DNA from: Acidovorax sp. 1608163
GTDB taxonomy: Bacteria > Pseudomonadota > Gammaproteobacteria > Burkholderiales > Burkholderiaceae_C
Assembly: GCF_003669015.1 (NCBI RefSeq)
Contig: NZ_CP033069.1
Coordinates: forward strand, 4,722,501-4,786,500
Direction: 5' to 3'
DNA: 64,000 nt
Shown: in pieces, positions 1-64,000 of the stretch
Layout: each line of letters opens with the position of its first letter
How positions within the stretch are numbered: the first letter of the stretch is position 1
Translations under genes and position numbers: made by a program
The notes under the pieces: model-generated
Databases searched by the model: none
The model's input: the letters and a program-made list of their open reading frames with translations, nothing else
What the model was told of the DNA's origin: nothing

Positions 1-32
1 GCATTTGGCGCTGGGTTGGGCGGTTGGTTCAT
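1..32 (-). CDS. Start of an unidentified gene, cut by the window edge
   Basis: Only the first ten codons are visible, reading MNQPPNPAPN on the minus strand. The start is supported by a GAGGGA ribosome-binding site about eight bases upstream of the ATG. The proline-rich opening resembles the disordered N-termini of many proteobacterial membrane proteins, but no family can be assigned from so little. It lies downstream of the zinc-ribbon gene on the same strand, with a repeat between them. Confidence 0.6.
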   Translation of the reverse strand, partial: MNQPPNPAPN

Positions 33-139
33 GGTGTTTTCTCCCTCGGTAAATCGTCAGTTGTTGGTATGGGTGCAGGCCCGGCGCAGTGCCCTTGCAC
101 CCCTCATACAGATTCGCGTTCTCTGGGTCAAGACCCCAA

Positions 140-199
140 CCGTTCGTGCTGCGCTGGTCGATGCCTCGCACGGCGCTGCGGCAAGCTCAGCGTGAACGG
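140..199. repeat. Dispersed palindromic repeat, CCGTTC...GAACGG family, diverged copy
   Basis: This imperfect inverted repeat is bounded by CCGTTCG and CGTGAACGG, with an internal AAGCTCAGCG like the other copies at 5658, 36957 and 39212. It sits just downstream of the zinc-ribbon gene and could act as a transcription stop, although no T-tract is visible. It is the most diverged of the four copies. Confidence 0.6.
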
Positions 200-226
200 G
201 TTTGTCTTCTTGAACGCATCCCGGTA

Positions 227-1711
227 TCAGTTGGCGTAGGGGTCGTTGTTGCGGCTGCTCATGGGGCAGTCCGGCACGCGGCCCCAGTGGTTGCCACAGT
301 GCTGGTGGCGCGCTTTCACCACGCACACGCCTTTGCTGAACATGTTGTCTTCGCGGTCGCACTGGCGCAGCGCGGCGCGCAGGGGGCCCAGGCCATCGGC
401 AGGCGGCGCGGTGATGACGGTGACTGCTGGCGGCTGCGGGGCGGGCGCCGGGGCGTTGGACAAGGTGGGCGGCGCCGGGGCCCGCGAGCCCGCGTGGGGC
501 CAAGGCGGCTCGTTGGCAGGCTGCACACCGGGGCGTGGCTTGGGCGGCTTGGGGGCGGCTTCACTGGCCTTGGGCGCGGGCTTAGCGGTAGCGGCTGGCG
601 CTGGCGCAGCGGCTGCCACGGGGGCGGGTGCCACCACCTGCGGTTGCAGGGGTTCGGTCACCACGGCGGGCGATGCCACTGGCGCCGCAGGTGCGGGCTC
701 TGGCAGGGCAGCGGGCGCAGCCACCACAGGGGCGGCGGGGGCCGATTCGATCACGATCTTGGGGCCCGGCGCTGGCGCAGCGTCTGACATCTGCGTACCC
801 GCCTGCTGTGCCACGGCGGGCTGGCTTTGCGGCTTGGCCACCAGCAGCCACCAGGCCAGGCCGGCCACCACGGCCACACCGGCAAAGCCCATGGCTGCGT
901 ACTTCAGGGCACCGCCCGGTGCGGAAGAGGCCACGGGCTCCTCAGGCAACGGCAAGGCCGAGGCGGATGCCGCAGGGCGTGGAGCGGGCGCTGCGGCTGC
1001 CGGGGCGGGGGCAGGGCTTGCCGCCGCTGGAGTAGTGGCAGAGGTGGCTGGGGACTGCACGGTGGGCACGGGCACAGCGGGCGTAGCAGGCGCCGCGCCA
1101 GACGCTGACGCAGAGGAAGCCACGGCAGAGACTGCGGCCACCGCTGCGGCAGCCGCCGCAGGCGCTTCGGGCACCGGGGCGGCAGCTTCGGCGGCCACGA
1201 CCGGCTCGGCAGGTGTGGGGGCGGGTACTGTGGGTGCGGGCGCCGCGTGGGCTTGCGTGGCGGCGGGGGCCTCGGCGGCCATAGGCACGTCCAGCAGCAA
1301 GTCCATTTCTTCCTCTTGCGCCGACGCTACAAACTCCAGCGGCGCAGGCCGGGTGTCGGCATCGGGGTCCGAGGGGCCATCGTCCAGGTCGAAGTCCATG
1401 TCCAGCTCCAGCACGGGCTCGTCTACCGGGCTGGTGCTGGGCGCTGGTGCAGCGGAAACTGGGGGCACAGTGGGGGCCGTGATGGCGGCAACGGCGGCCA
1501 CAGCGGTGGCCCCTGCGGGCTGTGGGGGCATCAGGTTTTCGCCGCACTGGCCGCAAAAACGCGCACCGGGTTTGCACGGGGCCGCACAGGCGGGGCACAC
1601 CGTGCTGGCGGCGGCTTCAGCGGGTTGGGGGATCAGGGCTGTGCCGCAACCCTTGCAGCACTTGGCGCCATCGCGGTTCACGGTGGCGCAGGCATGGCAG
1701 TTGACACTCAT
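227..1711 (-). CDS. Zinc-ribbon, single-pass membrane protein of unknown function
   Basis: The predicted protein has 494 residues, starting at the ATG that opens MSVNCHACATVNRDG. Two zinc-ribbon modules occupy roughly residues 1-60: CHAC with CKGC, then CPAC with CGQC. A long Ala/Pro-rich, partly acidic linker follows. One hydrophobic segment (AAMGFAGVAVVAGLAWWLLVA without flanks) lies near residue 270, then a second Ala/Pro-rich stretch. The last 50 residues form a small conserved-looking domain with four cysteines (RQCDRED, KGVCVVKAR, HQHCGNHWG, PDCP). A cytoplasmic zinc-binding head, a membrane anchor and a periplasmic cysteine-containing tail is the simplest topology, but this is inference. 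No specific family is recognised. Confidence 0.75.
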   Translation of the reverse strand: MSVNCHACATVNRDGAKCCKGCGTALIPQPAEAAASTVCPACAAPCKPGARFCGQCGENLMPPQPAGATAVAAVAAITAPTVPPVSAAPAPSTSPVDEPVLELDMDFDLDDGPSDPDADTRPAPLEFVASAQEEEMDLLLDVPMAAEAPAATQAHAAPAPTVPAPTPAEPVVAAEAAAPVPEAPAAAAAAVAAVSAVASSASASGAAPATPAVPVPTVQSPATSATTPAAASPAPAPAAAAPAPRPAASASALPLPEEPVASSAPGGALKYAAMGFAGVAVVAGLAWWLLVAKPQSQPAVAQQAGTQMSDAAPAPGPKIVIESAPAAPVVAAPAALPEPAPAAPVASPAVVTEPLQPQVVAPAPVAAAAPAPAATAKPAPKASEAAPKPPKPRPGVQPANEPPWPHAGSRAPAPPTLSNAPAPAPQPPAVTVITAPPADGLGPLRAALRQCDREDNMFSKGVCVVKARHQHCGNHWGRVPDCPMSSRNNDPYAN

Positions 1712-2336
1712 TGGCGGACCTTGTTGGAGATTGGACAGACTGCACGCTGAACCCCCAGGGCCGCAGCCAAGGCGCTGGCCCGGTCTGCCGCCGCGCCGGG
1801 CTGCGGGGCATGAAAAACACCCACCCCTCTCAGGCCGTGTTCTTCGCGGGGTTGCAGGTGCTTTGGCGCCCGAGTCTATCGGCCAAATGTTAATCACCGG
1901 TAACAAGCGCAAGCCACGCGCCTTGCAACGCGTGCAGGGCACAAAAATTGCACAGAAATCGGGGTTTCGTGCGCTGCCCAGGCCGACTCCAGCACACGCC
2001 CGCCACTGTCTGCATCAAATGCACTGTCCAGATACAGAATGGCCTGGGGCACCATCGCACCCGGACACTCTCCCCCGCCTACTCAATTCCCCTGGTGCAT
2101 CTGCCTGCAGCAGCTGCACCGTGTCACCCCTGCGTGGGCCACCTGATGCCCTGGGCAGAGGCCCTGGCGCGCTTCAGACGCATCCTGGTGGTAGCAGACG
2201 GAGCTGGTCTCGCCCTCTCCCTCGCAACCTGGTGGTTGCCACCCCGCTCTGCTCAGTGATGCAGAACCTAGTGCTGCGCTGCCCGTCAGGGTAGAGCCGG
2301 TTGGCAGGGTCAAGGTGGCTTGGACCGTCGCCCGCG
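1712..2336. other. 625-bp intergenic region with no supported gene
   Basis: Open frames here have poor codon usage, no convincing ribosome-binding site and no recognisable domain. The stretch just above 1711 should hold the promoter of the zinc-ribbon gene. No tRNA, terminator hairpin or repeat family could be identified. Confidence 0.5.
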
Positions 2337-3989
2337 CTACCCCCGAGCCTGCAGCGCCGTGATCACGACCGCATCGACAGCGTCCGGCCCTTGGGCCTGG
2401 CGCAGCACCAGGTAGTCCAATGCCGAGGCACCTTCGGGCCAGGGCAGGTTGATCTCCGGCCAGGCCCCGCGCACCCAGATACTGGTGCCACCCAAGTCCA
2501 GGTGGTCGGCGACACGCCGGCAGGGCGCACGCGGGTCAGCGCCATGCGCCAGCAGCAGCTCTAGCAGGGGCAGGCACAGGCCGCGCAGTTCGCTGCCCCG
2601 TGCGCACAGCAAGCCAGCCACGGCGCCGAGCAGGTTGCCCTCGTAGCGCACGCGGGGCGTTGCATAGGCTTCGTCCTTGGCGGCCAGGTTGCGGGCGCTG
2701 AAGACCACGGGGGCATCTGCGTTGAGCCCGAGCTGCAGCAGGCGGCGAAAGATGCCGATGATCGCGTCCGCACGCTGCCCGTCCAGGGTGGCGGGGCGCC
2801 CCTCCTGGGCGGCAATATGCTCGTACCAGTACCACTCCAGCAGCGCTGCCAGAACCTCCTCCTGGGCCACTTCTGGCGTCAACCAGCCAGCGATGCTGGC
2901 ACCCGCGTCGAGCAAGTCCTCCACCAGCCGCAGGTCCTGCAACGCCCCCTGGTAGTTGCGCAGGAGCATACGCACTGCGGGATAGTCTTCGCGCCAGACA
3001 GAGGTATCGAGGCCCACACCCGCCGCGACCAGTTGCGCCGGTGTCTCCGCATCGCGGTACCTGTAACGCATGCGGTCCAGCCGGACCACGTCGCTCATCT
3101 GCACGGGTGGCACCGAGCGGGCACCCCGCGCCCGGAGCACCGCCAAGACCTTGGGCTGGTCCTCAAAGAGCTCCACGCTGTGGAACAGCAGGCTGCCGAT
3201 CTCCTGCGCTGAGTCCTCTTCGTACAGCCGGGCATTCACGTCCACACCTTCTTGCACCAGCAGCCACTGGAGCAGTCGGGGGTGTGCACACACAGCCCGC
3301 ATCACCCACACAGAGCGCGATAGCGCCACGAGGTCCGCGCCTGGCAGTGCCAGCAGCGCTGCCAGCATGGCTTCACTGCGGCTGCCGCCCAGCTGGCCGA
3401 TCTGCTGTGCCGCCTCGGCCGCCCAGGGCAAGCAGGGAGCCAGGTCCACTCGGGCGTCGAACATGGCGCGCAAGGACTTCTCCATGCCCCCGCGCAGGGC
3501 CTGCATAAACAAAGGCACGCCGTTGACCATGGCATCTGGGGAGGCCCCGGCCTTGATCTCCTTGACCAGCGCGCCATCCTTGGACTCGAGCACCAGTTCG
3601 TACAACCGGTCGGCCTCGGACAAGGTCGGCTTAGGGAACGCCTTGGCAGTGATCCGCTTGCCGCCGTGGTAGTGCAGGGTCTGCGACTCGCCCACTTGGC
3701 TGTTGAACACCTGCACGCGCAGATACTCGGCACCCGCTGCATGCAGCGCCATGATCTGCGCCTTCTCCAGCGCATCGTGCGCCGAGGTGTCGATGCTGCA
3801 GCGCAAGGTGGTGCCCCGCAAGGATGCGCTGAGCACCGAGGGCTGGTCCCAGTCAGCAAACAGGCCGTTCAATGGCTCGGCCCAGGCACCGCTGGCAACG
3901 CCAATGGCAGCCTGGAGATGGGCGTGCAGGTTGGAAAGCGCGCCTGCGTCGGCGCCAACGCAGGTCAAGGTGAACGTGTTTGCGGACAT
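2337..3989 (-). CDS. Protein with degenerate ankyrin-like repeats, unknown function
   Basis: The predicted protein has 550 residues, starting at the ATG that opens MSANTFTLTC. The first 150 residues look like a globular beta-rich domain. From about residue 155 onward several helix-turn-helix units carry ankyrin-like signatures, for example LVKEIKAGASPDAMVNGVPLF, LLQWLLVQEGVDVNAR, LLQLGLNADAPV and LLELLLAHGADPRAP. The spacing is irregular, so the repeats are degenerate. No signal peptide or membrane segment is seen, which suggests a cytoplasmic protein-protein interaction role. The gene is divergent from gdhA across a 188-bp intergenic region. Function unknown. Confidence 0.75.
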   Translation of the reverse strand: MSANTFTLTCVGADAGALSNLHAHLQAAIGVASGAWAEPLNGLFADWDQPSVLSASLRGTTLRCSIDTSAHDALEKAQIMALHAAGAEYLRVQVFNSQVGESQTLHYHGGKRITAKAFPKPTLSEADRLYELVLESKDGALVKEIKAGASPDAMVNGVPLFMQALRGGMEKSLRAMFDARVDLAPCLPWAAEAAQQIGQLGGSRSEAMLAALLALPGADLVALSRSVWVMRAVCAHPRLLQWLLVQEGVDVNARLYEEDSAQEIGSLLFHSVELFEDQPKVLAVLRARGARSVPPVQMSDVVRLDRMRYRYRDAETPAQLVAAGVGLDTSVWREDYPAVRMLLRNYQGALQDLRLVEDLLDAGASIAGWLTPEVAQEEVLAALLEWYWYEHIAAQEGRPATLDGQRADAIIGIFRRLLQLGLNADAPVVFSARNLAAKDEAYATPRVRYEGNLLGAVAGLLCARGSELRGLCLPLLELLLAHGADPRAPCRRVADHLDLGGTSIWVRGAWPEINLPWPEGASALDYLVLRQAQGPDAVDAVVITALQARG

Positions 3990-4076
3990 GGGGCACCGTC
4001 GGTAGAAATGCCACCAAGGGTAACAAGCCAGGGCCGATGTGCAGCGGTCCTGTGCGCTAACAGGACAACTTGGCAA

Positions 4077-4097
4077 GTTATGCAGCAAACGCATAAC
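4077..4097. promoter_or_regulatory. Perfect 7-7-7 palindrome upstream of gdhA
   Basis: GTTATGC and GCATAAC flank a 7-base spacer, giving a perfect interrupted dyad about 80 bp upstream of the gdhA start, in the gap shared with the divergent ankyrin-like gene. Size and symmetry fit a LysR-type or similar dimeric regulator site. In E. coli ArgP activates gdhA, and an ArgP-like protein is encoded at 36010-36921, but linking them here is speculation. Confidence 0.45.
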
Positions 4098-4177
4098 CCC
4101 GTAACACTCTGGCCTTGGACAGAGGTAATCGGCAGGCATAAGCTTCGCGCCTTGAACTGGTCCCACAAGGAAATTAC

Positions 4178-5485
4178 ATGTCAAACCCCTCTGGCGCACC
4201 CGCCGCACCCGCACACCCCCTGCCCTCTTACCTGCAAGCCGACCATCTCGGCCCGTGGGGCAATTACCTGCAGCAGGTCGACCGCGTCACCCCCTACCTC
4301 GGCAACCTGGCGCGCTGGGTAGAGACCCTCAAGCGCCCCAAGCGCATTCTGATCGTGGACGTGCCGATTGAGCTGGACAACGGCACCATCGCTCACTACG
4401 AAGGCTACCGTGTGCAGCACAACCTGAGCCGTGGCCCCGGCAAGGGCGGCGTGCGCTTCCACCAGGATGTGACGCTGTCGGAAGTGATGGCCTTGTCGGC
4501 CTGGATGTCGGTGAAGAACGCCGCGGTGAACGTGCCCTACGGCGGTGCCAAGGGCGGCATCCGCGTGGACCCCAAGAAGCTGTCGATGGGTGAACTGGAG
4601 CGCCTGACGCGCCGCTACACCAGCGAGATCGGCCTGCTCATCGGCCCCTCCAAAGACATCCCTGCGCCTGATGTGAACACCAACGGCCAGATCATGGCCT
4701 GGATGATGGACACGTATTCGATGAACACCGGCGCCACCTCCACCGGCGTGGTCACCGGCAAGCCCGTGGACCTGGGCGGCTCACTGGGCCGTGTCGAGGC
4801 CACCGGCCGCGGCGTGTACACCGTGGGCGTGGAAGCCGCCAAGCTGACCGGCCTGGCGCTGGACGGCGCCCGCGTGGCCGTGCAGGGCTTTGGCAACGTG
4901 GGCGGCATTGCCGCCAAGCTGTTTGCCGAAGCAGGCGCCAAGGTGGTGGCCGTGCAAGACCACACCGGCACCATTTTCAACAGCAAGGGCCTTGATGTGC
5001 CCGCGCTGCTGGCGCATGTGAAGACCCGTGGCGGCGTGGGCGGTTTTGCTGGCGCCGATGTGATGAAGGCCGAGGAGTTCTGGGGCGTGGATTGCGAGAT
5101 CCTGATCCCTGCCGCGCTGGAAGGCCAGATCACCAAGGACAACGCAGGCCAGATCAAGGCCAAGCTCGTGATCGAAGGCGCCAACGGCCCCACGACCACC
5201 GAGGCCGACGACATACTGCACGACAAGGGCGTGCTGGTGCTGCCCGACGTGATCGCCAACGCGGGCGGCGTGACGGTGAGCTACTTTGAATGGGTGCAGG
5301 ACTTCTCCAGCTTCTTCTGGAGCGAGGACGAGATCAACGCCCGCCTGGTGCGCATCATGCAAGAGGCCTTTGCGGGCATCTGGCAAGTGGCGCAAGAGCA
5401 CAAGGTGAGCCTGCGCACCGCCACCTTCATCGTGGCCTGCCAGCGCATCCTGCACGCCCGCGAAATGCGCGGCCTGTATCCATGA
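4178..5485 (+). CDS. gdhA: Glutamate dehydrogenase (Glu/Leu/Phe/Val dehydrogenase family)
   Basis: This enzyme interconverts glutamate and 2-oxoglutarate plus ammonia, linking the TCA cycle to nitrogen assimilation in the cytoplasm. The 435 residues match the usual hexameric family length. The substrate domain holds the catalytic-lysine motif [15 protein letters not shown] near residue 125 and the conserved [11 protein letters not shown] segment. The C-terminal Rossmann domain has GFGNVGG near residue 245. AAGG lies a few bases upstream of the ATG. Coenzyme preference cannot be decided by eye. A strong terminator follows at 5569. The protein is intact and typical. Confidence 0.95.
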
Positions 5486-5568
5486 TGCCTGCCGTGGTCT
5501 GAATTTTTTCGCAGCGCTGGCCCACCGCCAGCGCCCCGAATCCAGGTGCGCCACAAGCGCCCGGCAAA

Positions 5569-5597
5569 GCCGCCCTCACCACAGGGCGGCTTTTTTT
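5569..5597 (+). terminator. Intrinsic terminator of gdhA
   Basis: A GCCGCCCT / AGGGCGGC stem with a CACC-type loop is followed by seven T residues, 85 bp after the gdhA stop. Confidence 0.9.
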
Positions 5598-5657
5598 ATG
5601 CCCGCCTCTTTTCTTTCTTGACGGGCCATTGAGTCGGCATCTTTGCACACGAGAAAT

Positions 5658-5717
5658 CCGTTCGGGCTGAGCTTGTCGAAGCCCTGCGCGACGCTTCAAC
5701 AGGCTCAGCGTGAACGG
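5658..5717. repeat. Dispersed palindromic repeat, CCGTTC...GAACGG family
   Basis: The element reads CCGTTCGGGCTGAGCTTGTC, then GAAGC, a short centre, then GCTTCAACAGGCTCAGCGTG and AACGG. It is an imperfect inverted repeat of 60 bp between the gdhA terminator and the 3' end of the convergent gene at 5752. Related copies lie at 140, 36957 and 39212. Confidence 0.85.
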
Positions 5718-5751
5718 TTTGCGTAAGTTCACGCCAAGCCCGTGCGCAGCG

Positions 5752-6843
5752 TCAAGCCCGATCTATCGGAGGCACCGGCTCCACCCGCATGGCATGGCAA
5801 AACGGCTGCTCGCAAGGCGCGCGGCCGGCGTAGGGGCAGCCGGGGGTGTCGCAATGGCCCCGTGCACGGCGGCGCTGTTCCGCCTCTTCCTCATCGCGCC
5901 CGTAGCCGCTGGCTTGCAGCGCCAGCATCTGCAACCACGGGTCGTTGCGCACCTGCAGTTGCTCGCGCCCGTACACCAGGCTGGCGGCGGCACCCGCCCA
6001 CGGGGCCAGCTCCAGAGCCAACAAGGCACTGGTGAGCCCCCCACGGGAGCACCACCGTGCGCATCGCCCGCCAGCACCGTCGGCTGCAAGACCAACGCAA
6101 ACAAGCCGCCCGCCAACGCCTGGGGCCGCCCGGCAAAGGCGGCCTGCAGCGCGCTGGCAGAGCCCGGTGGCGCTGCGGCAGGCGCGGCGGGTTGCGCCTG
6201 CAACCACGCCGCTGGCACACGCAGCGTGGCGGAGAAGGCGCGCTCGCCCTGCTCGGTAAGCACACGGCCCTGGCCCACCAGCCAGGTTTGCAGCGGGGGC
6301 ACATCGGCATCGGCGGCCACGCCACCGCCCGCCGCAGGCCCCAGGGCTGCGCCACCACCACGCGCGGTGGCGCAGCAGGGGCAAGCTGCTGCACCAGCGC
6401 CTGCAGCAGCCCCCGCATAGCGGGCGACACGCCCTGCGCAGGCCATGCAGCACCCTCCACCGCTTCAGCGCCGCCAGCAGCCGCGGCCGCCAAGGTGGCT
6501 GCAGCCGCAGGGGGCAAAGGCGCGGCCCGGGGCGCGGCCGGTGCTGCGTTGCCCTGCGCAACCCCACCCTGGCCTTGCGCCTGCAGCGCCTGGCTGGCGC
6601 GGGGCGACAGGCTCACCCGGTCGGCCTGCGCCGGGTCACGGGCCCCCTCGGGCAACGGCGGCGGGGCCAAAGGCGTGACAGGGATTGGCGTGGGGGACGG
6701 CGGAGCCCCAGGGGTGGGCGCCACCACACCGGTGCCCCCTTTGTCTGCACCCAGCAGCATGTTTTGCCGCTGTAAAGCAGCTTCGGCCAACACCTGGGCT
6801 GCGGCGGGCACAGGGCTGCGGGGGGATCCATTTGGATGGACAT
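5752..6843 (-). pseudogene. Ala/Pro-rich protein of unknown function, broken by three single-base losses
   Basis: The coding signal passes through all three minus-strand frames. Adding one base to each of three homopolymers (G6 at 6820-6825, C4 at 6339-6342, C6 at 6037-6042 on the plus strand) restores one protein of about 364 residues from MSIQMDPP to VEPVPPIDRA. The restored product has an Ala/Pro-rich N-terminal half, a folded-looking middle (LQTWLVGQGRVLTEQGERAF) and a charged, cysteine-containing end (HCDTPGCPYAGRAPCEQPFC). The low-complexity half superficially resembles flagellar hook-length proteins, but there is no flagellar context. Every lesion is at a C/G run, so sequencing error is a strong alternative to real decay. 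Confidence 0.7.
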
Positions 6844-6957
6844 GGCGGCAAGGCGGTGTAGCTGAACGGTGGGGCGCAAGGCCAAGCCTGGCCCAGTGCA
6901 GCGGAGATGCCAGATTCTGTTCCCATTCAACCCGCATGAAAAGCCGCGGCCCAATCA

Positions 6958-7009
6958 CTATCAAAACAATAGCTGCTAGCGCTTTCACATCAAGCGCTAG
7001 AGGCACTTT
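6958..7009. repeat. Dispersed TAGCTGCTAGCGCTT repeat, copy 1
   Basis: The element contains ATAGCTGCTAGCGCTT, a short loop, then AAGCGCTAGAGGCACTTT. It lies between two divergently transcribed genes. Its hairpin arms are AGCGCTT and AAGCGCT. It is one of eleven copies in the window. Confidence 0.85.
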
Positions 7010-7047
7010 GTATTCGCAATATTACGGGTTTGGCAGACAATCGGCCC

Positions 7048-7644
7048 ATGCCCCACGCTGCGCCACCCACACCGCTGCCCCGCCATCGCCCCAACCCCCA
7101 CCGTGGCGTGGCGCCCGCGCTGCTCGCCGCCGTGCTGGGCTACCTGCTGCTCAGCGCCTGGGTCTACGCCCCCGCGTGGGAGCGCGCCTTCCGCTCGGAC
7201 GCATCGCCCGTGGCCTGGCTGTCGAGCGCGCTGCTGCTCACGCTCAGCATCACCGCCCTGCGGCTGGTGGGCGAACGCGCCCTGCCCCGCCTGCTGGGCG
7301 CGTGGCTGGCGGTGGCGTTTTTGGCGCTGGCGCTGGACGAGCAGTTCATGCTGCACGAGCTGTGGAAGTTCCGCTGCCACGAATGGACCGCCGCCTGCCA
7401 GTACAGCACCGTGCGCGATGCCCCCATGCTGGCCGTGGCCGCCATCGGCCTGCTCACCTTGGCCTGGCTGCACCGCGCCTTGGGCCACCGCAGCACGCGC
7501 GCCCTGCTGTGGGCGGGCCTGGCCGTGGGCTGGCTAGCGATTGGCGTGGACCAGTGGCCTGAAGTACAAACGCACTGGCACTGGCTGCCCGAGCTGCCGC
7601 CGCTGCTGGCCACCCTCGAAGAGGCGTTGGAAGTGCTGGCCTAG
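7048..7644 (+). CDS. Multi-pass membrane protein of unknown function
   Basis: The predicted 198-residue protein starts at the ATG of MPHAAPPTPLP; a TTG six codons upstream is an alternative. About five hydrophobic segments are visible, beginning GVAPALLAAVLGYLLLSAWV. A charged loop (DEQFMLHELWKFRCHEW) separates two of them. The frame ends at TAG, but reading through adds ALVLAALLRQPGTQG before a TGA at 7690-7692, which looks like the missing half of the final helix (LEEALEVLA). The stop may therefore be a nonsense mutation or a base-calling error. No family is recognised. Confidence 0.7.
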   Translation: MPHAAPPTPLPRHRPNPHRGVAPALLAAVLGYLLLSAWVYAPAWERAFRSDASPVAWLSSALLLTLSITALRLVGERALPRLLGAWLAVAFLALALDEQFMLHELWKFRCHEWTAACQYSTVRDAPMLAVAAIGLLTLAWLHRALGHRSTRALLWAGLAVGWLAIGVDQWPEVQTHWHWLPELPPLLATLEEALEVLA

Positions 7645-7738
7645 GCGCTGGTGCTGGCGGCGCTGCTGCGGCAGCCGGGCACCCAGGGGTGATCCCACAC
7701 GGACACAGCACTAAACACTTGCATTCATGAGGCACCGC

Positions 7739-8380
7739 ATGCGCTGCATCCAACGCATTTCCACCACCATCGCCTGCCTGACCATGGCGGCCGTGGCATA
7801 CGCCCAGCCGCCTGAATTTGCCAGTGCCAAAGCAGCAGTCGCTGCCCTGTTTCCGCAGCAGACTTTCGTGGAATGGACCTCCACGACAGGCGACTGGAAC
7901 GGCGATGGCGTCCAGGACCTGGCCCTGATCCTCAACGAAGTCAATGGACCCTCGGATGCGCCGATGGAAATCCGCCTCGTGGTGCTAGCGGGCACGCCGG
8001 GCGGCCAGTACACGCTCCTGTCTGCCTCTGCCAGCTATTGCAGGGCACAGAAGTTCTTCAACCTGGAGGCCAAGGACTCATCGCTTTTTGTCACCGCTGT
8101 GGACAAAGCCGAAGGCGATGTGTCGGCTACCACGGCGCTTCAATTCCGTTTCAGCCCACAGCGTGGCGACTTTGAGCTGATCGGCAAGGAAAACCTTTGG
8201 GAGGTGCAAGGCAAGGAGTACGGGCGCACCAGCGTCAACTATCTGGCAGGCAAGCTCACGCTCTACGAGCGGGTGAAAGGACGCGTCAAAGTCAACAAGG
8301 AAAAGCGCTTTGAGGCACCCAGACTGGCAAGGCTGAATGGATTTGATTGCAATAGCTACGACGATGGCGTGTCGAATTGA
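7739..8380 (+). CDS. Secreted protein of unknown function with an FG-GAP-like calcium loop
   Basis: The predicted 213-residue protein starts at the ATG at 7739, chosen because GAGG lies six bases upstream; an in-frame ATG lies at 7727. A signal peptide (RISTTIACLTMAAVAYAQPP) is followed by a domain with GDWNGDGVQDLALIL, a DxDxDG-type calcium-binding loop typical of FG-GAP/VCBS repeats. The rest is beta-rich. It is probably periplasmic or extracellular. Function unknown. Confidence 0.75.
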   Translation: MRCIQRISTTIACLTMAAVAYAQPPEFASAKAAVAALFPQQTFVEWTSTTGDWNGDGVQDLALILNEVNGPSDAPMEIRLVVLAGTPGGQYTLLSASASYCRAQKFFNLEAKDSSLFVTAVDKAEGDVSATTALQFRFSPQRGDFELIGKENLWEVQGKEYGRTSVNYLAGKLTLYERVKGRVKVNKEKRFEAPRLARLNGFDCNSYDDGVSN

Positions 8381-8548
8381 GAACCCGACCGATTTCTTTG
8401 GGCCAAGGAAGCAATAACCCCCATGTTGACTGTGGCCTCGCGGTGGTTGATGCAGGGCTATTGAACAAGATCGCCTGTCGCCGCGTTGACAGCCGCCACA
8501 CGCGCCCAAACCTACATTGCCGTTGTCCACCTGCCTGGAGGCAACGCG

Positions 8549-8974
8549 ATGCATTCACTTCACGACCCCCTCGCGCAAATTCGCGCAATCAACCAGACTG
8601 CCGCCTTCAATCGATGGTGCAACATGGAGGTCATCAGCGCGGAACCTGGCAAGGTCGAAATCGCCATGCCTTGGCGACCGGAGGCCGGCCAGTACGCGGG
8701 CTTCTTGCACGCAGGCCTGGTCGGCGCTCTCATCGATACGGCTTGCGGCTTCGCTGCCGCCACGGTGGTCGGGCGGGTGTTGGCATCGCACTATTCGGTC
8801 AACTGCCTGCGCCCAGCAGTTGGCGAACGATTCATTGCCCGAGCCCGTGTCGTCAAGCCGGGCAAAACACAGGTCTTCACCGCCTGTGAGTTGTATGCCC
8901 AGGCAGGAGGCGCCGAAAAGCTGGTCGCCACCGGTGAAACGCTGCTCTCGGTGGTGACAGGCGAAGTGGCCTGA
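8549..8974 (+). CDS. PaaI-family hotdog-fold thioesterase
   Basis: This 141-residue protein probably hydrolyses acyl-CoA or aryl-CoA thioesters. The start is the ATG of MHSLHDPLAQ, which has GGAGG nine bases upstream, rather than an in-frame start 21 codons earlier. The hotdog signature includes AGFLHAGLVGALIDTACGFAA, where the helix-proximal histidine and the following acidic residue correspond to the usual active-site region, and a beta core SVNCLRPAVGERFIARARVV. The substrate cannot be inferred from context. It is transcribed convergently with the following SH3-domain gene. Confidence 0.85.
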   Translation: MHSLHDPLAQIRAINQTAAFNRWCNMEVISAEPGKVEIAMPWRPEAGQYAGFLHAGLVGALIDTACGFAAATVVGRVLASHYSVNCLRPAVGERFIARARVVKPGKTQVFTACELYAQAGGAEKLVATGETLLSVVTGEVA

Positions 8975-9018
8975 GCGGTACGTTCAGTGGGCCATTTGGC
9001 GGCCCATCCAGAGTCGCC

Positions 9019-10391
9019 TCACGTGCACTCCTGGTCCACCCAATACCCCGCCCGAAACCACTGCCCGTTGATATTGAGGTCCCAGCGCCAGTCAAAAATC
9101 GGCTCATAGCTCATGCTGCCCGGCGATGGCGTGTCAATGCGCAAGATGTCGAGCACGCCGTCGCGGTCCAGGTCGATTTCATGCACCAGCACGGCCGACG
9201 CCTTGTGCTGCGGCTTGGGCCGCTCGGGGGCTCTGCGGGGATCATCCAGCTGGTGGGGTAACGCTGGGTCTTGACCTTCACGGCGTCGGACGGCAGCTTG
9301 CCGGGTACCACCAACCGCACCAGCACTTCAGCCGTGTCTGACAGCTTGGCGTAGCCGCGCACGGGGGCCGTTTCATCGTCGCGTGGGTCGTCCAAGCCTT
9401 TGTCTGGGTAGTGGCCGCCGCAGTAGTGGGCTTCGTTGCTGATATTCCAATACCGTTGGCTCAAGCTGCGTGCGCCCACCAGGCCCTGGTGGGTGACGGA
9501 ATAGAAGGTGAGCGCGGGGGCAAAGGCCTGATCGGCCAAGCCCACATCCCAAAAGCCAATGATGTAGTCAATCTCCGGCCCCTGGTGGCGGGTGAAGGTG
9601 CCATAAGGCCCACCTTTGGGGATGACGCTGATGCGCGTGCCCGCCACCGCGGCCAGGCCGTCGGCATCGGTTTCGTGCAGCAGGGCCACGCTGGTGTGGC
9701 TGCGAAAGTGCGACGGCGCAATAGCGGGCAAGGTGGGCTTGGTGGCCAGGGGGGCCATGGCGGGGATGTTGTCCACGGCGCGGGTGGCCAGTTTCACATC
9801 GTCCAGCGGGTTGACAGGGCGGCCCCGGTCGATTTCCTGCTCGGGCCGCAGTTGCACGCCAGCGCGCAGCAGTTTCTTGGCGGCCTCAAACTCGGGGCGC
9901 ACGGGGTATTGCACCGGCATTTCGGGCGTGTGGCTTTTGACCAGCGCAGGCCACTGCAGCGCAGGCGGGCGCGGCAGGGCATTGCCGTAGGCGCGCAAGC
10001 GGTTAGGCGATGGCGCGACCCAGAAGGCGCGGGCGGCGTCTTTACCGGCCTGGGCCAGCGTAAGGGGCTTGTCCGCCAACAGGTTGCAGGCCACGTGGGC
10101 CTGCAAGGGCTCGGGCAACGGCGGGCCCAGGCGCGCATCGCCTGCGTAGAGCACGGCGCACCAGCCATCGCGTTCGGTGAGCTGCTGCAGCACCGTGTTG
10201 GCGGGCACCTGGGCCACGATGCGAGACTGCGGCTGGGCCGACTCGCGCAGGTTGACCCATGAGCCCTGCACGTAGCGCGGTTTGGCAGGCGCCACGCCTG
10301 GCGCCGTCTGCTGGGCGCTGGCGGGCGACAGGCAACACAAGGACGCCCAGAGGGCAACAACAGACAAACGAAAGCGTTCGGGGTGCAGCAT
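9019..10391 (-). pseudogene. Secreted SH3b-domain protein, frame broken near its C-terminus
   Basis: The protein starts MLHPERFRLSVVALWASLCC with a signal peptide cut near SAQQTAPG. It continues with a bacterial SH3-like segment (YVQGSWVNLRESAQPQSRIV, then QLTERDGWCAVLYAG), common in cell-wall-associated proteins. At the run GGGG (9255-9258, plus strand) one base appears to be missing. Adding it restores a reading frame ending HEIDLDRDGVLDILRID, then DWRWDLNINGQWFRAGYW and ECT, giving about 457 residues. The restored tail has a DxDxDG calcium loop and completes the domain, so the published frame end at 9111 is not credible. Real mutation or sequencing error cannot be distinguished here. Confidence 0.75.
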
Positions 10392-10540
10392 GGTCGGTTC
10401 GCGGGTGGGTCGCAAAGGGAACGCGCCCCACAGGCCCGCAGGCGCGTGGTGAAGGGCGCCGTGGCATCGTAGTGCAAGGTGTGAACACCTCGCAATGGCG
10501 CGTTGCGCTCCCGCCTCGGCCACCCACTCAGTGCACCGCC

Positions 10541-11575
10541 TTACCGCTTGAAGAACCCCGTGGCCGAGGCCTTCCACTTGTCCACGGTGTCAGCGCCTGC
10601 GGCCAACAGGGGCTTGGCACCCGACGCGTCGGCCGCGCCCGCTGCGGCATCGTGGCCGCCATCGGGCAGTGCTGCAGCCGCTGCCGCGGCTGGCAATGCC
10701 TTGGCTTCACGGTCGTACTGGCCTGCCAGGATCTGGCGGTAGGCATCGCTGTGCGCGTACTCTTTGAGGGCCTTCAGGCGCAGCGGAATGAAGGGGTGGG
10801 TGGTGCTGGAGTTTTCGAGGATCGACACCAGCAGCACCAGTTTGTTGACCTCTTTGTGGGCCTCGGTCTGTGCAATGGTTTCTTCGATGTTGCGCTCGTC
10901 CTCGTACCCCGCCACCTTGCCCGAAAGCTGGGCCAGCGCGCTCAGGCCAGGGGCGGCATCTTGCACGCACAGCAGGCCCGCACGGTCGCAGGTGAATTCG
11001 GCGCGGCGGTACCACTCCCAGTAGGCCAGCAGCAGCGGTATGCGCAGCAGGCCCACACCGGGGATGGGCACGACGGACGACAGGATGTCCCAGTAGCGGA
11101 TCAGCATGTCGCCCAGCTGGCGGTACAGGCCATGCGCGGCCTTGATGTGGCCGATTTCGTGGCCGATGACAAAGCACAGCTCGTCGGGCGTGAGGGCCTC
11201 GACCAAGGCGCTGTGCAGCACGATGCAGGTGCGCCGCTGGCCCGAGGTGTAGGCGTTCATCTCCGGGTTGGTGGTGATGTACACATCAGGCACCTTGCAC
11301 GAGAGGATGGCGCAGCAGCGCTCGACCAGTGCAAACAACGAGCCATAGTTATTTGCATTGACCCGCACCATCTGCTCGTTGTTGTTGAGGTGGGTGATCT
11401 GCTCGGAGAAATTGGCGTCCAGCCAGGCCAGCAACGGACCGGCGCCGGGGATGGCCTTGAGCGCGGCCAGGGCCTCCTGGTCACCGGGGTAGGTGAACGC
11501 GGTGTAGGAGATGTCGGAGAGAACGACCTGGTGGCTGGAGTACACCAGGGCATCGGCGTGTTTGATGGCGGGCAT
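10541..11575 (-). CDS. M48-family zinc metallopeptidase
   Basis: The predicted 344-residue protein carries the zinc-binding HEIGH motif within CFVIGHEIGHIKAAHG near residue 140 and the third-ligand region RRAEFTCDRAGLLC near residue 190, the canonical M48 arrangement. A hydrophobic stretch (SSVVPIPGVGLLRIPLLLAYW) lies between them and may contact the membrane. There is no signal peptide. The C-terminal 50 residues are Ala-rich and low complexity. M48 enzymes act in protein quality control. A second, unrelated-looking M48 lipoprotein is at 59212-60042. Confidence 0.85.
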   Translation of the reverse strand: MPAIKHADALVYSSHQVVLSDISYTAFTYPGDQEALAALKAIPGAGPLLAWLDANFSEQITHLNNNEQMVRVNANNYGSLFALVERCCAILSCKVPDVYITTNPEMNAYTSGQRRTCIVLHSALVEALTPDELCFVIGHEIGHIKAAHGLYRQLGDMLIRYWDILSSVVPIPGVGLLRIPLLLAYWEWYRRAEFTCDRAGLLCVQDAAPGLSALAQLSGKVAGYEDERNIEETIAQTEAHKEVNKLVLLVSILENSSTTHPFIPLRLKALKEYAHSDAYRQILAGQYDREAKALPAAAAAAALPDGGHDAAAGAADASGAKPLLAAGADTVDKWKASATGFFKR

Positions 11576-11772
11576 GGATCGCTTTCTGTGGGAAGGTCTC
11601 AGAGCCGCGATTGTTGCCAGCCCCTGCGGGCTCGCAGGGGCCTGCGCCCGTCAGAAACGCCAGTGCAGTGAACTAGTTCCGCATTGGCCCATTGAATACC
11701 TCGCACATGGGGCACACCGTTGCGTGCGGGCATCACACGGCGGCCCCAGGCGGCATCGCCGCCTTGCCGGGA

Positions 11773-13224
11773 TCAATGCGCGGCGAGTGCCGCTTCGGCC
11801 GGTGCAGCGGGTGCCGCTGTGGGTTGCGACTCGATCACACGGGCCAGCAAGGCGCCGCTGTAGAGCGCAGGCAGCGGAATCCACACGCGCACGGGGCTGC
11901 CCTGGGCCACTTGCACCGGCTGGCCTTCCAGGTTGCGCATCTCCTGCAGCCGCACGGTGATGTTTCCGCTGGGGTGCACCACTTCGATCAGGTCGCCCAC
12001 GGCGAAGTGGTTCTTGGTTTCCACAAGCACCCAGTCTCCCGACAGGCCCGCTTCGGCAATGCCCTCGGTGCCCAGCACCTCGCCCACATACTGGCTGCGC
12101 TGCGTGAGCGAGTGGCCGCTGATGTAGTTTTGGTAGTCGTTGCTGGGGCGGCGCTCCAGCAGGCCGCCGGTGTAGCCCCGGTTGGACAGGCCTTCGAGCT
12201 CAATCAGCAACTCAGGGTTGAAAGGGCGGCCCGCCACGGCGTCGTCGATCGCGCGGCGGTACACCTGGGCGGTGCGGGCCACGTAGTACAGGCTCTTGGT
12301 GCGGCCTTCGATCTTGAGTGAATCGACACCGATCTGCGCCAGGCGCGCCACGTGCTCCACCGCGCGCAGATCCTTGCTGTTCATGATGTACGTGCCGTGC
12401 TCGTCCTCCATGATGGGCATCATCTGCCCGGGGCGGCCGGCTTCCTCGATGAGATAGACCTTGTCGGCCTTGGGGTGGCGCCCGCCGTTGCCGGTGGTCG
12501 ATGCAAAGGCCTGTTCGGCCTTCTGCTGCGCGGCCTCGAAGTTGAAGTCGCCCTCCATCTTCTGCGCAATGGCTTCGCCGGTGGTGGCGTCGATGTCGGC
12601 GTCGTGGGTGGCGTAGTTCCAGCGGCAGGCGTTGGTGCAGGTGCCCTGGTTGGGGTCGCGGTGGTTGAAGTAGCCGCTGAGCAAACACCGGCCCGAGTAC
12701 GCGATGCACAGCGCGCCGTGCACGAACACTTCCAGCTCCATGTCGGGGCATTCCTGGCGGATTTTCTCGATCTCGTCCAGGCTCAGTTCGCGCGAGAGGA
12801 TGACGCGCTCCACGCCCATCTTCTGCCAGAACTTCACGGCCGCCCAGTTGGTGGTGTTGGCCTGCACCGAGAGGTGAATCACCTGCTCGGGCCACTTCTC
12901 CTTGACCATCATGATCAGGCCCGCGTCGGCCATGATGAGGGCGTCGGGCTGGCAGTCGATGACGGGTTCGATGTCGCGCAGGTAGGTGCGGATCTTGTCG
13001 TTGTGCGCAATCAGGTTGCTGGTCACAAAGAACTTCTTGCCGCGTGCGTGCGCCTCGTCAATGCCTTGCTTGATCTGCTCCAGACGGAACTCGTTGTTGC
13101 GCGCGCGCAGGCTGTAGCGCGGCTGGCCTGCGTACACGGCGTCGGCGCCAAAGTCGTAGGCGGCGCGCATCTTGTCGAGCGAGCCAGCAGGCAACAGCAG
13201 TTCGGGGGCTTTGAGGGTGGTCAT
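11773..13224 (-). CDS. trhP: TrhP/YegQ-family U32 protein, tRNA U34 hydroxylation
   Basis: The 483-residue product closely follows E. coli YegQ (TrhP), which with iron-sulfur chemistry and prephenate-derived input forms 5-hydroxyuridine at tRNA position 34. Family landmarks are PELLLPAGSLDKMRAAYDFG at the N-terminus, YAGQPRYSLRARNNEF, and the cysteine cluster HGALCIAYSGRCLLSGY, then GTCTNACRW. EDEHGTYIMNSKDLRA and LKIEGRTKS follow. I chose the ATG of MTTLKAPELL; an upstream in-frame TTG adds four residues. It is not the longer rRNA enzyme RlhA. It lies 34 bp downstream of ttcA, so the two tRNA modifiers are probably co-transcribed. Confidence 0.88.
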   Translation of the reverse strand: MTTLKAPELLLPAGSLDKMRAAYDFGADAVYAGQPRYSLRARNNEFRLEQIKQGIDEAHARGKKFFVTSNLIAHNDKIRTYLRDIEPVIDCQPDALIMADAGLIMMVKEKWPEQVIHLSVQANTTNWAAVKFWQKMGVERVILSRELSLDEIEKIRQECPDMELEVFVHGALCIAYSGRCLLSGYFNHRDPNQGTCTNACRWNYATHDADIDATTGEAIAQKMEGDFNFEAAQQKAEQAFASTTGNGGRHPKADKVYLIEEAGRPGQMMPIMEDEHGTYIMNSKDLRAVEHVARLAQIGVDSLKIEGRTKSLYYVARTAQVYRRAIDDAVAGRPFNPELLIELEGLSNRGYTGGLLERRPSNDYQNYISGHSLTQRSQYVGEVLGTEGIAEAGLSGDWVLVETKNHFAVGDLIEVVHPSGNITVRLQEMRNLEGQPVQVAQGSPVRVWIPLPALYSGALLARVIESQPTAAPAAPAEAALAAH

Positions 13225-13258
13225 GGGGTGGCCCAATCTAAAAATCGTCGGTGTCAGG

Positions 13259-14221
13259 TCAGCGGGGCATCACCGATAGGCCCGCGAGGGTGCCAACGGC
13301 CTGCGGAAACTCTTCGGCGTCGAAGGCCTTGTCGCCATCGGCGTCGGCCATGCCATTGGGCACCATGCCCTTGAAGTCGAATTGGCGCGTGTCCATGAAG
13401 TGCGAGGGCACCAAGTTGCGCAGGGCCACGGCCATGTTCTCGATGCGCCCGGGATACAGCTGCTGCCAGTCGCGCAGCATCTGGCCGATCTGCTTGCGCT
13501 GCAGGTTCTCCTGGTTGCCGCACAACGAGCAGGGGATGATGGGAAACTGCTGGATCTCGGCCCAGCGGGTCAGGTCGCTCTCGGCCACATAGGCCAGGGG
13601 GCGGATGATGAGGTGGTCGCCCCGGTCGCTCTGCACCTTGGGCGGCATGCCCTTGAGCTTGCCGCCAAAGAACATGTTCAAAAAGAAGGTCTGCAGCATG
13701 TCGTCACGGTGGTGGCCGAGTGCAATTTTGGTGCAGCCCAACTCGTCGGCCACGCGGTACAAAATGCCCCGGCGCAGGCGGCTGCACAGGCTGCACATGG
13801 TCTTGCCCTCGGGGATGTGCTCTTTGACGACGCTGTAGGTGTCCTGCGTTTCGATATGAAAGGGCACACCCACCTTCGCGAGGTAGTCGGGCAGCACATG
13901 GGCCGGAAAGCCGGGCTGCTTCTGGTCGAGGTTGACGGCCACCAGTTCAAAGCGGTGGCCGTTGCGCTGCTGCAGCTTGTGCAACACGTCGAGCAGACCA
14001 TAGCTGTCCTTGCCGCCCGAGACGCACACCATCACCTTGTCACCGTCTTCGATCAGGCCAAAGTCGCCAATGGCCTGGGCCACCTGGCGCACCAGGCGCT
14101 TTTCGAGCTTGATGGCTTCGCGCTCGGCCGCAGGGTCTGCCGACGGCTCAGCAGCGGGCGCAGCATGGCTCGCATCGGTGGGCAAAGCAGCGGCAAAAGG
14201 GGTTTCAGCGGTGGAGAGCAT
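13259..14221 (-). CDS. ttcA: tRNA 2-thiocytidine(32) synthetase TtcA
   Basis: TtcA thiolates C32 of certain tRNAs using ATP and a [4Fe-4S] cluster. The 320-residue protein has the PP-loop SGGKDS near residue 70, the first CxxC in [13 protein letters not shown] near residue 145, and the second in [16 protein letters not shown] near residue 235, all diagnostic. The N-terminal 35 residues are Ala/Pro-rich and probably disordered. It precedes trhP on the same strand with a 34-bp gap, forming a likely tRNA-modification operon. Confidence 0.95.
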
Positions 14222-14547
14222 GGATCAAGGCAGTGGGGGCCCGCAGGGCGGTAGCAAGGCACAAGCAGGGCAAAAAAGCCGCCAACGCGGCACAGGGGCC
14301 GCCGCCCCAACACCATGCCTGTGGGCATCGCGCAATCAGGGTGGCAGTGGCAAGGCCCTTTGCCTGTGGATTGTCAGCTATGTTTTTAATAGCTGCCAGC
14401 GCTTACCAATCAAGCGCTGGAGCCGTATTTTCTTACAAACCCGGTTTTTCTCAAACATGGCGGGCGCAAAACCGGGTTGAGGCCAGTGGCTCCATCCACA
14501 GCAAGGCCCGCTTGGCGCCTGACGGGGCGCCAGTCCTGTCGGCCCTG
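14222..14547. other. 326-bp gap holding a dispersed repeat and the ttcA promoter region
   Basis: No gene is supported here. The main landmark is the repeat copy at 14377-14431. The 150 bp nearest ttcA should contain its promoter, but no convincing -35/-10 pair stands out. Confidence 0.5.
14377..14431. repeat. Dispersed TAGCTGCTAGCGCTT repeat, copy 2
   Basis: The element reads GCTATGTTTTTAATAGCTGC, then CAGCGCTTACCAATCAAGCG and CTGGAGCCGTATTTT. It lies downstream of the metH fragment on the minus strand and upstream of ttcA. Confidence 0.85.
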
Positions 14548-15612
<1,065 letters not shown>

Positions 15613-15682
15613 CCCTCCATTGTAGAAACCACCCCAAGGCAAACGGCTGAATCGCCCCTATTGAGGCAATAACCGTCATATA

Positions 15683-15703
15683 TGATCCCCCGCGCCGGGA
15701 TCA
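15683..15703. promoter_or_regulatory. Perfect 7-7-7 inverted repeat before the lipoprotein pair
   Basis: TGATCCC and GGGATCA are separated by CCGCGCC, 52 bp upstream of the first lipoprotein gene and in the gap shared with divergent metH. It could be an operator or a 5' UTR hairpin. Confidence 0.35.
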
Positions 15704-15755
15704 GCCACGGCAAAAACAATTCTCTAACAAGACACGAAAGAGGGGGAACCGCTAC

Positions 15756-16337
15756 ATGCAGTCCAAACGCTCGATGTCCATGGCACTGCCATTGGCCGCA
15801 CTTACATGCATTTTTTTGGTCGGTTGCGCTGGCCCTGCGCCCAACTACGCGCCATCAATTGACAACGTTGAAAAACTGAAGAAAGCAGACGTTTCTGCCG
15901 CCAAGGTAGGGGTTTTTGACACCAAAGCAGGTATGCAAAACGCAGACGCCATTGGGTTGCGCGCAGCATCTCTGGTGTCTCCTGTCGGCAAAAACTATGG
16001 TGACTACTTGGCCGCCGCTTTGCGCGCAGAGCTGGAGATGGCCAAGCTGCATGCGCCAGCATCGCCTCTCGAGGTCTCGGGCAGACTGCTGCAAAACAAC
16101 ATTAACGCAGGTGGCATCAAAACCAATGATGGCGTCTTGGAAGCCCAGTTTGTTGTGAAGAACGGATCTGAGTTGCGCTACGACAAGGTCAAGAAGATCA
16201 CACGGCAGTGGGACGGTGCCTTCGCAGGAGCTGTCGCTATTCCACAAGCTGCAAACAATTACCCCCTGATGGTCCAGCAGCTTTTGGCCGAGCTGTTTGC
16301 CGATCCAGATTTCATCCGTGCACTGAAACAACGCTAA
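15756..16337 (+). CDS. Lipoprotein of unknown function
   Basis: The 193-residue protein has a short basic N-terminus, a hydrophobic segment and the lipobox FLVGC, with cysteine near residue 24, so it should be lipidated and periplasmic. GAGGGGGA upstream supports the ATG. The mature part (ADAIGLRAASLVSPVGKNYG, AALRAELEMAKLH, LEVSGRLLQNNI) resembles small periplasmic proteins that form part of an envelope assembly, but no family can be named. Nine bases separate it from a second lipoprotein gene, so the two are probably one operon. Confidence 0.8.
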   Translation: MQSKRSMSMALPLAALTCIFLVGCAGPAPNYAPSIDNVEKLKKADVSAAKVGVFDTKAGMQNADAIGLRAASLVSPVGKNYGDYLAAALRAELEMAKLHAPASPLEVSGRLLQNNINAGGIKTNDGVLEAQFVVKNGSELRYDKVKKITRQWDGAFAGAVAIPQAANNYPLMVQQLLAELFADPDFIRALKQR

Positions 16338-16346
16338 GAATTTGCC

Positions 16347-16943
16347 ATGTCCCAAAGATCTATTTTTCTCGCCTGTGGCCTCGCATTGACGCTCATTTTG
16401 GGAGGCTGTGCCCATCCCATCTCTATGGCGCCCAATCTGGAAGCGGTTAAAGCAACACCAGACCAAAACCTGCTTGCAAAGAAGGTGGGTTACCACATCT
16501 CTGCGGCATCCCAAACGCTCGAAGTAACAACACCAGGCGGTGGCGGCGACAAGGTGCGCTACTTCCCTTACCGCGATATTGAGCCCGGTTTGTACAAGGC
16601 ATTGGGCACCGTTTTCCGGGATGTAACCAAGATCAAAAACCCTGGGGATCTCGCTGAAGTACAGACCAGCGGAATCCAACTGCTCATCACGCCAGAAATC
16701 ACAACCAACTCATCTTCCGAAAGTGCGTTTACCTGGCCGCCTACGTCTTTCACCGTCGTACTCAACTGCCAGCTGAAAGACAATCAAGGCAAGACCCTGG
16801 ACACGGTCCGGGTGGAAGGTGTCGGCAAAGCTGAGTTTGCAGAGTTCAAAGCCAACTTCTCTTTGGCGGCAGTCCGGGCCAGCGAGGACGCGCTGAAGAA
16901 ACTCACGGTGGCCTTGCGGCAATCCAAGGCACTCGCAAAATAA
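16347..16943 (+). CDS. Second lipoprotein of the pair, unknown function
   Basis: The 198-residue protein begins MSQRSIFLACGLALTLILGGC, with a lipobox cysteine at residue 21. The mature domain is beta-rich (GYHISAASQTLEVTTPGGGG, IQLLITPEITTNSSSESAF, WPPTSFTVVLNCQLKDNQG). It follows the first lipoprotein after nine bases, with only a weak ribosome-binding site, suggesting coupled translation. The pair probably act together in the envelope; this is inference from arrangement alone. Confidence 0.8.
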   Translation: MSQRSIFLACGLALTLILGGCAHPISMAPNLEAVKATPDQNLLAKKVGYHISAASQTLEVTTPGGGGDKVRYFPYRDIEPGLYKALGTVFRDVTKIKNPGDLAEVQTSGIQLLITPEITTNSSSESAFTWPPTSFTVVLNCQLKDNQGKTLDTVRVEGVGKAEFAEFKANFSLAAVRASEDALKKLTVALRQSKALAK

Positions 16944-17337
16944 TCTTGCCCTGTGTGTCGCCCCCCGCGCCCCTGCACGGGGTGGCGACAGAGTTCTTCA
17001 TATCGCGGCGCGCCAAATGATGCAATGGCGCAAGCCGCGATGTCTCTGTGCCAAGAAAAAGTGCGGAGACATGGGTGTTCTCCCAGCATTCGCTCTGAAA
17101 CATCAGCCACCGATAGCATCGGTGTACCGGCCAAAACCGATCACCTGAGCCCACACTCCAGGCCCGGCCTCAACCAACTCTTGGCCATGGCCCGATCCGA
17201 CAGGTAGGTCCGGAACCGAGCGCACAATAAGCACTTGCTTTCACAAGCCATCGCGCAAAGCAGCAGCAGTAGATGCGGATGCCAAGCTCGCCCAAGCATC
17301 TTGACTGCACCATTCGCTGCTATCACACAGAGAGTCT
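16944..17337. other. 394-bp intergenic region with no supported gene
   Basis: The region between the lipoprotein pair and recQ has no open frame with convincing codon usage, no terminator hairpin with a T-tract and no repeat copy. It should contain the recQ promoter near its right end. Confidence 0.5.
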
Positions 17338-19203
17338 TTGAGTTTGTCCCCCGCACAGTCCGTACTACAAAGCGTCTTCGGTTACGAACAGTTCCGAGGC
17401 CCCCAGCAGGCCATCGTTGAGCATGTGATTGGCGGCAGCGATGCGCTGGTGCTGATGCCCACCGGGGGAGGCAAAAGCCTGTGCTACCAGGTGCCCGCCA
17501 TCGTGCGCCAGCAGCAGGGGCGTGGGGTGGCGATTGTGGTGTCGCCGCTGATTGCGCTGATGCACGACCAGGTGGGGGCGCTGCACGAGGCGGGGGTGAG
17601 CGCGGCGTTTCTCAACTCCACGCTGAGCTACGACGAGACGCAAGACATTGAGCTGCGCCTGCAAACCGGCGACATCACGCTGCTGTATGCCGCGCCCGAG
17701 CGGCTCAATACACCGCGTTTTCTGGGTTTGCTCGACAACCTTTACCAAGGCGGGCACCTGTCGCTGTTTGCGATTGACGAAGCGCATTGCGTGAGCCAAT
17801 GGGGGCACGACTTCCGGCCTGAATACCGGGCACTGTCGCTGCTGCACGAGCGCTATCCGCAGGTGCCGCGCATTGCCCTGACGGCCACGGCCGATGCCCT
17901 CACGCGCGAAGACATCATCGAGCGGCTGCAACTGCAGGACGCGCGCCTGTTCATCAGCAGCTTTGACCGGCCCAACATCCGTTACACCATCGTCGAGAAG
18001 AAAGACGCTACCACGCAACTGCTGCGCTTTATCGAACGCGAGCACGCCGGGGATGCGGGCGTGGTGTACTGCCAGTCGCGCAAGCGGGTGGAGGAGCTGG
18101 CCGCCACGCTGAGCGACGCGGGCATCAACGCCCTGCCCTACCACGCAGGCCTGGACGCCAAGGTGCGCCAGCGGCACCAAGACCGCTTTTTGCGCGAGGA
18201 AGGCGTGGTGATGGTGGCCACCATTGCGTTTGGCATGGGCATCGACAAGCCCGATGTGCGCTTTGTGGGGCATGTGGACATGCCCAAGAACATCGAGGGC
18301 TACTACCAGGAGACAGGCCGCGCTGGCCGCGATGGGTTGAACGCCGATGCCTGGATGGCCTATGGCCTGCAAGACGTGGTGAACCAGCGCCGCATGATCG
18401 ACGAGAGCCCGGCGGGCGAGGAGTTCAAACAGGCACTGCGCGGCAAACTCGATGCCCTGCTGGCCCTGGCCGAGGCCACCGACTGCCGCCGCGTGCGGCT
18501 GCTGGCCTACTTTGGAGAGGAGTCCACGCCCTGTGGCAATTGCGACAACTGCCTGAACCCACCCGCCGTGTGGGATGCCACGGACGCTGCCCGCAAGCTG
18601 CTGTCCACCATCTATCGCGTGCACCAGGCCAGCGGCATCAGCTTTGGCACTGGCCACATCATGGACATCCTGCGCGGCAAGAAGACCGAGAAGGTCGCGC
18701 AGTTTGGGCACGAGAAGATTTCCACCTTCGGCATTGGCGCCGACCTGACCGAGCCGCAGCTGCGCGGCGTGCTGCGCCAGCTCATCGCCACCGGTGCGGT
18801 GGGCTTGCAAAAGGTGATGCTGGACAGCGGCCACAGCTTTGACACGCTGTGCCTCACCGAAGGCTCACGCGCGGTGCTCAAGGGCGAGGTGCCGGTGCAG
18901 CTGCGCGAATCGGTGTCCTCCGCCCCCGCCAAACGCACGCGCAAGGCCAGCGCCCCCCCGGCTGCCGCCGCTAACCTGGGGCCGGATGCGCAGGTGCGCT
19001 TCATCAACCTCAAAGCCTGGCGCGCCGAGGTGGCCCGCGAGCACAACCTGCCCGCTTACGTCATCTTCCACGACGCCACGCTGGCAGCCATTGCAGAGCG
19101 CAGCCCCACCACACTGGAGGACCTGCAGGGCATCAGCGGCATGGGTGCCAAAAAGCTGGAGGCGTATGGGGCAGAGGTGCTGCGGGTGTGCGCTGGCAGC
19201 TAA
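17338..19203 (+). CDS. recQ: ATP-dependent DNA helicase RecQ
   Basis: RecQ is a 3'-5' helicase acting in recombination and fork repair. The 621-residue protein has the Q-motif [15 protein letters not shown], Walker [14 protein letters not shown] near residue 43, the DEAH box with its aromatic-rich loop [15 protein letters not shown] near residue 145, and motif [14 protein letters not shown] near residue 325. The RQC zinc cysteines are in [20 protein letters not shown], continuing NC. An HRDC domain occupies roughly the last 90 residues ([19 protein letters not shown]). The start appears to be TTG (17338) with only weak ribosome-binding sequence; no better ATG exists nearby. Confidence 0.95.
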
Positions 19204-19393
19204 GAATCTGCTCAAAGCCTTGCATGGAGCCTGTGTACAACGGCGAAGTGATTGAACGAAGCAAGGCCAATCAGAGGCGAGTTGAGACACAGCATCGATC
19301 GGTTAACAATTTCTCACGGATGTGTGCAAAAACGGGTAAGGTGTGAAGTTTTGTAAACATTCATTCCAACCGTTTTGAGGGAGAGCTTTGCAC

Positions 19394-20260
19394 ATGTGGA
19401 AGAAGAAATTGATGACCGCAGCACTGCTGTGCAGCGCCGGTATGTCCTATGCGTTCATGCCTCAGGCAGGGACTTGGGTGGTGACTTCAGAGGTGGATGG
19501 CAAGCCGGGGCGTGGCTTGGCGATGGATGTACAGAACGACACACTGCTGATGCAGATGTATGCGTACGAGGCCAATAGCCAGCCTACGTTCTACTTGGCT
19601 GTAGGCAAGGTGGTGAACAACGCCGCGACGGCCCCCCTGGTGCGCTACACCGGCGGACGGTTCTTCGGCAGCAATGCCCGCTCTGGAGTGGAGGCAGGCA
19701 GCGCTGGCAACATGACCATCCGCTTCACCTCTGGCACCACGGGTTTTGTGCAGTTTCCCAATGAAACGGAAAAAGCCATTTCACGCTTTCAGTTTGGTTA
19801 CCCCGCTCAAGCCTCTAGCCTGCGGGGCTTGTGGGTATTCAACTCCATTGGCAGCGGCGTTGTGTCCACGGATGTGGTCGACTTGACCCAGGCGCAGGCT
19901 GCTACAGCCAATGGCAATGGTCTGATGGCCAGCGCCAACAACCTATTTGGCTGTGAGCACCAAATCCGCGGCACCCTCGCAGGCAATGTCGTATGCGTAT
20001 GGATAAATAGCAGCGGAGCATTGCAGCGAGGGTACGTACTGCAGTACAGCGTGAACGAGGGCGAAGGCTACTCATCCGCAGCCAACTCCAGCAGCCAGCA
20101 ACTTTTGGTGGTGCGGCGTCTCACCGACCCACGGGGTGTAGGTACCGGACTGACCATAAAAAGCGAGGAAAGCGGTGAGGGCACAGAAAGCCAGGCTGCA
20201 TCACCTGCCGCATTGGGGCAAGCGTTGGAGCTTTTAGCCACCCAAGGGCTGGCACCGTGA
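19394..20260 (+). CDS. Secreted beta-rich protein of unknown function
   Basis: The predicted 288-residue protein starts MWKKKLMTAALLCSAGMSYA, a clear signal peptide, with GGGAGAG upstream of the ATG. The mature part opens FMPQAGTWVVTSEVDGKPGR, a pattern of short beta strands, and contains one cysteine pair (GCEHQI and VVCVWI). It ends in a polar Ser/Glu-rich tail. It has its own terminator at 20323. It is probably periplasmic; no family is recognised. Confidence 0.75.
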   Translation: MWKKKLMTAALLCSAGMSYAFMPQAGTWVVTSEVDGKPGRGLAMDVQNDTLLMQMYAYEANSQPTFYLAVGKVVNNAATAPLVRYTGGRFFGSNARSGVEAGSAGNMTIRFTSGTTGFVQFPNETEKAISRFQFGYPAQASSLRGLWVFNSIGSGVVSTDVVDLTQAQAATANGNGLMASANNLFGCEHQIRGTLAGNVVCVWINSSGALQRGYVLQYSVNEGEGYSSAANSSSQQLLVVRRLTDPRGVGTGLTIKSEESGEGTESQAASPAALGQALELLATQGLAP

Positions 20261-20322
20261 ACCTGCGCTGAAGTCTGTTCAAAGCTTGCATTCGATCCAA
20301 AGACTTGATCAGCCAATGAAAA

Positions 20323-20351
20323 AGAGACTGCCATCGGCAGTCTCTTTTTTT
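20323..20351. terminator. Bidirectional intrinsic terminator between convergent genes
   Basis: A ten-base-pair stem, AGAGACTGCC / GGCAGTCTCT with an ATC loop, is flanked by an A-rich tract on the left and eight T residues on the right. It can therefore stop both the secreted-protein gene (plus) and icd (minus). Confidence 0.92.
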
Positions 20352-20391
20352 TGCCCTGGCACGGCGCCAGGGCGGTGGCACATGGGCGAGA

Positions 20392-22629
<2,238 letters not shown>

Positions 22630-22888
22630 GACTTGTCTCAAGGAACAGGAGTGGAAAAGCCACCGGCTGGGATTGCGCCCGGCGACCACGGTCAAATTCA
22701 GATAAGACTCACACAAATCGGGCCGCAAAAACGGAATTCACACGGGGGTGAACCGTATGCCTGGGCCCTGTTTTGCGCAAGCCATCTCAGATGGTCGCCG
22801 ATTCTGCTTGCGTCGGCCTGTCGAAATTGCCATTTTTTGCAATGCATTTTCATGATGCAAAAAATTAGGCCTTTTGGCGCGATTTTTT

Positions 22889-23647
22889 TTACCGACCAAG
22901 GGTTTTCTCGGCCCCCCGGACCTCGAAGCGCGGGATTCTGGCTCCCACCGGCGCCTCGATGTCGGCACCCGCAGCCAGGGGCACGCCAGGCCCTTTTCGG
23001 CAGACCTGCACGGCCCAGTGGCGCACACCGGCATCGGCCAGGGTATCGCCCAGCGTCTGCAGCTCTTGTGGGCTGAAGAGGCCCTCGTGCCAGGTGGTGC
23101 GGCATTCAAAAGCCACCGCATGGGCCTGCAGCAGCGCCAGCGACTGCCAGGCACGCGCGCCGCTGCCGGGCACGCCGGTGATGGCCTCGTAATGGTGCTC
23201 GGGTCCTTTGATGTCGAGCCCCACCCAATCAAGCAGGGGCAGCACGGCGGCCAGGCGTTCGGGGTACATGCCGCCGGTGTGCAGGGCCGTGGCAAAGCCC
23301 ATCGCGCGCACCTCGGCCAGGGCGGCGGGCAGGCCCGCTTGCAGCGTGGGCTCGCCGCCTGAAAACACCACCCCATCGATCAACCCCCGGCGCTTGCCCA
23401 AAAAGGCCAACACCTCGGGCCATGGGGTGGCTGCGGGCACCGTGGCGTCCAGCAGCTCAGGGTTATGGCAATAGCCGCAGCGCCAGGGGCAGCCCTGGCA
23501 ATACACCACCGCCGCCAGACGGCCTGGAAAGTCGATGGTGGTGAGCGGCGTGAGGCCGCCCACGCGCAGCCCGCCTGGCCAGGCCAGTGGGGCTGCGCCT
23601 GCCGCATCAGCCACAGCAGCGCGACTCGTTGAAGAACTGGCGCTCAT
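22889..23647 (-). CDS. nrdG: Anaerobic ribonucleotide reductase activating enzyme NrdG (radical SAM)
   Basis: NrdG uses a [4Fe-4S] cluster and S-adenosylmethionine to install the glycyl radical on class III ribonucleotide reductase. The 252-residue protein carries the CxxxCxxC motif as CPWRCGYC at residues 53-60, with an extra cysteine at 50, and FSGGEPTLQAGL downstream. The first 28 residues are Ala/Ser-rich and may be dispensable. Its ATG lies inside the 3' end of the small glycyl-radical gene (41-base overlap, different frame), implying coupled translation with that partner. Confidence 0.9.
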   Translation of the reverse strand: MSASSSTSRAAVADAAGAAPLAWPGGLRVGGLTPLTTIDFPGRLAAVVYCQGCPWRCGYCHNPELLDATVPAATPWPEVLAFLGKRRGLIDGVVFSGGEPTLQAGLPAALAEVRAMGFATALHTGGMYPERLAAVLPLLDWVGLDIKGPEHHYEAITGVPGSGARAWQSLALLQAHAVAFECRTTWHEGLFSPQELQTLGDTLADAGVRHWAVQVCRKGPGVPLAAGADIEAPVGARIPRFEVRGAEKTLGR

Positions 23648-23801
23648 GGTGTTCGCCCTGCTTGCCCACGTTGAAGCTGGCCACCGGGCGGTGGTAGCCC
23701 ATCACGCGGGTCCACACCTCGCAAGGCTGGCGCTCGGCATCGGTCAGTTGCACGGCAGCGCTGGCCACGGCAGTGTGTTCGGTGGATGAGAAATGGGTCA
23801 T
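23607..23801 (-). CDS. Detached glycyl-radical domain of class III ribonucleotide reductase
   Basis: The 64-residue product contains CEVWTRVMGYHRPVASFNVG followed by KQGEHHERQFF, which is the C-terminal glycyl-radical loop of NrdD; Gly35 in RVMGY is the expected radical site. In most NrdD proteins this segment is fused to the catalytic barrel, but here the barrel (24002-26020) stops just before it. CGGAGA about ten bases upstream supports the ATG of MTHFSSTEHT. The end NESRCCG has two cysteines. It overlaps nrdG. By analogy with GrcA/YfiD, a small protein that replaces the radical domain of pyruvate formate-lyase, it should dock on the barrel as a separate subunit. That docking is inference. 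Confidence 0.85.
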   Translation of the reverse strand: MTHFSSTEHTAVASAAVQLTDAERQPCEVWTRVMGYHRPVASFNVGKQGEHHERQFFNESRCCG

Positions 23802-23833
23802 GGGATGGATCTCCGAAAAAGGGGAGGAAGGAC

Positions 23834-23865
23834 AAAAAGGGGCCACCGTTGTGGCCTGTGGCCCC
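23834..23865 (-). terminator. Hairpin with T-tract between the two nrdD pieces
   Basis: On the minus strand GGGGCCAC pairs with GTGGCCCC across an 11-base loop and is followed by TTTTT. It lies after the large nrdD gene and 33 bases before the start of the small glycyl-radical gene, so it may be a terminator or an attenuator limiting read-through to the small gene and nrdG. Confidence 0.6.
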
Positions 23866-23921
23866 GGGGGTATCGGCCCAGGGCCGATAGGGTGCTGCAG
23901 CTATCGCCATTGCACTTCAAT

Positions 23922-23979
23922 TTGCTATGCATTTAATAGCTGCTCGCGCTTTTATATTGGGCGCTGGAGGCACTTTTTA
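23922..23979. repeat. Dispersed TAGCTGCTAGCGCTT repeat, copy 3
   Basis: The element reads TTTGCTATGCATTTAATAGC, TGCTCGCGCTTTTATATTGG, then GCGCTGGAGGCACTTTTT. It begins 22 bp beyond the stop of the large nrdD gene, inside the gap that separates it from the glycyl-radical gene. Confidence 0.85.
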
Positions 23980-24001
23980 TTCAAAACTGCCCCACACCGT
24001 T

Positions 24002-26020
24002 TCAGGCAGCCAGGGCCGCACGCTTGGCGGCCAGCCGCTCTTCATCGCAGCGCGGGCAAAACGGGTGTTCGCCCGCCAGGTAGCCGTGCGTGGGGCAGAT
24101 GGAGAACGTGGGCGTGATGGTGATGTAGGGCAGGCGAAAGTTCGTCAGCGCCCGTTTCACCAGCTCGCGGCAGGCCGCACCGCTGGAGACGCGCTCGCCC
24201 ATGTACAGGTGCAGCACGGTGCCGCCGGTGTATTTGGACTGCAGCGCCTCTTGCCGCATCAGGGCCTCGAACGGATCGTCCGTGAAGCCCACGGGCAGCT
24301 GCGAGGAGTTGGTGTAGTACGGCTGCTCGGCCGTGCCCGCCTGCAAGATGGCAGGCCAGCGCTTTTTGTCTTCTTTGGCAAAGCGGTAGGTCGTGCCTTC
24401 GGCGGGCGTGGCCTCCAGGTTGTAGAGGTGGCCGGTTTCTTCCTGGAACTGCGTCATGCGCTCGCGCACGTGGTCGAGCAGGCGCAGGGCCAGGCGATGG
24501 CCCCCTTCGCTGGTGATGTCTTCGCGGCCGTGTGTGAAGTTGCGCACCATCTCGTTGATGCCGTTCACGCCCAGCGTGGAAAAGTGGTTGCGCAAGGTGC
24601 CCAGGTAGCGCTTGGTGTAGGGAAACAGGCCCTGGTCCATCAGGCGCTGGATGAGCTTGCGCTTGGTCTCCAGGCTTTGTTTGCCCAGCTCCATCAGGCG
24701 GTCGAGCGCGGCGAGCAGGCCCGCTTCATCGCCCGCGTGCTGATAGCCCAGGCGTGCGCAATTGATGGTGACCACCCCCAGGCTGCCGGTCTGCTCGGCG
24801 CTGCCGAACAGGCCGTTGCCGCGCTTCAAGAGCTCGCGCAAATCGAGTTGCAGGCGGCAGCACATGGAGCGCACCATGTTGGGTTCCAGCTCGGAGTTGA
24901 TGAAGTTCTGGAAGTACGGCAGGCCGTACTTGGCCGTCATGTCGAACAGCAGCTGCGCGTTCTCGCTCTCCCAGGGGAAGTCCTTGGTGATGTTGTAGGT
25001 GGGGATGGGGAAGGTGAACACCCGACCCTTGGCATCGCCCGTGGTCATCACGTCGATGTAGGCGCGGTTGATGAGGTCCATCTCCACCTGCAAGTCACCG
25101 TACGCGAAGGGCATCTCTTTGCCAGCGATCACGGGCACCTGCTCGCGCAGGTCCTCGGGGCAGGTCCAGTCGAAGGTGAGGTTGGTGAACGGCGTCTGCG
25201 TGCCCCAGCGCGAGGGCACGTTGAGGTTGTAGACCAGCTCCTGGATGCACTGGCGCACGGCGGCGTAGTCCATGGCATCGATGCGCACAAACGGTGCCAT
25301 GTAGGTGTCGAAGGACGAGAACGCCTGCGCGCCGGCCCACTCGTTTTGCAGCGTGCCCAGGAAGTTCACGATCTGTCCCACCGCCGAGCTCATGTGCTTA
25401 GGCGGCCCTGCCTCCACCTTGCCCGGCACGCCGTTGAGCCCCTCGTGCAGCAGCGTGCGCAGCGACCAGCCCGCGCAGTAGCCGCTGAGCATGTCGAGGT
25501 CATGGATGTGGATATCGCCATTGCGGTGCGCCTCGCCGATCTCGGGCGTGTAGACGTGCGACAGCCAGTAGTTGGCCGTGACCTTCCCTGCCACGTTCAG
25601 GATCAGCCCGCCCAGCGAGTAGCCCTGGTTGGCGTTGGCGTTCACGCGCCAGTCGGCCCGCGTGAGGTATTCGTTGATGGAGCTTTCCACATCGACCAGC
25701 GTCTGCTTATCCGCGCGCAGCGTGGCGTGCTGCTCGCGGTAGACGATGTAGGCGCGCGCCGTGGCCAGGTGGTTGGCGGCGATGAGCGTCTGCTCGGCCA
25801 CGTCCTGGATCTGCTCCACCGTGGGGGCTTCGCCGTGAAAGCGGTGGATCAACACCTTGGTGACTTGCGCGGTGAGCAACGCGGCTTCTTCGGCGCCATA
25901 TTCACCCGAGGCCTGGCCCGCACTGGCCAGCGCAGCGCGGATGCGCTCCGCATCAAAAGGAGCGCGCTGGCCGCTGCGCAAAACAACTTCGCGGGGCAAA
26001 GTGACGAGGGTGGACGCCAT
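24002..26020 (-). CDS. nrdD: Class III anaerobic ribonucleoside-triphosphate reductase, catalytic subunit lacking its radical loop
   Basis: The 672-residue protein reduces ribonucleotides to deoxyribonucleotides without oxygen. An ATP-cone allosteric domain fills residues 1-95 (VVLRSGQRAPFDAERIRAAL). The barrel follows, with GYCAGWSLRTLLHEGLNGVP, SSAVGQIVNFLGTLQNEWAG and SMCCRLQLDLRELLKRGNGL. A zinc knuckle closes it: C642 and H645 in SICPTHGYLAGEH, then C655 and C658 in FCPRC. The protein ends fourteen residues later, without the RVxGY glycyl-radical segment, which is encoded separately at 23607-23801. Two NrdR-like boxes lie 30-77 bp upstream. The arrangement suggests a two-part enzyme. Confidence 0.92.
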   Translation of the reverse strand: MASTLVTLPREVVLRSGQRAPFDAERIRAALASAGQASGEYGAEEAALLTAQVTKVLIHRFHGEAPTVEQIQDVAEQTLIAANHLATARAYIVYREQHATLRADKQTLVDVESSINEYLTRADWRVNANANQGYSLGGLILNVAGKVTANYWLSHVYTPEIGEAHRNGDIHIHDLDMLSGYCAGWSLRTLLHEGLNGVPGKVEAGPPKHMSSAVGQIVNFLGTLQNEWAGAQAFSSFDTYMAPFVRIDAMDYAAVRQCIQELVYNLNVPSRWGTQTPFTNLTFDWTCPEDLREQVPVIAGKEMPFAYGDLQVEMDLINRAYIDVMTTGDAKGRVFTFPIPTYNITKDFPWESENAQLLFDMTAKYGLPYFQNFINSELEPNMVRSMCCRLQLDLRELLKRGNGLFGSAEQTGSLGVVTINCARLGYQHAGDEAGLLAALDRLMELGKQSLETKRKLIQRLMDQGLFPYTKRYLGTLRNHFSTLGVNGINEMVRNFTHGREDITSEGGHRLALRLLDHVRERMTQFQEETGHLYNLEATPAEGTTYRFAKEDKKRWPAILQAGTAEQPYYTNSSQLPVGFTDDPFEALMRQEALQSKYTGGTVLHLYMGERVSSGAACRELVKRALTNFRLPYITITPTFSICPTHGYLAGEHPFCPRCDEERLAAKRAALAA

Positions 26021-26049
26021 GGGTTCTCACAATCCAACGAGGGTTTAAA

Positions 26050-26097
26050 ACACTACCTATAGCGTCAACGATACCCACGAAACACTATAGGTAGTTT
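26050..26097. promoter_or_regulatory. Pair of NrdR-box-like sites upstream of nrdD
   Basis: ACACTACCTATAGCGT (26050-26065) and ACACTATAGGTAGTTT (26082-26097) both resemble the NrdR consensus ACACWATATATWGTGT. Their starts are 32 bp apart, about three helical turns, as is usual for paired NrdR sites. The cores CTACCTATAG and CTATAGGTAG are exact inverted copies. NrdR represses ribonucleotide reductase operons when dATP is abundant. Confidence 0.75.
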
Positions 26098-26163
26098 GAT
26101 GAAGCGCAACGGGCGATGACGCAACCACGCAATCCGCAGCCCAGCGTGACGCGCCTCAAGACA

Positions 26164-26207
26164 TTGACATACGTTGCGTATGCCAATTAACATACGTAGC
26201 GTATGTC
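26164..26207 (+). promoter_or_regulatory. Promoter with duplicated palindromic operator of the TetR gene
   Basis: TTGACA at 26164-26169 is a consensus -35 box and TAACAT at 26188-26193 a plausible -10. GACATACGTTGCGTATG (26166-26182) and CATACGTAGCGTATGTC (26191-26207) are inverted copies of one another except at the centre, and each is itself a near palindrome of TACG-N-CGTA type. Both cover the promoter, so autorepression by the downstream TetR protein is likely. Confidence 0.7.
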
Positions 26208-26220
26208 AAAGGAGGAGCGC

Positions 26221-26811
26221 ATGTCGCAGCGCCGCACACGGGCGGAAATGATGGAAGAGACCCGGGCCAAACTGGTGGCCACGGCACGCCACGCCTTCGC
26301 CGCACAGGGCTACGCACACACCTCCATGGACGACCTCACGGGCGAAGCAGGCCTTACACGGGGGGCGCTGTACCACCACTTTGGCGGCAAGGAGGGCTTG
26401 CTGGTGGCCGTGATTGAGCAGATCGAAGCCGAGGTGGGCACCCAGCTGGACGCGGTATCGCAGGCCGCGCCGACCCTTTGGGACGGTTTTTGCCAACGCT
26501 GCCACACCTATCTGGAGCTGGCGCTGGAGCCCGAAATCCGCCGCATCATCCTGCAGGACGCAAGGGCCGTGTTGGGGGATGTGCCCCAGGCCGCCCAGTC
26601 CGTAGGCATTGCAGCACTGGAAGCGTCCTTGGAGCAGCTGATGGAAGAAGGCACTGTGGCGCGGCATCACGCTGGCGTGACGGCTCGCATGCTGTACGGC
26701 GCTGTCACCGAAGCCTCCTTTTGGATCGCCGAGCCAGATGACGATCCCTCCATCAAGCTGGCCCAAGCCCTGGACGGGCTGGACCGCCTGCTCAACGGGC
26801 TTCGTGCCTGA
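26221..26811 (+). CDS. TetR/AcrR-family transcriptional repressor
   Basis: The 196-residue protein has an N-terminal helix-turn-helix of TetR type (residues about 15-60: AFAAQGYAHTSMDDLTGEAG, LTRGALYHHFGGKEGLL) and an all-helical ligand domain. The ATG at 26221 is chosen because AAGGAGGA lies six bases upstream; an earlier in-frame ATG at 26203 sits inside the operator palindrome. The next gene, cytochrome b561, starts 40 bp downstream in the same direction, so the regulator probably controls an operon with it. The inducer is unknown. Confidence 0.9.
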   Translation: MSQRRTRAEMMEETRAKLVATARHAFAAQGYAHTSMDDLTGEAGLTRGALYHHFGGKEGLLVAVIEQIEAEVGTQLDAVSQAAPTLWDGFCQRCHTYLELALEPEIRRIILQDARAVLGDVPQAAQSVGIAALEASLEQLMEEGTVARHHAGVTARMLYGAVTEASFWIAEPDDDPSIKLAQALDGLDRLLNGLRA

Positions 26812-26851
26812 CCACCACCGCTTGACCCCAGCCCACCCATTCAAAGACTTT

Positions 26852-27445
26852 ATGCAGTGGAACAACTCCACCCACCGTTTCGGCGCCATCGCCCAGCTCT
26901 TTCACTGGACCAGCGCAGCCGCTTTCATCGGCGCATACGTGGTCGTGTACTACGTCATCTGGTTCATGGACGACACCTCGCCGGAGTCCCTGCCCGTGCT
27001 CAACATTCACTGGGTGCTGGGCCTGCTGGTGGGGTTTGTGGTCGTCCCCCGCCTGCTGTGGCGCCTGTGGGCTGTGCAACCTGCGCAGCCCACAGGCCCG
27101 GCGTGGGAGCACGCACTGGCGCATGCCGCCCACATCGGGCTGTATGGCCTGCTGATCGTGATGCCTGTGACTGGCTACATCGGCACGGGCGCGCCCACGG
27201 ACTTCGGCCTGTTCACCGTGACCGGCTTCAACGAGACTGCGGCCTTTGCATGGGTCAGCGAGTCCTTGCACGTCACCTGGGATGAGTTTGAAGCGCCGGT
27301 GGATGCCGTCCACCACTTCCTGGGCAAGTTTGTGGCCTGGGGCGTCGTCGCACTGCATGTGGCTGCAGCGCTGTACCACCACTGGGTGCGGCGCGACGGC
27401 GTGCTGCAGCGGATGTGGCCTGGCGGAGGACCGCAGCCCAAGTGA
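26852..27445 (+). CDS. Cytochrome b561-family membrane protein
   Basis: The 197-residue protein has four hydrophobic helices and family-typical histidines: RFGAIAQLFHWTSAAAFIGA, LNIHWVLGLLVGFVVVPRLL, HAAHIGLYGLLIVMPVTGYI and HHFLGKFVAWGVVALHVAAA. These bind two hemes b in the inner membrane; bacterial members pass electrons between quinol and oxygen species or superoxide. A TetR repressor gene lies directly upstream and likely controls it. The ATG of MQWNNSTHRF fits the family N-terminus. Confidence 0.88.
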   Translation: MQWNNSTHRFGAIAQLFHWTSAAAFIGAYVVVYYVIWFMDDTSPESLPVLNIHWVLGLLVGFVVVPRLLWRLWAVQPAQPTGPAWEHALAHAAHIGLYGLLIVMPVTGYIGTGAPTDFGLFTVTGFNETAAFAWVSESLHVTWDEFEAPVDAVHHFLGKFVAWGVVALHVAAALYHHWVRRDGVLQRMWPGGGPQPK

Positions 27446-27478
27446 CACCACCAGCCCCGGTGCGCCACAATGGCGCCC

Positions 27479-28678
27479 ATGCTGACCCTCCAAGACATCC
27501 GTGACGCCGCCACCCGCCTACAAGGCCAGGTGCTGGACACCCCTTGCGTTGAATCCAAGACGCTTTCTCACATCGTCGGGGCGCAGGTGTTTCTCAAGTT
27601 CGAGAACCTGCAGTTCACCGCATCGTTCAAGGAGCGCGGCGCCTGCAACCGGCTGGCGCTGCTCACCGATGAGGAGCGCGCACGCGGCGTGGTGGCCATG
27701 AGTGCGGGCAACCATGCCCAGGGCGTGGCCTACCACGCGCAGCGCCTGGGCCTGCGCGCGGTGATCGTGATGCCACGCTTCACCCCCGGTGTGAAGGTGG
27801 AACGCACCCGAGGCTTTGGCGCCGAAGTGGTGCTGCACGGCGACACACTGGAGGAAGCCCGAGCACACGCCTATGCGCTGGCCGATACGCAACAGCTGAC
27901 CTTTGTGCACCCCTATGACGACGAGGGCGTGGCCGCAGGCCAGGGCACGCTGGGGCTGGAGATGCTGCAAGCCGTGCCCGACCTGGACACGCTGGTGATT
28001 GCCGTGGGCGGTGGCGGCCTGATCTCGGGCGTGGCCACAGCGGCCAAGGCACTCAAACCCGGTATCGAAATCATTGGCGTGCAAACCCAGCGCTTCCCAG
28101 CCATGGTCAATGCCATTCAAGGCACGCACCACCCGCAGGGCACATCGACCATTGCCGAGGGCATTGCCGTGGGCACACCGGGCAAGATCACACAAGAGAT
28201 CATCAAGCGCCTGGTAGACGACCTGGTGCTGGTGGACGAAGGCGATATCGAGCAGGCCGTGCTGATGCTGCTGGAGATTGAAAAGACGCTGGTCGAAGGC
28301 GCTGGCGCTGCAGGCCTGGCCGCGCTGGTGCGCTACCCCGAGCGCTTCAAGGGCAAGCGCGTGGGCCTGGTGCTGTGCGGCGGCAACATCGACCCGCTGC
28401 TGCTGGCCGCCATCATTGAGCGCGGCATGGTGCGCTCGGGCCGCCTGGCACGCATCCAAGTCAGCGCACGCGATATACCCGGCGTGCTGGCACGCATCAC
28501 CGCCACGGTGGCCGACGCGGGCGCCAACATCGAAGAGGTGCACCACCAGCGCGCCTTCACCATGCTGGCCGCACAAAACGTGGACATTGAACTGGTGCTG
28601 CAAACCCGCAGCAAAAGCCATGTCGAGCAGGTGCTGCAGCAACTGCGGGCCGCGGGCATGGAAGCGGCCCTGATGTGA
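27479..28678 (+). CDS. ilvA: Threonine ammonia-lyase with C-terminal ACT domain
   Basis: This PLP enzyme deaminates threonine to 2-oxobutanoate, the first step toward isoleucine or threonine breakdown. The PLP lysine is in [15 protein letters not shown] near residue 50; the glycine loop is [10 protein letters not shown] near residue 180. Residues about 325-399 form one ACT domain ([20 protein letters not shown]). At about 399 residues with a single ACT domain it matches the short form, so the exact role (biosynthetic ilvA or catabolic tdcB-like) is uncertain. A second in-frame ATG at 27470 adds three residues. Confidence 0.9.
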
Positions 28679-28761
28679 GCGCCTGACCCGTAAAGACCCG
28701 CAGACGAAAACGCACGGGAACCGCTAGAATCGCGCCAACATTCAGCACTGGAGCCATCACC

Positions 28762-28908
28762 ATGTCGGACCACAGCCCCTCGCACACCACTTCCGAGCCA
28801 TCGCCTGACCCCGTGGAAAACGTGGTCTCCGTCATGCCCGTGGTGCTGCCCGTCATGGGCGGTGTCATCATGTTCCTGTTGGCCTTTATTGCCGTCAAAA
28901 TGGCCTGA
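28762..28908 (+). CDS. 48-residue single-pass membrane peptide
   Basis: The small open frame reads MSDHSPSHTTSEPSPDPVEN, then VVSVMPVVLPVMGGVIMFLL and AFIAVKMA. A polar Ser/Pro/Glu-rich N-terminus of about 20 residues precedes one strongly hydrophobic helix that runs to the end. GGAG lies about nine bases upstream of the ATG and a strong terminator follows 25 bp after the stop, which supports expression. The function is unknown; peptides of this size often bind a larger membrane complex. Confidence 0.7.
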   Translation: MSDHSPSHTTSEPSPDPVENVVSVMPVVLPVMGGVIMFLLAFIAVKMA

Positions 28909-28933
28909 GGCGCCCCCTGCGCCCCAGAGCAAA

Positions 28934-28958
28934 AGCCCCGCACTGCGGGGCTTTTTTT
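28934..28958 (+). terminator. Intrinsic terminator after the small membrane peptide
   Basis: AGCCCCGC and GCGGGGCT form a stem with a three-base loop, followed by seven T residues. Confidence 0.92.
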
Positions 28959-29030
28959 CGTTTGGCGCCACGCGCTGACCCGCCTTGACCACGGCCCCGA
29001 CTTCACCCATTTTTTGCAAGGAATCCACCC

Positions 29031-29738
29031 ATGCGCAGCGGCAACGCACTCGTTTTGTTTTCTGGTGGCCAAGACTCCACCACCTGCCTGGCCTGGGCCT
29101 TGAGCCACTTTGCCCATGTCGAGACCATCGGCTTTGACTATGGCCAGCGCCACCACATCGAGCTGCAGGCACGCCACGCCGTTCTGGAGGCCATGCGCGC
29201 GCAGTTCCCGCAATGGCGCGGCAAGCTGGGCGACGACCACATGCTGGACTTGGGCGTGCTGGGCCGCATCAGCGACACAGCACTGACCAGCGAGACCGAA
29301 ATCCAGATGACTGCGGCCGGCCTGCCCAACACCTTCGTGCCGGGGCGCAACCTGCTGTTTTTCCAGTTGGCAGCGGCCGTGGGCTACCGGCGTGGTCTGC
29401 ACACGCTGGTGGGGGGCATGTGCGAGACGGATTTTTCGGGCTACCCCGATTGCCGTGACGACACGCTCAAGGCCCTGCAAGTGGCCACCTCGCTGGGCAT
29501 GGGGCAACGCTTCACCTTTGAGACGCCGCTGATGTGGATCGACAAGGCCGACACCTGGGAGATGGCCCATGCACTGGGCGGTGACGCGCTGGTGGACATC
29601 GTGCTGGAGCAATCGCACACCTGCTACCACGGCGTGCGTGGTGAGCGGCACGCCTGGGGTTACGGCTGCGGCACCTGCCCCGCCTGTGCGCTGCGCAAGG
29701 CCGGTTTTGAGCGCTGGACAGCCAGCAAAGCCCCCTGA
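29031..29738 (+). CDS. queC: 7-cyano-7-deazaguanine synthase QueC
   Basis: QueC makes preQ0, the precursor of queuosine in tRNA, from 7-carboxy-7-deazaguanine, ammonia and ATP. The 235-residue protein has the PP-loop [12 protein letters not shown] at residue 9, [14 protein letters not shown] in the middle, and the zinc site near the C-terminus: SHTCYHG, then [14 protein letters not shown]. Length and motif order are typical. It stands alone, not with queD or queE. Confidence 0.95.
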
Positions 29739-30109
29739 ATGGCCCAGGCTGAGGCCCCACAGCCTCCATAATCACCACATAACCCCATGCAATTTTTGCA
29801 TGGATTTGACCCGAGTCTGACAGACAAAACGGCGACAGATTCATAAAATCGTCATCCCAGCCGACCCGCGGAATGCGTGGAGACGCCTCCACACCGTGGG
29901 GGTAGCCACACCTGTTTCGCCCGCCGACTGAGCACAGGCACCGCGCTGTGCAAGGGGTGGCCCGCCCAGCGCTCCCTTTGCCAACGCTTGCCGCAAGCCG
30001 TTTTTTCAAAGGCAGCGCTCAGCATCGCAATTGCGCCAGGTCTTTGTCGTCGTGAGCCGCACGGTTCGCTTCCTTTGAAAAAACTGTTTTTCAACTTAGG
30101 AAGCTCCCG
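29739..30109. other. 371-bp gap: palindrome and structured leader of pckG
   Basis: No gene is supported here. At 29786-29802 CATGCAA and TTGCATG flank TTT, a 17-bp dyad that could be an operator. At 30000-30084 lies a long-range base-paired leader described separately. The promoter of pckG should lie between the two. Confidence 0.55.
30000..30084 (+). promoter_or_regulatory. Long-range hairpin in the pckG leader
   Basis: GTTTTTTCAAAGG (30000-30012) is exactly complementary to CCTTTGAAAAAAC (30072-30084). After one C/T mismatch, AGCG (30014-30017) pairs with CGCT (30067-30070). Inside, GCTCA (30016-30020) could alternatively pair with TGAGC (30053-30057). The 3' arm ends 25 bases before the pckG ATG, so folding could affect translation or termination. 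No known riboswitch class is recognised. Confidence 0.6.
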
Positions 30110-31978
30110 ATGAACGCACCCACCATGCAGGGCCTGAATCTCAACGCCCCCGCTTACGTCAAGAACCCACGCCTGCTTGCCTGGGTGGCCGATATGGCTG
30201 CTCTGTGCAAGCCCGACAGCATCTTCTGGTGCGATGGCTCCAAGGAAGAGTACGACCGCCTGTGCGAGCAACTGGTCAAGGCGGGCACCTTCAAGAAGCT
30301 CAACCCCGCCAAGCGCCCCGACAGCTTCCTGGCCTGTTCTGACCCCTCGGACGTGGCCCGCGTGGAAGACCGCACCTACATCTGCTCGGCCCAAAAGGAA
30401 GATGCAGGCCCCACCAACAACTGGATGGAGCCTGCCCAAATGCGCGCCACCCTGCAGCCCCTGTTTGACGGCTGCATGAAGGGCCGCACCATGTACGTGG
30501 TGCCTTTCAGCATGGGCCCATTGGGCAGCCCCATTGCCCACATCGGCGTGGAACTGACCGACAGCGCCTACGTGGCAGTGAACCAGCGCCTGATGACCCG
30601 CATGGGCAAGGCGGTGTACGACGTGCTGGGCGTGGATGGCGAATTTGTGCCTTGCATGCACACCGTGGGTGCCCCCCTGGCGGCAGGCGAAACCGACAAG
30701 ACCAGCTGGCCTTGCAACCCCACCGTCAAGTACATCGTTCACTACCCTGAAACGCGCGAAATCTGGTCGTATGGCTCGGGCTACGGCGGCAACGCCTTGC
30801 TGGGCAAGAAGTGCCTGGCCCTGCGCATTGCGTCCACCATGGGCAAGAGCCAAGGCTGGCTGGCCGAGCACATGCTCATCCTGGGCGTGACCAACCCCCA
30901 GGGCAAGAAGTATCACGTGGCAGCAGCCTTCCCCAGCGCCTGCGGCAAGACCAACTTCTCGATGCTGGTGCCACCCACAGCGTTCGAAGGCTGGAAGGTC
31001 ACCACCATTGGCGACGACATCGCCTGGATCAAGCCCCAGGCCGACGGCAGCCTGCGCGCCATCAACCCTGAAGCGGGTTACTTCGGCGTGGCCCCCGGCA
31101 CCAACACGCTCACCAACCCCAACTGCATGGCCAGCCTGGACAAGGACGTGATCTTCACAAACGTGGCCCTGACCGACGACGGCGACGTGTGGTGGGAAGG
31201 CATGGACAAGGACTCCGGCAAACTGCCCGATCACCTGATCGACTGGCAGGGCAAGGACTGGACGCCCGCCATCGCCAAGGAAACCGGCGCCAAGGCCGCC
31301 CACCCCAACGCCCGCTTCACTGTGGCCGCCACCAACAACCCGGCCCTTGACTCGGCCTGGGACGACCCAGCCGGTGTGACCATCGACGCGTTCATCTTCG
31401 GCGGCCGCCGCTCCACCACCGTGCCACTGGTGACCGAAGCCCGCAGCTGGACCGAAGGCGTCTACATGGCCGCCACAATGGGCTCCGAGACCACTGCCGC
31501 TGCCTTTGGCCAGCAAGGCGTGGTGCGCCGCGACCCATTCGCCATGCTGCCGTTCTGCGGCTACAACATGAGCGACTACTTCCAGCACTGGCTGAACATG
31601 GGCGACAAGATCACCGCCGCCGGTGGCAAGCAGCCCAAGATCTACACCACCAACTGGTTCCGCAAGGACGCGGCTGGCAAGTTCGTGTGGCCTGGTTATG
31701 GCGAGAACATGCGTGTCCTGAAGTGGATGATCGACCGCATCGAAGGCAAGGCGCAAGGCGAGGAAACCATGTTTGGCGTGGCCCCGCAGTACGCTGAAAT
31801 CAACTGGACCGGCCTGGAGTTCTCGCCTGAGCAATTCAACACCGTCACCAGCATTGACAAGGCCGCGTGGACCGAAGAACTCAAGCTGCACACCACGCAT
31901 TTTGAGCAACTGGCCTACCACCTGCCCCAAGCCCTGCTGGACACCAAGGCCGCTATTGAAAAGCGCCTGTCGGCCTGA
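30110..31978 (+). CDS. pckG: Phosphoenolpyruvate carboxykinase (GTP)
   Basis: This enzyme converts oxaloacetate and GTP to phosphoenolpyruvate and CO2, the entry to gluconeogenesis. The 622 residues match the GTP-dependent family. The P-loop with its reactive cysteine is [15 protein letters not shown] near residue 275; the metal and substrate region includes [16 protein letters not shown] and the guanine-binding stretch near [26 protein letters not shown] lies upstream of the ATG. The leader is highly structured and a terminator follows at 32037. Protein intact. Confidence 0.96.
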
Positions 31979-32036
31979 CCGACACATGGCTGAGCCCATT
32001 TGGCGCGCACTTGCGCGCTGGGCTCAGGCCTCAATC

Positions 32037-32070
32037 AGCCGCCCCGCCTTTGTGCCGGGCGGCTTTTTTG
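32037..32070 (+). terminator. Intrinsic terminator of pckG
   Basis: AGCCGCCC and GGGCGGCT form the stem with a loop of about 15 bases, followed by a run of T residues, 60 bp after the pckG stop. Confidence 0.85.
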
Positions 32071-32135
32071 TGGGCATCTGCGGGCAACCGCATATGCAAC
32101 CAAACAGCCCGGCACCTCGCCGTGCGAGCGTGCAT

Positions 32136-32170
32136 GAAAAAAGCCGTGGACGTTGTACCGTCCACGGCTT
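32136..32170 (-). terminator. Intrinsic terminator of the convergent membrane-protein gene
   Basis: AAGCCGTGGACG and CGTCCACGGCTT form a perfect 12-bp stem with a six-base loop. On the minus strand it is followed by six T residues, 63 bp beyond the stop of the gene at 32233. Confidence 0.9.
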
Positions 32171-32232
32171 GAATCTTGGGCTCAACCCCGGTGCTTATCC
32201 AGGGCCTGCCGCAGCTTGGAGTAACTTGATGC

Positions 32233-32673
32233 TCAGTAGTAGCGACGGATATCGCTCACGGTGGGCACGCCCATGGCATGGTTCAATTCGGCCATGATGC
32301 GGGGGTCCTTCAGGGCAACTTGCCAGGTGCGCTCGTCTTCAGCGGCGCGGGCGCGGTTTTCAGCCCAGGCCTTGGCCGAGGCGCGCAGGGCCACAGCCAT
32401 GCGGCGGGCAGGCATGGTCAAGAGGGCCAGGGCGGCAAAGGCCACGAGCCACAGCACCATCCAGGCGGCCAGCAGGTGGCCTTCGCTCCAAGTGTCGATC
32501 ACTTGGTTGGCCACGACCAGCAGGGCGGAAACCACTGCGGCCAGCAGCAAAGAGGCAGCACCGCGGGTGCCGTCAAAGCGCGACGCCATGTCCTTGATGG
32601 AGGCGGCTGCGTTTTCGGCGCGGGTCACGCCAAGGTGTTCGGTGGGGTAGTCGACGTGTGCGAAATTGGTCAT
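32233..32673 (-). CDS. Small two-helix membrane protein of unknown function
   Basis: The 146-residue protein has a polar N-terminal 40 residues, two hydrophobic helices (GAASLLLAAVVSALLVVANQ and LLAAWMVLWLVAFAALALLT) and a charged cytoplasmic-looking tail (ARAAEDERTWQVALKDPRIM) ending VPTVSDIRRYY. It is divergent from a LysR gene, and AGGGTTTACCCT lies 59 bp upstream, the same 12-mer found before the FUSC gene. A strong terminator follows. Function unknown. Confidence 0.8.
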   Translation of the reverse strand: MTNFAHVDYPTEHLGVTRAENAAASIKDMASRFDGTRGAASLLLAAVVSALLVVANQVIDTWSEGHLLAAWMVLWLVAFAALALLTMPARRMAVALRASAKAWAENRARAAEDERTWQVALKDPRIMAELNHAMGVPTVSDIRRYY

Positions 32674-32749
32674 TTTGGAAGTCCCTTTTCAAACGCTTTT
32701 GGCGAGATTGCCGGGCGAATGCATGAATCTTAGGGTTTACCCTTTATCT

Positions 32750-32770
32750 ATTCAAATTTATATTTTGAAT
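32750..32770. promoter_or_regulatory. Perfect 7-7-7 palindrome in the lysR divergent promoter
   Basis: ATTCAAA and TTTGAAT flank TTTATAT in an AT-rich intergenic region 31 bp upstream of the LysR start. The geometry matches a LysR-type recognition site, so it is the likely autoregulatory site and may also control the divergent membrane protein. Confidence 0.55.
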
Positions 32771-32801
32771 TCTTTACATTCACATTGATGATGATCGAGC
32801 C

Positions 32802-33785
32802 ATGACCTCACCCAAGACATCGCCCAAAGCATCGCTGGTGAACTTCCGATCACTGGATTTGAATCTGCTGCGTGTCTTCGATGAGGTGATGGCCGAGCGC
32901 AGTCTGACCAAGGCTGCGCACAAGCTTTCCATCACCCAACCGGCCGTCAGCAACGCCATGCGGCGCTTGCGTGAAGTGGTGGGTGACGAGCTGATGGTGC
33001 GCAGCGGCCAGGGCGTGGAGCCCACGCCCCGCGCACTGGCGCTGTGGCCCAGCGTGCGCGATGCACTGGCCCTGCTGCAGGAGTCCCTGGCCCCGGGCGC
33101 CTTCGAGCCGTCCACCGCCACGTCCACCTTTGTGCTGGCCATGGCCGATGCCACCGCCGCCACGCTGATCCCCGCGCTGGTCCAAATCATCGAGCGCGAG
33201 GCCCCGGACATCTCGGTGCGCGTGCTGCCCCTCACCACCCGCGACCCACGCCGCCTGCTGGACGAAGAATCTGCCGACATGGCCGTGGGCTACTTCCCCG
33301 CCGCCCTGGCGGATCTGACGGCCCGCGCCCAATCGGGCGGCGCCGTGGCCTACGACAGCCGGCGCCTGTACGACGGTGAATACATGTGCGTGATGCGCCA
33401 AGGGCACCCACTGGCCAGCGGGGAGTTGACGCTCGATGCGTATTGCGCAGCGCGACACATGCTGGTGAGCTTTTCCGGGCGCCCCTACGGGTTCATCGAC
33501 GAAGCCCTGGCCTCGTTGGGGCGCAAGCGGCATGTGCTCATCACGGTCAACCAGTTCTTCACAGCGGGCCGGGTGGTGGTGGGCTCGGACTTGCTCACCG
33601 TGCTGCCCCGGCACTTTGTGCCGGTGACCGGCATTGCCGACCGGCTGGTGCAACGCCCCCTGCCCCTGAACGTGCCCGCTGTGCACGTTGATGCACTGTG
33701 GCGGCGGCGCGGCCCGCAAGAGAAGGCCATGGAATGGCTGCTCAACGCCCTGGCGCGCTCGGCCCGCAGCATGTTCCCGGACTAG
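32802..33785 (+). CDS. LysR-family transcriptional regulator
   Basis: The 327-residue protein has the winged helix-turn-helix at residues 18-75 (LDLNLLRVFDEVMAERSLTK, AAHKLSITQPAVSNAMRRLR) and a C-terminal effector domain of the periplasmic-binding fold. The FRSLDLNLLRVFDEV opening is typical of the NodD-like subgroup. The divergent neighbour is a small membrane protein of unknown role, and a perfect palindrome lies between them. The effector is unknown. Confidence 0.92.
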   Translation: MTSPKTSPKASLVNFRSLDLNLLRVFDEVMAERSLTKAAHKLSITQPAVSNAMRRLREVVGDELMVRSGQGVEPTPRALALWPSVRDALALLQESLAPGAFEPSTATSTFVLAMADATAATLIPALVQIIEREAPDISVRVLPLTTRDPRRLLDEESADMAVGYFPAALADLTARAQSGGAVAYDSRRLYDGEYMCVMRQGHPLASGELTLDAYCAARHMLVSFSGRPYGFIDEALASLGRKRHVLITVNQFFTAGRVVVGSDLLTVLPRHFVPVTGIADRLVQRPLPLNVPAVHVDALWRRRGPQEKAMEWLLNALARSARSMFPD

Positions 33786-33828
33786 GCGCACCCAGCCCGG
33801 GCGCCCCTTGGGCATCTACACTGCCCGC

Positions 33829-34677
33829 ATGAAGATTCAGCTCCTGTCCGATCTGCACCTGGAGGCGCACCCCCACTTTGTTCCCGAGCCCGCACCCGGC
33901 GCCGACCTGCTGGTGCTCGCTGGCGACATCGGCTCGTACCAGCAAGGGGGACAGCTCAGCGACGAAGACTTCGGCCTGGCCCGGTTTGCCCCCCAGGCGG
34001 CAGGCGGCACCTGGCCCACCCCCGTGCTGTTTGTGCCGGGCAACCACGAATACGACGCCCAAGACTTTGACGAAGCCCACCAACGCCTGCGCAGCACTTG
34101 CGAGCGGCTGGGCATTGCCTGGCTGGAGCGCGAAACCCTGGTGCTCGGCGGCGTGCGCTTTGTGGGCACCACCCTGTGGAGCGACTTTGACGCACTGGCT
34201 GAGGACGAAGGCACCGAAGACCTTGCCCGCCAACTGCGCCTGCGCGACAAGGCCTACCGCGCCGCCAATTTCTACCTGCGCAAGACCGGTGGCACCCGGC
34301 ATGGCGAGCCCTTTTTGGCCGAGCCCATGCGCGAGCAGGCCCTGGTGTGCCAGCAATGGCTGCGCTCTGCACTGTCCACGCCATTTGACGGCCCCACCGT
34401 GGCCGTTACCCACTTTGCCCCCAGCCTGCGCAGTGCGGACCCGCGCTATGGGCTGGTGCCCGGGACTGCAGGTTTTTGCAACGCCCTGGACGGGCTGCTG
34501 CCCCACGCCCAGCTGTGGCTGCACGGCCACCTGCACGCGCCCAGCGACTACACCGTGCGCGGCACGCACGACGCCACCGGGCAGCCCTGGCAATGCCGCG
34601 TGGTGGCCAACCCGCTGGGCTATGCCCGCAAGGGGGAACAGGCCACCTTCCAGCCCCAGATGTGCGTCACCGTATGA
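33829..34677 (+). CDS. Calcineurin-like metallophosphoesterase
   Basis: The 282-residue protein shows the metallophosphoesterase motifs in order: SDLHLE near residue 7, LAGDIG near residue 29, VPGNHEYD near residue 70, FVGTTLWSDF, VTHFAPS near residue 187 and HGHLHAPSDY near residue 228. These bind the dinuclear metal centre. No signal peptide is present, so it acts in the cytoplasm. The substrate is unknown. The start is the ATG of MKIQLLSDLH. Confidence 0.88.
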   Translation: MKIQLLSDLHLEAHPHFVPEPAPGADLLVLAGDIGSYQQGGQLSDEDFGLARFAPQAAGGTWPTPVLFVPGNHEYDAQDFDEAHQRLRSTCERLGIAWLERETLVLGGVRFVGTTLWSDFDALAEDEGTEDLARQLRLRDKAYRAANFYLRKTGGTRHGEPFLAEPMREQALVCQQWLRSALSTPFDGPTVAVTHFAPSLRSADPRYGLVPGTAGFCNALDGLLPHAQLWLHGHLHAPSDYTVRGTHDATGQPWQCRVVANPLGYARKGEQATFQPQMCVTV

Positions 34678-34802
34678 TCGACGCAGGCCCCTGAACACCC
34701 CTGTTCAACCGCCTTTCACAGCGCACGACGAAAAACATGACCCAGGTCAAGACAACAACCGCTCGCGCGCATTAGTCTGAGCACACCAACCTGGAGCACA
34801 CC

Positions 34803-35225
34803 ATGAACATTTTGCTGGCTGTCGACGGCAGCGCCTACACCAAGAAGATGCTGGCCTACCTGGCCACCCACGAAGACCTGCTGGGCGCAAGCCACAGCTA
34901 CACCGTGCTGACGGTGCAGGCCCCGCTGCCCACCCGCGCACGCGCGGCGTTGGGTAAAGAAGTGGTGGACAACTACCACACGGAAGAAGCCGAGAAAGTC
35001 ACCGCCCCCGTGGCCAAGTTCCTCGCTCGCCATGGCGTGCAAGCCAAGTGCATGTTCAAAGTGGGTGCGGTGGGCGAGACCATTGCCAAAGTGGCAGAGA
35101 GCGGCAAATTCGACTTGCTGGTGATGGGCTCGCACGGTCACGGCGCCCTGGCCACGCTGGTCGTGGGCTCGGTCACCACGCAGGTGCTGGCCCACTGCAA
35201 GGTGCCGCTGTTGATCGTGCGCTGA
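34803..35225 (+). CDS. Universal stress protein UspA family
   Basis: The 140-residue single-domain protein opens MNILLAVDGSAYTKKMLAYL, and its ATP-binding loop is VMGSHGHGALATLVVGSVTT near residue 108, the G-x2-G-x9-G(S/T) type. It ends with the strand VLAHCKVPLLIV typical of the family. GGAG lies upstream of the ATG. A terminator at 35256 follows. These proteins act in stress tolerance and often dimerise. Confidence 0.92.
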   Translation: MNILLAVDGSAYTKKMLAYLATHEDLLGASHSYTVLTVQAPLPTRARAALGKEVVDNYHTEEAEKVTAPVAKFLARHGVQAKCMFKVGAVGETIAKVAESGKFDLLVMGSHGHGALATLVVGSVTTQVLAHCKVPLLIVR

Positions 35226-35255
35226 TTCCACTCAGCCCCTCAACGGTACTGCACG

Positions 35256-35280
35256 AGCCCCGCCCCAAGCGGGGCTTTTT
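35256..35280 (+). terminator. Intrinsic terminator of uspA
   Basis: AGCCCCGC and GCGGGGCT form a stem with a CCCAA loop, followed by five T residues. Confidence 0.9.
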
Positions 35281-35290
35281 CATGGGCGGC

Positions 35291-35905
35291 TCAACGCGCG
35301 GCCAGCCCATCGAAGCAGGTGCGCACCACCAGTTCGACGATTTCGGCGTCGGAATACTGCCCGCCGTCCTTCAAGAAGGTCACTACCGGATCACACGCCC
35401 GCGCGTACAGGGTGTACAGCACCACCAGGGGCGGCAGCTTGGGGTCGATCACGCCCTGCGCCTGGGCCTCGGTGATCCATTCGCCAATCTGATCGCTCAC
35501 GTTCACCAGGCCATTGAGGTACTGCTTGTTGGCCATGAGCACCGCACGCAGGCTGGAATTGCGGCTGGGCAGCAGCGGCATTTCGTTGGTGATGAGCCGC
35601 TCCAGCGACCAGCGCACCAGCGCCCGCAGCTTTTCAATGGGTGCAAGCTCGCTTGGCAAGCCAGAAAGGTAAGCGCGCACTCTCTCCAGAATCTGCACCA
35701 TGGCGGCACAGCACAGCTCTTCTTTGCTGCTGAAGTGCTTGTAAAGGCTGGCCTTGGCGATGCCGACGGCGTTGGCCACATCGTCCATGGTCATGGCGTC
35801 GTAGGCCTTCTCGCCCAGCAGGCGGCAAGTCGATTGCAGGATGGCCTCCTCGCGGGCGAGGTGCATCTGCTCTTTGAACGAAACTTTGGTGGGCAGCGAA
35901 GACAT
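35291..35905 (-). CDS. TetR-family transcriptional regulator
   Basis: The 204-residue protein has the TetR DNA-binding domain at residues 15-62 (EEAILQSTCRLLGEKAYDAM, TMDDVANAVGIAKASLYKHF) and a helical C-terminal domain. The ATG of MSSLPTKVSF is preferred; two in-frame ATGs three and eighteen codons upstream are less likely because they fall in or near the repeated ACTACNGTA sites. It is convergent with uspA. The target is unknown, and autoregulation is probable. Confidence 0.88.
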   Translation of the reverse strand: MSSLPTKVSFKEQMHLAREEAILQSTCRLLGEKAYDAMTMDDVANAVGIAKASLYKHFSSKEELCCAAMVQILERVRAYLSGLPSELAPIEKLRALVRWSLERLITNEMPLLPSRNSSLRAVLMANKQYLNGLVNVSDQIGEWITEAQAQGVIDPKLPPLVVLYTLYARACDPVVTFLKDGGQYSDAEIVELVVRTCFDGLAAR

Positions 35906-35921
35906 GGTTCGCATCTTATCC

Positions 35922-35965
35922 ACTACGGTAAAAAAACTACTGTAGAAGTTGCTTTGCAACTACGG
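35922..35965. promoter_or_regulatory. Reiterated ACTACNG sites upstream of the TetR gene
   Basis: ACTACGGTA (35922), ACTACTGTAG (35936) and ACTACGG (35959) are three related sites; the second includes the perfect dyad CTAC-T-GTAG. Between them GTTGC-TTT-GCAAC forms another short dyad. They lie directly upstream of the TetR start and are its probable operator. Confidence 0.4.
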
Positions 35966-36009
35966 CGTTCACGCCGTGTGGCCGCCCGAATGCCCCAAAC
36001 GTACTCCGG

Positions 36010-36921
36010 TCAGGCCACCAAGGTGCGTGCGGCCGTGGCCTTGAGGGCATCGGTCAGCGCATCCAGCAGCTCAGACTCCAGGTTCCAGCAGTGCCAATAC
36101 AGCTGAATCGGCAGCGAGCGCCCGGGCACCAGGTCGATCAGGCTGCCATCGGCAATGGGGCCACGCGCCAACAGCTCGGGCATCACGCCCACGCCCCAGC
36201 CTGCGGCCACGGCGCGCATCTGGCCTTCGGTGCTGGGCACAAACAGGTGGTTCAGTGCCACGCGCTTGAGGCCGAACGCACGGGCCACAAACTCGGCCGC
36301 CATGTCGTCCTTGCGGTTGAAGGACAAAAAGGACACCTCGCGGAAGTTGTGCGGCGTGAGCCCCTGCGGCAGGTGCTTGTTGGCGAATTCGGCCGATGCC
36401 ACCGCCACATAGTGCATGGCGCCCAGCGGCACCATCTTGCAGCCGCGCAGCGCCTGCTTGAGCGTGGTGACGCAGCCCAGCACCTGGCCCGAGCGCAGCC
36501 ATTCCTGCGTGAAGTCCTGGTCATCGGCAATGATTTCGAGCGGCAGGCGCTGGCGCACCAGGTCGTGCAGCGCGCCCATGGCCCAGGTGGCAATGCTGTC
36601 GGCATTGATGGCGATGGAGATGCGCTCGTCTTCGCGGGTGCTGCCGGGGGCGCTGGGGGCCAGCTCCTGCAGGTCGCGCTCCAGGTCAGCGCGCAGCAGG
36701 CGCAGCTGCTTGGTGTGCTTGAGCAGCAACTGCCCGGCAGACGTCGGCTTGAGCGGGCGGCTGCGCACGATGAGCACCGAGCCCACCTGCGCCTCCAGCG
36801 CCCGCAGGCGCTGCGAGACGGCCGATTGCGTCACATTCAGCCGCTGTGCGGCGCGTTCAAAACCGCCCTCTTCCACGATGGCGGCAAGGCATTCCAGGGC
36901 GGCGGGATCGTAAGTGCTCAT
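36010..36921 (-). CDS. ArgP/IciA-like LysR-family regulator
   Basis: The 303-residue protein opens MSTYDPAALECLAAIVEEGG, with FERAAQRLNVTQSAVSQRLR as its helix-turn-helix. Similarity to E. coli ArgP runs through INADSIATWAMGAL, LIDLVPGRSLPIQLYWHCWN and the C-terminal DALTDAL. ArgP proteins respond to lysine or arginine and activate exporters and amino-acid genes. Here the divergent neighbour is dadA, not the usual argO/lysE exporter, so the target is uncertain. An inverted repeat lies between the two genes. Confidence 0.85.
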   Translation of the reverse strand: MSTYDPAALECLAAIVEEGGFERAAQRLNVTQSAVSQRLRALEAQVGSVLIVRSRPLKPTSAGQLLLKHTKQLRLLRADLERDLQELAPSAPGSTREDERISIAINADSIATWAMGALHDLVRQRLPLEIIADDQDFTQEWLRSGQVLGCVTTLKQALRGCKMVPLGAMHYVAVASAEFANKHLPQGLTPHNFREVSFLSFNRKDDMAAEFVARAFGLKRVALNHLFVPSTEGQMRAVAAGWGVGVMPELLARGPIADGSLIDLVPGRSLPIQLYWHCWNLESELLDALTDALKATAARTLVA

Positions 36922-36956
36922 GGTCTCGCAAGGGCCTGCGCAGAACATTCCATACA

Positions 36957-37017
36957 CCGTTCACGCGGAGCTTGTCGAAGCGCTGTGCGAGGCTTCGACA
37001 GGCTCAGCCTGAACGGA
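36957..37017. repeat. Dispersed palindromic repeat, CCGTTC...GAACGG family
   Basis: CCGTTCACGCGGAGCTTGTC, GAAGCGCTGTGCGAGGCTTC and GACAGGCTCAGCCTGAACGG make up this 61-bp imperfect inverted repeat. It lies between the ArgP-like gene and dadA, about 35 bp upstream of the regulator start, unlike the other copies, which are downstream of genes. Confidence 0.85.
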
Positions 37018-37088
37018 TATTTCAAGTTCGAAGAGGCCAGGTTAACAACAGAAAAATGGCACCGCCAAACATTAGCGATGCTGATGAT

Positions 37089-37121
37089 TTTGGAGTAAGT
37101 TTAATTTTGCTTTTACTCAAA
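37089..37121. promoter_or_regulatory. Inverted repeat upstream of dadA
   Basis: TTTGGAGTAA and TTTACTCAAA are near-complementary arms separated by 13 AT-rich bases, ending 26 bp before the dadA ATG. The site may bind the adjacent ArgP-like protein or another dimer. Confidence 0.4.
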
Positions 37122-37147
37122 TGCAATGTCGCGCACACTGCGCCCTC

Positions 37148-38485
37148 ATGAAAACCATTGTTTTGGGCGCCGGCATCATCGGCATCAGCACAGCGTGGCA
37201 CCTGCTGGAACGCGGTCATGAAGTGATCGTCGTCGATCGCCAGCCCGACGCTGCCTTGGAAACCAGCTTCGCCAACGCGGCGCAGATCTCGGTGAGCTAC
37301 TGCGAGCCGTGGGCCAACCGCGAAGCGCCGCTCAAGGCGCTCAAATGGATGTTCGACAAAGAGGCGCCACTGCTGTTTCGCCCGCAGCTCGACTGGGACC
37401 AGTGGCGCTGGGGGCTGAAGTTTCTCGCGCAGTGCAACGACGTGGCGTTTGAGCGCAACGTGCAGCAGATCGTGGCCCTGGGCGCCTACAGCCACGCGGC
37501 CCTCAAGGACCTGGTGGCCAGCACCGGCATTGAATACAACCGGCTCGAACGCGGCATCGCCCATTTCTACACCGACCAAAAATCGTTCGACGCCGCAGGC
37601 CACGCGGTGGACCTGATGCGCAAGTTTGGCGTGCAGCGCCGCCTGGTCAGCCGCGAAGAGTTGCTCCAAATCGAGCCCGCCTTTAAAGCCTATGGCGACA
37701 AGATCACCGGCGGCACCTACACCAGCACCGACGAAAGCGGCGACGCCCGCGTGTTCACGCAAGAGCTGGCCCGCCGCTGCGCTGCGCGGGGCGCCCAGTT
37801 CCTCTACGGGCACGACGTGCTGCAACTGAACAAGATCGGGGACGCTATTGATTCTGTAGCTGTTATCGCTCGCAACACGGGCGCTGGCGGCCAAAAAGAC
37901 TTCATCCTCAAGGCCGATGCCTTTGTGGTGGCCTGCGGCTCGTACAGTGCACCGCTGCTGCGCACCGTGGGCGTGGATTTGCCCATCTACCCTGGCAAGG
38001 GCTACAGCGCCACCTTCCCGCTGCTCAAGCCCGAGGGCGCACCCATGGTCTCCACCATCGACGACGGCAAGAAGATCGCCATGAGCCGCCTGGGCAACAC
38101 TCTGCGTGTGGCCGGCACCATCGAGCTGGGCGGTTTTGATTTGAGCCTGGATAGCCCCGTGGCCCGCGCCCGCTGCCACATGCTGTCGCGCCGCATTGCT
38201 GAAATTTTGCCCGGCGTGTGCGACACCCGCACGCCCGAAGAAGGCGGCAACCCCGAGTACTGGACCGGCCTGCGCCCCGCCACGCCCACCAACATTCCAT
38301 TCATCGGCCAAACCCGCGTGGGCAAGCTATGGGTGAACGCAGGCCACGGCACGCTGGGCTGGACGCACGGCGCGGGCTCGGGCAAGGCCATGGCCGAGCT
38401 GGTGAGCGGCGAAGTGCCTGCGATGAACTTTGGTTTTCTGGGTGTGCAGGCACCGCGCGCCGTGCGCGGCACCGTAGCGGCCTGA
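37148..38485 (+). CDS. dadA: D-amino acid dehydrogenase small subunit-type flavoprotein
   Basis: The 445-residue FAD enzyme oxidises D-amino acids to 2-oxo acids, feeding electrons to the respiratory chain. The dinucleotide motif VLGAGIIGISTAWHLLERGH is at residue 5. Family landmarks are TDESGDARVFTQELARRC and PYTP-like GLRPATPTNIPFIGQT, then NAGHGTLGWTHGAGSGK. Residues about 233-250 (AIDSVAVIARNTGAGGQK) are encoded by an in-frame copy of the dispersed repeat (37844-37897), at a surface loop before the conserved ADAFVVACGSYS. The start is the ATG of MKTIVLGAGI. The gene lies divergent from the ArgP-like regulator. Confidence 0.93.
   Translation: MKTIVLGAGIIGISTAWHLLERGHEVIVVDRQPDAALETSFANAAQISVSYCEPWANREAPLKALKWMFDKEAPLLFRPQLDWDQWRWGLKFLAQCNDVAFERNVQQIVALGAYSHAALKDLVASTGIEYNRLERGIAHFYTDQKSFDAAGHAVDLMRKFGVQRRLVSREELLQIEPAFKAYGDKITGGTYTSTDESGDARVFTQELARRCAARGAQFLYGHDVLQLNKIGDAIDSVAVIARNTGAGGQKDFILKADAFVVACGSYSAPLLRTVGVDLPIYPGKGYSATFPLLKPEGAPMVSTIDDGKKIAMSRLGNTLRVAGTIELGGFDLSLDSPVARARCHMLSRRIAEILPGVCDTRTPEEGGNPEYWTGLRPATPTNIPFIGQTRVGKLWVNAGHGTLGWTHGAGSGKAMAELVSGEVPAMNFGFLGVQAPRAVRGTVAA
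37844..37897. repeat. Dispersed TAGCTGCTAGCGCTT repeat, copy 4, inside dadA
   Basis: GCTATTGATTCTGTAGCTGT, TATCGCTCGCAACACGGGCG and CTGGCGGCCAAAAA match the family order, including the flanking GCTATT and GGCCAAAA, with several substitutions in the stem. It is in frame and translated. Confidence 0.7.
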
Positions 38486-38566
38486 GCCCCAAGGGACGGC
38501 ATGGCGCATTGCGGGCCATGCCGCTCACCACGGCATCACGGCCCCGCCGCCGCTACCATCGGCGGC

Positions 38567-39139
38567 ATGCCGAACACCACACCGCACTCCCCGCACTATC
38601 TCTTTCTGACCACCTCCACCCGCGAAAGCGGCCACCTGGGCAACACCGAATGGCTGGCCCAGCAAGCCGCCGCTGCACTGCCCGCAGGCACGGTGCAAAC
38701 CTGGCACCACCTGGCGCGCATGCACCTGCCACCGTTTGTGGACCTGCGCCACACCGTGGGCACCTACCCCGCGCCCGAGGGCGATCTGAAGACCCTGCTC
38801 GACGCCACGCTGGCGGCTACGCACATCGTGTTCGTGTCGCCGGTGTACTGGTTCAGCATTCCGTCGCCGCTCAAGACCTATCTGGACCACTGGAGCGGCT
38901 GGATGCGCGTGCCCGGCCTGCCCTTCAAGGAGCAAATGGCCGCCAAGTCGCTGCAGCTCATCACCACCAGCGGCGACCGTGCCAAAGCCCAGCCGATGAT
39001 TGACTCGGTCGAGCTGTGTGCCAAGTTCCTCTCCATGCCCTGGGGCGGTGCCCTGTGGGGCAAGGGTGGCCCACCCGGTGCTGTGCAGGCCGATGCAGAG
39101 GCCGTGGCGCAGGCCGCGCGCTTTTTGCTACCAAAATAG
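38567..39139 (+). CDS. NAD(P)H-dependent FMN reductase / flavodoxin-like protein
   Basis: The 190-residue protein has the flavodoxin fold: TTSTRESGHLGNTEWLAQQA near residue 14 is the FMN-phosphate loop, and VFVSPVYWFSIPSPLKTYLD near residue 87 is the second FMN contact. It probably reduces a quinone, flavin or similar acceptor; the substrate is not deducible. The last codons (LLPK and the TAG stop) fall within a copy of the dispersed repeat. Confidence 0.85.
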   Translation: MPNTTPHSPHYLFLTTSTRESGHLGNTEWLAQQAAAALPAGTVQTWHHLARMHLPPFVDLRHTVGTYPAPEGDLKTLLDATLAATHIVFVSPVYWFSIPSPLKTYLDHWSGWMRVPGLPFKEQMAAKSLQLITTSGDRAKAQPMIDSVELCAKFLSMPWGGALWGKGGPPGAVQADAEAVAQAARFLLPK

Positions 39140-39184
39140 GAGCTTCTAGCGCTTGATAGATAAGCGCTAGCGCCTGTTTTTATT
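39127..39184. repeat. Dispersed TAGCTGCTAGCGCTT repeat, copy 5, overlapping a gene end
   Basis: GCTACCAAAATAGGAGCTTC, TAGCGCTTGATAGATAAGCG and CTAGCGCCTGTTTTTATT. The TAG at 39137-39139 that stops the flavodoxin-like gene is part of the repeat. The hairpin and T-run resemble a terminator. Confidence 0.85.
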
Positions 39185-39211
39185 AATCCAGCCTCTTTGA
39201 GCTTGAAAAGT

Positions 39212-39280
39212 CCGTTAGGGCTGAGCTTGTCGAAGCCAGGGCACAGGCTGTGCGGCGCTTCGACTGCGCTCAGTGAACGG
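39212..39280. repeat. Dispersed palindromic repeat, CCGTTC...GAACGG family
   Basis: CCGTTAGGGCTGAGCTTGTC and GAAGCC open the copy; GGCGCTTCGACTGCGCTCAG and TGAACGG close it. The centre is longer than in other copies, and the right arm has TGCGCTCA in place of AGGCTCA. Confidence 0.8.
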
Positions 39281-39323
39281 TTCAAGTAAGTTCGTGCCGG
39301 ATCAACAACCCAAACCGTGGCCC

Positions 39324-40564
39324 TCAACGCGCCATAGCGGGGGCTGCCGTACCCGCTACGGCATCACCGCCGTCCAGCAGCCGGGTGTTCATCCACTGGC
39401 GCAGGTCGCGCCACATGGCGCGCACCTCAGTGTCGGGCGGCATGCGCAGGGCGTGCTCCAGCTCAATGGTGACCACCGGCACGCCCCGGTGCAGCCCGCC
39501 GTAATGCCCCAGCGAGCCGGGGAACACGCCCAGCTTGTCCATGCGCAAACGGCCCAGCCGGGCAGGCGGGTCGTGCGGGCCGTCAAAGTCCAGCACGCCA
39601 TAAGGCGCGTGGATGCTGACCACCAGCTGGGGCTGGAACTGCTCCATCTGCTGGTGCAAAAACCGCGACTCGGGCTCGGACAGCGGCGTGTGGCCCGGCC
39701 AGCGGCGCGGGTCTTTGCGGGTGCGCTTTTCCCAGTACACCGGCGCGTCTTGCGCCCAGCCGGGGTGGGAAAGTTGCGGTTCAGGTCCACTCCGCTGGCG
39801 TTGACCCGCGTGGGTTTGGGGGCCAACAGGCCATCGGGGTTGAGCACGGGGATAAAGCGCCAATGCACGGGCGGCTGCGCCGCGCCACGGTCCCCGCCCT
39901 CGGCCCCCGCCAGGCCAATCCAGCGCAAGGCCAGCGAGGCGGCCGTGAGTTCGTCGCCATGCATGGCGCCCACCACCAGCACGCGCAGCGGCGGGACATC
40001 GGTGGCCGGGGCAGGCGCCCCCGTGCGTAGCACCACATCGCGCCAGTACAGCGGCACGCCTTGGCCTGATGCCGCGCCGCTGGGCTGCAACTGCGTGGCC
40101 AGGCACTGCGAGCGTGTCACACCGGGCAGGCGCGCCAACAGCAGTTCGCAGGCGGCTTGCGTGGCTGGCTCGGACATCCCGGGCGCAGCCGTCGCAGACG
40201 TCTCCACCCCAGAGGGCGCCGTCGACGCTGGCACCGTGGCAGCGGGGCGGGGCTGCGCCTCAGCACCCATGGGCTCCATTGAGTCCCTTCGGTACCTTGA
40301 ATGGACTGAGCCAGGCACGGCCAAGTTGCCCTGCACTGCTGCGCGCCCTTCCAGCGCTTTCAACCCCATCGGGCCCGAAGGCGCGCGGCCGTACACACCG
40401 CCGGACGCGGGGCCACCAGGCCACAGCTGCGTGGGCACCCACAGCACGGCGGCCAGCGCAGTGACCACCGCACTCGCCGTCGCCACGGTCCACGCCGGGG
40501 AACGTGCTTGGGAATGCCCCCGGTGCCGCGCCCCCTGGCCTGCGGGCTGCGCAGCGCCGCTCAA
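39324..40564 (-). pseudogene. M14-family carboxypeptidase (MpaA-like), frame broken by one base
   Basis: The protein has an N-terminal membrane anchor (VATASAVVTALAAVLWVPTQ), a long linker, and a zinc carboxypeptidase domain with VVGAMHGDELTAASLALRWI (H and E ligands), VNASGVDLNRNFP and VVSIHAPYGVLDFDG (second histidine). Similarity to murein-peptide amidase MpaA suggests cell-wall peptide turnover. After NRNFP the frame shifts at a G4/G3 run (39762-39769). Adding one C restores PTPGWAQDAPVYWEKRTRKD and the remainder to the TGA at 39324. The start is probably TTG at 40564, overlapping the upstream stop as TTGA. Sequencing error is possible. Confidence 0.8.
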
Positions 40565-41352
40565 TGCAGCACCCGCTGCGTGGCCAGAAAGTCGAGCAAC
40601 GCAGCGTCAAACGCTTCGGGGTGCTCCAGCTGCGGCCAGTGGCCAATGTGGGGCAGGCTCAGGTGCTGGGCGTCGGGCATCAACTCGGCCAGCGCCTGCA
40701 GCGCGGCGGGTGGGGTGCAGTGGTCGGCATCGCCCCCCAGCAGCAGCGTGGGGGTGTGCACATTCACCCAGGCCTGGGCCCAGCGGTCAAAGCCCTGCAT
40801 GGCCTGCAAGGCGCGGCGGTAGGTGGCGGGGTGGACCTGCGCCAGGGCATGCTCGGCCAGCCGCACCCCCTCAGGCAAGGCGGCGGTGCCAATGCACTGC
40901 GGCACCAGGGTTTGCGCCAGCTGCTGCATGCTGCCGCCGGGCTGCTGCGCGGCGTCCAGCGCACGCTCGCGCGGGGCCAGCCAGGCTTGCACGGCCTGCG
41001 CATCCAGCGCGGGCCCGCCCGCGCACAGCACCAGGCGGTGCACCACCTCAGCCCTGCGCACCGCAACTTCCAGCGCCAGCATCGCCCCCATGCCATGGCC
41101 CACCAGCGTGACGGGGCCGCACTGCAGCGCATCGATCAGCGCCAGGCAGCTTTGCGCCAGGCCTTTGAAGGTGTAGGGCTCGATGGGTGCGCTGTGGCCA
41201 TAGCCCGGCATGTCCCACGCCACGGCGCGATAACCAGCGCTGGCCAGCATCTCCAGCTGGGGGGCAAAGGTGAGGTGGTCGCCATCAGCGTCGTGCAGCA
41301 TGAGCACGGTGGGGCCAGAGCCCAGGGTGGAGAAGGTGGGGAGCAAAGCCAT
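40561..41352 (-). CDS. Alpha/beta hydrolase-fold protein lacking the nucleophile serine
   Basis: The 263-residue protein has the fold in order: LMLHDADGDHLTFAPQLEML, VAWDMPGYGHSAP, the nucleophile elbow TLVGHGMGAMLALEVA near residue 92, acid-region LLGGDADHCTPP and the histidine HIGHWPQLEHPE near residue 242. The elbow reads G-H-G-M-G where G-H-S-M-G is expected, so the usual nucleophile is glycine. One base change (AGC to GGC) would explain it. It is either inactive, repurposed, or a sequencing error. It overlaps the peptidase gene downstream by TTGA and is divergent from the flavin reductase. Confidence 0.85.
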   Translation of the reverse strand: MALLPTFSTLGSGPTVLMLHDADGDHLTFAPQLEMLASAGYRAVAWDMPGYGHSAPIEPYTFKGLAQSCLALIDALQCGPVTLVGHGMGAMLALEVAVRRAEVVHRLVLCAGGPALDAQAVQAWLAPRERALDAAQQPGGSMQQLAQTLVPQCIGTAALPEGVRLAEHALAQVHPATYRRALQAMQGFDRWAQAWVNVHTPTLLLGGDADHCTPPAALQALAELMPDAQHLSLPHIGHWPQLEHPEAFDAALLDFLATQRVLH

Positions 41353-41515
41353 ACAGAAAATGACGGACGCCAAACAGGGCCGAGGCGGGCGGCGTGCCCC
41401 AGGCTGGGCCGCCTGTTGCATCGCGATTTGCGTAAGTCCTAAAGAAATAAGTGCCGAGTAACCCCCGCCGCACAGGCGCGCGGGCGGCACTCCATAATAG
41501 TTCCATCCCCCCTTG

Positions 41516-42061
41516 ATGCAGGCCCCGCGCCCAACCTTTGTGAACAGCCCCTCGCCCCGCCCTGCCCTGGCACTGCCCCCCAGCTTCTCCTCCCGCGAGT
41601 TTCGCAACGCGCTGGGCATGTTTGCCACGGGCGTGACCATCGTCACCGCACGCAATGCGGCGGGCGAGCTGGTCGGGCTCACGGCCAGCTCGTTCAACTC
41701 GGTGTCGCTGGACCCACCGCTGGTGCTGTGGAGCCTGTCGCACAGCGCCAGCAGCATGCCCGCCTTTGCCAACGGCTCGCACTACGCCATCCACGTGCTG
41801 GCCGCCGACCAAAAGGCCCTGGCCGAACGCTTCGCCACCCGTGGCATCGACCGCTGGGCAGGCGTGGAACACCGCCCCGGCATCCAGGGTGCGCCCCTGC
41901 TGGCTGGGGCTGCCGCCACGTTTGAATGCTTCAACCGCAGCCAGTACAAGGAAGGCGACCACACCATCTTCGTGGGCGAGGTCGAGCACTGCGAACACCG
42001 CGAAGGTGCGTCGCCTCTGCTGTACCACGGGGGCAAGTTTTATACGGAGCACCCGTTGTAG
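41516..42061 (+). CDS. Flavin reductase-like FMN-binding split-barrel protein
   Basis: The 181-residue protein matches the HpaC-like flavin reductase domain: FRNALGMFATGVTIVTARNA, LTASSFNSVSLDPPLVLWSL and YKEGDHTIFVGEVEHCEHRE, followed by PLLYHGGKFYTEHPL. Members supply reduced FMN or FAD to a monooxygenase, but no monooxygenase partner is adjacent. The ATG at 41516 is chosen over a TTG one codon upstream. Confidence 0.9.
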   Translation: MQAPRPTFVNSPSPRPALALPPSFSSREFRNALGMFATGVTIVTARNAAGELVGLTASSFNSVSLDPPLVLWSLSHSASSMPAFANGSHYAIHVLAADQKALAERFATRGIDRWAGVEHRPGIQGAPLLAGAAATFECFNRSQYKEGDHTIFVGEVEHCEHREGASPLLYHGGKFYTEHPL

Positions 42062-42084
42062 GGCGCGTCTTTGCAGCGCCAGAC

Positions 42085-42139
42085 GCTACGAATTTAATAG
42101 CTGCTAGCGCTTATTCCATAAGCGCTAGCAGCTATTTTT
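42085..42139. repeat. Dispersed TAGCTGCTAGCGCTT repeat, copy 6
   Basis: GCTACGAATTTAATAGCTGC, TAGCGCTTATTCCATAAGCG and CTAGCAGCTATTTTT. It is a near-perfect palindrome between two convergent gene ends, with T-runs suited to termination. Confidence 0.92.
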
Positions 42140-42152
42140 GTTTCAAACCCCA

Positions 42153-43664
42153 TCACTGCACCTGCAGCGTGGTCCCCAACATGAGCCGCCCCGTGCTTGC
42201 CTGCCACTGCACACCCGTCACGGCGCTGTCGGCATTGGCAAAGCGCACGGCATAGGCGGGGGTGGCGGCCAAAGCGCTGGCAGCGTCAGGGGCACCAATG
42301 TGCACGCTGTAGCTGCCGGGGGCCAGGGTGGCGGGCAGGGTGACTTCGCCCGACCATTGCAGCGGCTCGCCAGGGCTGGCCTGGCGCAGGTCGGTGCCTG
42401 CCAAGGGCAGCACGGTGGCCACGTTGGTGGCACTGACCAGAGTCAGCGCCAGGCTGCGCGCATTCAGCGGCCGGGCCCAGCCCTGGTTGCTGAGGGCCAC
42501 CTGCCACGCCAGCGTACCGCCCGGCGCGGCCACGGCGCTGTGCGCCACAGCGGTCAATTGCAGCCGGTAACCGAGCTTGCGCGACACATCGGCCATGCAG
42601 CCGCCCGCCTGCCACTGGGCGAAGAAGCCTTCGTAGTAGTCGCGGTTCAGGTAGGTCATGTGGTAGGCCGCGCCTTCGCGCAGGATGTCCTCACACGCCA
42701 TGCGGGCCTGGGCCACCTCGGGCGGGGCGCAGGTTTCGCCGCCCGCTCCGGTCACCGCGCTGGCCTGCTGGGCATAGGTGCGCAGCGCCGCCGATTGCGC
42801 AGGCGTATCGGCCCAGTAGGTGCCGACGTCGTCGGGGCTGGCCAGAAAACAGTCGTTGTGCTGGCCGATGCGCGCGGCGGCCGTGGGGCTGGGGGCCAGC
42901 AGTTGCGCCAGGGTGGGCGGGGCGGTGTACCACGCGGCCACGTCGGCCGGGGTGCGCACGTGCACCTGGCGGCTGGTGGGCACGGCGGCCAGCAGGGCAT
43001 CGCGCACAGCGGCTTTGTTGGCGGGGGTGGTGAGGTTGTTGGACGAGGTATGCCACTCGCCCCACGCACCGATGAAGCCGCCCTGCACAGCCGCAATCAC
43101 GTCGGCATTGGCCTGCAGCACCGATTGCAGCTGGGTGAGGTGGCGCTTGACGCGCGAGAGCGTAGCGTCTTGCGCGTTGAGGTAATCGGCCTCGGTCTCA
43201 GGGTAGTTGTAGGCAAAGCGCACCACGGCCTTGAGGCCCTGTTTGCGCAGGTTGGCAAAGCCGGTGTTCAGCTTGGTGAGGTAGCTGCTGGGCAAGTCCT
43301 TGGTGCGGTAGGCGCTGAGGTCGGCTGGGGTGTAGACCAGCCGCTGCCCGTCTGCCACCACGTAGTCGAGCGAGGTGGCCGTGATCTTGGAGGGGTCGGA
43401 GGCAAAGCGGTAGAAGCCGCGCTCGGGGTTGGGGAAGTCCTGGTCGGACGGTGCCAAGCTGACCTGGGCCAGTGGGGCGGTGGAAGCCAGCGCCATGGCC
43501 TTGCCCATGGCTTTGGGCTGAGGTACCTCGGCTACAGCGGGCGGAGCTCCCGGCCCGCCGAACGAGATGGTGACACCATCGTTTTCGGCAGAGCCGCCGC
43601 AGGCTGCCAGGGCCGCGCAGCCCAGGGCCAGCATGGCCCACTTGATGGTGGTTGGTTTGTTCAT
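42153..43664 (-). CDS. Lipoprotein with DUF4874/DUF4832-type domains
   Basis: The 503-residue protein has a lipoprotein signal, MNKPTTIKWAMLALGCAALA with the cysteine at LAACGG. The mature N-terminal part (PSDQDFPNPERGFYRFASDP, GLKAVVRFAYNYP, GGFIGAWGEWHTSSNN) is a TIM-barrel-like domain seen in DUF4874 proteins. The C-terminal part (GYRLQLTAVAHSAVAAPGGT onward) is the beta-sandwich of DUF4832. The pair is found in secreted carbohydrate-related proteins, but function is not established. GGAGGGG lies before the ATG. Confidence 0.82.
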   Translation of the reverse strand: MNKPTTIKWAMLALGCAALAACGGSAENDGVTISFGGPGAPPAVAEVPQPKAMGKAMALASTAPLAQVSLAPSDQDFPNPERGFYRFASDPSKITATSLDYVVADGQRLVYTPADLSAYRTKDLPSSYLTKLNTGFANLRKQGLKAVVRFAYNYPETEADYLNAQDATLSRVKRHLTQLQSVLQANADVIAAVQGGFIGAWGEWHTSSNNLTTPANKAAVRDALLAAVPTSRQVHVRTPADVAAWYTAPPTLAQLLAPSPTAAARIGQHNDCFLASPDDVGTYWADTPAQSAALRTYAQQASAVTGAGGETCAPPEVAQARMACEDILREGAAYHMTYLNRDYYEGFFAQWQAGGCMADVSRKLGYRLQLTAVAHSAVAAPGGTLAWQVALSNQGWARPLNARSLALTLVSATNVATVLPLAGTDLRQASPGEPLQWSGEVTLPATLAPGSYSVHIGAPDAASALAATPAYAVRFANADSAVTGVQWQASTGRLMLGTTLQVQ

Positions 43665-43958
43665 GCGCCCCTCCGCAATAGTTGCCGCATTGTTACGCCA
43701 ACCGAGATTTGCCGCCAGGGGGTGGGCGAGGTGCAATCGTGAGCGATGGCAACAGGGAGGGTTGGGGGGTGCGTGCGGGTTGGTGAAGAGAAGCTGGTAT
43801 GCGACGCTGCGCGGTCACTAGCGATTCAGCGAAGCGGTCGCGCAGATTGTTCTGGCACCACGGAGCACCATGAACCCACTAAAGACGCCTGATACACGAC
43901 TGCAGGTGTCTGGCCCCTGGTCGCAATCGACCACTGCGGGAGGACTTCATGGGAGAAA

Positions 43959-44585
43959 TCAGGCCGCTTTAACCAGTTCGTTGGTGGCAGAGTTGATGAC
44001 ATACACACTAGCAAAGTGACTGCTCGCAAGTCCGACTTGTGTATTGATGAGCCCTAACAACTGCTCCCACATACCAAAGCCAAGTAGGGTCATGTCGTTG
44101 AATGCGATCAACAGAACAGTGTTTGCCGGATAGCTCTTTGCAGCCTTGCTAGTGAGACATTTCGCCACACCGTCCGCCGCCTTCTTCAGGTTGTGATTGC
44201 TATCAACGGCGACCATGGTCGCGTTTATCAGCTTCGAATTCTTGTCACGCGCTATGTGCCCCGCGCCTGGAGCGTGGCCCTGCAACTGCATCAGTTGACG
44301 CCTCAGCGCACTTTCCTCATCTTCAACACAAGTGATCTGAACATCAAATGATCGCTCACGCCAGCCAATTTCTTGGATATGTCCGTCAGCAACTCTTTTG
44401 TCATCAAAGCCCTCCACATACACCTCCAACCCGGGTTGCTTCAGGTGTAGAGCAAGTCTAGAGAGGGGGTACCACTCCTCAAGCAGCCGTTTTGCATCTC
44501 CTTTCCGAAGGTGAAAGGACTTATCACTGAGCGCCTGAATCTGCTTCTCAACGGCATCTGCGAACAAGAAGGCGGTATTTCGCAT
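43959..44585 (-). CDS. Orphan protein of unknown function in a low-GC patch
   Basis: The 208-residue protein starts MRNTAFLFADAVEKQIQALS, with AGGAGT seven bases upstream. It has no signal peptide or membrane segment, and a mixed alpha/beta look (TMVAVDSNHNLKKAADGVAK, TVLLIAFNDMTLLGFGMWEQ). Base composition is visibly less GC-rich than its neighbours, and third positions are often A or T, so it may be recently acquired. The flanking 250 bp on either side share the composition and hold no other gene. No family is recognised. Confidence 0.75.
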   Translation of the reverse strand: MRNTAFLFADAVEKQIQALSDKSFHLRKGDAKRLLEEWYPLSRLALHLKQPGLEVYVEGFDDKRVADGHIQEIGWRERSFDVQITCVEDEESALRRQLMQLQGHAPGAGHIARDKNSKLINATMVAVDSNHNLKKAADGVAKCLTSKAAKSYPANTVLLIAFNDMTLLGFGMWEQLLGLINTQVGLASSHFASVYVINSATNELVKAA

Positions 44586-44701
44586 ACGGTTACTCCTAAA
44601 TGACTTGAATCAGTCGGAATGTAGGCAGCAAAATGGCCAATGCATCCCGGCCATCATGATGCGTTGAGTGTTGCCCACATAAGGACAGCAATGCCAACCC
44701 C

Positions 44702-46903
44702 TCACCCCCGCTCCACCATCTGCCGCGCCTGCTCCCTGAGCTGCGGAAACACCTTGCCCACCAGCTGCAGCTGGTTGGCCATCCAGCTCTGGGCGGGCGC
44801 TGCGGGCGGGGTTTGGCCAAACTGGCGCAGCACTTCGGCCACGGCGGGGGCTTGGGCGACGGGGCGGCGGCGGCCGCCCATTTCGCGCTGGGCGCGCTCT
44901 AGCTCGTCCGACAAATCCTGCAACGACTGCAGCAGTGCCTGGGCCGAGGCCTGGGTGGCTTCGTCCATGGGCTGGGCGGCTGCGCCGCCGCGCTGGGCGC
45001 CCAGGGCAGACAGGTAGTTGAGCTGCGTGTGCGACAGGCGCAAGAAGTTACCCACCACCTCGGCACCGCCGCGCACCCGCAAAGGCTCTTTGAGCATGGC
45101 GCTGTAGGAGTTGGACAGGGCGGCGTCGGCGTTGTGGGCGTTGCGGCGGGCCACGCGGTAGGCCAGGTGGTCGCGCTTGCCGCTTTGGTACTGGGCCAAA
45201 ATTTCGCGCAGGTAGATGGCTTGCGTCTGCAGCGCCTGGGCGGCCAGCTGGGGCCACTGGCGCGACTGCCAGTGCGGCAGCACCAGCCAGGCGGCGGCGG
45301 CGGCAATGCAGCAGCCTACGGCGGTGTCGAGCAGGCGGGTGAGGATCACGCCCTGCGACATACCCATCTGGTGAAAGCTCAGCAGCAGCAGCGTGGTGAC
45401 GGCGGCGGTGGCCAGCACATAGCGGGTGTGGCGTGCGCCAAAGAACACGGCGCCGCCCAGCACCAGCAAGGCGGCCTGGATGAAGTCGCCCGGGAACAGC
45501 TGAATGACCGCCCAGCCCAGTGCCAGCCCGATGGCCGTGCCCTTGGCGCGCTGCATGAGGCGTGTTTGGGTGGCGGCGTATTGGGGCTGGCTGACGAAGA
45601 CGATGGTCAGCAAGATCCAGTAGCCATGCGGGTCGGCGGTGGCCTGCATGACGACAAAGCCCAGCACCAGCGACAGACTGAGCCGCACGCTGTGGCGCAG
45701 CCAGGGCGACTGCGCGCGGCACTGGGCGCGGATGCGGCCCCAGGCGTCGCGCAGGGTGCGGGGCTCGCGGTCAAACAGGCTGTAGTCCACCGCCGCAGAG
45801 GCGCCGGGCTCGTCCACCGGCAGCGCCAGGGCCCCGGCAAACACGCGGGCCAGGGCGGTGAGGTTGTGTCCCAGGGCGCGCAGCGAGCGCAGGGGCCGGG
45901 CCTGCGCGGCGCTGGGGTGTTCGCGCTCGATCTCTTCCTGGTGGGCCAGGGCGGCTTCCATGTCTTCAATGGCGCGCGAGGTGACGCCGGAGTGCACCGG
46001 CTCGGTCTGCTGCTGGATGGCCACCGAGAATTTGAGCGCCTGCTCGCCCAGCTGCGTGAGCACGCGTTGGCAGCGGTAGAGCACGTCGCTGTGGAAGAAC
46101 GACTGGGCCAGCAGGTCGTAATGCTCGTGCGAAGAGCTGACACGCTCGTGCACGTCTTGCGCAGCCAGGTATTGATGCATGGCGGTTTGCAGCCACAGCG
46201 GTGGCGTGCCCCGGCCCATGCGGCTGATGAGGCTTTCTTTGGTGGCATTGAGCGCATCGACCACCCGCCCGTTGTGCAGGGCCAGCGCCATGCGGCGGCG
46301 CTCCAGGTCTTCGTCGCGCACGGGCTCCAGCAGCAGGGCCTTGAGGCGCAGGTATTCGCCCAGCATGGCGTACAACTTGGCCAGCCGATAGCGCACAGGG
46401 GCGCGGGGCATCACCGCGTTCCACAGCACCGACACCACGCCGTACCAGGCGGCCCCGCCCAGCATCAAGGGCGTGGCCACCACCGCCGCATCGCGACTGG
46501 TGTGGGCGGCCAGCGCTTCGTAGATGAACAGCACCAGCGAACCAAACGCAATGGCGCGGTAGCGCTCGCTCAGCGCCCCCAGCATGGTGAAGGTGAAGGC
46601 CGACAGCGCCATCACCCCCATTAGCACCCAGGGCCACGACACCGTGGCACACACCGCCAACGCCACCAGGGTGAAGCAGCCCATGGCCAGCAATTGCGCA
46701 CGCAAGCGGCCGCGCCAGCTGTCATCGGTCTCGGTCAGGGCGCTGGCGATCACGCCCAGCAGCACGGGCATCAGCTCGGTCTGCCAATCCGCCCACCAAC
46801 CATAGGCCAGCACCACGGCCAGCGCCAAAAACGCCCGCGCCCCGCGTGTGAAGCCTTCGTGGTTGCTGGCACGCTGCCAGCTGAGTTTCCAGGTTGTGTC
46901 CAC
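44702..46903 (-). CDS. FUSC/YccS-family inner-membrane transporter
   Basis: The roughly 733-residue protein has two blocks of transmembrane helices, near residues 20-165 and 405-530, each followed by a cytoplasmic domain, as in YccS and aromatic-acid exporters. Signatures include FLALAVVLAYGWWADWQTEL and GYWILLTIVFVSQPQYAATQ, then TRLMQRAKGTAIGLALGWAV. The first possible start is GTG at 46903; TTG at 46906 is one codon earlier. The substrate is unknown. It lies 81 bp downstream of the minE terminator on the same strand. Confidence 0.88.
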   Translation of the reverse strand: MDTTWKLSWQRASNHEGFTRGARAFLALAVVLAYGWWADWQTELMPVLLGVIASALTETDDSWRGRLRAQLLAMGCFTLVALAVCATVSWPWVLMGVMALSAFTFTMLGALSERYRAIAFGSLVLFIYEALAAHTSRDAAVVATPLMLGGAAWYGVVSVLWNAVMPRAPVRYRLAKLYAMLGEYLRLKALLLEPVRDEDLERRRMALALHNGRVVDALNATKESLISRMGRGTPPLWLQTAMHQYLAAQDVHERVSSSHEHYDLLAQSFFHSDVLYRCQRVLTQLGEQALKFSVAIQQQTEPVHSGVTSRAIEDMEAALAHQEEIEREHPSAAQARPLRSLRALGHNLTALARVFAGALALPVDEPGASAAVDYSLFDREPRTLRDAWGRIRAQCRAQSPWLRHSVRLSLSLVLGFVVMQATADPHGYWILLTIVFVSQPQYAATQTRLMQRAKGTAIGLALGWAVIQLFPGDFIQAALLVLGGAVFFGARHTRYVLATAAVTTLLLLSFHQMGMSQGVILTRLLDTAVGCCIAAAAAWLVLPHWQSRQWPQLAAQALQTQAIYLREILAQYQSGKRDHLAYRVARRNAHNADAALSNSYSAMLKEPLRVRGGAEVVGNFLRLSHTQLNYLSALGAQRGGAAAQPMDEATQASAQALLQSLQDLSDELERAQREMGGRRRPVAQAPAVAEVLRQFGQTPPAAPAQSWMANQLQLVGKVFPQLREQARQMVERG

Positions 46904-46928
46904 CAAAATGCTCTCTACCCATTGGTAT

Positions 46929-46940
46929 AGGGTTTACCCT
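46929..46940. promoter_or_regulatory. AGGGTTTACCCT element upstream of the FUSC gene
   Basis: The 12-base dyad AGGG-TTTA-CCCT lies about 26 bp upstream of the FUSC start. The identical 12-mer occurs at 32732-32743, upstream of another membrane-protein gene on the same strand. The regulator is unknown. Confidence 0.4.
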
Positions 46941-46984
46941 GATTTTTTAAGCAATTGTCAGGCCAGTCACCGCAACACCGGCAC

Positions 46985-47020
46985 AAAAAAGCCCGCGCCG
47001 CAGGGCTGCGGGGCGGGCTT
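46985..47020 (-). terminator. Intrinsic terminator of the min operon
   Basis: On the minus strand AAGCCCGC pairs with GCGGGCTT, with a further GC-rich inner stem, followed by six T residues, 30 bp beyond the minE stop. Confidence 0.85.
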
Positions 47021-47049
47021 GGGGGTGCTTGCCAGGCAGTGCCCGGCGT

Positions 47050-47316
47050 TCAGCGCACGGTGTCGGGCAGCTCGATCTTGACTTCGAGCACTTCCAGGTT
47101 GTCCTGGCGCTCCAGGTGCACCTTGAGGTCTTCGGGGCTGATCTTGACGTATTTGGAGATCACAGCCACCAGTTCGCGCTGCAATGCGGGCAGGTAGTCA
47201 GGCTCGGAGGCGTTGCGGCCATTGCGCTCGTGCGCCAGGATGATCTGCAGGCGCTCTTTGGCCACGCTGGCGGTTTTTTTCTTTTCGCCCAGAAGGAAAG
47301 AGAGGAACGAAGCCAT
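47050..47316 (-). CDS. minE: Cell division topological specificity factor MinE
   Basis: The 88-residue protein has the membrane-binding N-terminus [20 protein letters not shown], the MinD-binding [13 protein letters not shown] and the dimerisation domain with [20 protein letters not shown]. MinE oscillates with MinD to place the division site. It follows minD after three bases. Confidence 0.96.
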
Positions 47317-47319
47317 GGC

Positions 47320-48138
47320 TTATTTGCTCCCGAACAGGCGTTTGAAGAAACCGGGCTTTTCGGCCTCGATGAAGCGCATGGGCTTGTCGGTCGCGCCCAG
47401 GAAGCGGTCGATCACGTCCTTGTACGCCTCGGACACATCGGTGCCTTGCGCATGGATGGCGGGCGTGCCCTGGTTGGACGATTGCAGCACCACCTCGGAT
47501 TCAGGAATCACGCCGATGAGCTTGATGCGCAGGATGTCCTGGATGTCTTCCAGGCTCAGCATCTGGCCGTCTTCCACGCGGGCGGGGTTGTAGCGGGTGA
47601 TGAGCAGGTGCTCTTTGATGGGCTCGCCGCCGTCGATGGCGCGCTTGGTTTTGCTGCCCAGCATGCCCAGGATGCGGTCGGAGTCGCGCACGCTGGAGAC
47701 TTCAGGGTTGGTCACCAGCAGGGCCTCGTCGGCAAAGTGCATGGCCATGAGGGCGCCGCTTTCGATGCCAGCGGGTGAGTCGCAGACGATGTACTCGAAG
47801 TCCATCGCGGCCAGGTCTTTGAGCACCTTCTCTACGCCGTCTTGCGTCAGCGCGTCCTTGTCGCGCGTCTGGCTGGCGGCCAGCACGAACAGGTTGTCGC
47901 ATTGCTTGTCTTTGATGAGGGCCTGGTTCAGGTTGGCTTCGCCATGGATGACGTTGATGAGGTCATACACCACGCGGCGTTCGCAGCCCATGATGAGGTC
48001 CAGGTTGCGCAGACCGACGTCAAAGTCGATCACAGCGGTCTTGTGGCCGCGCAGGGCGAGGCCGGTGGCAAAGCTGGCGCTGGTGGTGGTCTTGCCCACG
48101 CCACCTTTGCCGGAGGTCACGACGACGATTTTGGCCAT
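47320..48138 (-). CDS. minD: Septum-site-determining ATPase MinD
   Basis: The 272-residue Walker-type ATPase has the deviant P-loop GKGGVGKTTT at residue 10, DFDVGLRNLDLIMG near residue 38, and the C-terminal amphipathic membrane-targeting helix GFFKRLFGSK. It recruits MinC to the membrane. It lies 44 bp after minC and three bases before minE. Confidence 0.97.
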   Translation of the reverse strand: MAKIVVVTSGKGGVGKTTTSASFATGLALRGHKTAVIDFDVGLRNLDLIMGCERRVVYDLINVIHGEANLNQALIKDKQCDNLFVLAASQTRDKDALTQDGVEKVLKDLAAMDFEYIVCDSPAGIESGALMAMHFADEALLVTNPEVSSVRDSDRILGMLGSKTKRAIDGGEPIKEHLLITRYNPARVEDGQMLSLEDIQDILRIKLIGVIPESEVVLQSSNQGTPAIHAQGTDVSEAYKDVIDRFLGATDKPMRFIEAEKPGFFKRLFGSK

Positions 48139-48182
48139 GTGTTGCAGATTCTCTGTGGGTTGATACGAGGGAATGGAAGCCA

Positions 48183-48938
48183 TCAAGCCAGGGGCTCGAT
48201 GATGAGTTTTTCGCCCTCCAGGCGAACCTGGGCGGGCTTGCCGGCCACGTTCTCGGGCAGGGCGGTTTCGGTGGTGCGGTAAATGCCTGCGATGGAAACC
48301 AGTTGCGGCTCCAGGCAGGTGCTGAAGATGCGGGCTTCGGTGTTGCCCCGGGCCCCGGCAATGGCGCGGCCGCGCAGCGGGGCGTAGACGTGGATGTTGC
48401 CGTCGGCAATCACCTCGGCGCCAAAGCTCACCACGGCCATCACCACCAGATCGGCGCCGCGCGCGTACACCTGCTGGCCCGAGCGCAAGGGCTTGTCGAC
48501 CACCACGGTGCCGGGGCCGAGGGTGGGCACTTCGCGCACGACCTCGACCTCGCGCACCACTTCACGCACCACCTCCACCGGGGCGGGCGCTTCGGCGCGG
48601 GCGGGTGGGGCATCGGGGGCGGCGGCCAGGCCTGCAACGCGGGCCGCTTCCATCTGGGCAGGGCTGCCGCCACGCACGGCCACGGGCAGGGTGCGGTGCT
48701 CGCGCAGCTGCTCAGTGATGGCGGCAAAGTCGATGGCGTCTTCGGCCTCACGCACGGGCGACAGGTCAATCAGCACCGGGTCGTAGTCAAAGAAGCCTGG
48801 GGCATCGGCCACACGGTCGGCCAAGTCCACGGCAAACTGCGCCGCGTCCGTGGTCTTGAGCACCACGGCCACCACCGGCAGTGAAGCGCTTTTGAGGTCA
48901 AAACTGGCGCGGGTGTGCGCCGCCGTTTCAGTGGCCAT
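48183..48938 (-). CDS. minC: Septum-site-determining inhibitor MinC
   Basis: The 251-residue protein inhibits FtsZ assembly. The N-terminal FtsZ-inhibiting domain (ASFDLKSASLPVVAVVLKTT) and the C-terminal beta-helix that binds MinD (VYARGADLVVMAVVSFGAEV, GNIHVYAPLRGRAIAGARGN) are joined by a longer-than-usual linker containing the repetitive VEVVREVVREVEVVREV. The ATG of MATETAAHTR is chosen. It heads the minCDE operon and is divergent from the DMT transporter. Confidence 0.95.
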   Translation of the reverse strand: MATETAAHTRASFDLKSASLPVVAVVLKTTDAAQFAVDLADRVADAPGFFDYDPVLIDLSPVREAEDAIDFAAITEQLREHRTLPVAVRGGSPAQMEAARVAGLAAAPDAPPARAEAPAPVEVVREVVREVEVVREVPTLGPGTVVVDKPLRSGQQVYARGADLVVMAVVSFGAEVIADGNIHVYAPLRGRAIAGARGNTEARIFSTCLEPQLVSIAGIYRTTETALPENVAGKPAQVRLEGEKLIIEPLA

Positions 48939-49167
48939 GGAGGGGTGTGTTGAGCAGCCACGCCACCGGGCGCAGCCAAAAGGCCTGAGTGTAGCGGCAG
49001 CGCGTGGCCAAGCCGCCACAGGCGGGGCAACCGCTCACATTCGGTTTCAAGGGACGAACGCCTGCGGCCAGGGGCGTCTGGGCGGCAGGGGCGAGGGTGG
49101 CAGGTTGGGGCATTCCCCCCTATTGAACCCCGAAGCGCCGCCCCTGTCACCTGACCATAATCAAGCC

Positions 49168-50148
49168 ATGACCAGCCCCCGCGCACGCAAAACCCATCTC
49201 GACACCCTCTCCATCTCGCTGCTGCTGGCCTGCTGCATGTTCTGGGGGTTCCAGCAGGTGCTGGTCAAGGCCACGGTGGCCGAGGTGGCGCCGGTGTTCC
49301 AGGCCTTTGTGCGCTTTGCCCTGGCCACGGTGGCGGTGGCGGCGTGGTGCCTGTGGAGTGGCCTGCGCACCCCCGCGCCAAGCGCGGCAGGCGCTGTGCC
49401 CAGCCCCACACCGGCCGGTGCCGCAGACAAAGCCCCCCGGCTTGGCGGCTGGGGCCCGGGGCTGCTGGCCGGAGCACTGTTTGCAGGCGAGTTTGCGTGC
49501 ATTTACGTGGGCATGCAGTACACCACCGCCTCGCGGCTCACGGTGTTTTTGTATGGCTCGCCGTTCTGGGTGGCGCTGCTGCTGCCGCGCTTTATCCCCG
49601 GTGAGCGGCTGCGCGGCTGGCAGTGGCTGGGCCTGGCTGCGGCCTTTGTGGGGGTGGGGCTGGCCCTGGGCGATGGCATGGCAGGCCGGGCCCCGGATGC
49701 CCACCCCTTGGCCTGGCTGGGCGATGTGCTGGGGCTGGTGGCGGGCCTGATGTGGGCCTTGACCACCGTGGTCATCCGCAGCACGGCCCTGGCGCGGGTG
49801 GCACCGGCGCAGCAGCTGCTGTACCAGGTGGCGGTGAGCGCTGCGCTGCTGCCGCTGCTGTCCTTGGCGCTGGGGGAGGTGTGGTCTTGGCACTTCAGCG
49901 CGTTTGCCTGGGCATCGCTGCTGGTGCAGGCGGTGGTGGGCGCGTTTGTGAGCTACCTGGCCTGGATGTGGATGCTGGCGCACTACCCGGCCACCAAGAT
50001 GTCTTCGTTTGTGTTCTTGACCCCGGTGTTTGCGCTGCTGTTTGGCGCCAGCTGGCTGGGTGAGCCGGTCACGCCCTCGTTGGTGGCCGCACTGGCGCTG
50101 GTGGCCGTGGGCATTGTGCTGGTCAACCGCAAACCGGCAGCGGCCTGA
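49168..50148 (+). CDS. EamA/DMT-superfamily transporter
   Basis: The 326-residue protein has ten predicted helices in two EamA repeats, starting ISLLLACCMFWGFQQVLVKA and GLVAGLMWALTTVVIRSTAL. A Pro/Ala-rich cytoplasmic loop (residues about 68-90) separates helices 2 and 3. Members export amino acids or metabolites; the substrate is not deducible. The ATG of MTSPRARKTHLD fits, with weak upstream pairing. Followed at 50178 by a dispersed repeat. Confidence 0.9.
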   Translation: MTSPRARKTHLDTLSISLLLACCMFWGFQQVLVKATVAEVAPVFQAFVRFALATVAVAAWCLWSGLRTPAPSAAGAVPSPTPAGAADKAPRLGGWGPGLLAGALFAGEFACIYVGMQYTTASRLTVFLYGSPFWVALLLPRFIPGERLRGWQWLGLAAAFVGVGLALGDGMAGRAPDAHPLAWLGDVLGLVAGLMWALTTVVIRSTALARVAPAQQLLYQVAVSAALLPLLSLALGEVWSWHFSAFAWASLLVQAVVGAFVSYLAWMWMLAHYPATKMSSFVFLTPVFALLFGASWLGEPVTPSLVAALALVAVGIVLVNRKPAAA

Positions 50149-50177
50149 GCCCTTGCCCAAAGGGCCAACCCACCCAT

Positions 50178-50243
50178 TTGCATAAAAAATAGCTGCTAGC
50201 GCTTACCAAATAAGCGCTAGCAGCTATTTTATTGATAGCAAAT
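50178..50243. repeat. Dispersed TAGCTGCTAGCGCTT repeat, copy 7
   Basis: TGCATAAAAAATAGCTGCTA, GCGCTTACCAAATAAGCGCT and AGCAGCTATTTTATTGATAG, then CAAA. It is the most symmetric copy and abuts the pssA stop codon between two convergent genes. Confidence 0.93.
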
Positions 50244-50869
50244 TACAGCTTCGGGATTTTGATCCGGCTGATCATCAGCGAGCCTGACAGCGCAAACAAC
50301 AGCACCAGCGGGTGCAGCGTAAAGCCCCCCAGCACCAGACGACCACCCCACAGGTTGGCACCCACTGCGCCCTGGGCAGCGGCCAGGGCCAGCAGGCCCA
50401 CCAGCACGATGGAGGTGGGAATGGGCGTGCCCTCAAAGTACTTGACCTTGCCCGTGCCTTCCGAAAGCGTCTCGGCCGTGACGTTGTAGCGCGCCAGGCG
50501 CGAGACGCCGCAGGCCACAAAGTAGGCCAGCACCACGCGGTCGTACAGGCCCTGCATGCCGCAGCCGTAGGCAATGATGGCGGGCGCCACGCCGAACGAG
50601 ATCACGTCCGCCAGCGAATCCAGCTCGCGGCCCATGGCCGAGCTTTTTTGGCGCCAGCGGGCGATGCGGCCATCGAGCACGTCAAAGATCAGCGCCGCCA
50701 GCACCAGGGCGGCGGCAAAGTAGATGTGCACCACATCGTGCGTGGCCAGGTACGACATGGCCGAAAACAGAGCCCCCACGCCACAGACCGCGTTGCCGAG
50801 GGTGAACCAGTCGGCCAGATGGAATTCGCGGATCATGGAAAAGCGTTTGGGGTGCTGGGGAGTGTTCAT
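50243..50869 (-). CDS. pssA: CDP-diacylglycerol-serine O-phosphatidyltransferase
   Basis: This enzyme makes phosphatidylserine, the precursor of phosphatidylethanolamine. The 208-residue membrane protein has the CDP-alcohol transferase motif DVLDGRIARWRQKSSAMGRE with LDSLAD completing it near residue 65. About six hydrophobic segments are present. The ATG of MNTPQHPKRF is chosen; an internal ATG (MIREFHLADW) eleven codons in is possible. Its stop abuts repeat copy 7. Confidence 0.92.
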   Translation of the reverse strand: MNTPQHPKRFSMIREFHLADWFTLGNAVCGVGALFSAMSYLATHDVVHIYFAAALVLAALIFDVLDGRIARWRQKSSAMGRELDSLADVISFGVAPAIIAYGCGMQGLYDRVVLAYFVACGVSRLARYNVTAETLSEGTGKVKYFEGTPIPTSIVLVGLLALAAAQGAVGANLWGGRLVLGGFTLHPLVLLFALSGSLMISRIKIPKL

Positions 50870-51062
50870 GAAAAAGAGCGCCCTGAGCGCGCAGTGACAA
50901 CACTTCCCATTATGGGCGCGGCGCCACCCCGCCCCCGGGTAACCCCTGGCTGCCTCCGCAGGCCACCACTGACATTTGCGCGACTGCTTTTGCGCCCGCA
51001 CGCAGCGAGACTGTGGCCACACGCCACGGCACAGTGGCGCCAGGACCAGCGAGACACACACC

Positions 51063-53087
51063 ATGCACACCCCCGGGAACCGCCCGCACGAACGCACCGA
51101 CCAGCCCCAGAGCGGGCTGACGCCGCCACAGCCCCCATCCTCGGCCCCTGCAGCCCCGTTCTCCCACGCCTTCCCTATTCGCAGCCTGCAGGATGTGCAG
51201 CGGCTCGAAGCCCGTCCCCTGGCCGAGGCGCTGCCGGTGCAAAGCACCTACGAGATCTTCGTGAATTCGGCCCGCGCCTTTGGCGACAGGGCCGCGCTGA
51301 CCTTCCTGCCCACGGCCGATCCGGCCGATGCCCCCATCCGCTGGACCTACGCCCAGTTGCTCACCGGCATCCACCAGACCGCCAACCTGCTGCACCACCT
51401 GGGCGTGGGCTCGCAGGACGCCGTGGCCGTGCTGCTGCCCGGCTGCCTGGAATACCACCTGGCCCTGTGGGGTGGCGAGGCGGCGGGCATCGTGCAGCCG
51501 CTCAACCCCATGCTCACCGACGAGAAGATCGCGGCCATGATGACCCTGGCCCGCGCCAAGGTGCTGATTGCCTACGGCGGCGAGGGCGACCTGGGCTACT
51601 GGAGCAAGGCCCTGCGCCTGCGCGCCCTGGTGCCCACGCTGACCACCGTGCTGCGCGTGGCCCCGCACGATGAGGCAGCGGGCGCAACAACCGCCCTGCC
51701 CGCTGGCGTGGTGGACCTGGCCGCGCGCCACCAGCACCTTGGCGACCACTTGGTGAGCGGCCGCCGCATTGCGGTCACTGACATCGCCGCGTACTTTCAC
51801 ACCGGTGGCACCACGGGCGCGCCCAAGCTGGCGCGCCACAGCCACGGCGCGCAGGTGTTCACCGCCTGGGGCAGCGTGCAGATGCAGGGCATACGGCCAG
51901 AGGACGTGGGCATCAACGGTTACCCGCTGTTCCATGTGGCGGGCGTGCTGCCGGGCTCGCTGGCGGCGCTGTCTGCGGGGGTGGAGACCATCATCCCCAC
52001 CACCGGCCTGTTCCGCAACCGCGAGGTGATTGCCAACTACTGGCGCTTGGTAGAGCGCTACCGCTGCACCTACCTGTCGGCCGTGCCCACGGTGCTGGCA
52101 GCGCTGGCCAATGTGCCGCTGGACGGGGCCGACATTTCTACCCTGCGCTACTGCCGCACCGGCGCGGCCATCCTGGCGCCCGAGCTGGCGGCGCGGTTTG
52201 AGCGGCTGTTTGGCCTGCATATCCACGAAAGCCTGGGCATGACGGAAATGGCGGGCATCTCCACCATCACCCCGCCCGGCGTCAACGCGCCCGCAGGCTG
52301 CGTGGGCTGGCGGCTGCCGTACACCCAGCTGCGCGTGGTGGCGCTCGATGCGCAGGGCAACGCGTCCGACCAGGACCTGCCGCCCGGGCAGCCGGGCATG
52401 GTGCTGTTCCAGTCGCCCAACCTGTTCTCGGGCTTTCTCGATGCGGCCGACACGGCCAAGGCCTTCACGCACGATGGATGGCTGGCCACCGGCGACCTGG
52501 GCTTTGTGGACGAGCAAGGGCGCCTGCACCTGAGCGGCCGCTCCAAGGACCTCATCATCCGCAGCGGCCACAACATCGACCCCAAGGTGATCGAAGACGC
52601 GCTGGGCGCCCACCCCGCCGTGCAGCTGTGCGCCGCCGTGGGCGCCCCCGATGCCTATGCGGGCGAGCTGCCCGTGGCCTATGCCACCCTGCGGCCCGGC
52701 GTGCAGGTGACAGAAGCGGAGCTGATGGCCTTCACCGCCGCGCGCGTGGACGAGGCTGTGGCCCGCCCGCGCTGGGTGCAGGTGATCGAGCACATGCCGG
52801 TGACCAACGTCGGCAAGATCTACAAGCCCGAGCTGCGCCAGCGCGCAGCGTGCCAGGCGGTGCAAGCCGCCATGGCCGCTTTGCCCACCATGGCCGACCT
52901 GAACCCGGCGCAAACACAGGTCCAGATCCAGGCCGAAGGGGATAACGCCGTGCGCGTGACCGTAGCCCCCACCCCTGGCGCAGACAACGCGGCACGGCTG
53001 ACCGCGCTGCGCGACCTGCTGGCCCCCCTGCCCTTGCGCATCACGGTGGTAGCGCAGGGCGCTGCTGCCACCCCTGTGCCCACCTGA
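51063..53087 (+). CDS. AMP-binding acyl-CoA synthetase
   Basis: The 674-residue ANL-superfamily enzyme activates a carboxylic acid as an acyl-AMP, then acyl-CoA. The phosphate loop is YFHTGGTTGAPKLARHSHGA near residue 240; SLGMTEMAG is motif A5; GWLATGDLGFVDEQGRLHLS and GRSKDLIIRSGHNIDPKVIE precede the catalytic lysine in TNVGKIYKPEL. The C-terminal 90 residues add a small extra domain beyond the usual end. The following gene is a Bug-type solute-binding protein, so uptake and activation of one organic acid is plausible but not shown. Confidence 0.9.
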   Translation: MHTPGNRPHERTDQPQSGLTPPQPPSSAPAAPFSHAFPIRSLQDVQRLEARPLAEALPVQSTYEIFVNSARAFGDRAALTFLPTADPADAPIRWTYAQLLTGIHQTANLLHHLGVGSQDAVAVLLPGCLEYHLALWGGEAAGIVQPLNPMLTDEKIAAMMTLARAKVLIAYGGEGDLGYWSKALRLRALVPTLTTVLRVAPHDEAAGATTALPAGVVDLAARHQHLGDHLVSGRRIAVTDIAAYFHTGGTTGAPKLARHSHGAQVFTAWGSVQMQGIRPEDVGINGYPLFHVAGVLPGSLAALSAGVETIIPTTGLFRNREVIANYWRLVERYRCTYLSAVPTVLAALANVPLDGADISTLRYCRTGAAILAPELAARFERLFGLHIHESLGMTEMAGISTITPPGVNAPAGCVGWRLPYTQLRVVALDAQGNASDQDLPPGQPGMVLFQSPNLFSGFLDAADTAKAFTHDGWLATGDLGFVDEQGRLHLSGRSKDLIIRSGHNIDPKVIEDALGAHPAVQLCAAVGAPDAYAGELPVAYATLRPGVQVTEAELMAFTAARVDEAVARPRWVQVIEHMPVTNVGKIYKPELRQRAACQAVQAAMAALPTMADLNPAQTQVQIQAEGDNAVRVTVAPTPGADNAARLTALRDLLAPLPLRITVVAQGAAATPVPT

Positions 53088-53195
53088 TTGGGCCCTGATG
53101 GTGCTGCATGCCGGGGCTGGCGGCTTGCCCCAGCACCCGCCCAGCAAAGCAAGCCAGGCTGACGATTTGCCAACCACAACGACAGGAGACATCGC

Positions 53196-54218
53196 ATGCA
53201 CCCCTCCCCATTGATGCCCCGCTGGATGCCCCGCCGCCACTGGCTGCGCGGGGCCGCCCTGGCCACCGCAGCCTGCATCGCCGCAGGCACGGGCACCACA
53301 GCACTGGCCCAGGCCTACCCCAGCAAGCCCATCAAGGTGGTGGTGCCGTTTGCGCCCGGCGGTGCCACCGACGTGCTGGCGCGTGTGCTGGCCGAGAAGA
53401 TGGCCGTGGGCCTGGGCCAGCCGCTGGTCATCGACAACAAGCCCGGCGCCGCCGGCATCATCGGCACCGACGCCGTGGCCAAGGCCGCACCCGACGGCTA
53501 CACCCTGCTGCTGGGCCTGAGCAACTCCATGCTCACCAACCAGTTCCTCTACACCAAGCTGCCCTACAGCCCCGAGAAGGACATTGCCCCCGTCTACCAA
53601 ATCGCCATCGCACCCCTGGTGCTGGTGGCCCACCCCAGCGTGCCCGTAGCCACGGGGCCAGAGCTGCTCAAGTACATCGTGGCCAACAAAGGCAAGGTGT
53701 CTTACGGCTCGTATGGCACGGGCGCCTACCCGCACCTGGCGGGCGCGTACATGAGCCAGTCGCAAAACGCCGACATGAGCCATGTGGCCTACCGGGGCGA
53801 GGCGCCCATGGTGCAGGACCTGCTGGGCGGGCAAATCCAGATTGCTTTTGCCAGCGCGCTGCAGGTCAAAGCCCACATTGACGCAGGCAAGCTCAAGGCC
53901 ATTGGCGTGAGCGGCGAGCGCCGCATGGGCACGCTGCCCAATGTGCCCACCCTGGCCGAACAGGGCCTGAATGACGAGGCCTACCGCGTGGCGGGCTGGC
54001 TGGCCGTTGGTGCGCCTGCAGGCACGCCACCCGCCATCCTGGAGCGCATTGCCACCGAGGTGCGCAAAGCCACCGAGCAGCCCGACGTGGCCCAGCGCAT
54101 TGCAGCGATGGGCTTTGATGTGCAAAAGAGCTCGCCCGCGTTGTTTGCGTCAGCGATGGCCAAGGAACGGCCGGTGTGGGAACGGCTGATCAAGGCATCT
54201 GGAGCGAAGCTGGATTGA
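53196..54218 (+). CDS. Bug-type (TctC family) tripartite tricarboxylate transporter binding protein
   Basis: The 340-residue periplasmic protein has a signal peptide with twin arginines (RRHWLRGAALATAACIAAGT) cleaved after ALAQA. The mature start YPSKPIKVVVPFAPGGATDV is diagnostic of Bug proteins, as are VIDNKPGAAGIIGTDAVAKA and LPNVPTLAEQGL. They bind carboxylates or amides in the periplasm. No TctA/TctB membrane genes are adjacent, as is common for these orphans. AGGAGA lies upstream of the ATG. Confidence 0.93.
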   Translation: MHPSPLMPRWMPRRHWLRGAALATAACIAAGTGTTALAQAYPSKPIKVVVPFAPGGATDVLARVLAEKMAVGLGQPLVIDNKPGAAGIIGTDAVAKAAPDGYTLLLGLSNSMLTNQFLYTKLPYSPEKDIAPVYQIAIAPLVLVAHPSVPVATGPELLKYIVANKGKVSYGSYGTGAYPHLAGAYMSQSQNADMSHVAYRGEAPMVQDLLGGQIQIAFASALQVKAHIDAGKLKAIGVSGERRMGTLPNVPTLAEQGLNDEAYRVAGWLAVGAPAGTPPAILERIATEVRKATEQPDVAQRIAAMGFDVQKSSPALFASAMAKERPVWERLIKASGAKLD

Positions 54219-54274
54219 GGTGGCGAGGGACAGGGCTGCCTTCTACCGCCCCGCATCGGTCATAGCACCCCTGA

Positions 54275-54381
54275 TGCTCCCTCTCCCCTTGCGGGAGAGG
54301 GCGGGGGAGAGGGGGTAATGAGGCACAGCCCCTTGCACAAGCCCCCTCTCCCCAACCCTCTCCCACCAGGGGAGAGGGGGC
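54275..54381. repeat. Large inverted repeat of CCCTCTCC units
   Basis: The left arm (54275-54316, CTCCCTCTCCCCTTGCGGGA then GAGGGCGGGGGAGAGGGGG) and the right arm (54341-54381, CCCCCTCTCCCCAACCCTCT then CCCACCAGGGGAGAGGGGG) are imperfect reverse complements around a 24-base spacer. It sits between two convergent genes and is probably a mobile palindromic intergenic element of REP type. Confidence 0.75.
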
Positions 54382-54452
54382 TAAGACCGCAGCGCCGCTG
54401 GTGCGCGGAAACCCAGGGCTGACTGGGCCATGTAGCCACGCCATATTTCAAG

Positions 54453-54504
54453 AAAAAAGGTCGCCACCGCTTGTCCAACAAGCGCTAGCCGCTATGAATT
54501 TTGT
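54453..54504. repeat. Dispersed TAGCTGCTAGCGCTT repeat, copy 8, overlapping a gene end
   Basis: On the minus strand TACAAAATTCATAGCGGCTA, GCGCTTGTTGGACAAGCGGT and GGCGACCTTTTTT. It supplies the final residues and TAG stop of the acetoacetyl-CoA synthetase gene and then a hairpin plus T-run. Confidence 0.85.
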
Positions 54505-56603
54505 AGTTTCACAGCCCGCCCTGCCGCAAACGCCACATACCAATCCAGGCACCCCGGATTGGCCATCGCGTCCTTGTTCACCACCTTCTCGATGGGCTGG
54601 CCCAGCAGCAGCTTCTTGATCGGCAGCTCCTGCTTTTTGCCGCTGAGCGTGCGCGGCACCTCGGCCACGGCAAAGAGGTCGTCTGGAACGAAGCGCGGGC
54701 TCAGCGCCGTGCGCACTGCGGCGTTGATGCGGGCTCGCAATGCGTCGTCCAGCACCACCCCGGCGCGCAACACCACAAACAGCGGCATGTAGCTCTCACG
54801 GCCCAGGTACTCCAGGTCCACCACCAGGCTGTCCAGCACCTCGGGCAGGGATTCGACCGCGCTGTAGATTTCGCTGGTGCCCATGCGCAGGCCGTGGCGG
54901 TTGATGGTGGCGTCGCTGCGGCCGTAGATGATGCAGCCGCCCGTGGCCCCGTCGATCTTCAGCCAGTCGCCATGCCGCCACACCGCGCCCATGTGGGCAG
55001 GGCCGTCACCACCGCCGGGCTGGCGGCCGTGGCCTGCGGGGTACATGTCGAAATAGCTCGACAGGTAGCGGCTTCCGTCCTTGTCGCCCCAAAGGTACAG
55101 CGGCATCGACGGAATCGGCTGCGCACAGACCAGCTCGCCCACTTCGTCCGTCACCGGCTGGCCCTCGGCGTTCCAGGCCTCCACCGCCGCGCCCAGCATG
55201 CGGCATTGCATCTCGCCAGGCACCTGGGGCATCTCGCGGTTGCCGCCAATGAAGGCGCCACAGAAGTCGGTGCCTCCGGAAATGTTGTTCCACCAGATGT
55301 CGTGCGTGCCGACGGCCTCAAACTGCGCCGTCCCCCACTGCTGCACCTCGGGCGAGAGCGGCGATCCCGTGGTGCCCAGCGCGCGGATGCGCGTGAGGTC
55401 GCCATAGTCGGCCAGCGTGATGCCCGCCTTCATGCAGTTGGCAAAGAACGCAGCCCCCGCGCCGAAGAAGGTCACGCCGGTCTCGGCTGCAAAGCGCCAC
55501 AGCACACCCCAGTCGGGGTGTTCCTTGCTGCCGCCAGGGTTGCCGTCAAAGATGACGCAGGTGGTGCCCGAGAGCAGGCCGCTCATCTGCGCGTTCCACA
55601 TCACCCAGCCGGTGGAGCTGTACCAGTGGTAGCGCTCGCCAAAGCTGTTGGTCTCGTAGCTGCAGCCAATGTCGTTGTGCAGCACCTTGAGCTGCAGCGC
55701 CACCAGCATGCTGCCGCCGTGGCCGTGCACGATGGGCTTGGGCAGGCCGGTGGTGCCGCTGGAGTAGACGATCCACAGCGGGTGGTCAAACGGGAGCCAC
55801 ATCGGCTCAAACGCTGCAGTCTCCGCATCATTTTGGGCTGTAGCGCTTGTCCAATCAGCGCAACCAGCTATCGAAATAGAAGCATTCAGATTGCCCAGCA
55901 GCACCACATGATGCACGCTGGGCAGCGCGGCGCGCAGCTCTGCCAGCACGCCGGTGCGGTCGTGGTCGCGGCCGCCGTAGGTCACGCCGTCCACGCTGAT
56001 GAGCACCGTGGGCTCGATCTGGCGGAAGCGGTCAAGCACCGCGTGGGTGCCCATGTCGGGCGCGCAGATGCTCCACACGCCGCCGATGCTTGCGGTGGCC
56101 AGGAAGGCGATCATGGCCTCCGGCACGTTGGGCAGGTAGGCGGCCACGCGGTCGCCGGGCTGCACGCCCTGGGCCTTCAGGTGCAGCACCAGCGACGCGA
56201 CCTGGCGGCGCAGCTCGGGCCAGGAGAGTTCACGGTGCTGGCCTTTTTCATTGCGGCTGATGATGGCGGGCAGACCCGCAGCCTGGGCCGCATCGACATG
56301 CCGCAGCACCTGCCGCACGTAGTTCACCTGCGCGCCGGGGAACCACTGCGCCCCCGGCATGGTGTTGCACGCCAGCGCGGCCGTGTGCGGCGTAGGCGAC
56401 TGCAGGTCAAAGTAGTCCCACACGCTTTGCCAGAACGCATCCAGCTCGGTGGTGGACCAGCGCCACAGGGCGTCGTAGCTGTCGAACTGCAGGCCGCGCG
56501 CATCGCGCAGCCAGTGCTGGTACAGGCGAATCTGGGGAATGTAGGGCGGCGTGGGGCCCTCGGCCGATGTGCCCCGGCCGTCAGAAATATGTGGTGTCTC
56601 CAT
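54492..56603 (-). CDS. Acetoacetate-CoA ligase
   Basis: The 703-residue ANL enzyme converts acetoacetate, ATP and CoA to acetoacetyl-CoA, probably linking ketone-body or polyhydroxybutyrate use to central metabolism. Landmarks: GAQWFPGAQVNYVRQVLRHV, phosphate loop IVYSSGTTGLPKPIVHGHGG near residue 270, and C-terminal lysine segment PRTLSGKKQELPIKKLLLG. Residues about 242-262 (NASISIAGCADWTSATAQND) come from an in-frame dispersed repeat. The last residues and the stop come from another copy. The start is the ATG of METPHISDGR; TTG three codons earlier is possible. Confidence 0.9.
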   Translation of the reverse strand: METPHISDGRGTSAEGPTPPYIPQIRLYQHWLRDARGLQFDSYDALWRWSTTELDAFWQSVWDYFDLQSPTPHTAALACNTMPGAQWFPGAQVNYVRQVLRHVDAAQAAGLPAIISRNEKGQHRELSWPELRRQVASLVLHLKAQGVQPGDRVAAYLPNVPEAMIAFLATASIGGVWSICAPDMGTHAVLDRFRQIEPTVLISVDGVTYGGRDHDRTGVLAELRAALPSVHHVVLLGNLNASISIAGCADWTSATAQNDAETAAFEPMWLPFDHPLWIVYSSGTTGLPKPIVHGHGGSMLVALQLKVLHNDIGCSYETNSFGERYHWYSSTGWVMWNAQMSGLLSGTTCVIFDGNPGGSKEHPDWGVLWRFAAETGVTFFGAGAAFFANCMKAGITLADYGDLTRIRALGTTGSPLSPEVQQWGTAQFEAVGTHDIWWNNISGGTDFCGAFIGGNREMPQVPGEMQCRMLGAAVEAWNAEGQPVTDEVGELVCAQPIPSMPLYLWGDKDGSRYLSSYFDMYPAGHGRQPGGGDGPAHMGAVWRHGDWLKIDGATGGCIIYGRSDATINRHGLRMGTSEIYSAVESLPEVLDSLVVDLEYLGRESYMPLFVVLRAGVVLDDALRARINAAVRTALSPRFVPDDLFAVAEVPRTLSGKKQELPIKKLLLGQPIEKVVNKDAMANPGCLDWYVAFAAGRAVKLQNS
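55829..55881. repeat. Dispersed TAGCTGCTAGCGCTT repeat, copy 9, inside acetoacetate-CoA ligase
   Basis: On the minus strand GCTTCTATTTCGATAGCTGG, TTGCGCTGATTGGACAAGCG and CTACAGCCCAAAA. The flanks and hairpin order match the family. It is in frame and translated. Confidence 0.75.
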
Positions 56604-56861
56604 GCCCGGCAACTTAGCAGTGCATCAACACATAAGCCACCCGGGTCAGTCACCTGTTTGACACTCACAGCGCCTGTGGCGGCGACGCAGCACCTGGGTC
56701 TCAAAAATTACAAACCTTAACAAGGTGGGGGTGGCTACGTAACACGTACGACATCCGATGACACAGAATCCGCGCTCAGAGAGAGAGGCCGCCAGCGAGC
56801 GGCAGCCAAAAAAAGAGCCCGGCGCCTGCCGGATTGAAACCAGACCCAGGATCTGAGCCCC

Positions 56862-59090
56862 ATGCTGCCCCACGCCCCCCTGTTGCCAGCCCACACTGCA
56901 GGCCCCCGCCACCATGCCACCGCCCGGGCCCTGCTTGCCTGGACGCTGACCGCCAGCCTGGTCGCCTGCGGCGGCGGCACACAAGACACCGTGACCACGG
57001 CGAACCCGGAACCCGCCCCCTCGCCCGTGCAACCGACAACGCCCACACCGACGCCGGTTCCCACACCCACACCCACACCCACACCCGCGCCTACGCCTAC
57101 GCCCGCACCGGCCCCAGCCCCAGCCCCAGCCCCAGCCCCAGCCCCAGCCCCAGCCCCAGCCCCAGCCCCAGCCCCAGCCCCGGCTCCAGCCCCGGCTCCA
57201 GCTCCAGCCCCAGCCCCAGCCCCAGCCCCAGCCCCAGCCCCAGCCCCAGCCCCGGCTCCAGCCCCGGCTCCAGCTCCAGCTCCAGCTCCAGCTCCAGCTC
57301 CAGCTCCAGCTCCAGCTCCAGCTCCAGCTCCAGCTCCAGCCAGCCCGGTCGCCCTGAATGTGCGGGTGCAAGGCCTCGGCCTGGGTGGCACGCTCAAGCT
57401 GGGGCACGGCTCGGCCACGCTGGATGCAACACTGAACCAGCCTTACACCTTCACGCCCCAGGTGGCTGCCGGGGCGCCGCTGGACTTGCGTGTGCTGGCA
57501 CAGCCTGCGGGCCAGGCGTGTGCGGTGTCCGGCGCGGCGCCCACCTCCGTGCCTGCCAATGGCGCGCCGGTGTTTGTGCGCTGCATGTACACCAGCGCTG
57601 CGCACCTCACCCTGCCCGAGACATTGCCCAACGCCGCGCTGGCCGTGTCCTTTGGCCTGCGTGACATCGCCTACCCAGGCATTGCGTACGAAAGCCGCCC
57701 AGGCGTGGTGGGCGGCATCTTCCCGTACGAGTACCGCATCAAGAGCTTCACCCTCGGCGGCGTAGCGCAAAGCACCACAGGCGTCTCGCTGGACTGGCGC
57801 CGGGGCACCGTGCGTTTCACTCCGGCGAGCGAGGGCGCCTACGTGCTCACCCTGGAGATCAAGGACAGTGGCTCTGCACAAAAGACGCTGGAGCAGAGCT
57901 TCACGATCCAGTCAGCGGCCTCGCGCTTTCTCTTTGTGGACCCGAATGGCACCGACGCTTCAGGGCGCGGCACCCTGGCAGCGCCCTACAAGACCGTGGC
58001 CTACGCGCTGACCAACTCCACGCCCAACCAGGCCATCGTGCTGCGCAAAGGGACTTACCTGCCTGGCAACATCAAGGTGTACGACAACAAGGCCAAGCAG
58101 TTTCTCGCCTACCCGGACGAGGTGGTGACGCTGAACTTCAACAAGACCACCAACATCAGCGTGGGCAGCGACATCGCCCCCGCGGTGCGCATCGAAGGTT
58201 TCGACATCACCGGCGTCACCCAGTGGGGCATCGTCAGCGACCCGAGCAAGGCCGGGCTGGTGATCCGGCATGTGCGTTTTCTCGATGGCGAAGCCACCAA
58301 CAACGGCGAGAACCCTGCGTTCATCCATGGCTGGGGCGACTCCGGCCCGGCCTGGCGGCACAAGTTCCTCATTCAGGACAACGACTTTGGCCCCTATGTG
58401 GGCAACGGCTACGCCACCACGCTGTTCGATGCGGGCGAATCGCTGATCGAGAACAACCAGCTGAACCTGGGCAAGGTGTACGGAGGCTTTCACGACAAGG
58501 ACAACTCGCAGTACAACACCTACCGCGAGAACTACATCACCTTCTCGGACGCCAACCGCACGGCGATGGGCATTCAGATTTCTGCGCAGGACAACTCGGC
58601 CAACGTGCACATTCACCACAACCTGATCGTCAATGCCGGGATCCACCTGGGCGTGCAGTGCTTTCAATCGACCTGCTCCATGCGCGACCATGACGTGCAC
58701 CACAACACCATCGTCAAGCAGCACATTGGCCTGAATTGGGGGCCCTTCAACCCCAGCAGTGCGGGCACACGCATCAGCCACAACATCATCAGCAACGGCA
58801 GCTTGAGCCCCTACGAAGGCCTTTCCTGCCAGAGCCGCCCGGCGGGTCTGGCAAGCCAGCTTGCGGTGGCAGCCAACCTGCTGGAGAGCACCCACCCGCT
58901 GGCGTTCAAGGACAGCGAGTGCACAGGCAACGACATGACCTGGGCCGTGTGGCAAGGCACCTATGGCTTTGACACGGCCGCGTCGGGCAGCACGGTGGGC
59001 GCCACCAGTGTGCTCACAGGCAGCGGGCCTGGCATGGGTCTGCCCGCAGGAAACGCAATGCGCACGCGCCGGGGGCACCAGTACCCCTGA
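56862..59090 (+). CDS. Surface lipoprotein with Pro-Ala stalk and parallel beta-helix domain
   Basis: The 742-residue protein has a lipoprotein signal ending SLVACGGG (cysteine near residue 36). Residues about 55-165 are a low-complexity stalk of PT then PA repeats. A small beta domain follows. From about residue 350 a right-handed parallel beta-helix is evident: FLFVDPNGTDASGRGTLAAP, YKTVAYALTNSTPNQAIVLR, then many short strands such as HIHHNLIVNAGIHLGVQC and DHDVHHNTIVKQHIGLN. Such domains occur in pectate lyases and NosD-like proteins, but no catalytic set is identifiable. It is likely displayed outside the outer membrane or in the periplasm. An intrinsic terminator follows. Confidence 0.82.
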   Translation: MLPHAPLLPAHTAGPRHHATARALLAWTLTASLVACGGGTQDTVTTANPEPAPSPVQPTTPTPTPVPTPTPTPTPAPTPTPAPAPAPAPAPAPAPAPAPAPAPAPAPAPAPAPAPAPAPAPAPAPAPAPAPAPAPAPAPAPAPAPAPAPAPAPAPAPAPASPVALNVRVQGLGLGGTLKLGHGSATLDATLNQPYTFTPQVAAGAPLDLRVLAQPAGQACAVSGAAPTSVPANGAPVFVRCMYTSAAHLTLPETLPNAALAVSFGLRDIAYPGIAYESRPGVVGGIFPYEYRIKSFTLGGVAQSTTGVSLDWRRGTVRFTPASEGAYVLTLEIKDSGSAQKTLEQSFTIQSAASRFLFVDPNGTDASGRGTLAAPYKTVAYALTNSTPNQAIVLRKGTYLPGNIKVYDNKAKQFLAYPDEVVTLNFNKTTNISVGSDIAPAVRIEGFDITGVTQWGIVSDPSKAGLVIRHVRFLDGEATNNGENPAFIHGWGDSGPAWRHKFLIQDNDFGPYVGNGYATTLFDAGESLIENNQLNLGKVYGGFHDKDNSQYNTYRENYITFSDANRTAMGIQISAQDNSANVHIHHNLIVNAGIHLGVQCFQSTCSMRDHDVHHNTIVKQHIGLNWGPFNPSSAGTRISHNIISNGSLSPYEGLSCQSRPAGLASQLAVAANLLESTHPLAFKDSECTGNDMTWAVWQGTYGFDTAASGSTVGATSVLTGSGPGMGLPAGNAMRTRRGHQYP
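57040..57341 (+). repeat. In-frame hexanucleotide tandem repeats encoding the Pro-Ala stalk
   Basis: A short ACACCC tract gives way to about forty CCAGCC or CCAGCT units, with a block of CCGGCTCCAGCCCCGGCTCC that occurs twice. As six bases equal two codons, slippage would change length but never the frame. Confidence 0.9.
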
Positions 59091-59128
59091 GGCCAGCGCC
59101 CGCCAGCACGTTGCCAACCCATAAAAAA

Positions 59129-59152
59129 AGCCCCGCAGTGCGGGGCTTTTTG
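59129..59152. terminator. Bidirectional intrinsic terminator
   Basis: AGCCCCGC and GCGGGGCT form a stem with a three-base loop; seven A residues precede it and five T residues follow, so it can act for both convergent genes. Confidence 0.9.
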
Positions 59153-59157
59153 TTTGG

Positions 59158-59211
59158 AAATGGCCTCTAGCGCTTATGCATAAAGCGCTAGCAGCTATTT
59201 TATTGATAGCG
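59158..59211. repeat. Dispersed TAGCTGCTAGCGCTT repeat, copy 10
   Basis: AAATGGCCTCTAGCGCTTAT, GCATAAAGCGCTAGCAGCTA and TTTTATTGATAGCG. It starts immediately beyond the stop codon of the M48 lipoprotein gene (minus strand). Confidence 0.92.
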
Positions 59212-60042
59212 TTATTTGCTGCCTGCAGCCTTGTCACGCATGCGGTCGGCACGGGCGCCTGGATCGGGGTGCGAGGACAGCATCTGGTCCATGCCACCTT
59301 GCTTGCCGCCCAAAGAGGCCAGCTTGCGGAAGGCCCCCTCCATCGCCTTGACGTTGTACTTGTGCTTTTGCATGAAAGCCAGGCCGTAGTCATCCGACTC
59401 GGTTTCCTGGCTTTGCGAGAACTGGCTGTTGAGCAGCTTTTCGCCCAGCTCGCCCAGGTCCGAGTCCGCCAGCTTGGCCGCTGCGCCACCCGAGGCGGCC
59501 ACGGCCTTGCGGCCAGCCGATGCCATGTAGGCGGTGCGCATCGCGCCCATGGTGTGGGCATGCTTGACGTGGCCGATTTCGTGGCCGATGACGCCCAACA
59601 ATTCCTGGTCATTCATCATGTCCATCAGGCCTGCATAGACGCGGATGGAGCCATCGGCCGTGGCGTTGGCGTTCACGTTCTTGCTCAGGTACACCTTGAA
59701 GTTGAGCTTCATTCCGTCTTCATTGACGTGCTTGGCCGTCAGGCGGGCCAGGCGCTGGGAGTACTTGTTGTTGGCAGGGGCCAGCTTTTCAGTGCGGTCG
59801 CCATAGGCGCGGTACTGCAGGGCCACGGACTTGAGTTCGTCGTCCGACACGGTGGCGGCCTTGAACACATCCAGGGCTGCGCCCACTTTGTTCTCGGACT
59901 TGCTGGCGCCCGAACCACCAGCGCTGGTCGAGCCCAAGGCCGACGAGACGGCCGACAGGCCACCGGCAGAGCCCCCGTCGGTGGTGGCGCAGCCCGTCAA
60001 GACCAGCGCGCAGGCCATGGCGATGTAAGACAGTTGTTTCAT
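59212..60042 (-). CDS. M48-family metalloprotease lipoprotein
   Basis: The 276-residue protein has a lipobox (ALVLTGCATTD, cysteine at 18) and the zinc motif GVIGHEIGHVKHAHTMGAM near residue 155; the third ligand is in ETESDDYGLAFMQKHK. It resembles LoiP/YggG-type periplasmic proteases that help outer-membrane quality control. GAGGGA precedes the ATG. A repeat and terminator follow. The upstream gap holds three TTTGTAAC-like sites. Confidence 0.9.
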   Translation of the reverse strand: MKQLSYIAMACALVLTGCATTDGGSAGGLSAVSSALGSTSAGGSGASKSENKVGAALDVFKAATVSDDELKSVALQYRAYGDRTEKLAPANNKYSQRLARLTAKHVNEDGMKLNFKVYLSKNVNANATADGSIRVYAGLMDMMNDQELLGVIGHEIGHVKHAHTMGAMRTAYMASAGRKAVAASGGAAAKLADSDLGELGEKLLNSQFSQSQETESDDYGLAFMQKHKYNVKAMEGAFRKLASLGGKQGGMDQMLSSHPDPGARADRMRDKAAGSK

Positions 60043-60629
60043 GGTGTGATTTCCCTCTTTGGATGGATGTGAATTCAGTGCAGCGCGCCCCTGCCACACC
60101 GCTGGTGCCGCGTGGCCCCTTGCAGCATTGGCAACCCGGGCAGGAGGCTTGTTTCAAATGCGGCGTAATTGTTTCACGCACGCCCGCCAAACGCCCTGCC
60201 CAGTCCCTTCAATTGCAACCGTTCGTATCTTTACGGAGGCGATTGAAACGCGCCTTACTTTGTAACACTGGCGCCGCTCTAGTGGCCATCGGGCGGCGCA
60301 ACGCGCATCACTTTGCGTTACATATTTCACGCTCGGCGCGTCCATTGCACCACCCCGCACAGCCCAGGGATCCTCTGCACGAATCGAGCTGACCAAGTGT
60401 GCGCTGCGGATCGGGATGGGCTGCAAGGCGCAAAGCGCAGCAATAGCCATCGCTATTGCGAGTATTTGTAACGCCGCAGACCGCCCGAGACCGCAGATGC
60501 ACACGGCGCGGTGATTTGTGCAGAGGGTCCCCAGGTATCCAGGCGCCCTTTGATGCAATGCAAGCCCCGGGGCCAAGGCCGGGGCCACAATGCCAGCGTC
60601 ATTTTTCAGGGCCGCGCCCCACCCATTCC
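60043..60629. other. 587-bp divergent intergenic region with repeated TTTG-TAAC motifs
   Basis: No gene is supported. Three related motifs occur on the plus strand: TTACTTTGTAAC (60255), CACTTTGCGTTACATAT (60308) and TATTTGTAAC (60463). They recall OmpR-type sites, which have CTTT/TTTGTTAC cores, but spacing is irregular. GCAATAGC-CATC-GCTATTGC (60440-60459) is a perfect 8-bp hairpin. The region lies between the divergent M48 lipoprotein and UbiM-like genes and may regulate either. Confidence 0.4.
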
Positions 60630-61979
60630 ATGCACATGCACTGCGACGTACTCATCGTGGGCGCAGGCCCTGCCGGCCTGTCTCTGGCGATTTCGCTGGC
60701 GCAAGCCGGCTTTACCGCGACGGTGCTGGACCAAAACCCCACCGCAGCGCTGGAGCAGCCCGCCCCGGACGGGCGGGAGATCGCCCTCACCTACCCCAGC
60801 GCGGCCACACTGCAGCGCCTGGGCACCTGGGGCGCGCTGGCGTCCCATGAAATCGGGCACATCCGCACCGCAGAAGTGCACGACGGCCCCGTGGGCGCGC
60901 ACAGCGCCATGCAACTGCAGGCGCCCGATGGGTTTGGCTCCGCCGACACCCCAGCAGGCACCACAGCCTCAGGCCCCCGCCCCCCGCTGGGCTTCATCGT
61001 GCCCAACCACGCCCTGCGCCGCACGGCCTACCAGGTGGCAGCCCGCACACCGGGCGTGCGCATCATGGCCGGGGCGCAGGTGCACCGCGTGGCCGCCCTG
61101 GCCACCCACGCCGAAGTGGACTTTGCCCTGGCCGCCCAGCCCGGGCAGCCCAGCGAGCGGCTGTGCGCCCCCCTGGTGGTGGCGGCCGACAGCCGCTTTT
61201 CTGCCGCCCGACGCCAATTGGGAATTGGTGCGCAGATGACCGACTTTGGGCGCACCGTCATCGTCTGCCGCATGCGCCATGCCGAGCCCCACGGCGACAC
61301 CGCCCACGAGTGCTTTGGCTACGAACGCACGCTGGCCGTGCTGCCGCTGCCCGATGTGGCCGCCGGTGCGACCGACGGCGCCACCGAGGGCCAAGCGCAA
61401 TGCTCCGTGGTGGTCACCGCCCAGGCCGCCGATGCCGCCCGCATGCTGGCGCTGGAGCCCGCCGCCTTCACGGCCGAGGTGCAAGCCCAGTTCCAAAACC
61501 GCCTGGGCGCCATGGAGCTGCTGGGCGAGCGCCACGCCTACCCGCTGGTGGCCGTGTACGCGCAGCGCTTTACCGGCCCACGCTGCGCGCTGCTGGGCGA
61601 TGCGGCAGTGGGCATGCACCCCGTCACCGCCCACGGCTACAACCTGGGCCTGGCCGGGGTGGGGCGGCTGACGCAGGCCCTGGTGGCCGCCCGCCAGCGC
61701 GGACAAGACTGGGGCGACGCGGCAGCGCTGGCGCCCTATGCGCGGGCCCACCACCTGCATGCCTGGCCCATTTACCAGGGCACCAACGCCATCGTGCGCC
61801 TGTACACCGATGCGCGCCCCCTGCCCCGTGCACTGCGCCAGCTGGTGCTGCAAGGCGCGCGGCGCCTGCCGCCGCTCAAGGCGGCCATCGTGGCCCAGCT
61901 CACCGGCAAAGCCCCCCGCTGGCAAGCGCCCCTGGCCCAGCTGGGCAACGCACTGGCCGTCGCCCGGCCACGGGGGTGA
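60630..61979 (+). CDS. ubiM: UbiM-like FAD-dependent ubiquinone-biosynthesis hydroxylase
   Basis: The 449-residue flavoprotein monooxygenase opens MHMHCDVLIVGAGPAGLSLA, with the UbiH-family DGREIALTYPSAATLQRLG near residue 52 and the FAD site CALLGDAAVGMHPVTAHGYN near residue 315. The C-terminal HAWPIYQGTNAIVRLYTDAR followed by LPPLKAAIVAQLTGK is the kind of tail seen in UbiM, which hydroxylates C5 of the quinone ring. UbiH or UbiF cannot be excluded. An in-frame ATG two codons later is an alternative start. Confidence 0.78.
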   Translation: MHMHCDVLIVGAGPAGLSLAISLAQAGFTATVLDQNPTAALEQPAPDGREIALTYPSAATLQRLGTWGALASHEIGHIRTAEVHDGPVGAHSAMQLQAPDGFGSADTPAGTTASGPRPPLGFIVPNHALRRTAYQVAARTPGVRIMAGAQVHRVAALATHAEVDFALAAQPGQPSERLCAPLVVAADSRFSAARRQLGIGAQMTDFGRTVIVCRMRHAEPHGDTAHECFGYERTLAVLPLPDVAAGATDGATEGQAQCSVVVTAQAADAARMLALEPAAFTAEVQAQFQNRLGAMELLGERHAYPLVAVYAQRFTGPRCALLGDAAVGMHPVTAHGYNLGLAGVGRLTQALVAARQRGQDWGDAAALAPYARAHHLHAWPIYQGTNAIVRLYTDARPLPRALRQLVLQGARRLPPLKAAIVAQLTGKAPRWQAPLAQLGNALAVARPRG

Positions 61980-62196
61980 CGGGCAGGGGCGGTGCCCACG
62001 CGCCAAGCGGCACAAGCGGCACAAGCGGCCGCTTTGTAAAACCTGCTTACCTCGTGGTCGGTGCTTTGGCCGCTGCGGCGCGGCCGGACCACTATCATCG
62101 GCAGCCGCGCCCGACAGGCGCAAAATCGGCCCTTGAGACGAACCCTGGGCATCTGGCGTCCCCACGGGCCTCAGCCCCCGCATTTCCACCGCTGCT

Positions 62197-62628
62197 ATGC
62201 AAACACTCCTCTCCGCCTGGCCCGCCGTGGTCCTGCTGCTGCCCGCACTGGTGCTGGTGTCGGCCATCGTCTTTCTGGCCAAGGGCGACCGCCGGGCGTT
62301 CGCCTTCCTGATGTCCCTGCTGGCCTGCTACCTGATTGGCGCTTTGCTCATGGAGTTCTTTGTCTTCATGGCCGCGCGCATGGCCCGCGCGGGCAGCGCG
62401 CCCACCGTGCCCGTGCTGGGCACGGGCACCAAGCAGTTGCTTGAAACCCTCAGCAACCCCCGCTCCCTCACCGCACCGCCGCTGTCGCTGCCCGCCATCG
62501 CGGCCTACTCGGTGCTGGCGTCCTACCTGTGGCTGCTGGTGGGCTGGGGCCTGCACCTGCGCGGCAAAAAGGGCGGCACGGCCAAGAAGAAGCCCGCCAA
62601 AAGCACACGCAAGCCCGCCAAAGCCTGA
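62197..62628 (+). CDS. Small membrane protein with a basic tail, unknown function
   Basis: The 143-residue protein has three hydrophobic helices (AVVLLLPALVLVSAIVFLAK, FAFLMSLLACYLIGALLMEF and IAAYSVLASYLWLLVGWGLH) and a lysine-rich tail resembling KKGGTAKKKPAKSTRKPAKA. The tail is probably cytoplasmic and could bind nucleic acid or acidic lipids. No family recognised. Confidence 0.75.
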   Translation: MQTLLSAWPAVVLLLPALVLVSAIVFLAKGDRRAFAFLMSLLACYLIGALLMEFFVFMAARMARAGSAPTVPVLGTGTKQLLETLSNPRSLTAPPLSLPAIAAYSVLASYLWLLVGWGLHLRGKKGGTAKKKPAKSTRKPAKA

Positions 62629-62664
62629 GGGCCGGAGCGGGATCAGCCTGCCTTTGCGCCGCCA

Positions 62665-62724
62665 TTTGCTACCAAATTCATAGCTTCTAGCGCTTATGGC
62701 AAAAGCGCTAGAGCCTCTTTTTGC
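62665..62724. repeat. Dispersed TAGCTGCTAGCGCTT repeat, copy 11
   Basis: TTTGCTACCAAATTCATAGC, TTCTAGCGCTTATGGCAAAA and GCGCTAGAGCCTCTTTTTGC. It begins 36 bp after the preceding stop, with a hairpin and T-run suited to termination. Confidence 0.92.
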
Positions 62725-62850
62725 TTAGAACCACACAGTTCCCTACTCGCCCTGGTTTTACCGAATCTTTACGGCCCAGCAAAAAGGAGGTGCAGTGGGC
62801 TCTCTAGATTGCGTTGCTTGAACCGCAACCACCAAGAGAGAGAGCACGCG

Positions 62851-63801
62851 ATGGACCGCACCACCCCCCACCTCGCCCCCGCAGCCGCAGCCGCAGCCGC
62901 CCCCAACGCGCATTACGGCGGCCTTGCACAAGACCTGCACCAGTTGACCGAACGCCGCAAAGCCCTGCGCTGGCTGGCTGTGGGCACCAGCGTGCCATTT
63001 TCCCTGTGGGGCTGCGGCGGCGGCAGCAGCGACGCCACCACGGCCACGGATACCACGACAGACACGGGGACCGGGACCGGCACGGGAACAGGCTCTGGCA
63101 GTGGTACGGGAACCGGCACAGGGACCGGAACGGGCACCGATACAGGCACCACCACCTGCAGCACCATCCCCAGCGAGACGGCAGGCCCCTACCCCGGCGA
63201 CGGCACCAACAGCAGTGGCGGCACCGTGGCCAACGCACTGCTGCTGTCGGGCATTGTGCGCAGCGACATCCGCAGCAGCCTGACCACCAGCACCACGGCC
63301 GCGGGCGTGCCGCTGACCATCCGGCTCAAGCTCGTCAACACCAGCGCCAACTGCGCCAGCCTGGCAGGCTACGCCGTGTACCTGTGGCACTGCGACCGCG
63401 ACGGCAACTACTCGATGTACAGCACCGGCATCACCAACGAAAACTACCTGCGCGGCGTGCAGGTGGCCGACGCCAATGGCGAGGTGAGCTTCACCACCAT
63501 CTTCCCTGGCTGCTACGACGGGCGCTATCCGCATGTGCATTTCGAGGTGTACCGCAGCCTGTCGGTGGCCACCTCTGGCAACAACGATGTGAAGACCTCG
63601 CAGCTGACCTTCACCCCCGCCGCCATGGCCGAGGTGTACGCCACCACCGCCTACGCCACCAGCCGCACCAACTACGCGCGCACTTCGCTGGCGTCCGACA
63701 ACGTGTTCAGCGACGACAGTGGCGCCCTGCAAATCGCCGACACCAGCGGTACGGTGAACGGTGGCTACACCGCTGTGTTGCAAGTGGGTGTGGCGGCCTA
63801 A
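62851..63801 (+). CDS. Secreted intradiol ring-cleavage dioxygenase-like protein
   Basis: The 316-residue protein has an internal export signal with RRKALRWLAVGTSVPFSLWG and a following CGGG, compatible with a Tat-type lipoprotein signal. A Gly-Thr/Ser-rich spacer (residues about 70-100) leads to the dioxygenase core: SETAGPYPGDGTN, GYAVYLWHCDRDGNYSMYST, NYLRGVQVADANGEVSFTTI and FPGCYDGRYPHVHFEVY. The Tyr-Tyr-His-His iron ligands are placed as in the family. Exported members are poorly characterised. Its stop overlaps that of the convergent gene by three bases. Confidence 0.85.
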   Translation: MDRTTPHLAPAAAAAAAPNAHYGGLAQDLHQLTERRKALRWLAVGTSVPFSLWGCGGGSSDATTATDTTTDTGTGTGTGTGSGSGTGTGTGTGTGTDTGTTTCSTIPSETAGPYPGDGTNSSGGTVANALLLSGIVRSDIRSSLTTSTTAAGVPLTIRLKLVNTSANCASLAGYAVYLWHCDRDGNYSMYSTGITNENYLRGVQVADANGEVSFTTIFPGCYDGRYPHVHFEVYRSLSVATSGNNDVKTSQLTFTPAAMAEVYATTAYATSRTNYARTSLASDNVFSDDSGALQIADTSGTVNGGYTAVLQVGVAA

Positions 63802-64000
63802 CCGCCCAGCAGCATCCCCACCACCAGGCCCACCCCGGCGGTCAGCAGATCGCCGGTGACGGTGCGGTCGTCCTCTTGCGTGAAGCGGCGCTTTTGCTGT
63901 TCGCGCTCGGCCCGGTTGCGGTCGCGCTCGATCATGATCAGCGCGTCGGCCAGGTCGGGGCGCGGCGCCCCGTCACCGGCGGCGCCAGGCACCTTGGCCG
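63798..64000 (-). CDS. C-terminal part of an unidentified protein, cut by the window edge
   Basis: About 67 residues are visible: a charged segment (MIERDRNRAEREQQKRRFTQ) followed by TGDLLTAGVGLVVGMLLGG, a glycine-rich hydrophobic end. The reading frame stays open to the right edge (AKVPGAAGDGAPRPD), so the start is outside. The layout resembles small coat or tail-anchored proteins, but no name can be given. Confidence 0.7.
   Translation of the reverse strand, partial: AKVPGAAGDGAPRPDLADALIMIERDRNRAEREQQKRRFTQEDDRTVTGDLLTAGVGLVVGMLLGG

Follow-up and report, generated by a model that had tools for sequence, protein, structure and literature searches.

A class III ribonucleotide reductase of Acidovorax whose glycyl-radical loop is encoded as a separate, putatively exchangeable chain

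Introduction

How does a class III ribonucleotide reductase work when the loop that carries its glycyl radical is encoded by a gene of its own? The question is raised by a locus of Acidovorax sp. 1608163, lying within a 64,000-nucleotide stretch of contig NZ_CP033069.1 (hereafter the window). In the part of a review that treats it, class III ribonucleotide reductase (RNR) is given as one catalytic chain, NrdD, together with an activase (PMC3267527). RNR catalytic chains made of two polypeptides are described for class II in Pseudomonas (NrdJa/NrdJb) and for class I in phage Aeh1 (NrdA), that is, in other classes and with other break points than the pair studied here; the portions of these sources that we drew on name no class III split (PMC3267527, PMC9669993). 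In individual phages, too, nrdD is found in pieces, sometimes with introns or inteins; these are isolated cases, several of them tied to mobile elements, whereas in the bacterial split the break is conserved and coincides with the boundary of the radical domain (PMC3653736).

Results

The catalytic chain and the radical chain are separate genes. The nrdD gene (24002..26020, minus strand), identified by profile matches and translation, reads from an ATG at 26020 down to 24002 and encodes 672 residues with an ATP-cone, a barrel and a zinc knuckle, and without a glycyl-radical loop by both profile search and translation (583 bits to PF13597, 70 bits to PF03477, the ATP-cone, and 1127 bits to NF006126). 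Its C-terminus, ...SICPTHGYLAGEHPFCPRCDEERLAAKRAALAA*, ends after C642, H645, C655 and C658, which are the predicted zinc knuckle and are invariant in an alignment of 16 NrdDs including this one, so that translation and alignment confirm the original prediction of a 672-residue chain ending at this point. The same alignment shows M386, C387, C388 and R389 of an MCCR motif (386-389) to be invariant, and the Phe of an NGLFG stretch in the protein may form the finger-loop tip. The NrdDh4 group is defined by MCCR in place of SCCR and by Phe at the finger-loop tip; the window protein shares the MCCR, a comparison made by the published motif description and not by a tree (PMC4493059). Thermotoga maritima NrdD (NrdDh) is also a class III enzyme with a zinc domain and an NrdG partner, but carries its glycyl-radical loop in the same chain, whereas the window has it on a chain of 64 residues; the main text of that study never uses the word "split" (PMC4493059).

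This small chain, which we call grd (23607..23801, minus strand; translation and PF13597 match), starts with ATG, has a GGAG site 5' of it, and contains the radical loop RVMGY with Gly35 in the context ...RQPCEVWTRVMG(35)YHRPVASFNVGKQGEHHERQFF... The two proteins divide one profile between them, NrdD aligning to positions 2-530 and grd to positions 530-562 of the 562 of PF13597 (E 1.7e-7 for grd), and PF13597 is the only profile that matches grd at E 0.01. Together with the translation, these two halves bear out the claim that the loop with Gly35 sits on a 64-residue protein overlapping nrdG. In the single-contig, 5.05-Mb genome, NrdD and grd are the sole two PF13597 matches, no other NRDD-family match was found, and a search with the PFL-type glycyl-radical profile PF01228 gave none. 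What had appeared to be the one visible copy of the loop is thus the only one genome-wide, and a second full-length nrdD as an objection to the split does not apply, because the genome holds only these two PF13597 matches. PF02867, the large chain of class I/II RNR, is not among the matches of the window's RNR proteins; the two PF02867 matches of the genome sit elsewhere.

The third gene, nrdG (22889..23647, minus strand), encodes an NrdG2-type radical SAM activase (TIGR02495 NrdG2, 193 bits). Read from its first ATG (23647), it has 252 residues and overlaps grd by 41 bp; the true overlap could be shorter, because in many relatives the nrdG match starts only near residue 25. Between nrdD and grd lies a 200-bp spacer (23802..24001, minus strand), on the two sides of which the frames differ; within it, a hairpin resembling a terminator (23856-23841) is not above chance, and a dispersed palindromic repeat is present around 23936-23971. 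A promoter of grd's own was set aside, as no sigma-70-like site was found. Two NrdR-box-like sites 32 bp apart (26050-26065 and 26082-26097) precede nrdD, each with three mismatches to what we take to be the consensus, giving four strand-wise matches (two sites) against 0.10 expected. FNR-like boxes with at most two mismatches were set aside as a regulatory lead: they number 19 across the window against 6.75 expected, and none falls in the spacer; one (2 mismatches, 26096-26109) lies near the NrdR-box-like sites.

The split is conserved and common. The original prediction proposed searching for orthologues that end after the knuckle beside a small open reading frame; this was done, and in the genus every one of the 24 genomes with NrdD encodes the radical piece separately. 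The other 23 of the 47 genus genomes show no detected NrdD, which is thus dispensable in the genus. Separate pieces were found in 42 of the 45 positive genomes of the family (299 scanned) and in 28 of the 38 of the class (369 scanned). The genus, family, order and class loci are the best-scoring and not a random sample, and of the 110 read individually, a set that leaves out L002 and L025-L031 as repeats of a locus or fragments, 91 are separate. A named scan of motif-bearing stretches gave 90 split and 17 fused among 118 matches listed; many Pseudomonadota, Pseudomonas species and Cupriavidus necator among them, are represented by split pairs in that list. In the loci examined, NrdDs of this group are commonly encoded in the split form. 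The nrdDG region of C. necator H16 pHG1 is split, the small gene being H16_RS32675 with 66 residues, and nrdDG of this strain has been reported as essential for complete denitrification (PMC2864759, citing a 1999 study). Five annotated plasmid records label a gene of 58-66 residues "nrdD: anaerobic ribonucleoside-triphosphate reductase".

Several apparent fusions dissolved when read. Frames of 343-376 residues suggesting a peptide-NrdG fusion in four genomes (G002, G011, G026, G040) prove to begin within the nrdD region in another frame, and the peptide terminates at a stop of its own; stops are present between the pieces in G023 and G031, for which an NrdD-peptide fusion had been suspected (one 771-residue frame reported); and of six family genomes flagged as fusions (G056, G079, G165, G186, G204, G252), the five that were read, all but G079, have separate frames. 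A seemingly unlinked peptide in G494 is most likely a contig break: NrdD ends close to one end of a contig, and the peptide lies close to the start of another.

A recent break of an ordinary nrdD by frameshift or insertion, with the pieces now decaying, or a sequencing error, could be read from the palindromic repeat in the spacer and from relatives in which nrdD is indeed broken, namely two family genomes (G106 and G270) and a Sutterella genome in which the split nrdD is broken. On the other hand, the break point and the peptide's own start recur in all 24 positive genus members, split pairs extend through many Pseudomonadota, and the peptide gene is under purifying selection, with pN/pS of 0.24 (253 pairs from 23 genus members, the core of one row, L017, including its stop codon), which makes such a break extremely improbable and upholds the view that this is not simple decay. 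An ATG start of the peptide gene was found in 22 of these 23 genus members, and an AGGA/GGAG-type site precedes 21. We conclude that the split is genuine and conserved, and that it is under constraint. It is also very unlikely that recoding, stop read-through or trans-splicing joins the frames into one NrdD chain: in six loci the pieces are separated by just a single in-frame stop, but the peptide gene begins at a start of its own, which a Shine-Dalgarno-like site usually precedes, the frames differ in the window, and unlinked and phage copies of the peptide exist.

Fused NrdDs nest among split ones by AU tests under LG+G4 with no mixture, on 48 and 51 hand-chosen rows (p 0.00125, from a row set after removal of ten rows that were long-branched or odd, seven of them fused and three split, and p 0.046 in another test). 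A 58-row tree that includes those ten requires 6 changes, 3 of them forced; in it four fused rows from Rickettsiales sit close to the base, next to split rows from candidate phyla, so that the root of the group may have had either state.

Radical peptides also occur in excess and in viruses. Seven genomes have one NrdD and 4, 4, 3, 2, 2, 2 and 2 radical peptides, some of the extra copies adjoining integrases. These were among 16 genomes chosen for a peptide without nearby NrdD, for extra matches or for a fusion, a choice from which no frequency can be derived; several of the multi-peptide genomes and cross-phylum cases are metagenome-assembled and may be mis-binned, and two of the four copies in G1100 are near-identical stretches of one contig. 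Among IMG/VR viral contigs, 92 also bear the radical motif, and the stretch examined around it gave no NrdD or NrdG hit in any of them; each of the 50 records searched whole has one match only, the C-terminal piece. An NrdD barrel pattern that matches 157 of 186 near-full NrdD loci matches no viral contig. Neighbours of the viral peptides include portal, terminase, tail, head and integrase genes, although most neighbour families have no known function (118 of 169 candidate neighbours scanned, from 47 of the 92 contigs). Among cultured phages (INPHARED), no convincing stand-alone peptide was found.

Phages need dNTPs, which weighs against the idea that the viral peptides are decoys blocking host NrdD rather than radical suppliers. 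Although their small size and the lack of accompanying NrdD and NrdG would suit a decoy, the radical position is glycine in all 92 contigs and a non-glycine codon occurs in the same motif in none, so that this role seems improbable.

Discussion

Our results point, at a probability of roughly 0.88, to a class III RNR of two chains plus activase, with a glycyl-radical subunit that would be exchangeable and may also be supplied by phages. NrdG would generate the glycyl radical at Gly35 of the small chain; this chain would dock on NrdD at the site taken by the fused domain in an ordinary NrdD, and in every turnover its loop would hand the radical on to a cysteine of NrdD. When two adjacent chains that lie in frame were modelled as a single sequence, the blocks of the radical domain were predicted with pLDDT of 74-91 and with strands flanking the radical glycine on both sides. 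With the radical site on a cheap separate chain, oxygen damage might cost one small protein, and phages of hosts with the split enzyme could bring their own peptide and use host NrdD and NrdG, so that anaerobic dNTP synthesis would continue.

The further reading that we slightly favour is that the radical subunit is a mobile, exchangeable cofactor protein, of which hosts keep one or several and of which diverse phage copies seat in host NrdD, are charged by host NrdG and keep anaerobic dNTP synthesis going during infection, or free it from dATP and oxygen control. It is possible, though less probable, that the two-chain enzyme is obligate and without meaningful exchange, the split being neutral or serving only separate expression of the radical chain. 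The window, like all 24 positive genus members, has one peptide gene adjoining nrdG, and the sections consulted on split RNRs of classes I and II mention no repair role for them (PMC3267527); extra host peptides and stand-alone phage peptides, on the other hand, are hard to explain without exchange.

The original prediction likened the arrangement to the replaceable radical domain of GrcA/YfiD. YfiD/GrcA and T4 Y06I, spare parts of PFL, are likewise small stand-alone glycyl-radical proteins, one bacterial and one from a phage, and are charged by the enzyme's own activase, a feature shared with the split RNR, where it is predicted (PMC8683613). The seven multi-peptide genomes and the 92 viral contigs strengthen this likeness, but it remains an analogy: the grd peptide is of the PF13597 and not the PF01228 type, its partner is RNR rather than PFL, and for split hosts it is the regular subunit, whereas YfiD/GrcA is a spare. 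That logic, moreover, presumes a full-length glycyl-radical enzyme that has a loop of its own, and searches of the window genome with PF13597 and PF01228 found none.

The two-chain form changes cloning and assay practice, as large nrdD and nrdG alone would lack the radical site. According to the authors of PMC8683613, in the part relevant here, spare parts have so far been validated only for PFL, and their question whether other glycyl-radical enzymes have them becomes testable. The viral peptides suggest phage takeover of anaerobic dNTP supply by a protein of about 50-60 residues; if true, ribonucleotide reductases would thereby gain their first radical subunit of the spare-part or takeover kind, as far as the open-licence literature searched shows.

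A class III ribonucleotide reductase in two chains

In the window, the class III ribonucleotide reductase (RNR) is encoded in two pieces. The large-chain gene nrdD (26020..24002, minus strand) specifies 672 residues and has its C-terminus just past the zinc knuckle; the next gene, grd (23801..23607, minus strand), specifies a radical peptide of 64 residues with an RVMGY loop and Gly35, and the activase gene nrdG (23647..22889, minus strand), if begun at its first ATG, shares 41 bp with it. In a profile search, PF13597 aligned over positions 2-530 on the large protein and 530-562 on the small one, complementary segments by which the two sum to one NrdD. Gene coordinates and profile halves agree with the original prediction of an NrdD ending after the zinc knuckle, with its loop on a separate protein encoded upstream of, and overlapping, nrdG. 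It had also taken this copy for the only visible one, which holds for the whole genome, a single contig of 5.05 Mb in which PF13597 matches nrdD and the peptide only, leaving no second full-length nrdD. PF01228 (PFL/GrcA type) has no match anywhere in this genome, and two further RNR large chains (PF02867) are encoded elsewhere in it. The large chain carries an MCCR motif, the motif given for group NrdDh4 in the accessible text of PMC4493059. The spacer between nrdD and grd also holds a copy (23936-23971) of AGCTGCNNGCGC, a REP-like dispersed palindrome with 12 occurrences in the window versus 1.6 expected, including two close inverted pairs and sites at 42099-42133 and 50191-50225.

Conservation of the split

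NrdD was matched in 24 of 47 genomes of the genus, and in all 24 the radical piece was a separate match. The genus sequences read have a common break, NrdD stopping shortly past CDEER and the peptide, with ERQPCEVWTRVMGYHRP, standing apart. The peptide starts with ATG in 22 of 23 genus members, with an AGGA/GGAG-type site ahead in 21, and its core shows a mean pS of 0.350 and pN of 0.082 (ratio 0.236; 253 pairs). This shared break and low ratio bear out the earlier view that the pieces are intact and not products of decay. In the family, 42 of 45 positive genomes (299 searched) have two separate matches, the exceptions being a fused form of another subclass (G171), a remnant (G049), and a broken nrdD without its middle (G270). 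Besides the latter two, signs of nrdD decay were seen in G106, which has an in-frame TAG and is counted among the 42, and in a Sutterella genome (G1095) with a broken large chain. At class level, 38 of 369 genomes were positive: the radical piece stands apart in 28 (nrdD itself being fragmented in 3 of these), NrdD is in one piece in 7, and 3 are partial; at order level, 126 of 399 were positive, with the two-piece pattern in many among the matches listed. Among NrdD loci drawn from these genus-to-class scans, 91 of 110, a non-random sample of the best-scoring ones, were split and 19 fused. The pieces are separated by a single in-frame stop in six loci and lie in overlapping frames in some.

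One locus with nrdD and peptide genes in frame around a single TAG (L070) was modelled as one chain with the stop as Q. The AlphaFold2 model (36 aligned sequences; mean pLDDT 83.6, pTM 0.78) has a linker block at 681-690 with pLDDT 53, radical-domain blocks across 691-740 at 74, 91, 80, 88, and 85, and strands 706-711 and 714-717 flanking the radical glycine, residue 713; this would fit a radical loop that is folded and flexibly tethered.

When one-per-species genomes were scanned with an exact-codon pattern of WTRVMGYHRP, at least 118 stretches matched. Among the matches listed (118), 90 were split, 17 fused (9 Actinomycetes, 7 Alphaproteobacteria, and one other), 9 lacked NrdD in the stretch, and 2 lay at a contig edge; the split ones listed include Pseudomonas brassicacearum, P. 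frederiksbergensis, Stutzerimonas, Hydrogenophaga, Duganella, Thiobacillus, Allochromatium, and Devosia, as well as metagenome-assembled genomes of Omnitrophota, Elusimicrobiota, Chloroflexota, and candidate phyla. The radical motif also matched 28 plasmid records, of which ten were inspected. Plasmids of Cupriavidus necator H16, Bradyrhizobium, Shinella, Azospira, and Sulfuricurvum have two annotated genes, the small one called nrdD; nrdD is fused in Actinomyces and Acidiphilium, and the C. metallidurans and Paracoccus records are unannotated at the site, with a separate peptide frame in the DNA. On Allochromatium vinosum pALVIN01 the peptide, annotated nrdD, stands alone (L214 3516-3725); next to its gene is one for a CHAP-domain protein, and an ATP-binding protein and a hydrolase are encoded close by.

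Evolution of split and fused forms

A tree of 48 rows, rooted with two fused NrdDs of a sister group, places split rows at the base and fused rows nested among them, with 5 changes, at least 3 of them forced by strong branches. An all-split clade excluding the fused rows was rejected (p-AU 0.00125; 0.046 with 51 class-level rows). This is most simply read as a single ancient fission followed by repeated re-fusion, and some fused forms retain an RQPCE stretch resembling the start region of split peptides, as re-fusion would leave. Against this reading, fused Rickettsiales fall near the base once ten dropped rows are restored, so several fissions may have occurred and the earliest form may have been either split or fused. 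That fused and split forms have changed into one another supports two chains acting as one.

Function in Cupriavidus

The large chain of C. necator H16 (L211 1819-3849) has 676 residues and a mass of 76.2 kDa, and its peptide 66 residues; the abstract of Siedow et al. 1999 reportedly gives NrdD as 76.2 kDa. That study is also said to have discussed glycine 650 of NrdD as the radical site. By sequence, Gly650 of the large chain falls within the zinc knuckle, so the radical site would have been misplaced in the 1999 work, if that is what it proposed. In the accessible text of PMC2864759, C. metallidurans NrdDG is given as Rmet_5137 and Rmet_5139, and the skipped locus tag would fit the peptide gene; there, H16 nrdDG is described, citing a 1999 study, as essential for complete denitrification. 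A split class III RNR thus appears to work in a cell.

Additional peptides in hosts and viruses

Sixteen selected genomes were searched whole, and in seven of them extra peptides accompany a single NrdD: four peptides in G1098 and G1100, three in G593, and two each in G1101, G1102, G993, and Magnetospirillum fulvum (G1096). In G693 and the Sutterella genome, extra peptides occur alongside a second, fused NrdD; in G1094, a second peptide lies close to a contig start. Four extra peptides adjoin tyrosine integrases or their homologues (L369 and L370 of G1098; L372 and L373, near-identical stretches of one G1100 contig, with integrase homologues). L369, L372, and L373 have 5 to 9 proteins in common with viral contigs L144 and L199 and therefore look like prophage genes. 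In M. fulvum the extra peptide gene immediately precedes the class I genes nrdA and nrdB (L376 5610-9223), and in G993 roughly 2 kb separate the second peptide gene from one with matches to RNR large-chain families (L380 5803-11073).

The WTRVMGYHRP codon pattern matched 92 IMG/VR contigs (52 clusters at 90% of the 31-residue core), and the peptides, counted from the closest Met upstream, have a median of 59 residues (range 35-190). Neither NrdD nor NrdG was found in the examined stretches of any of the 92; 50 records searched whole gave one PF13597 match each, from profile position 521 or later (above cut-off in 49), and an NrdD-barrel control pattern, which matches 157 of 186 near-full NrdD loci (including 58 of 77 from the named-organism scan), matched 0 viral contigs in IMG/VR. 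Among 118 neighbouring proteins from 47 viral contigs, recurrent families were portal (5), terminase large subunit (5 and 4), tail completion (4), minor head (3), integrase (3), and endolysin (2), many neighbours being of no known function; in contig L209 the peptide (7051-7281) stands between terminase large and portal, with terminase small on the far side of terminase large. That the phage peptides are decoys is spoken against by the radical glycine, which is never replaced: 0 viral contigs matched a non-glycine codon there with the remaining motif fixed. Cultured phages (INPHARED) gave no convincing stand-alone radical peptide. One phage peptide matches positions 119-156 of phrog_4132, labelled 'unknown function'. 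At least three cysteines precede the loop in 15 of the 92 viral peptides, and twelve of these (loci L119, L126, L128, L141, L150, L156, L157, L160, L161, L179, L185, and L201) have in common, on visual inspection, a module resembling PCaHl...C..gR..P.dC..CaaY, perhaps a zinc knuckle of their own.

Already described, in the accessible text of the papers concerned, are split class I and II RNRs (PMC3267527, PMC9669993), split phage nrdD genes (PMC3653736), and PFL spare parts (PMC8683613). In the open-access literature, as far as its searchable text goes, neither a break of class III NrdD at the radical domain nor radical peptides of phages that would serve RNR came up; they may have been noticed elsewhere. 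Together, these data establish the split between NrdD and its radical peptide and its conservation. The two chains very likely form a working enzyme, and the distribution of the genes strongly suggests that the radical peptide would be exchangeable and supplied by phages.
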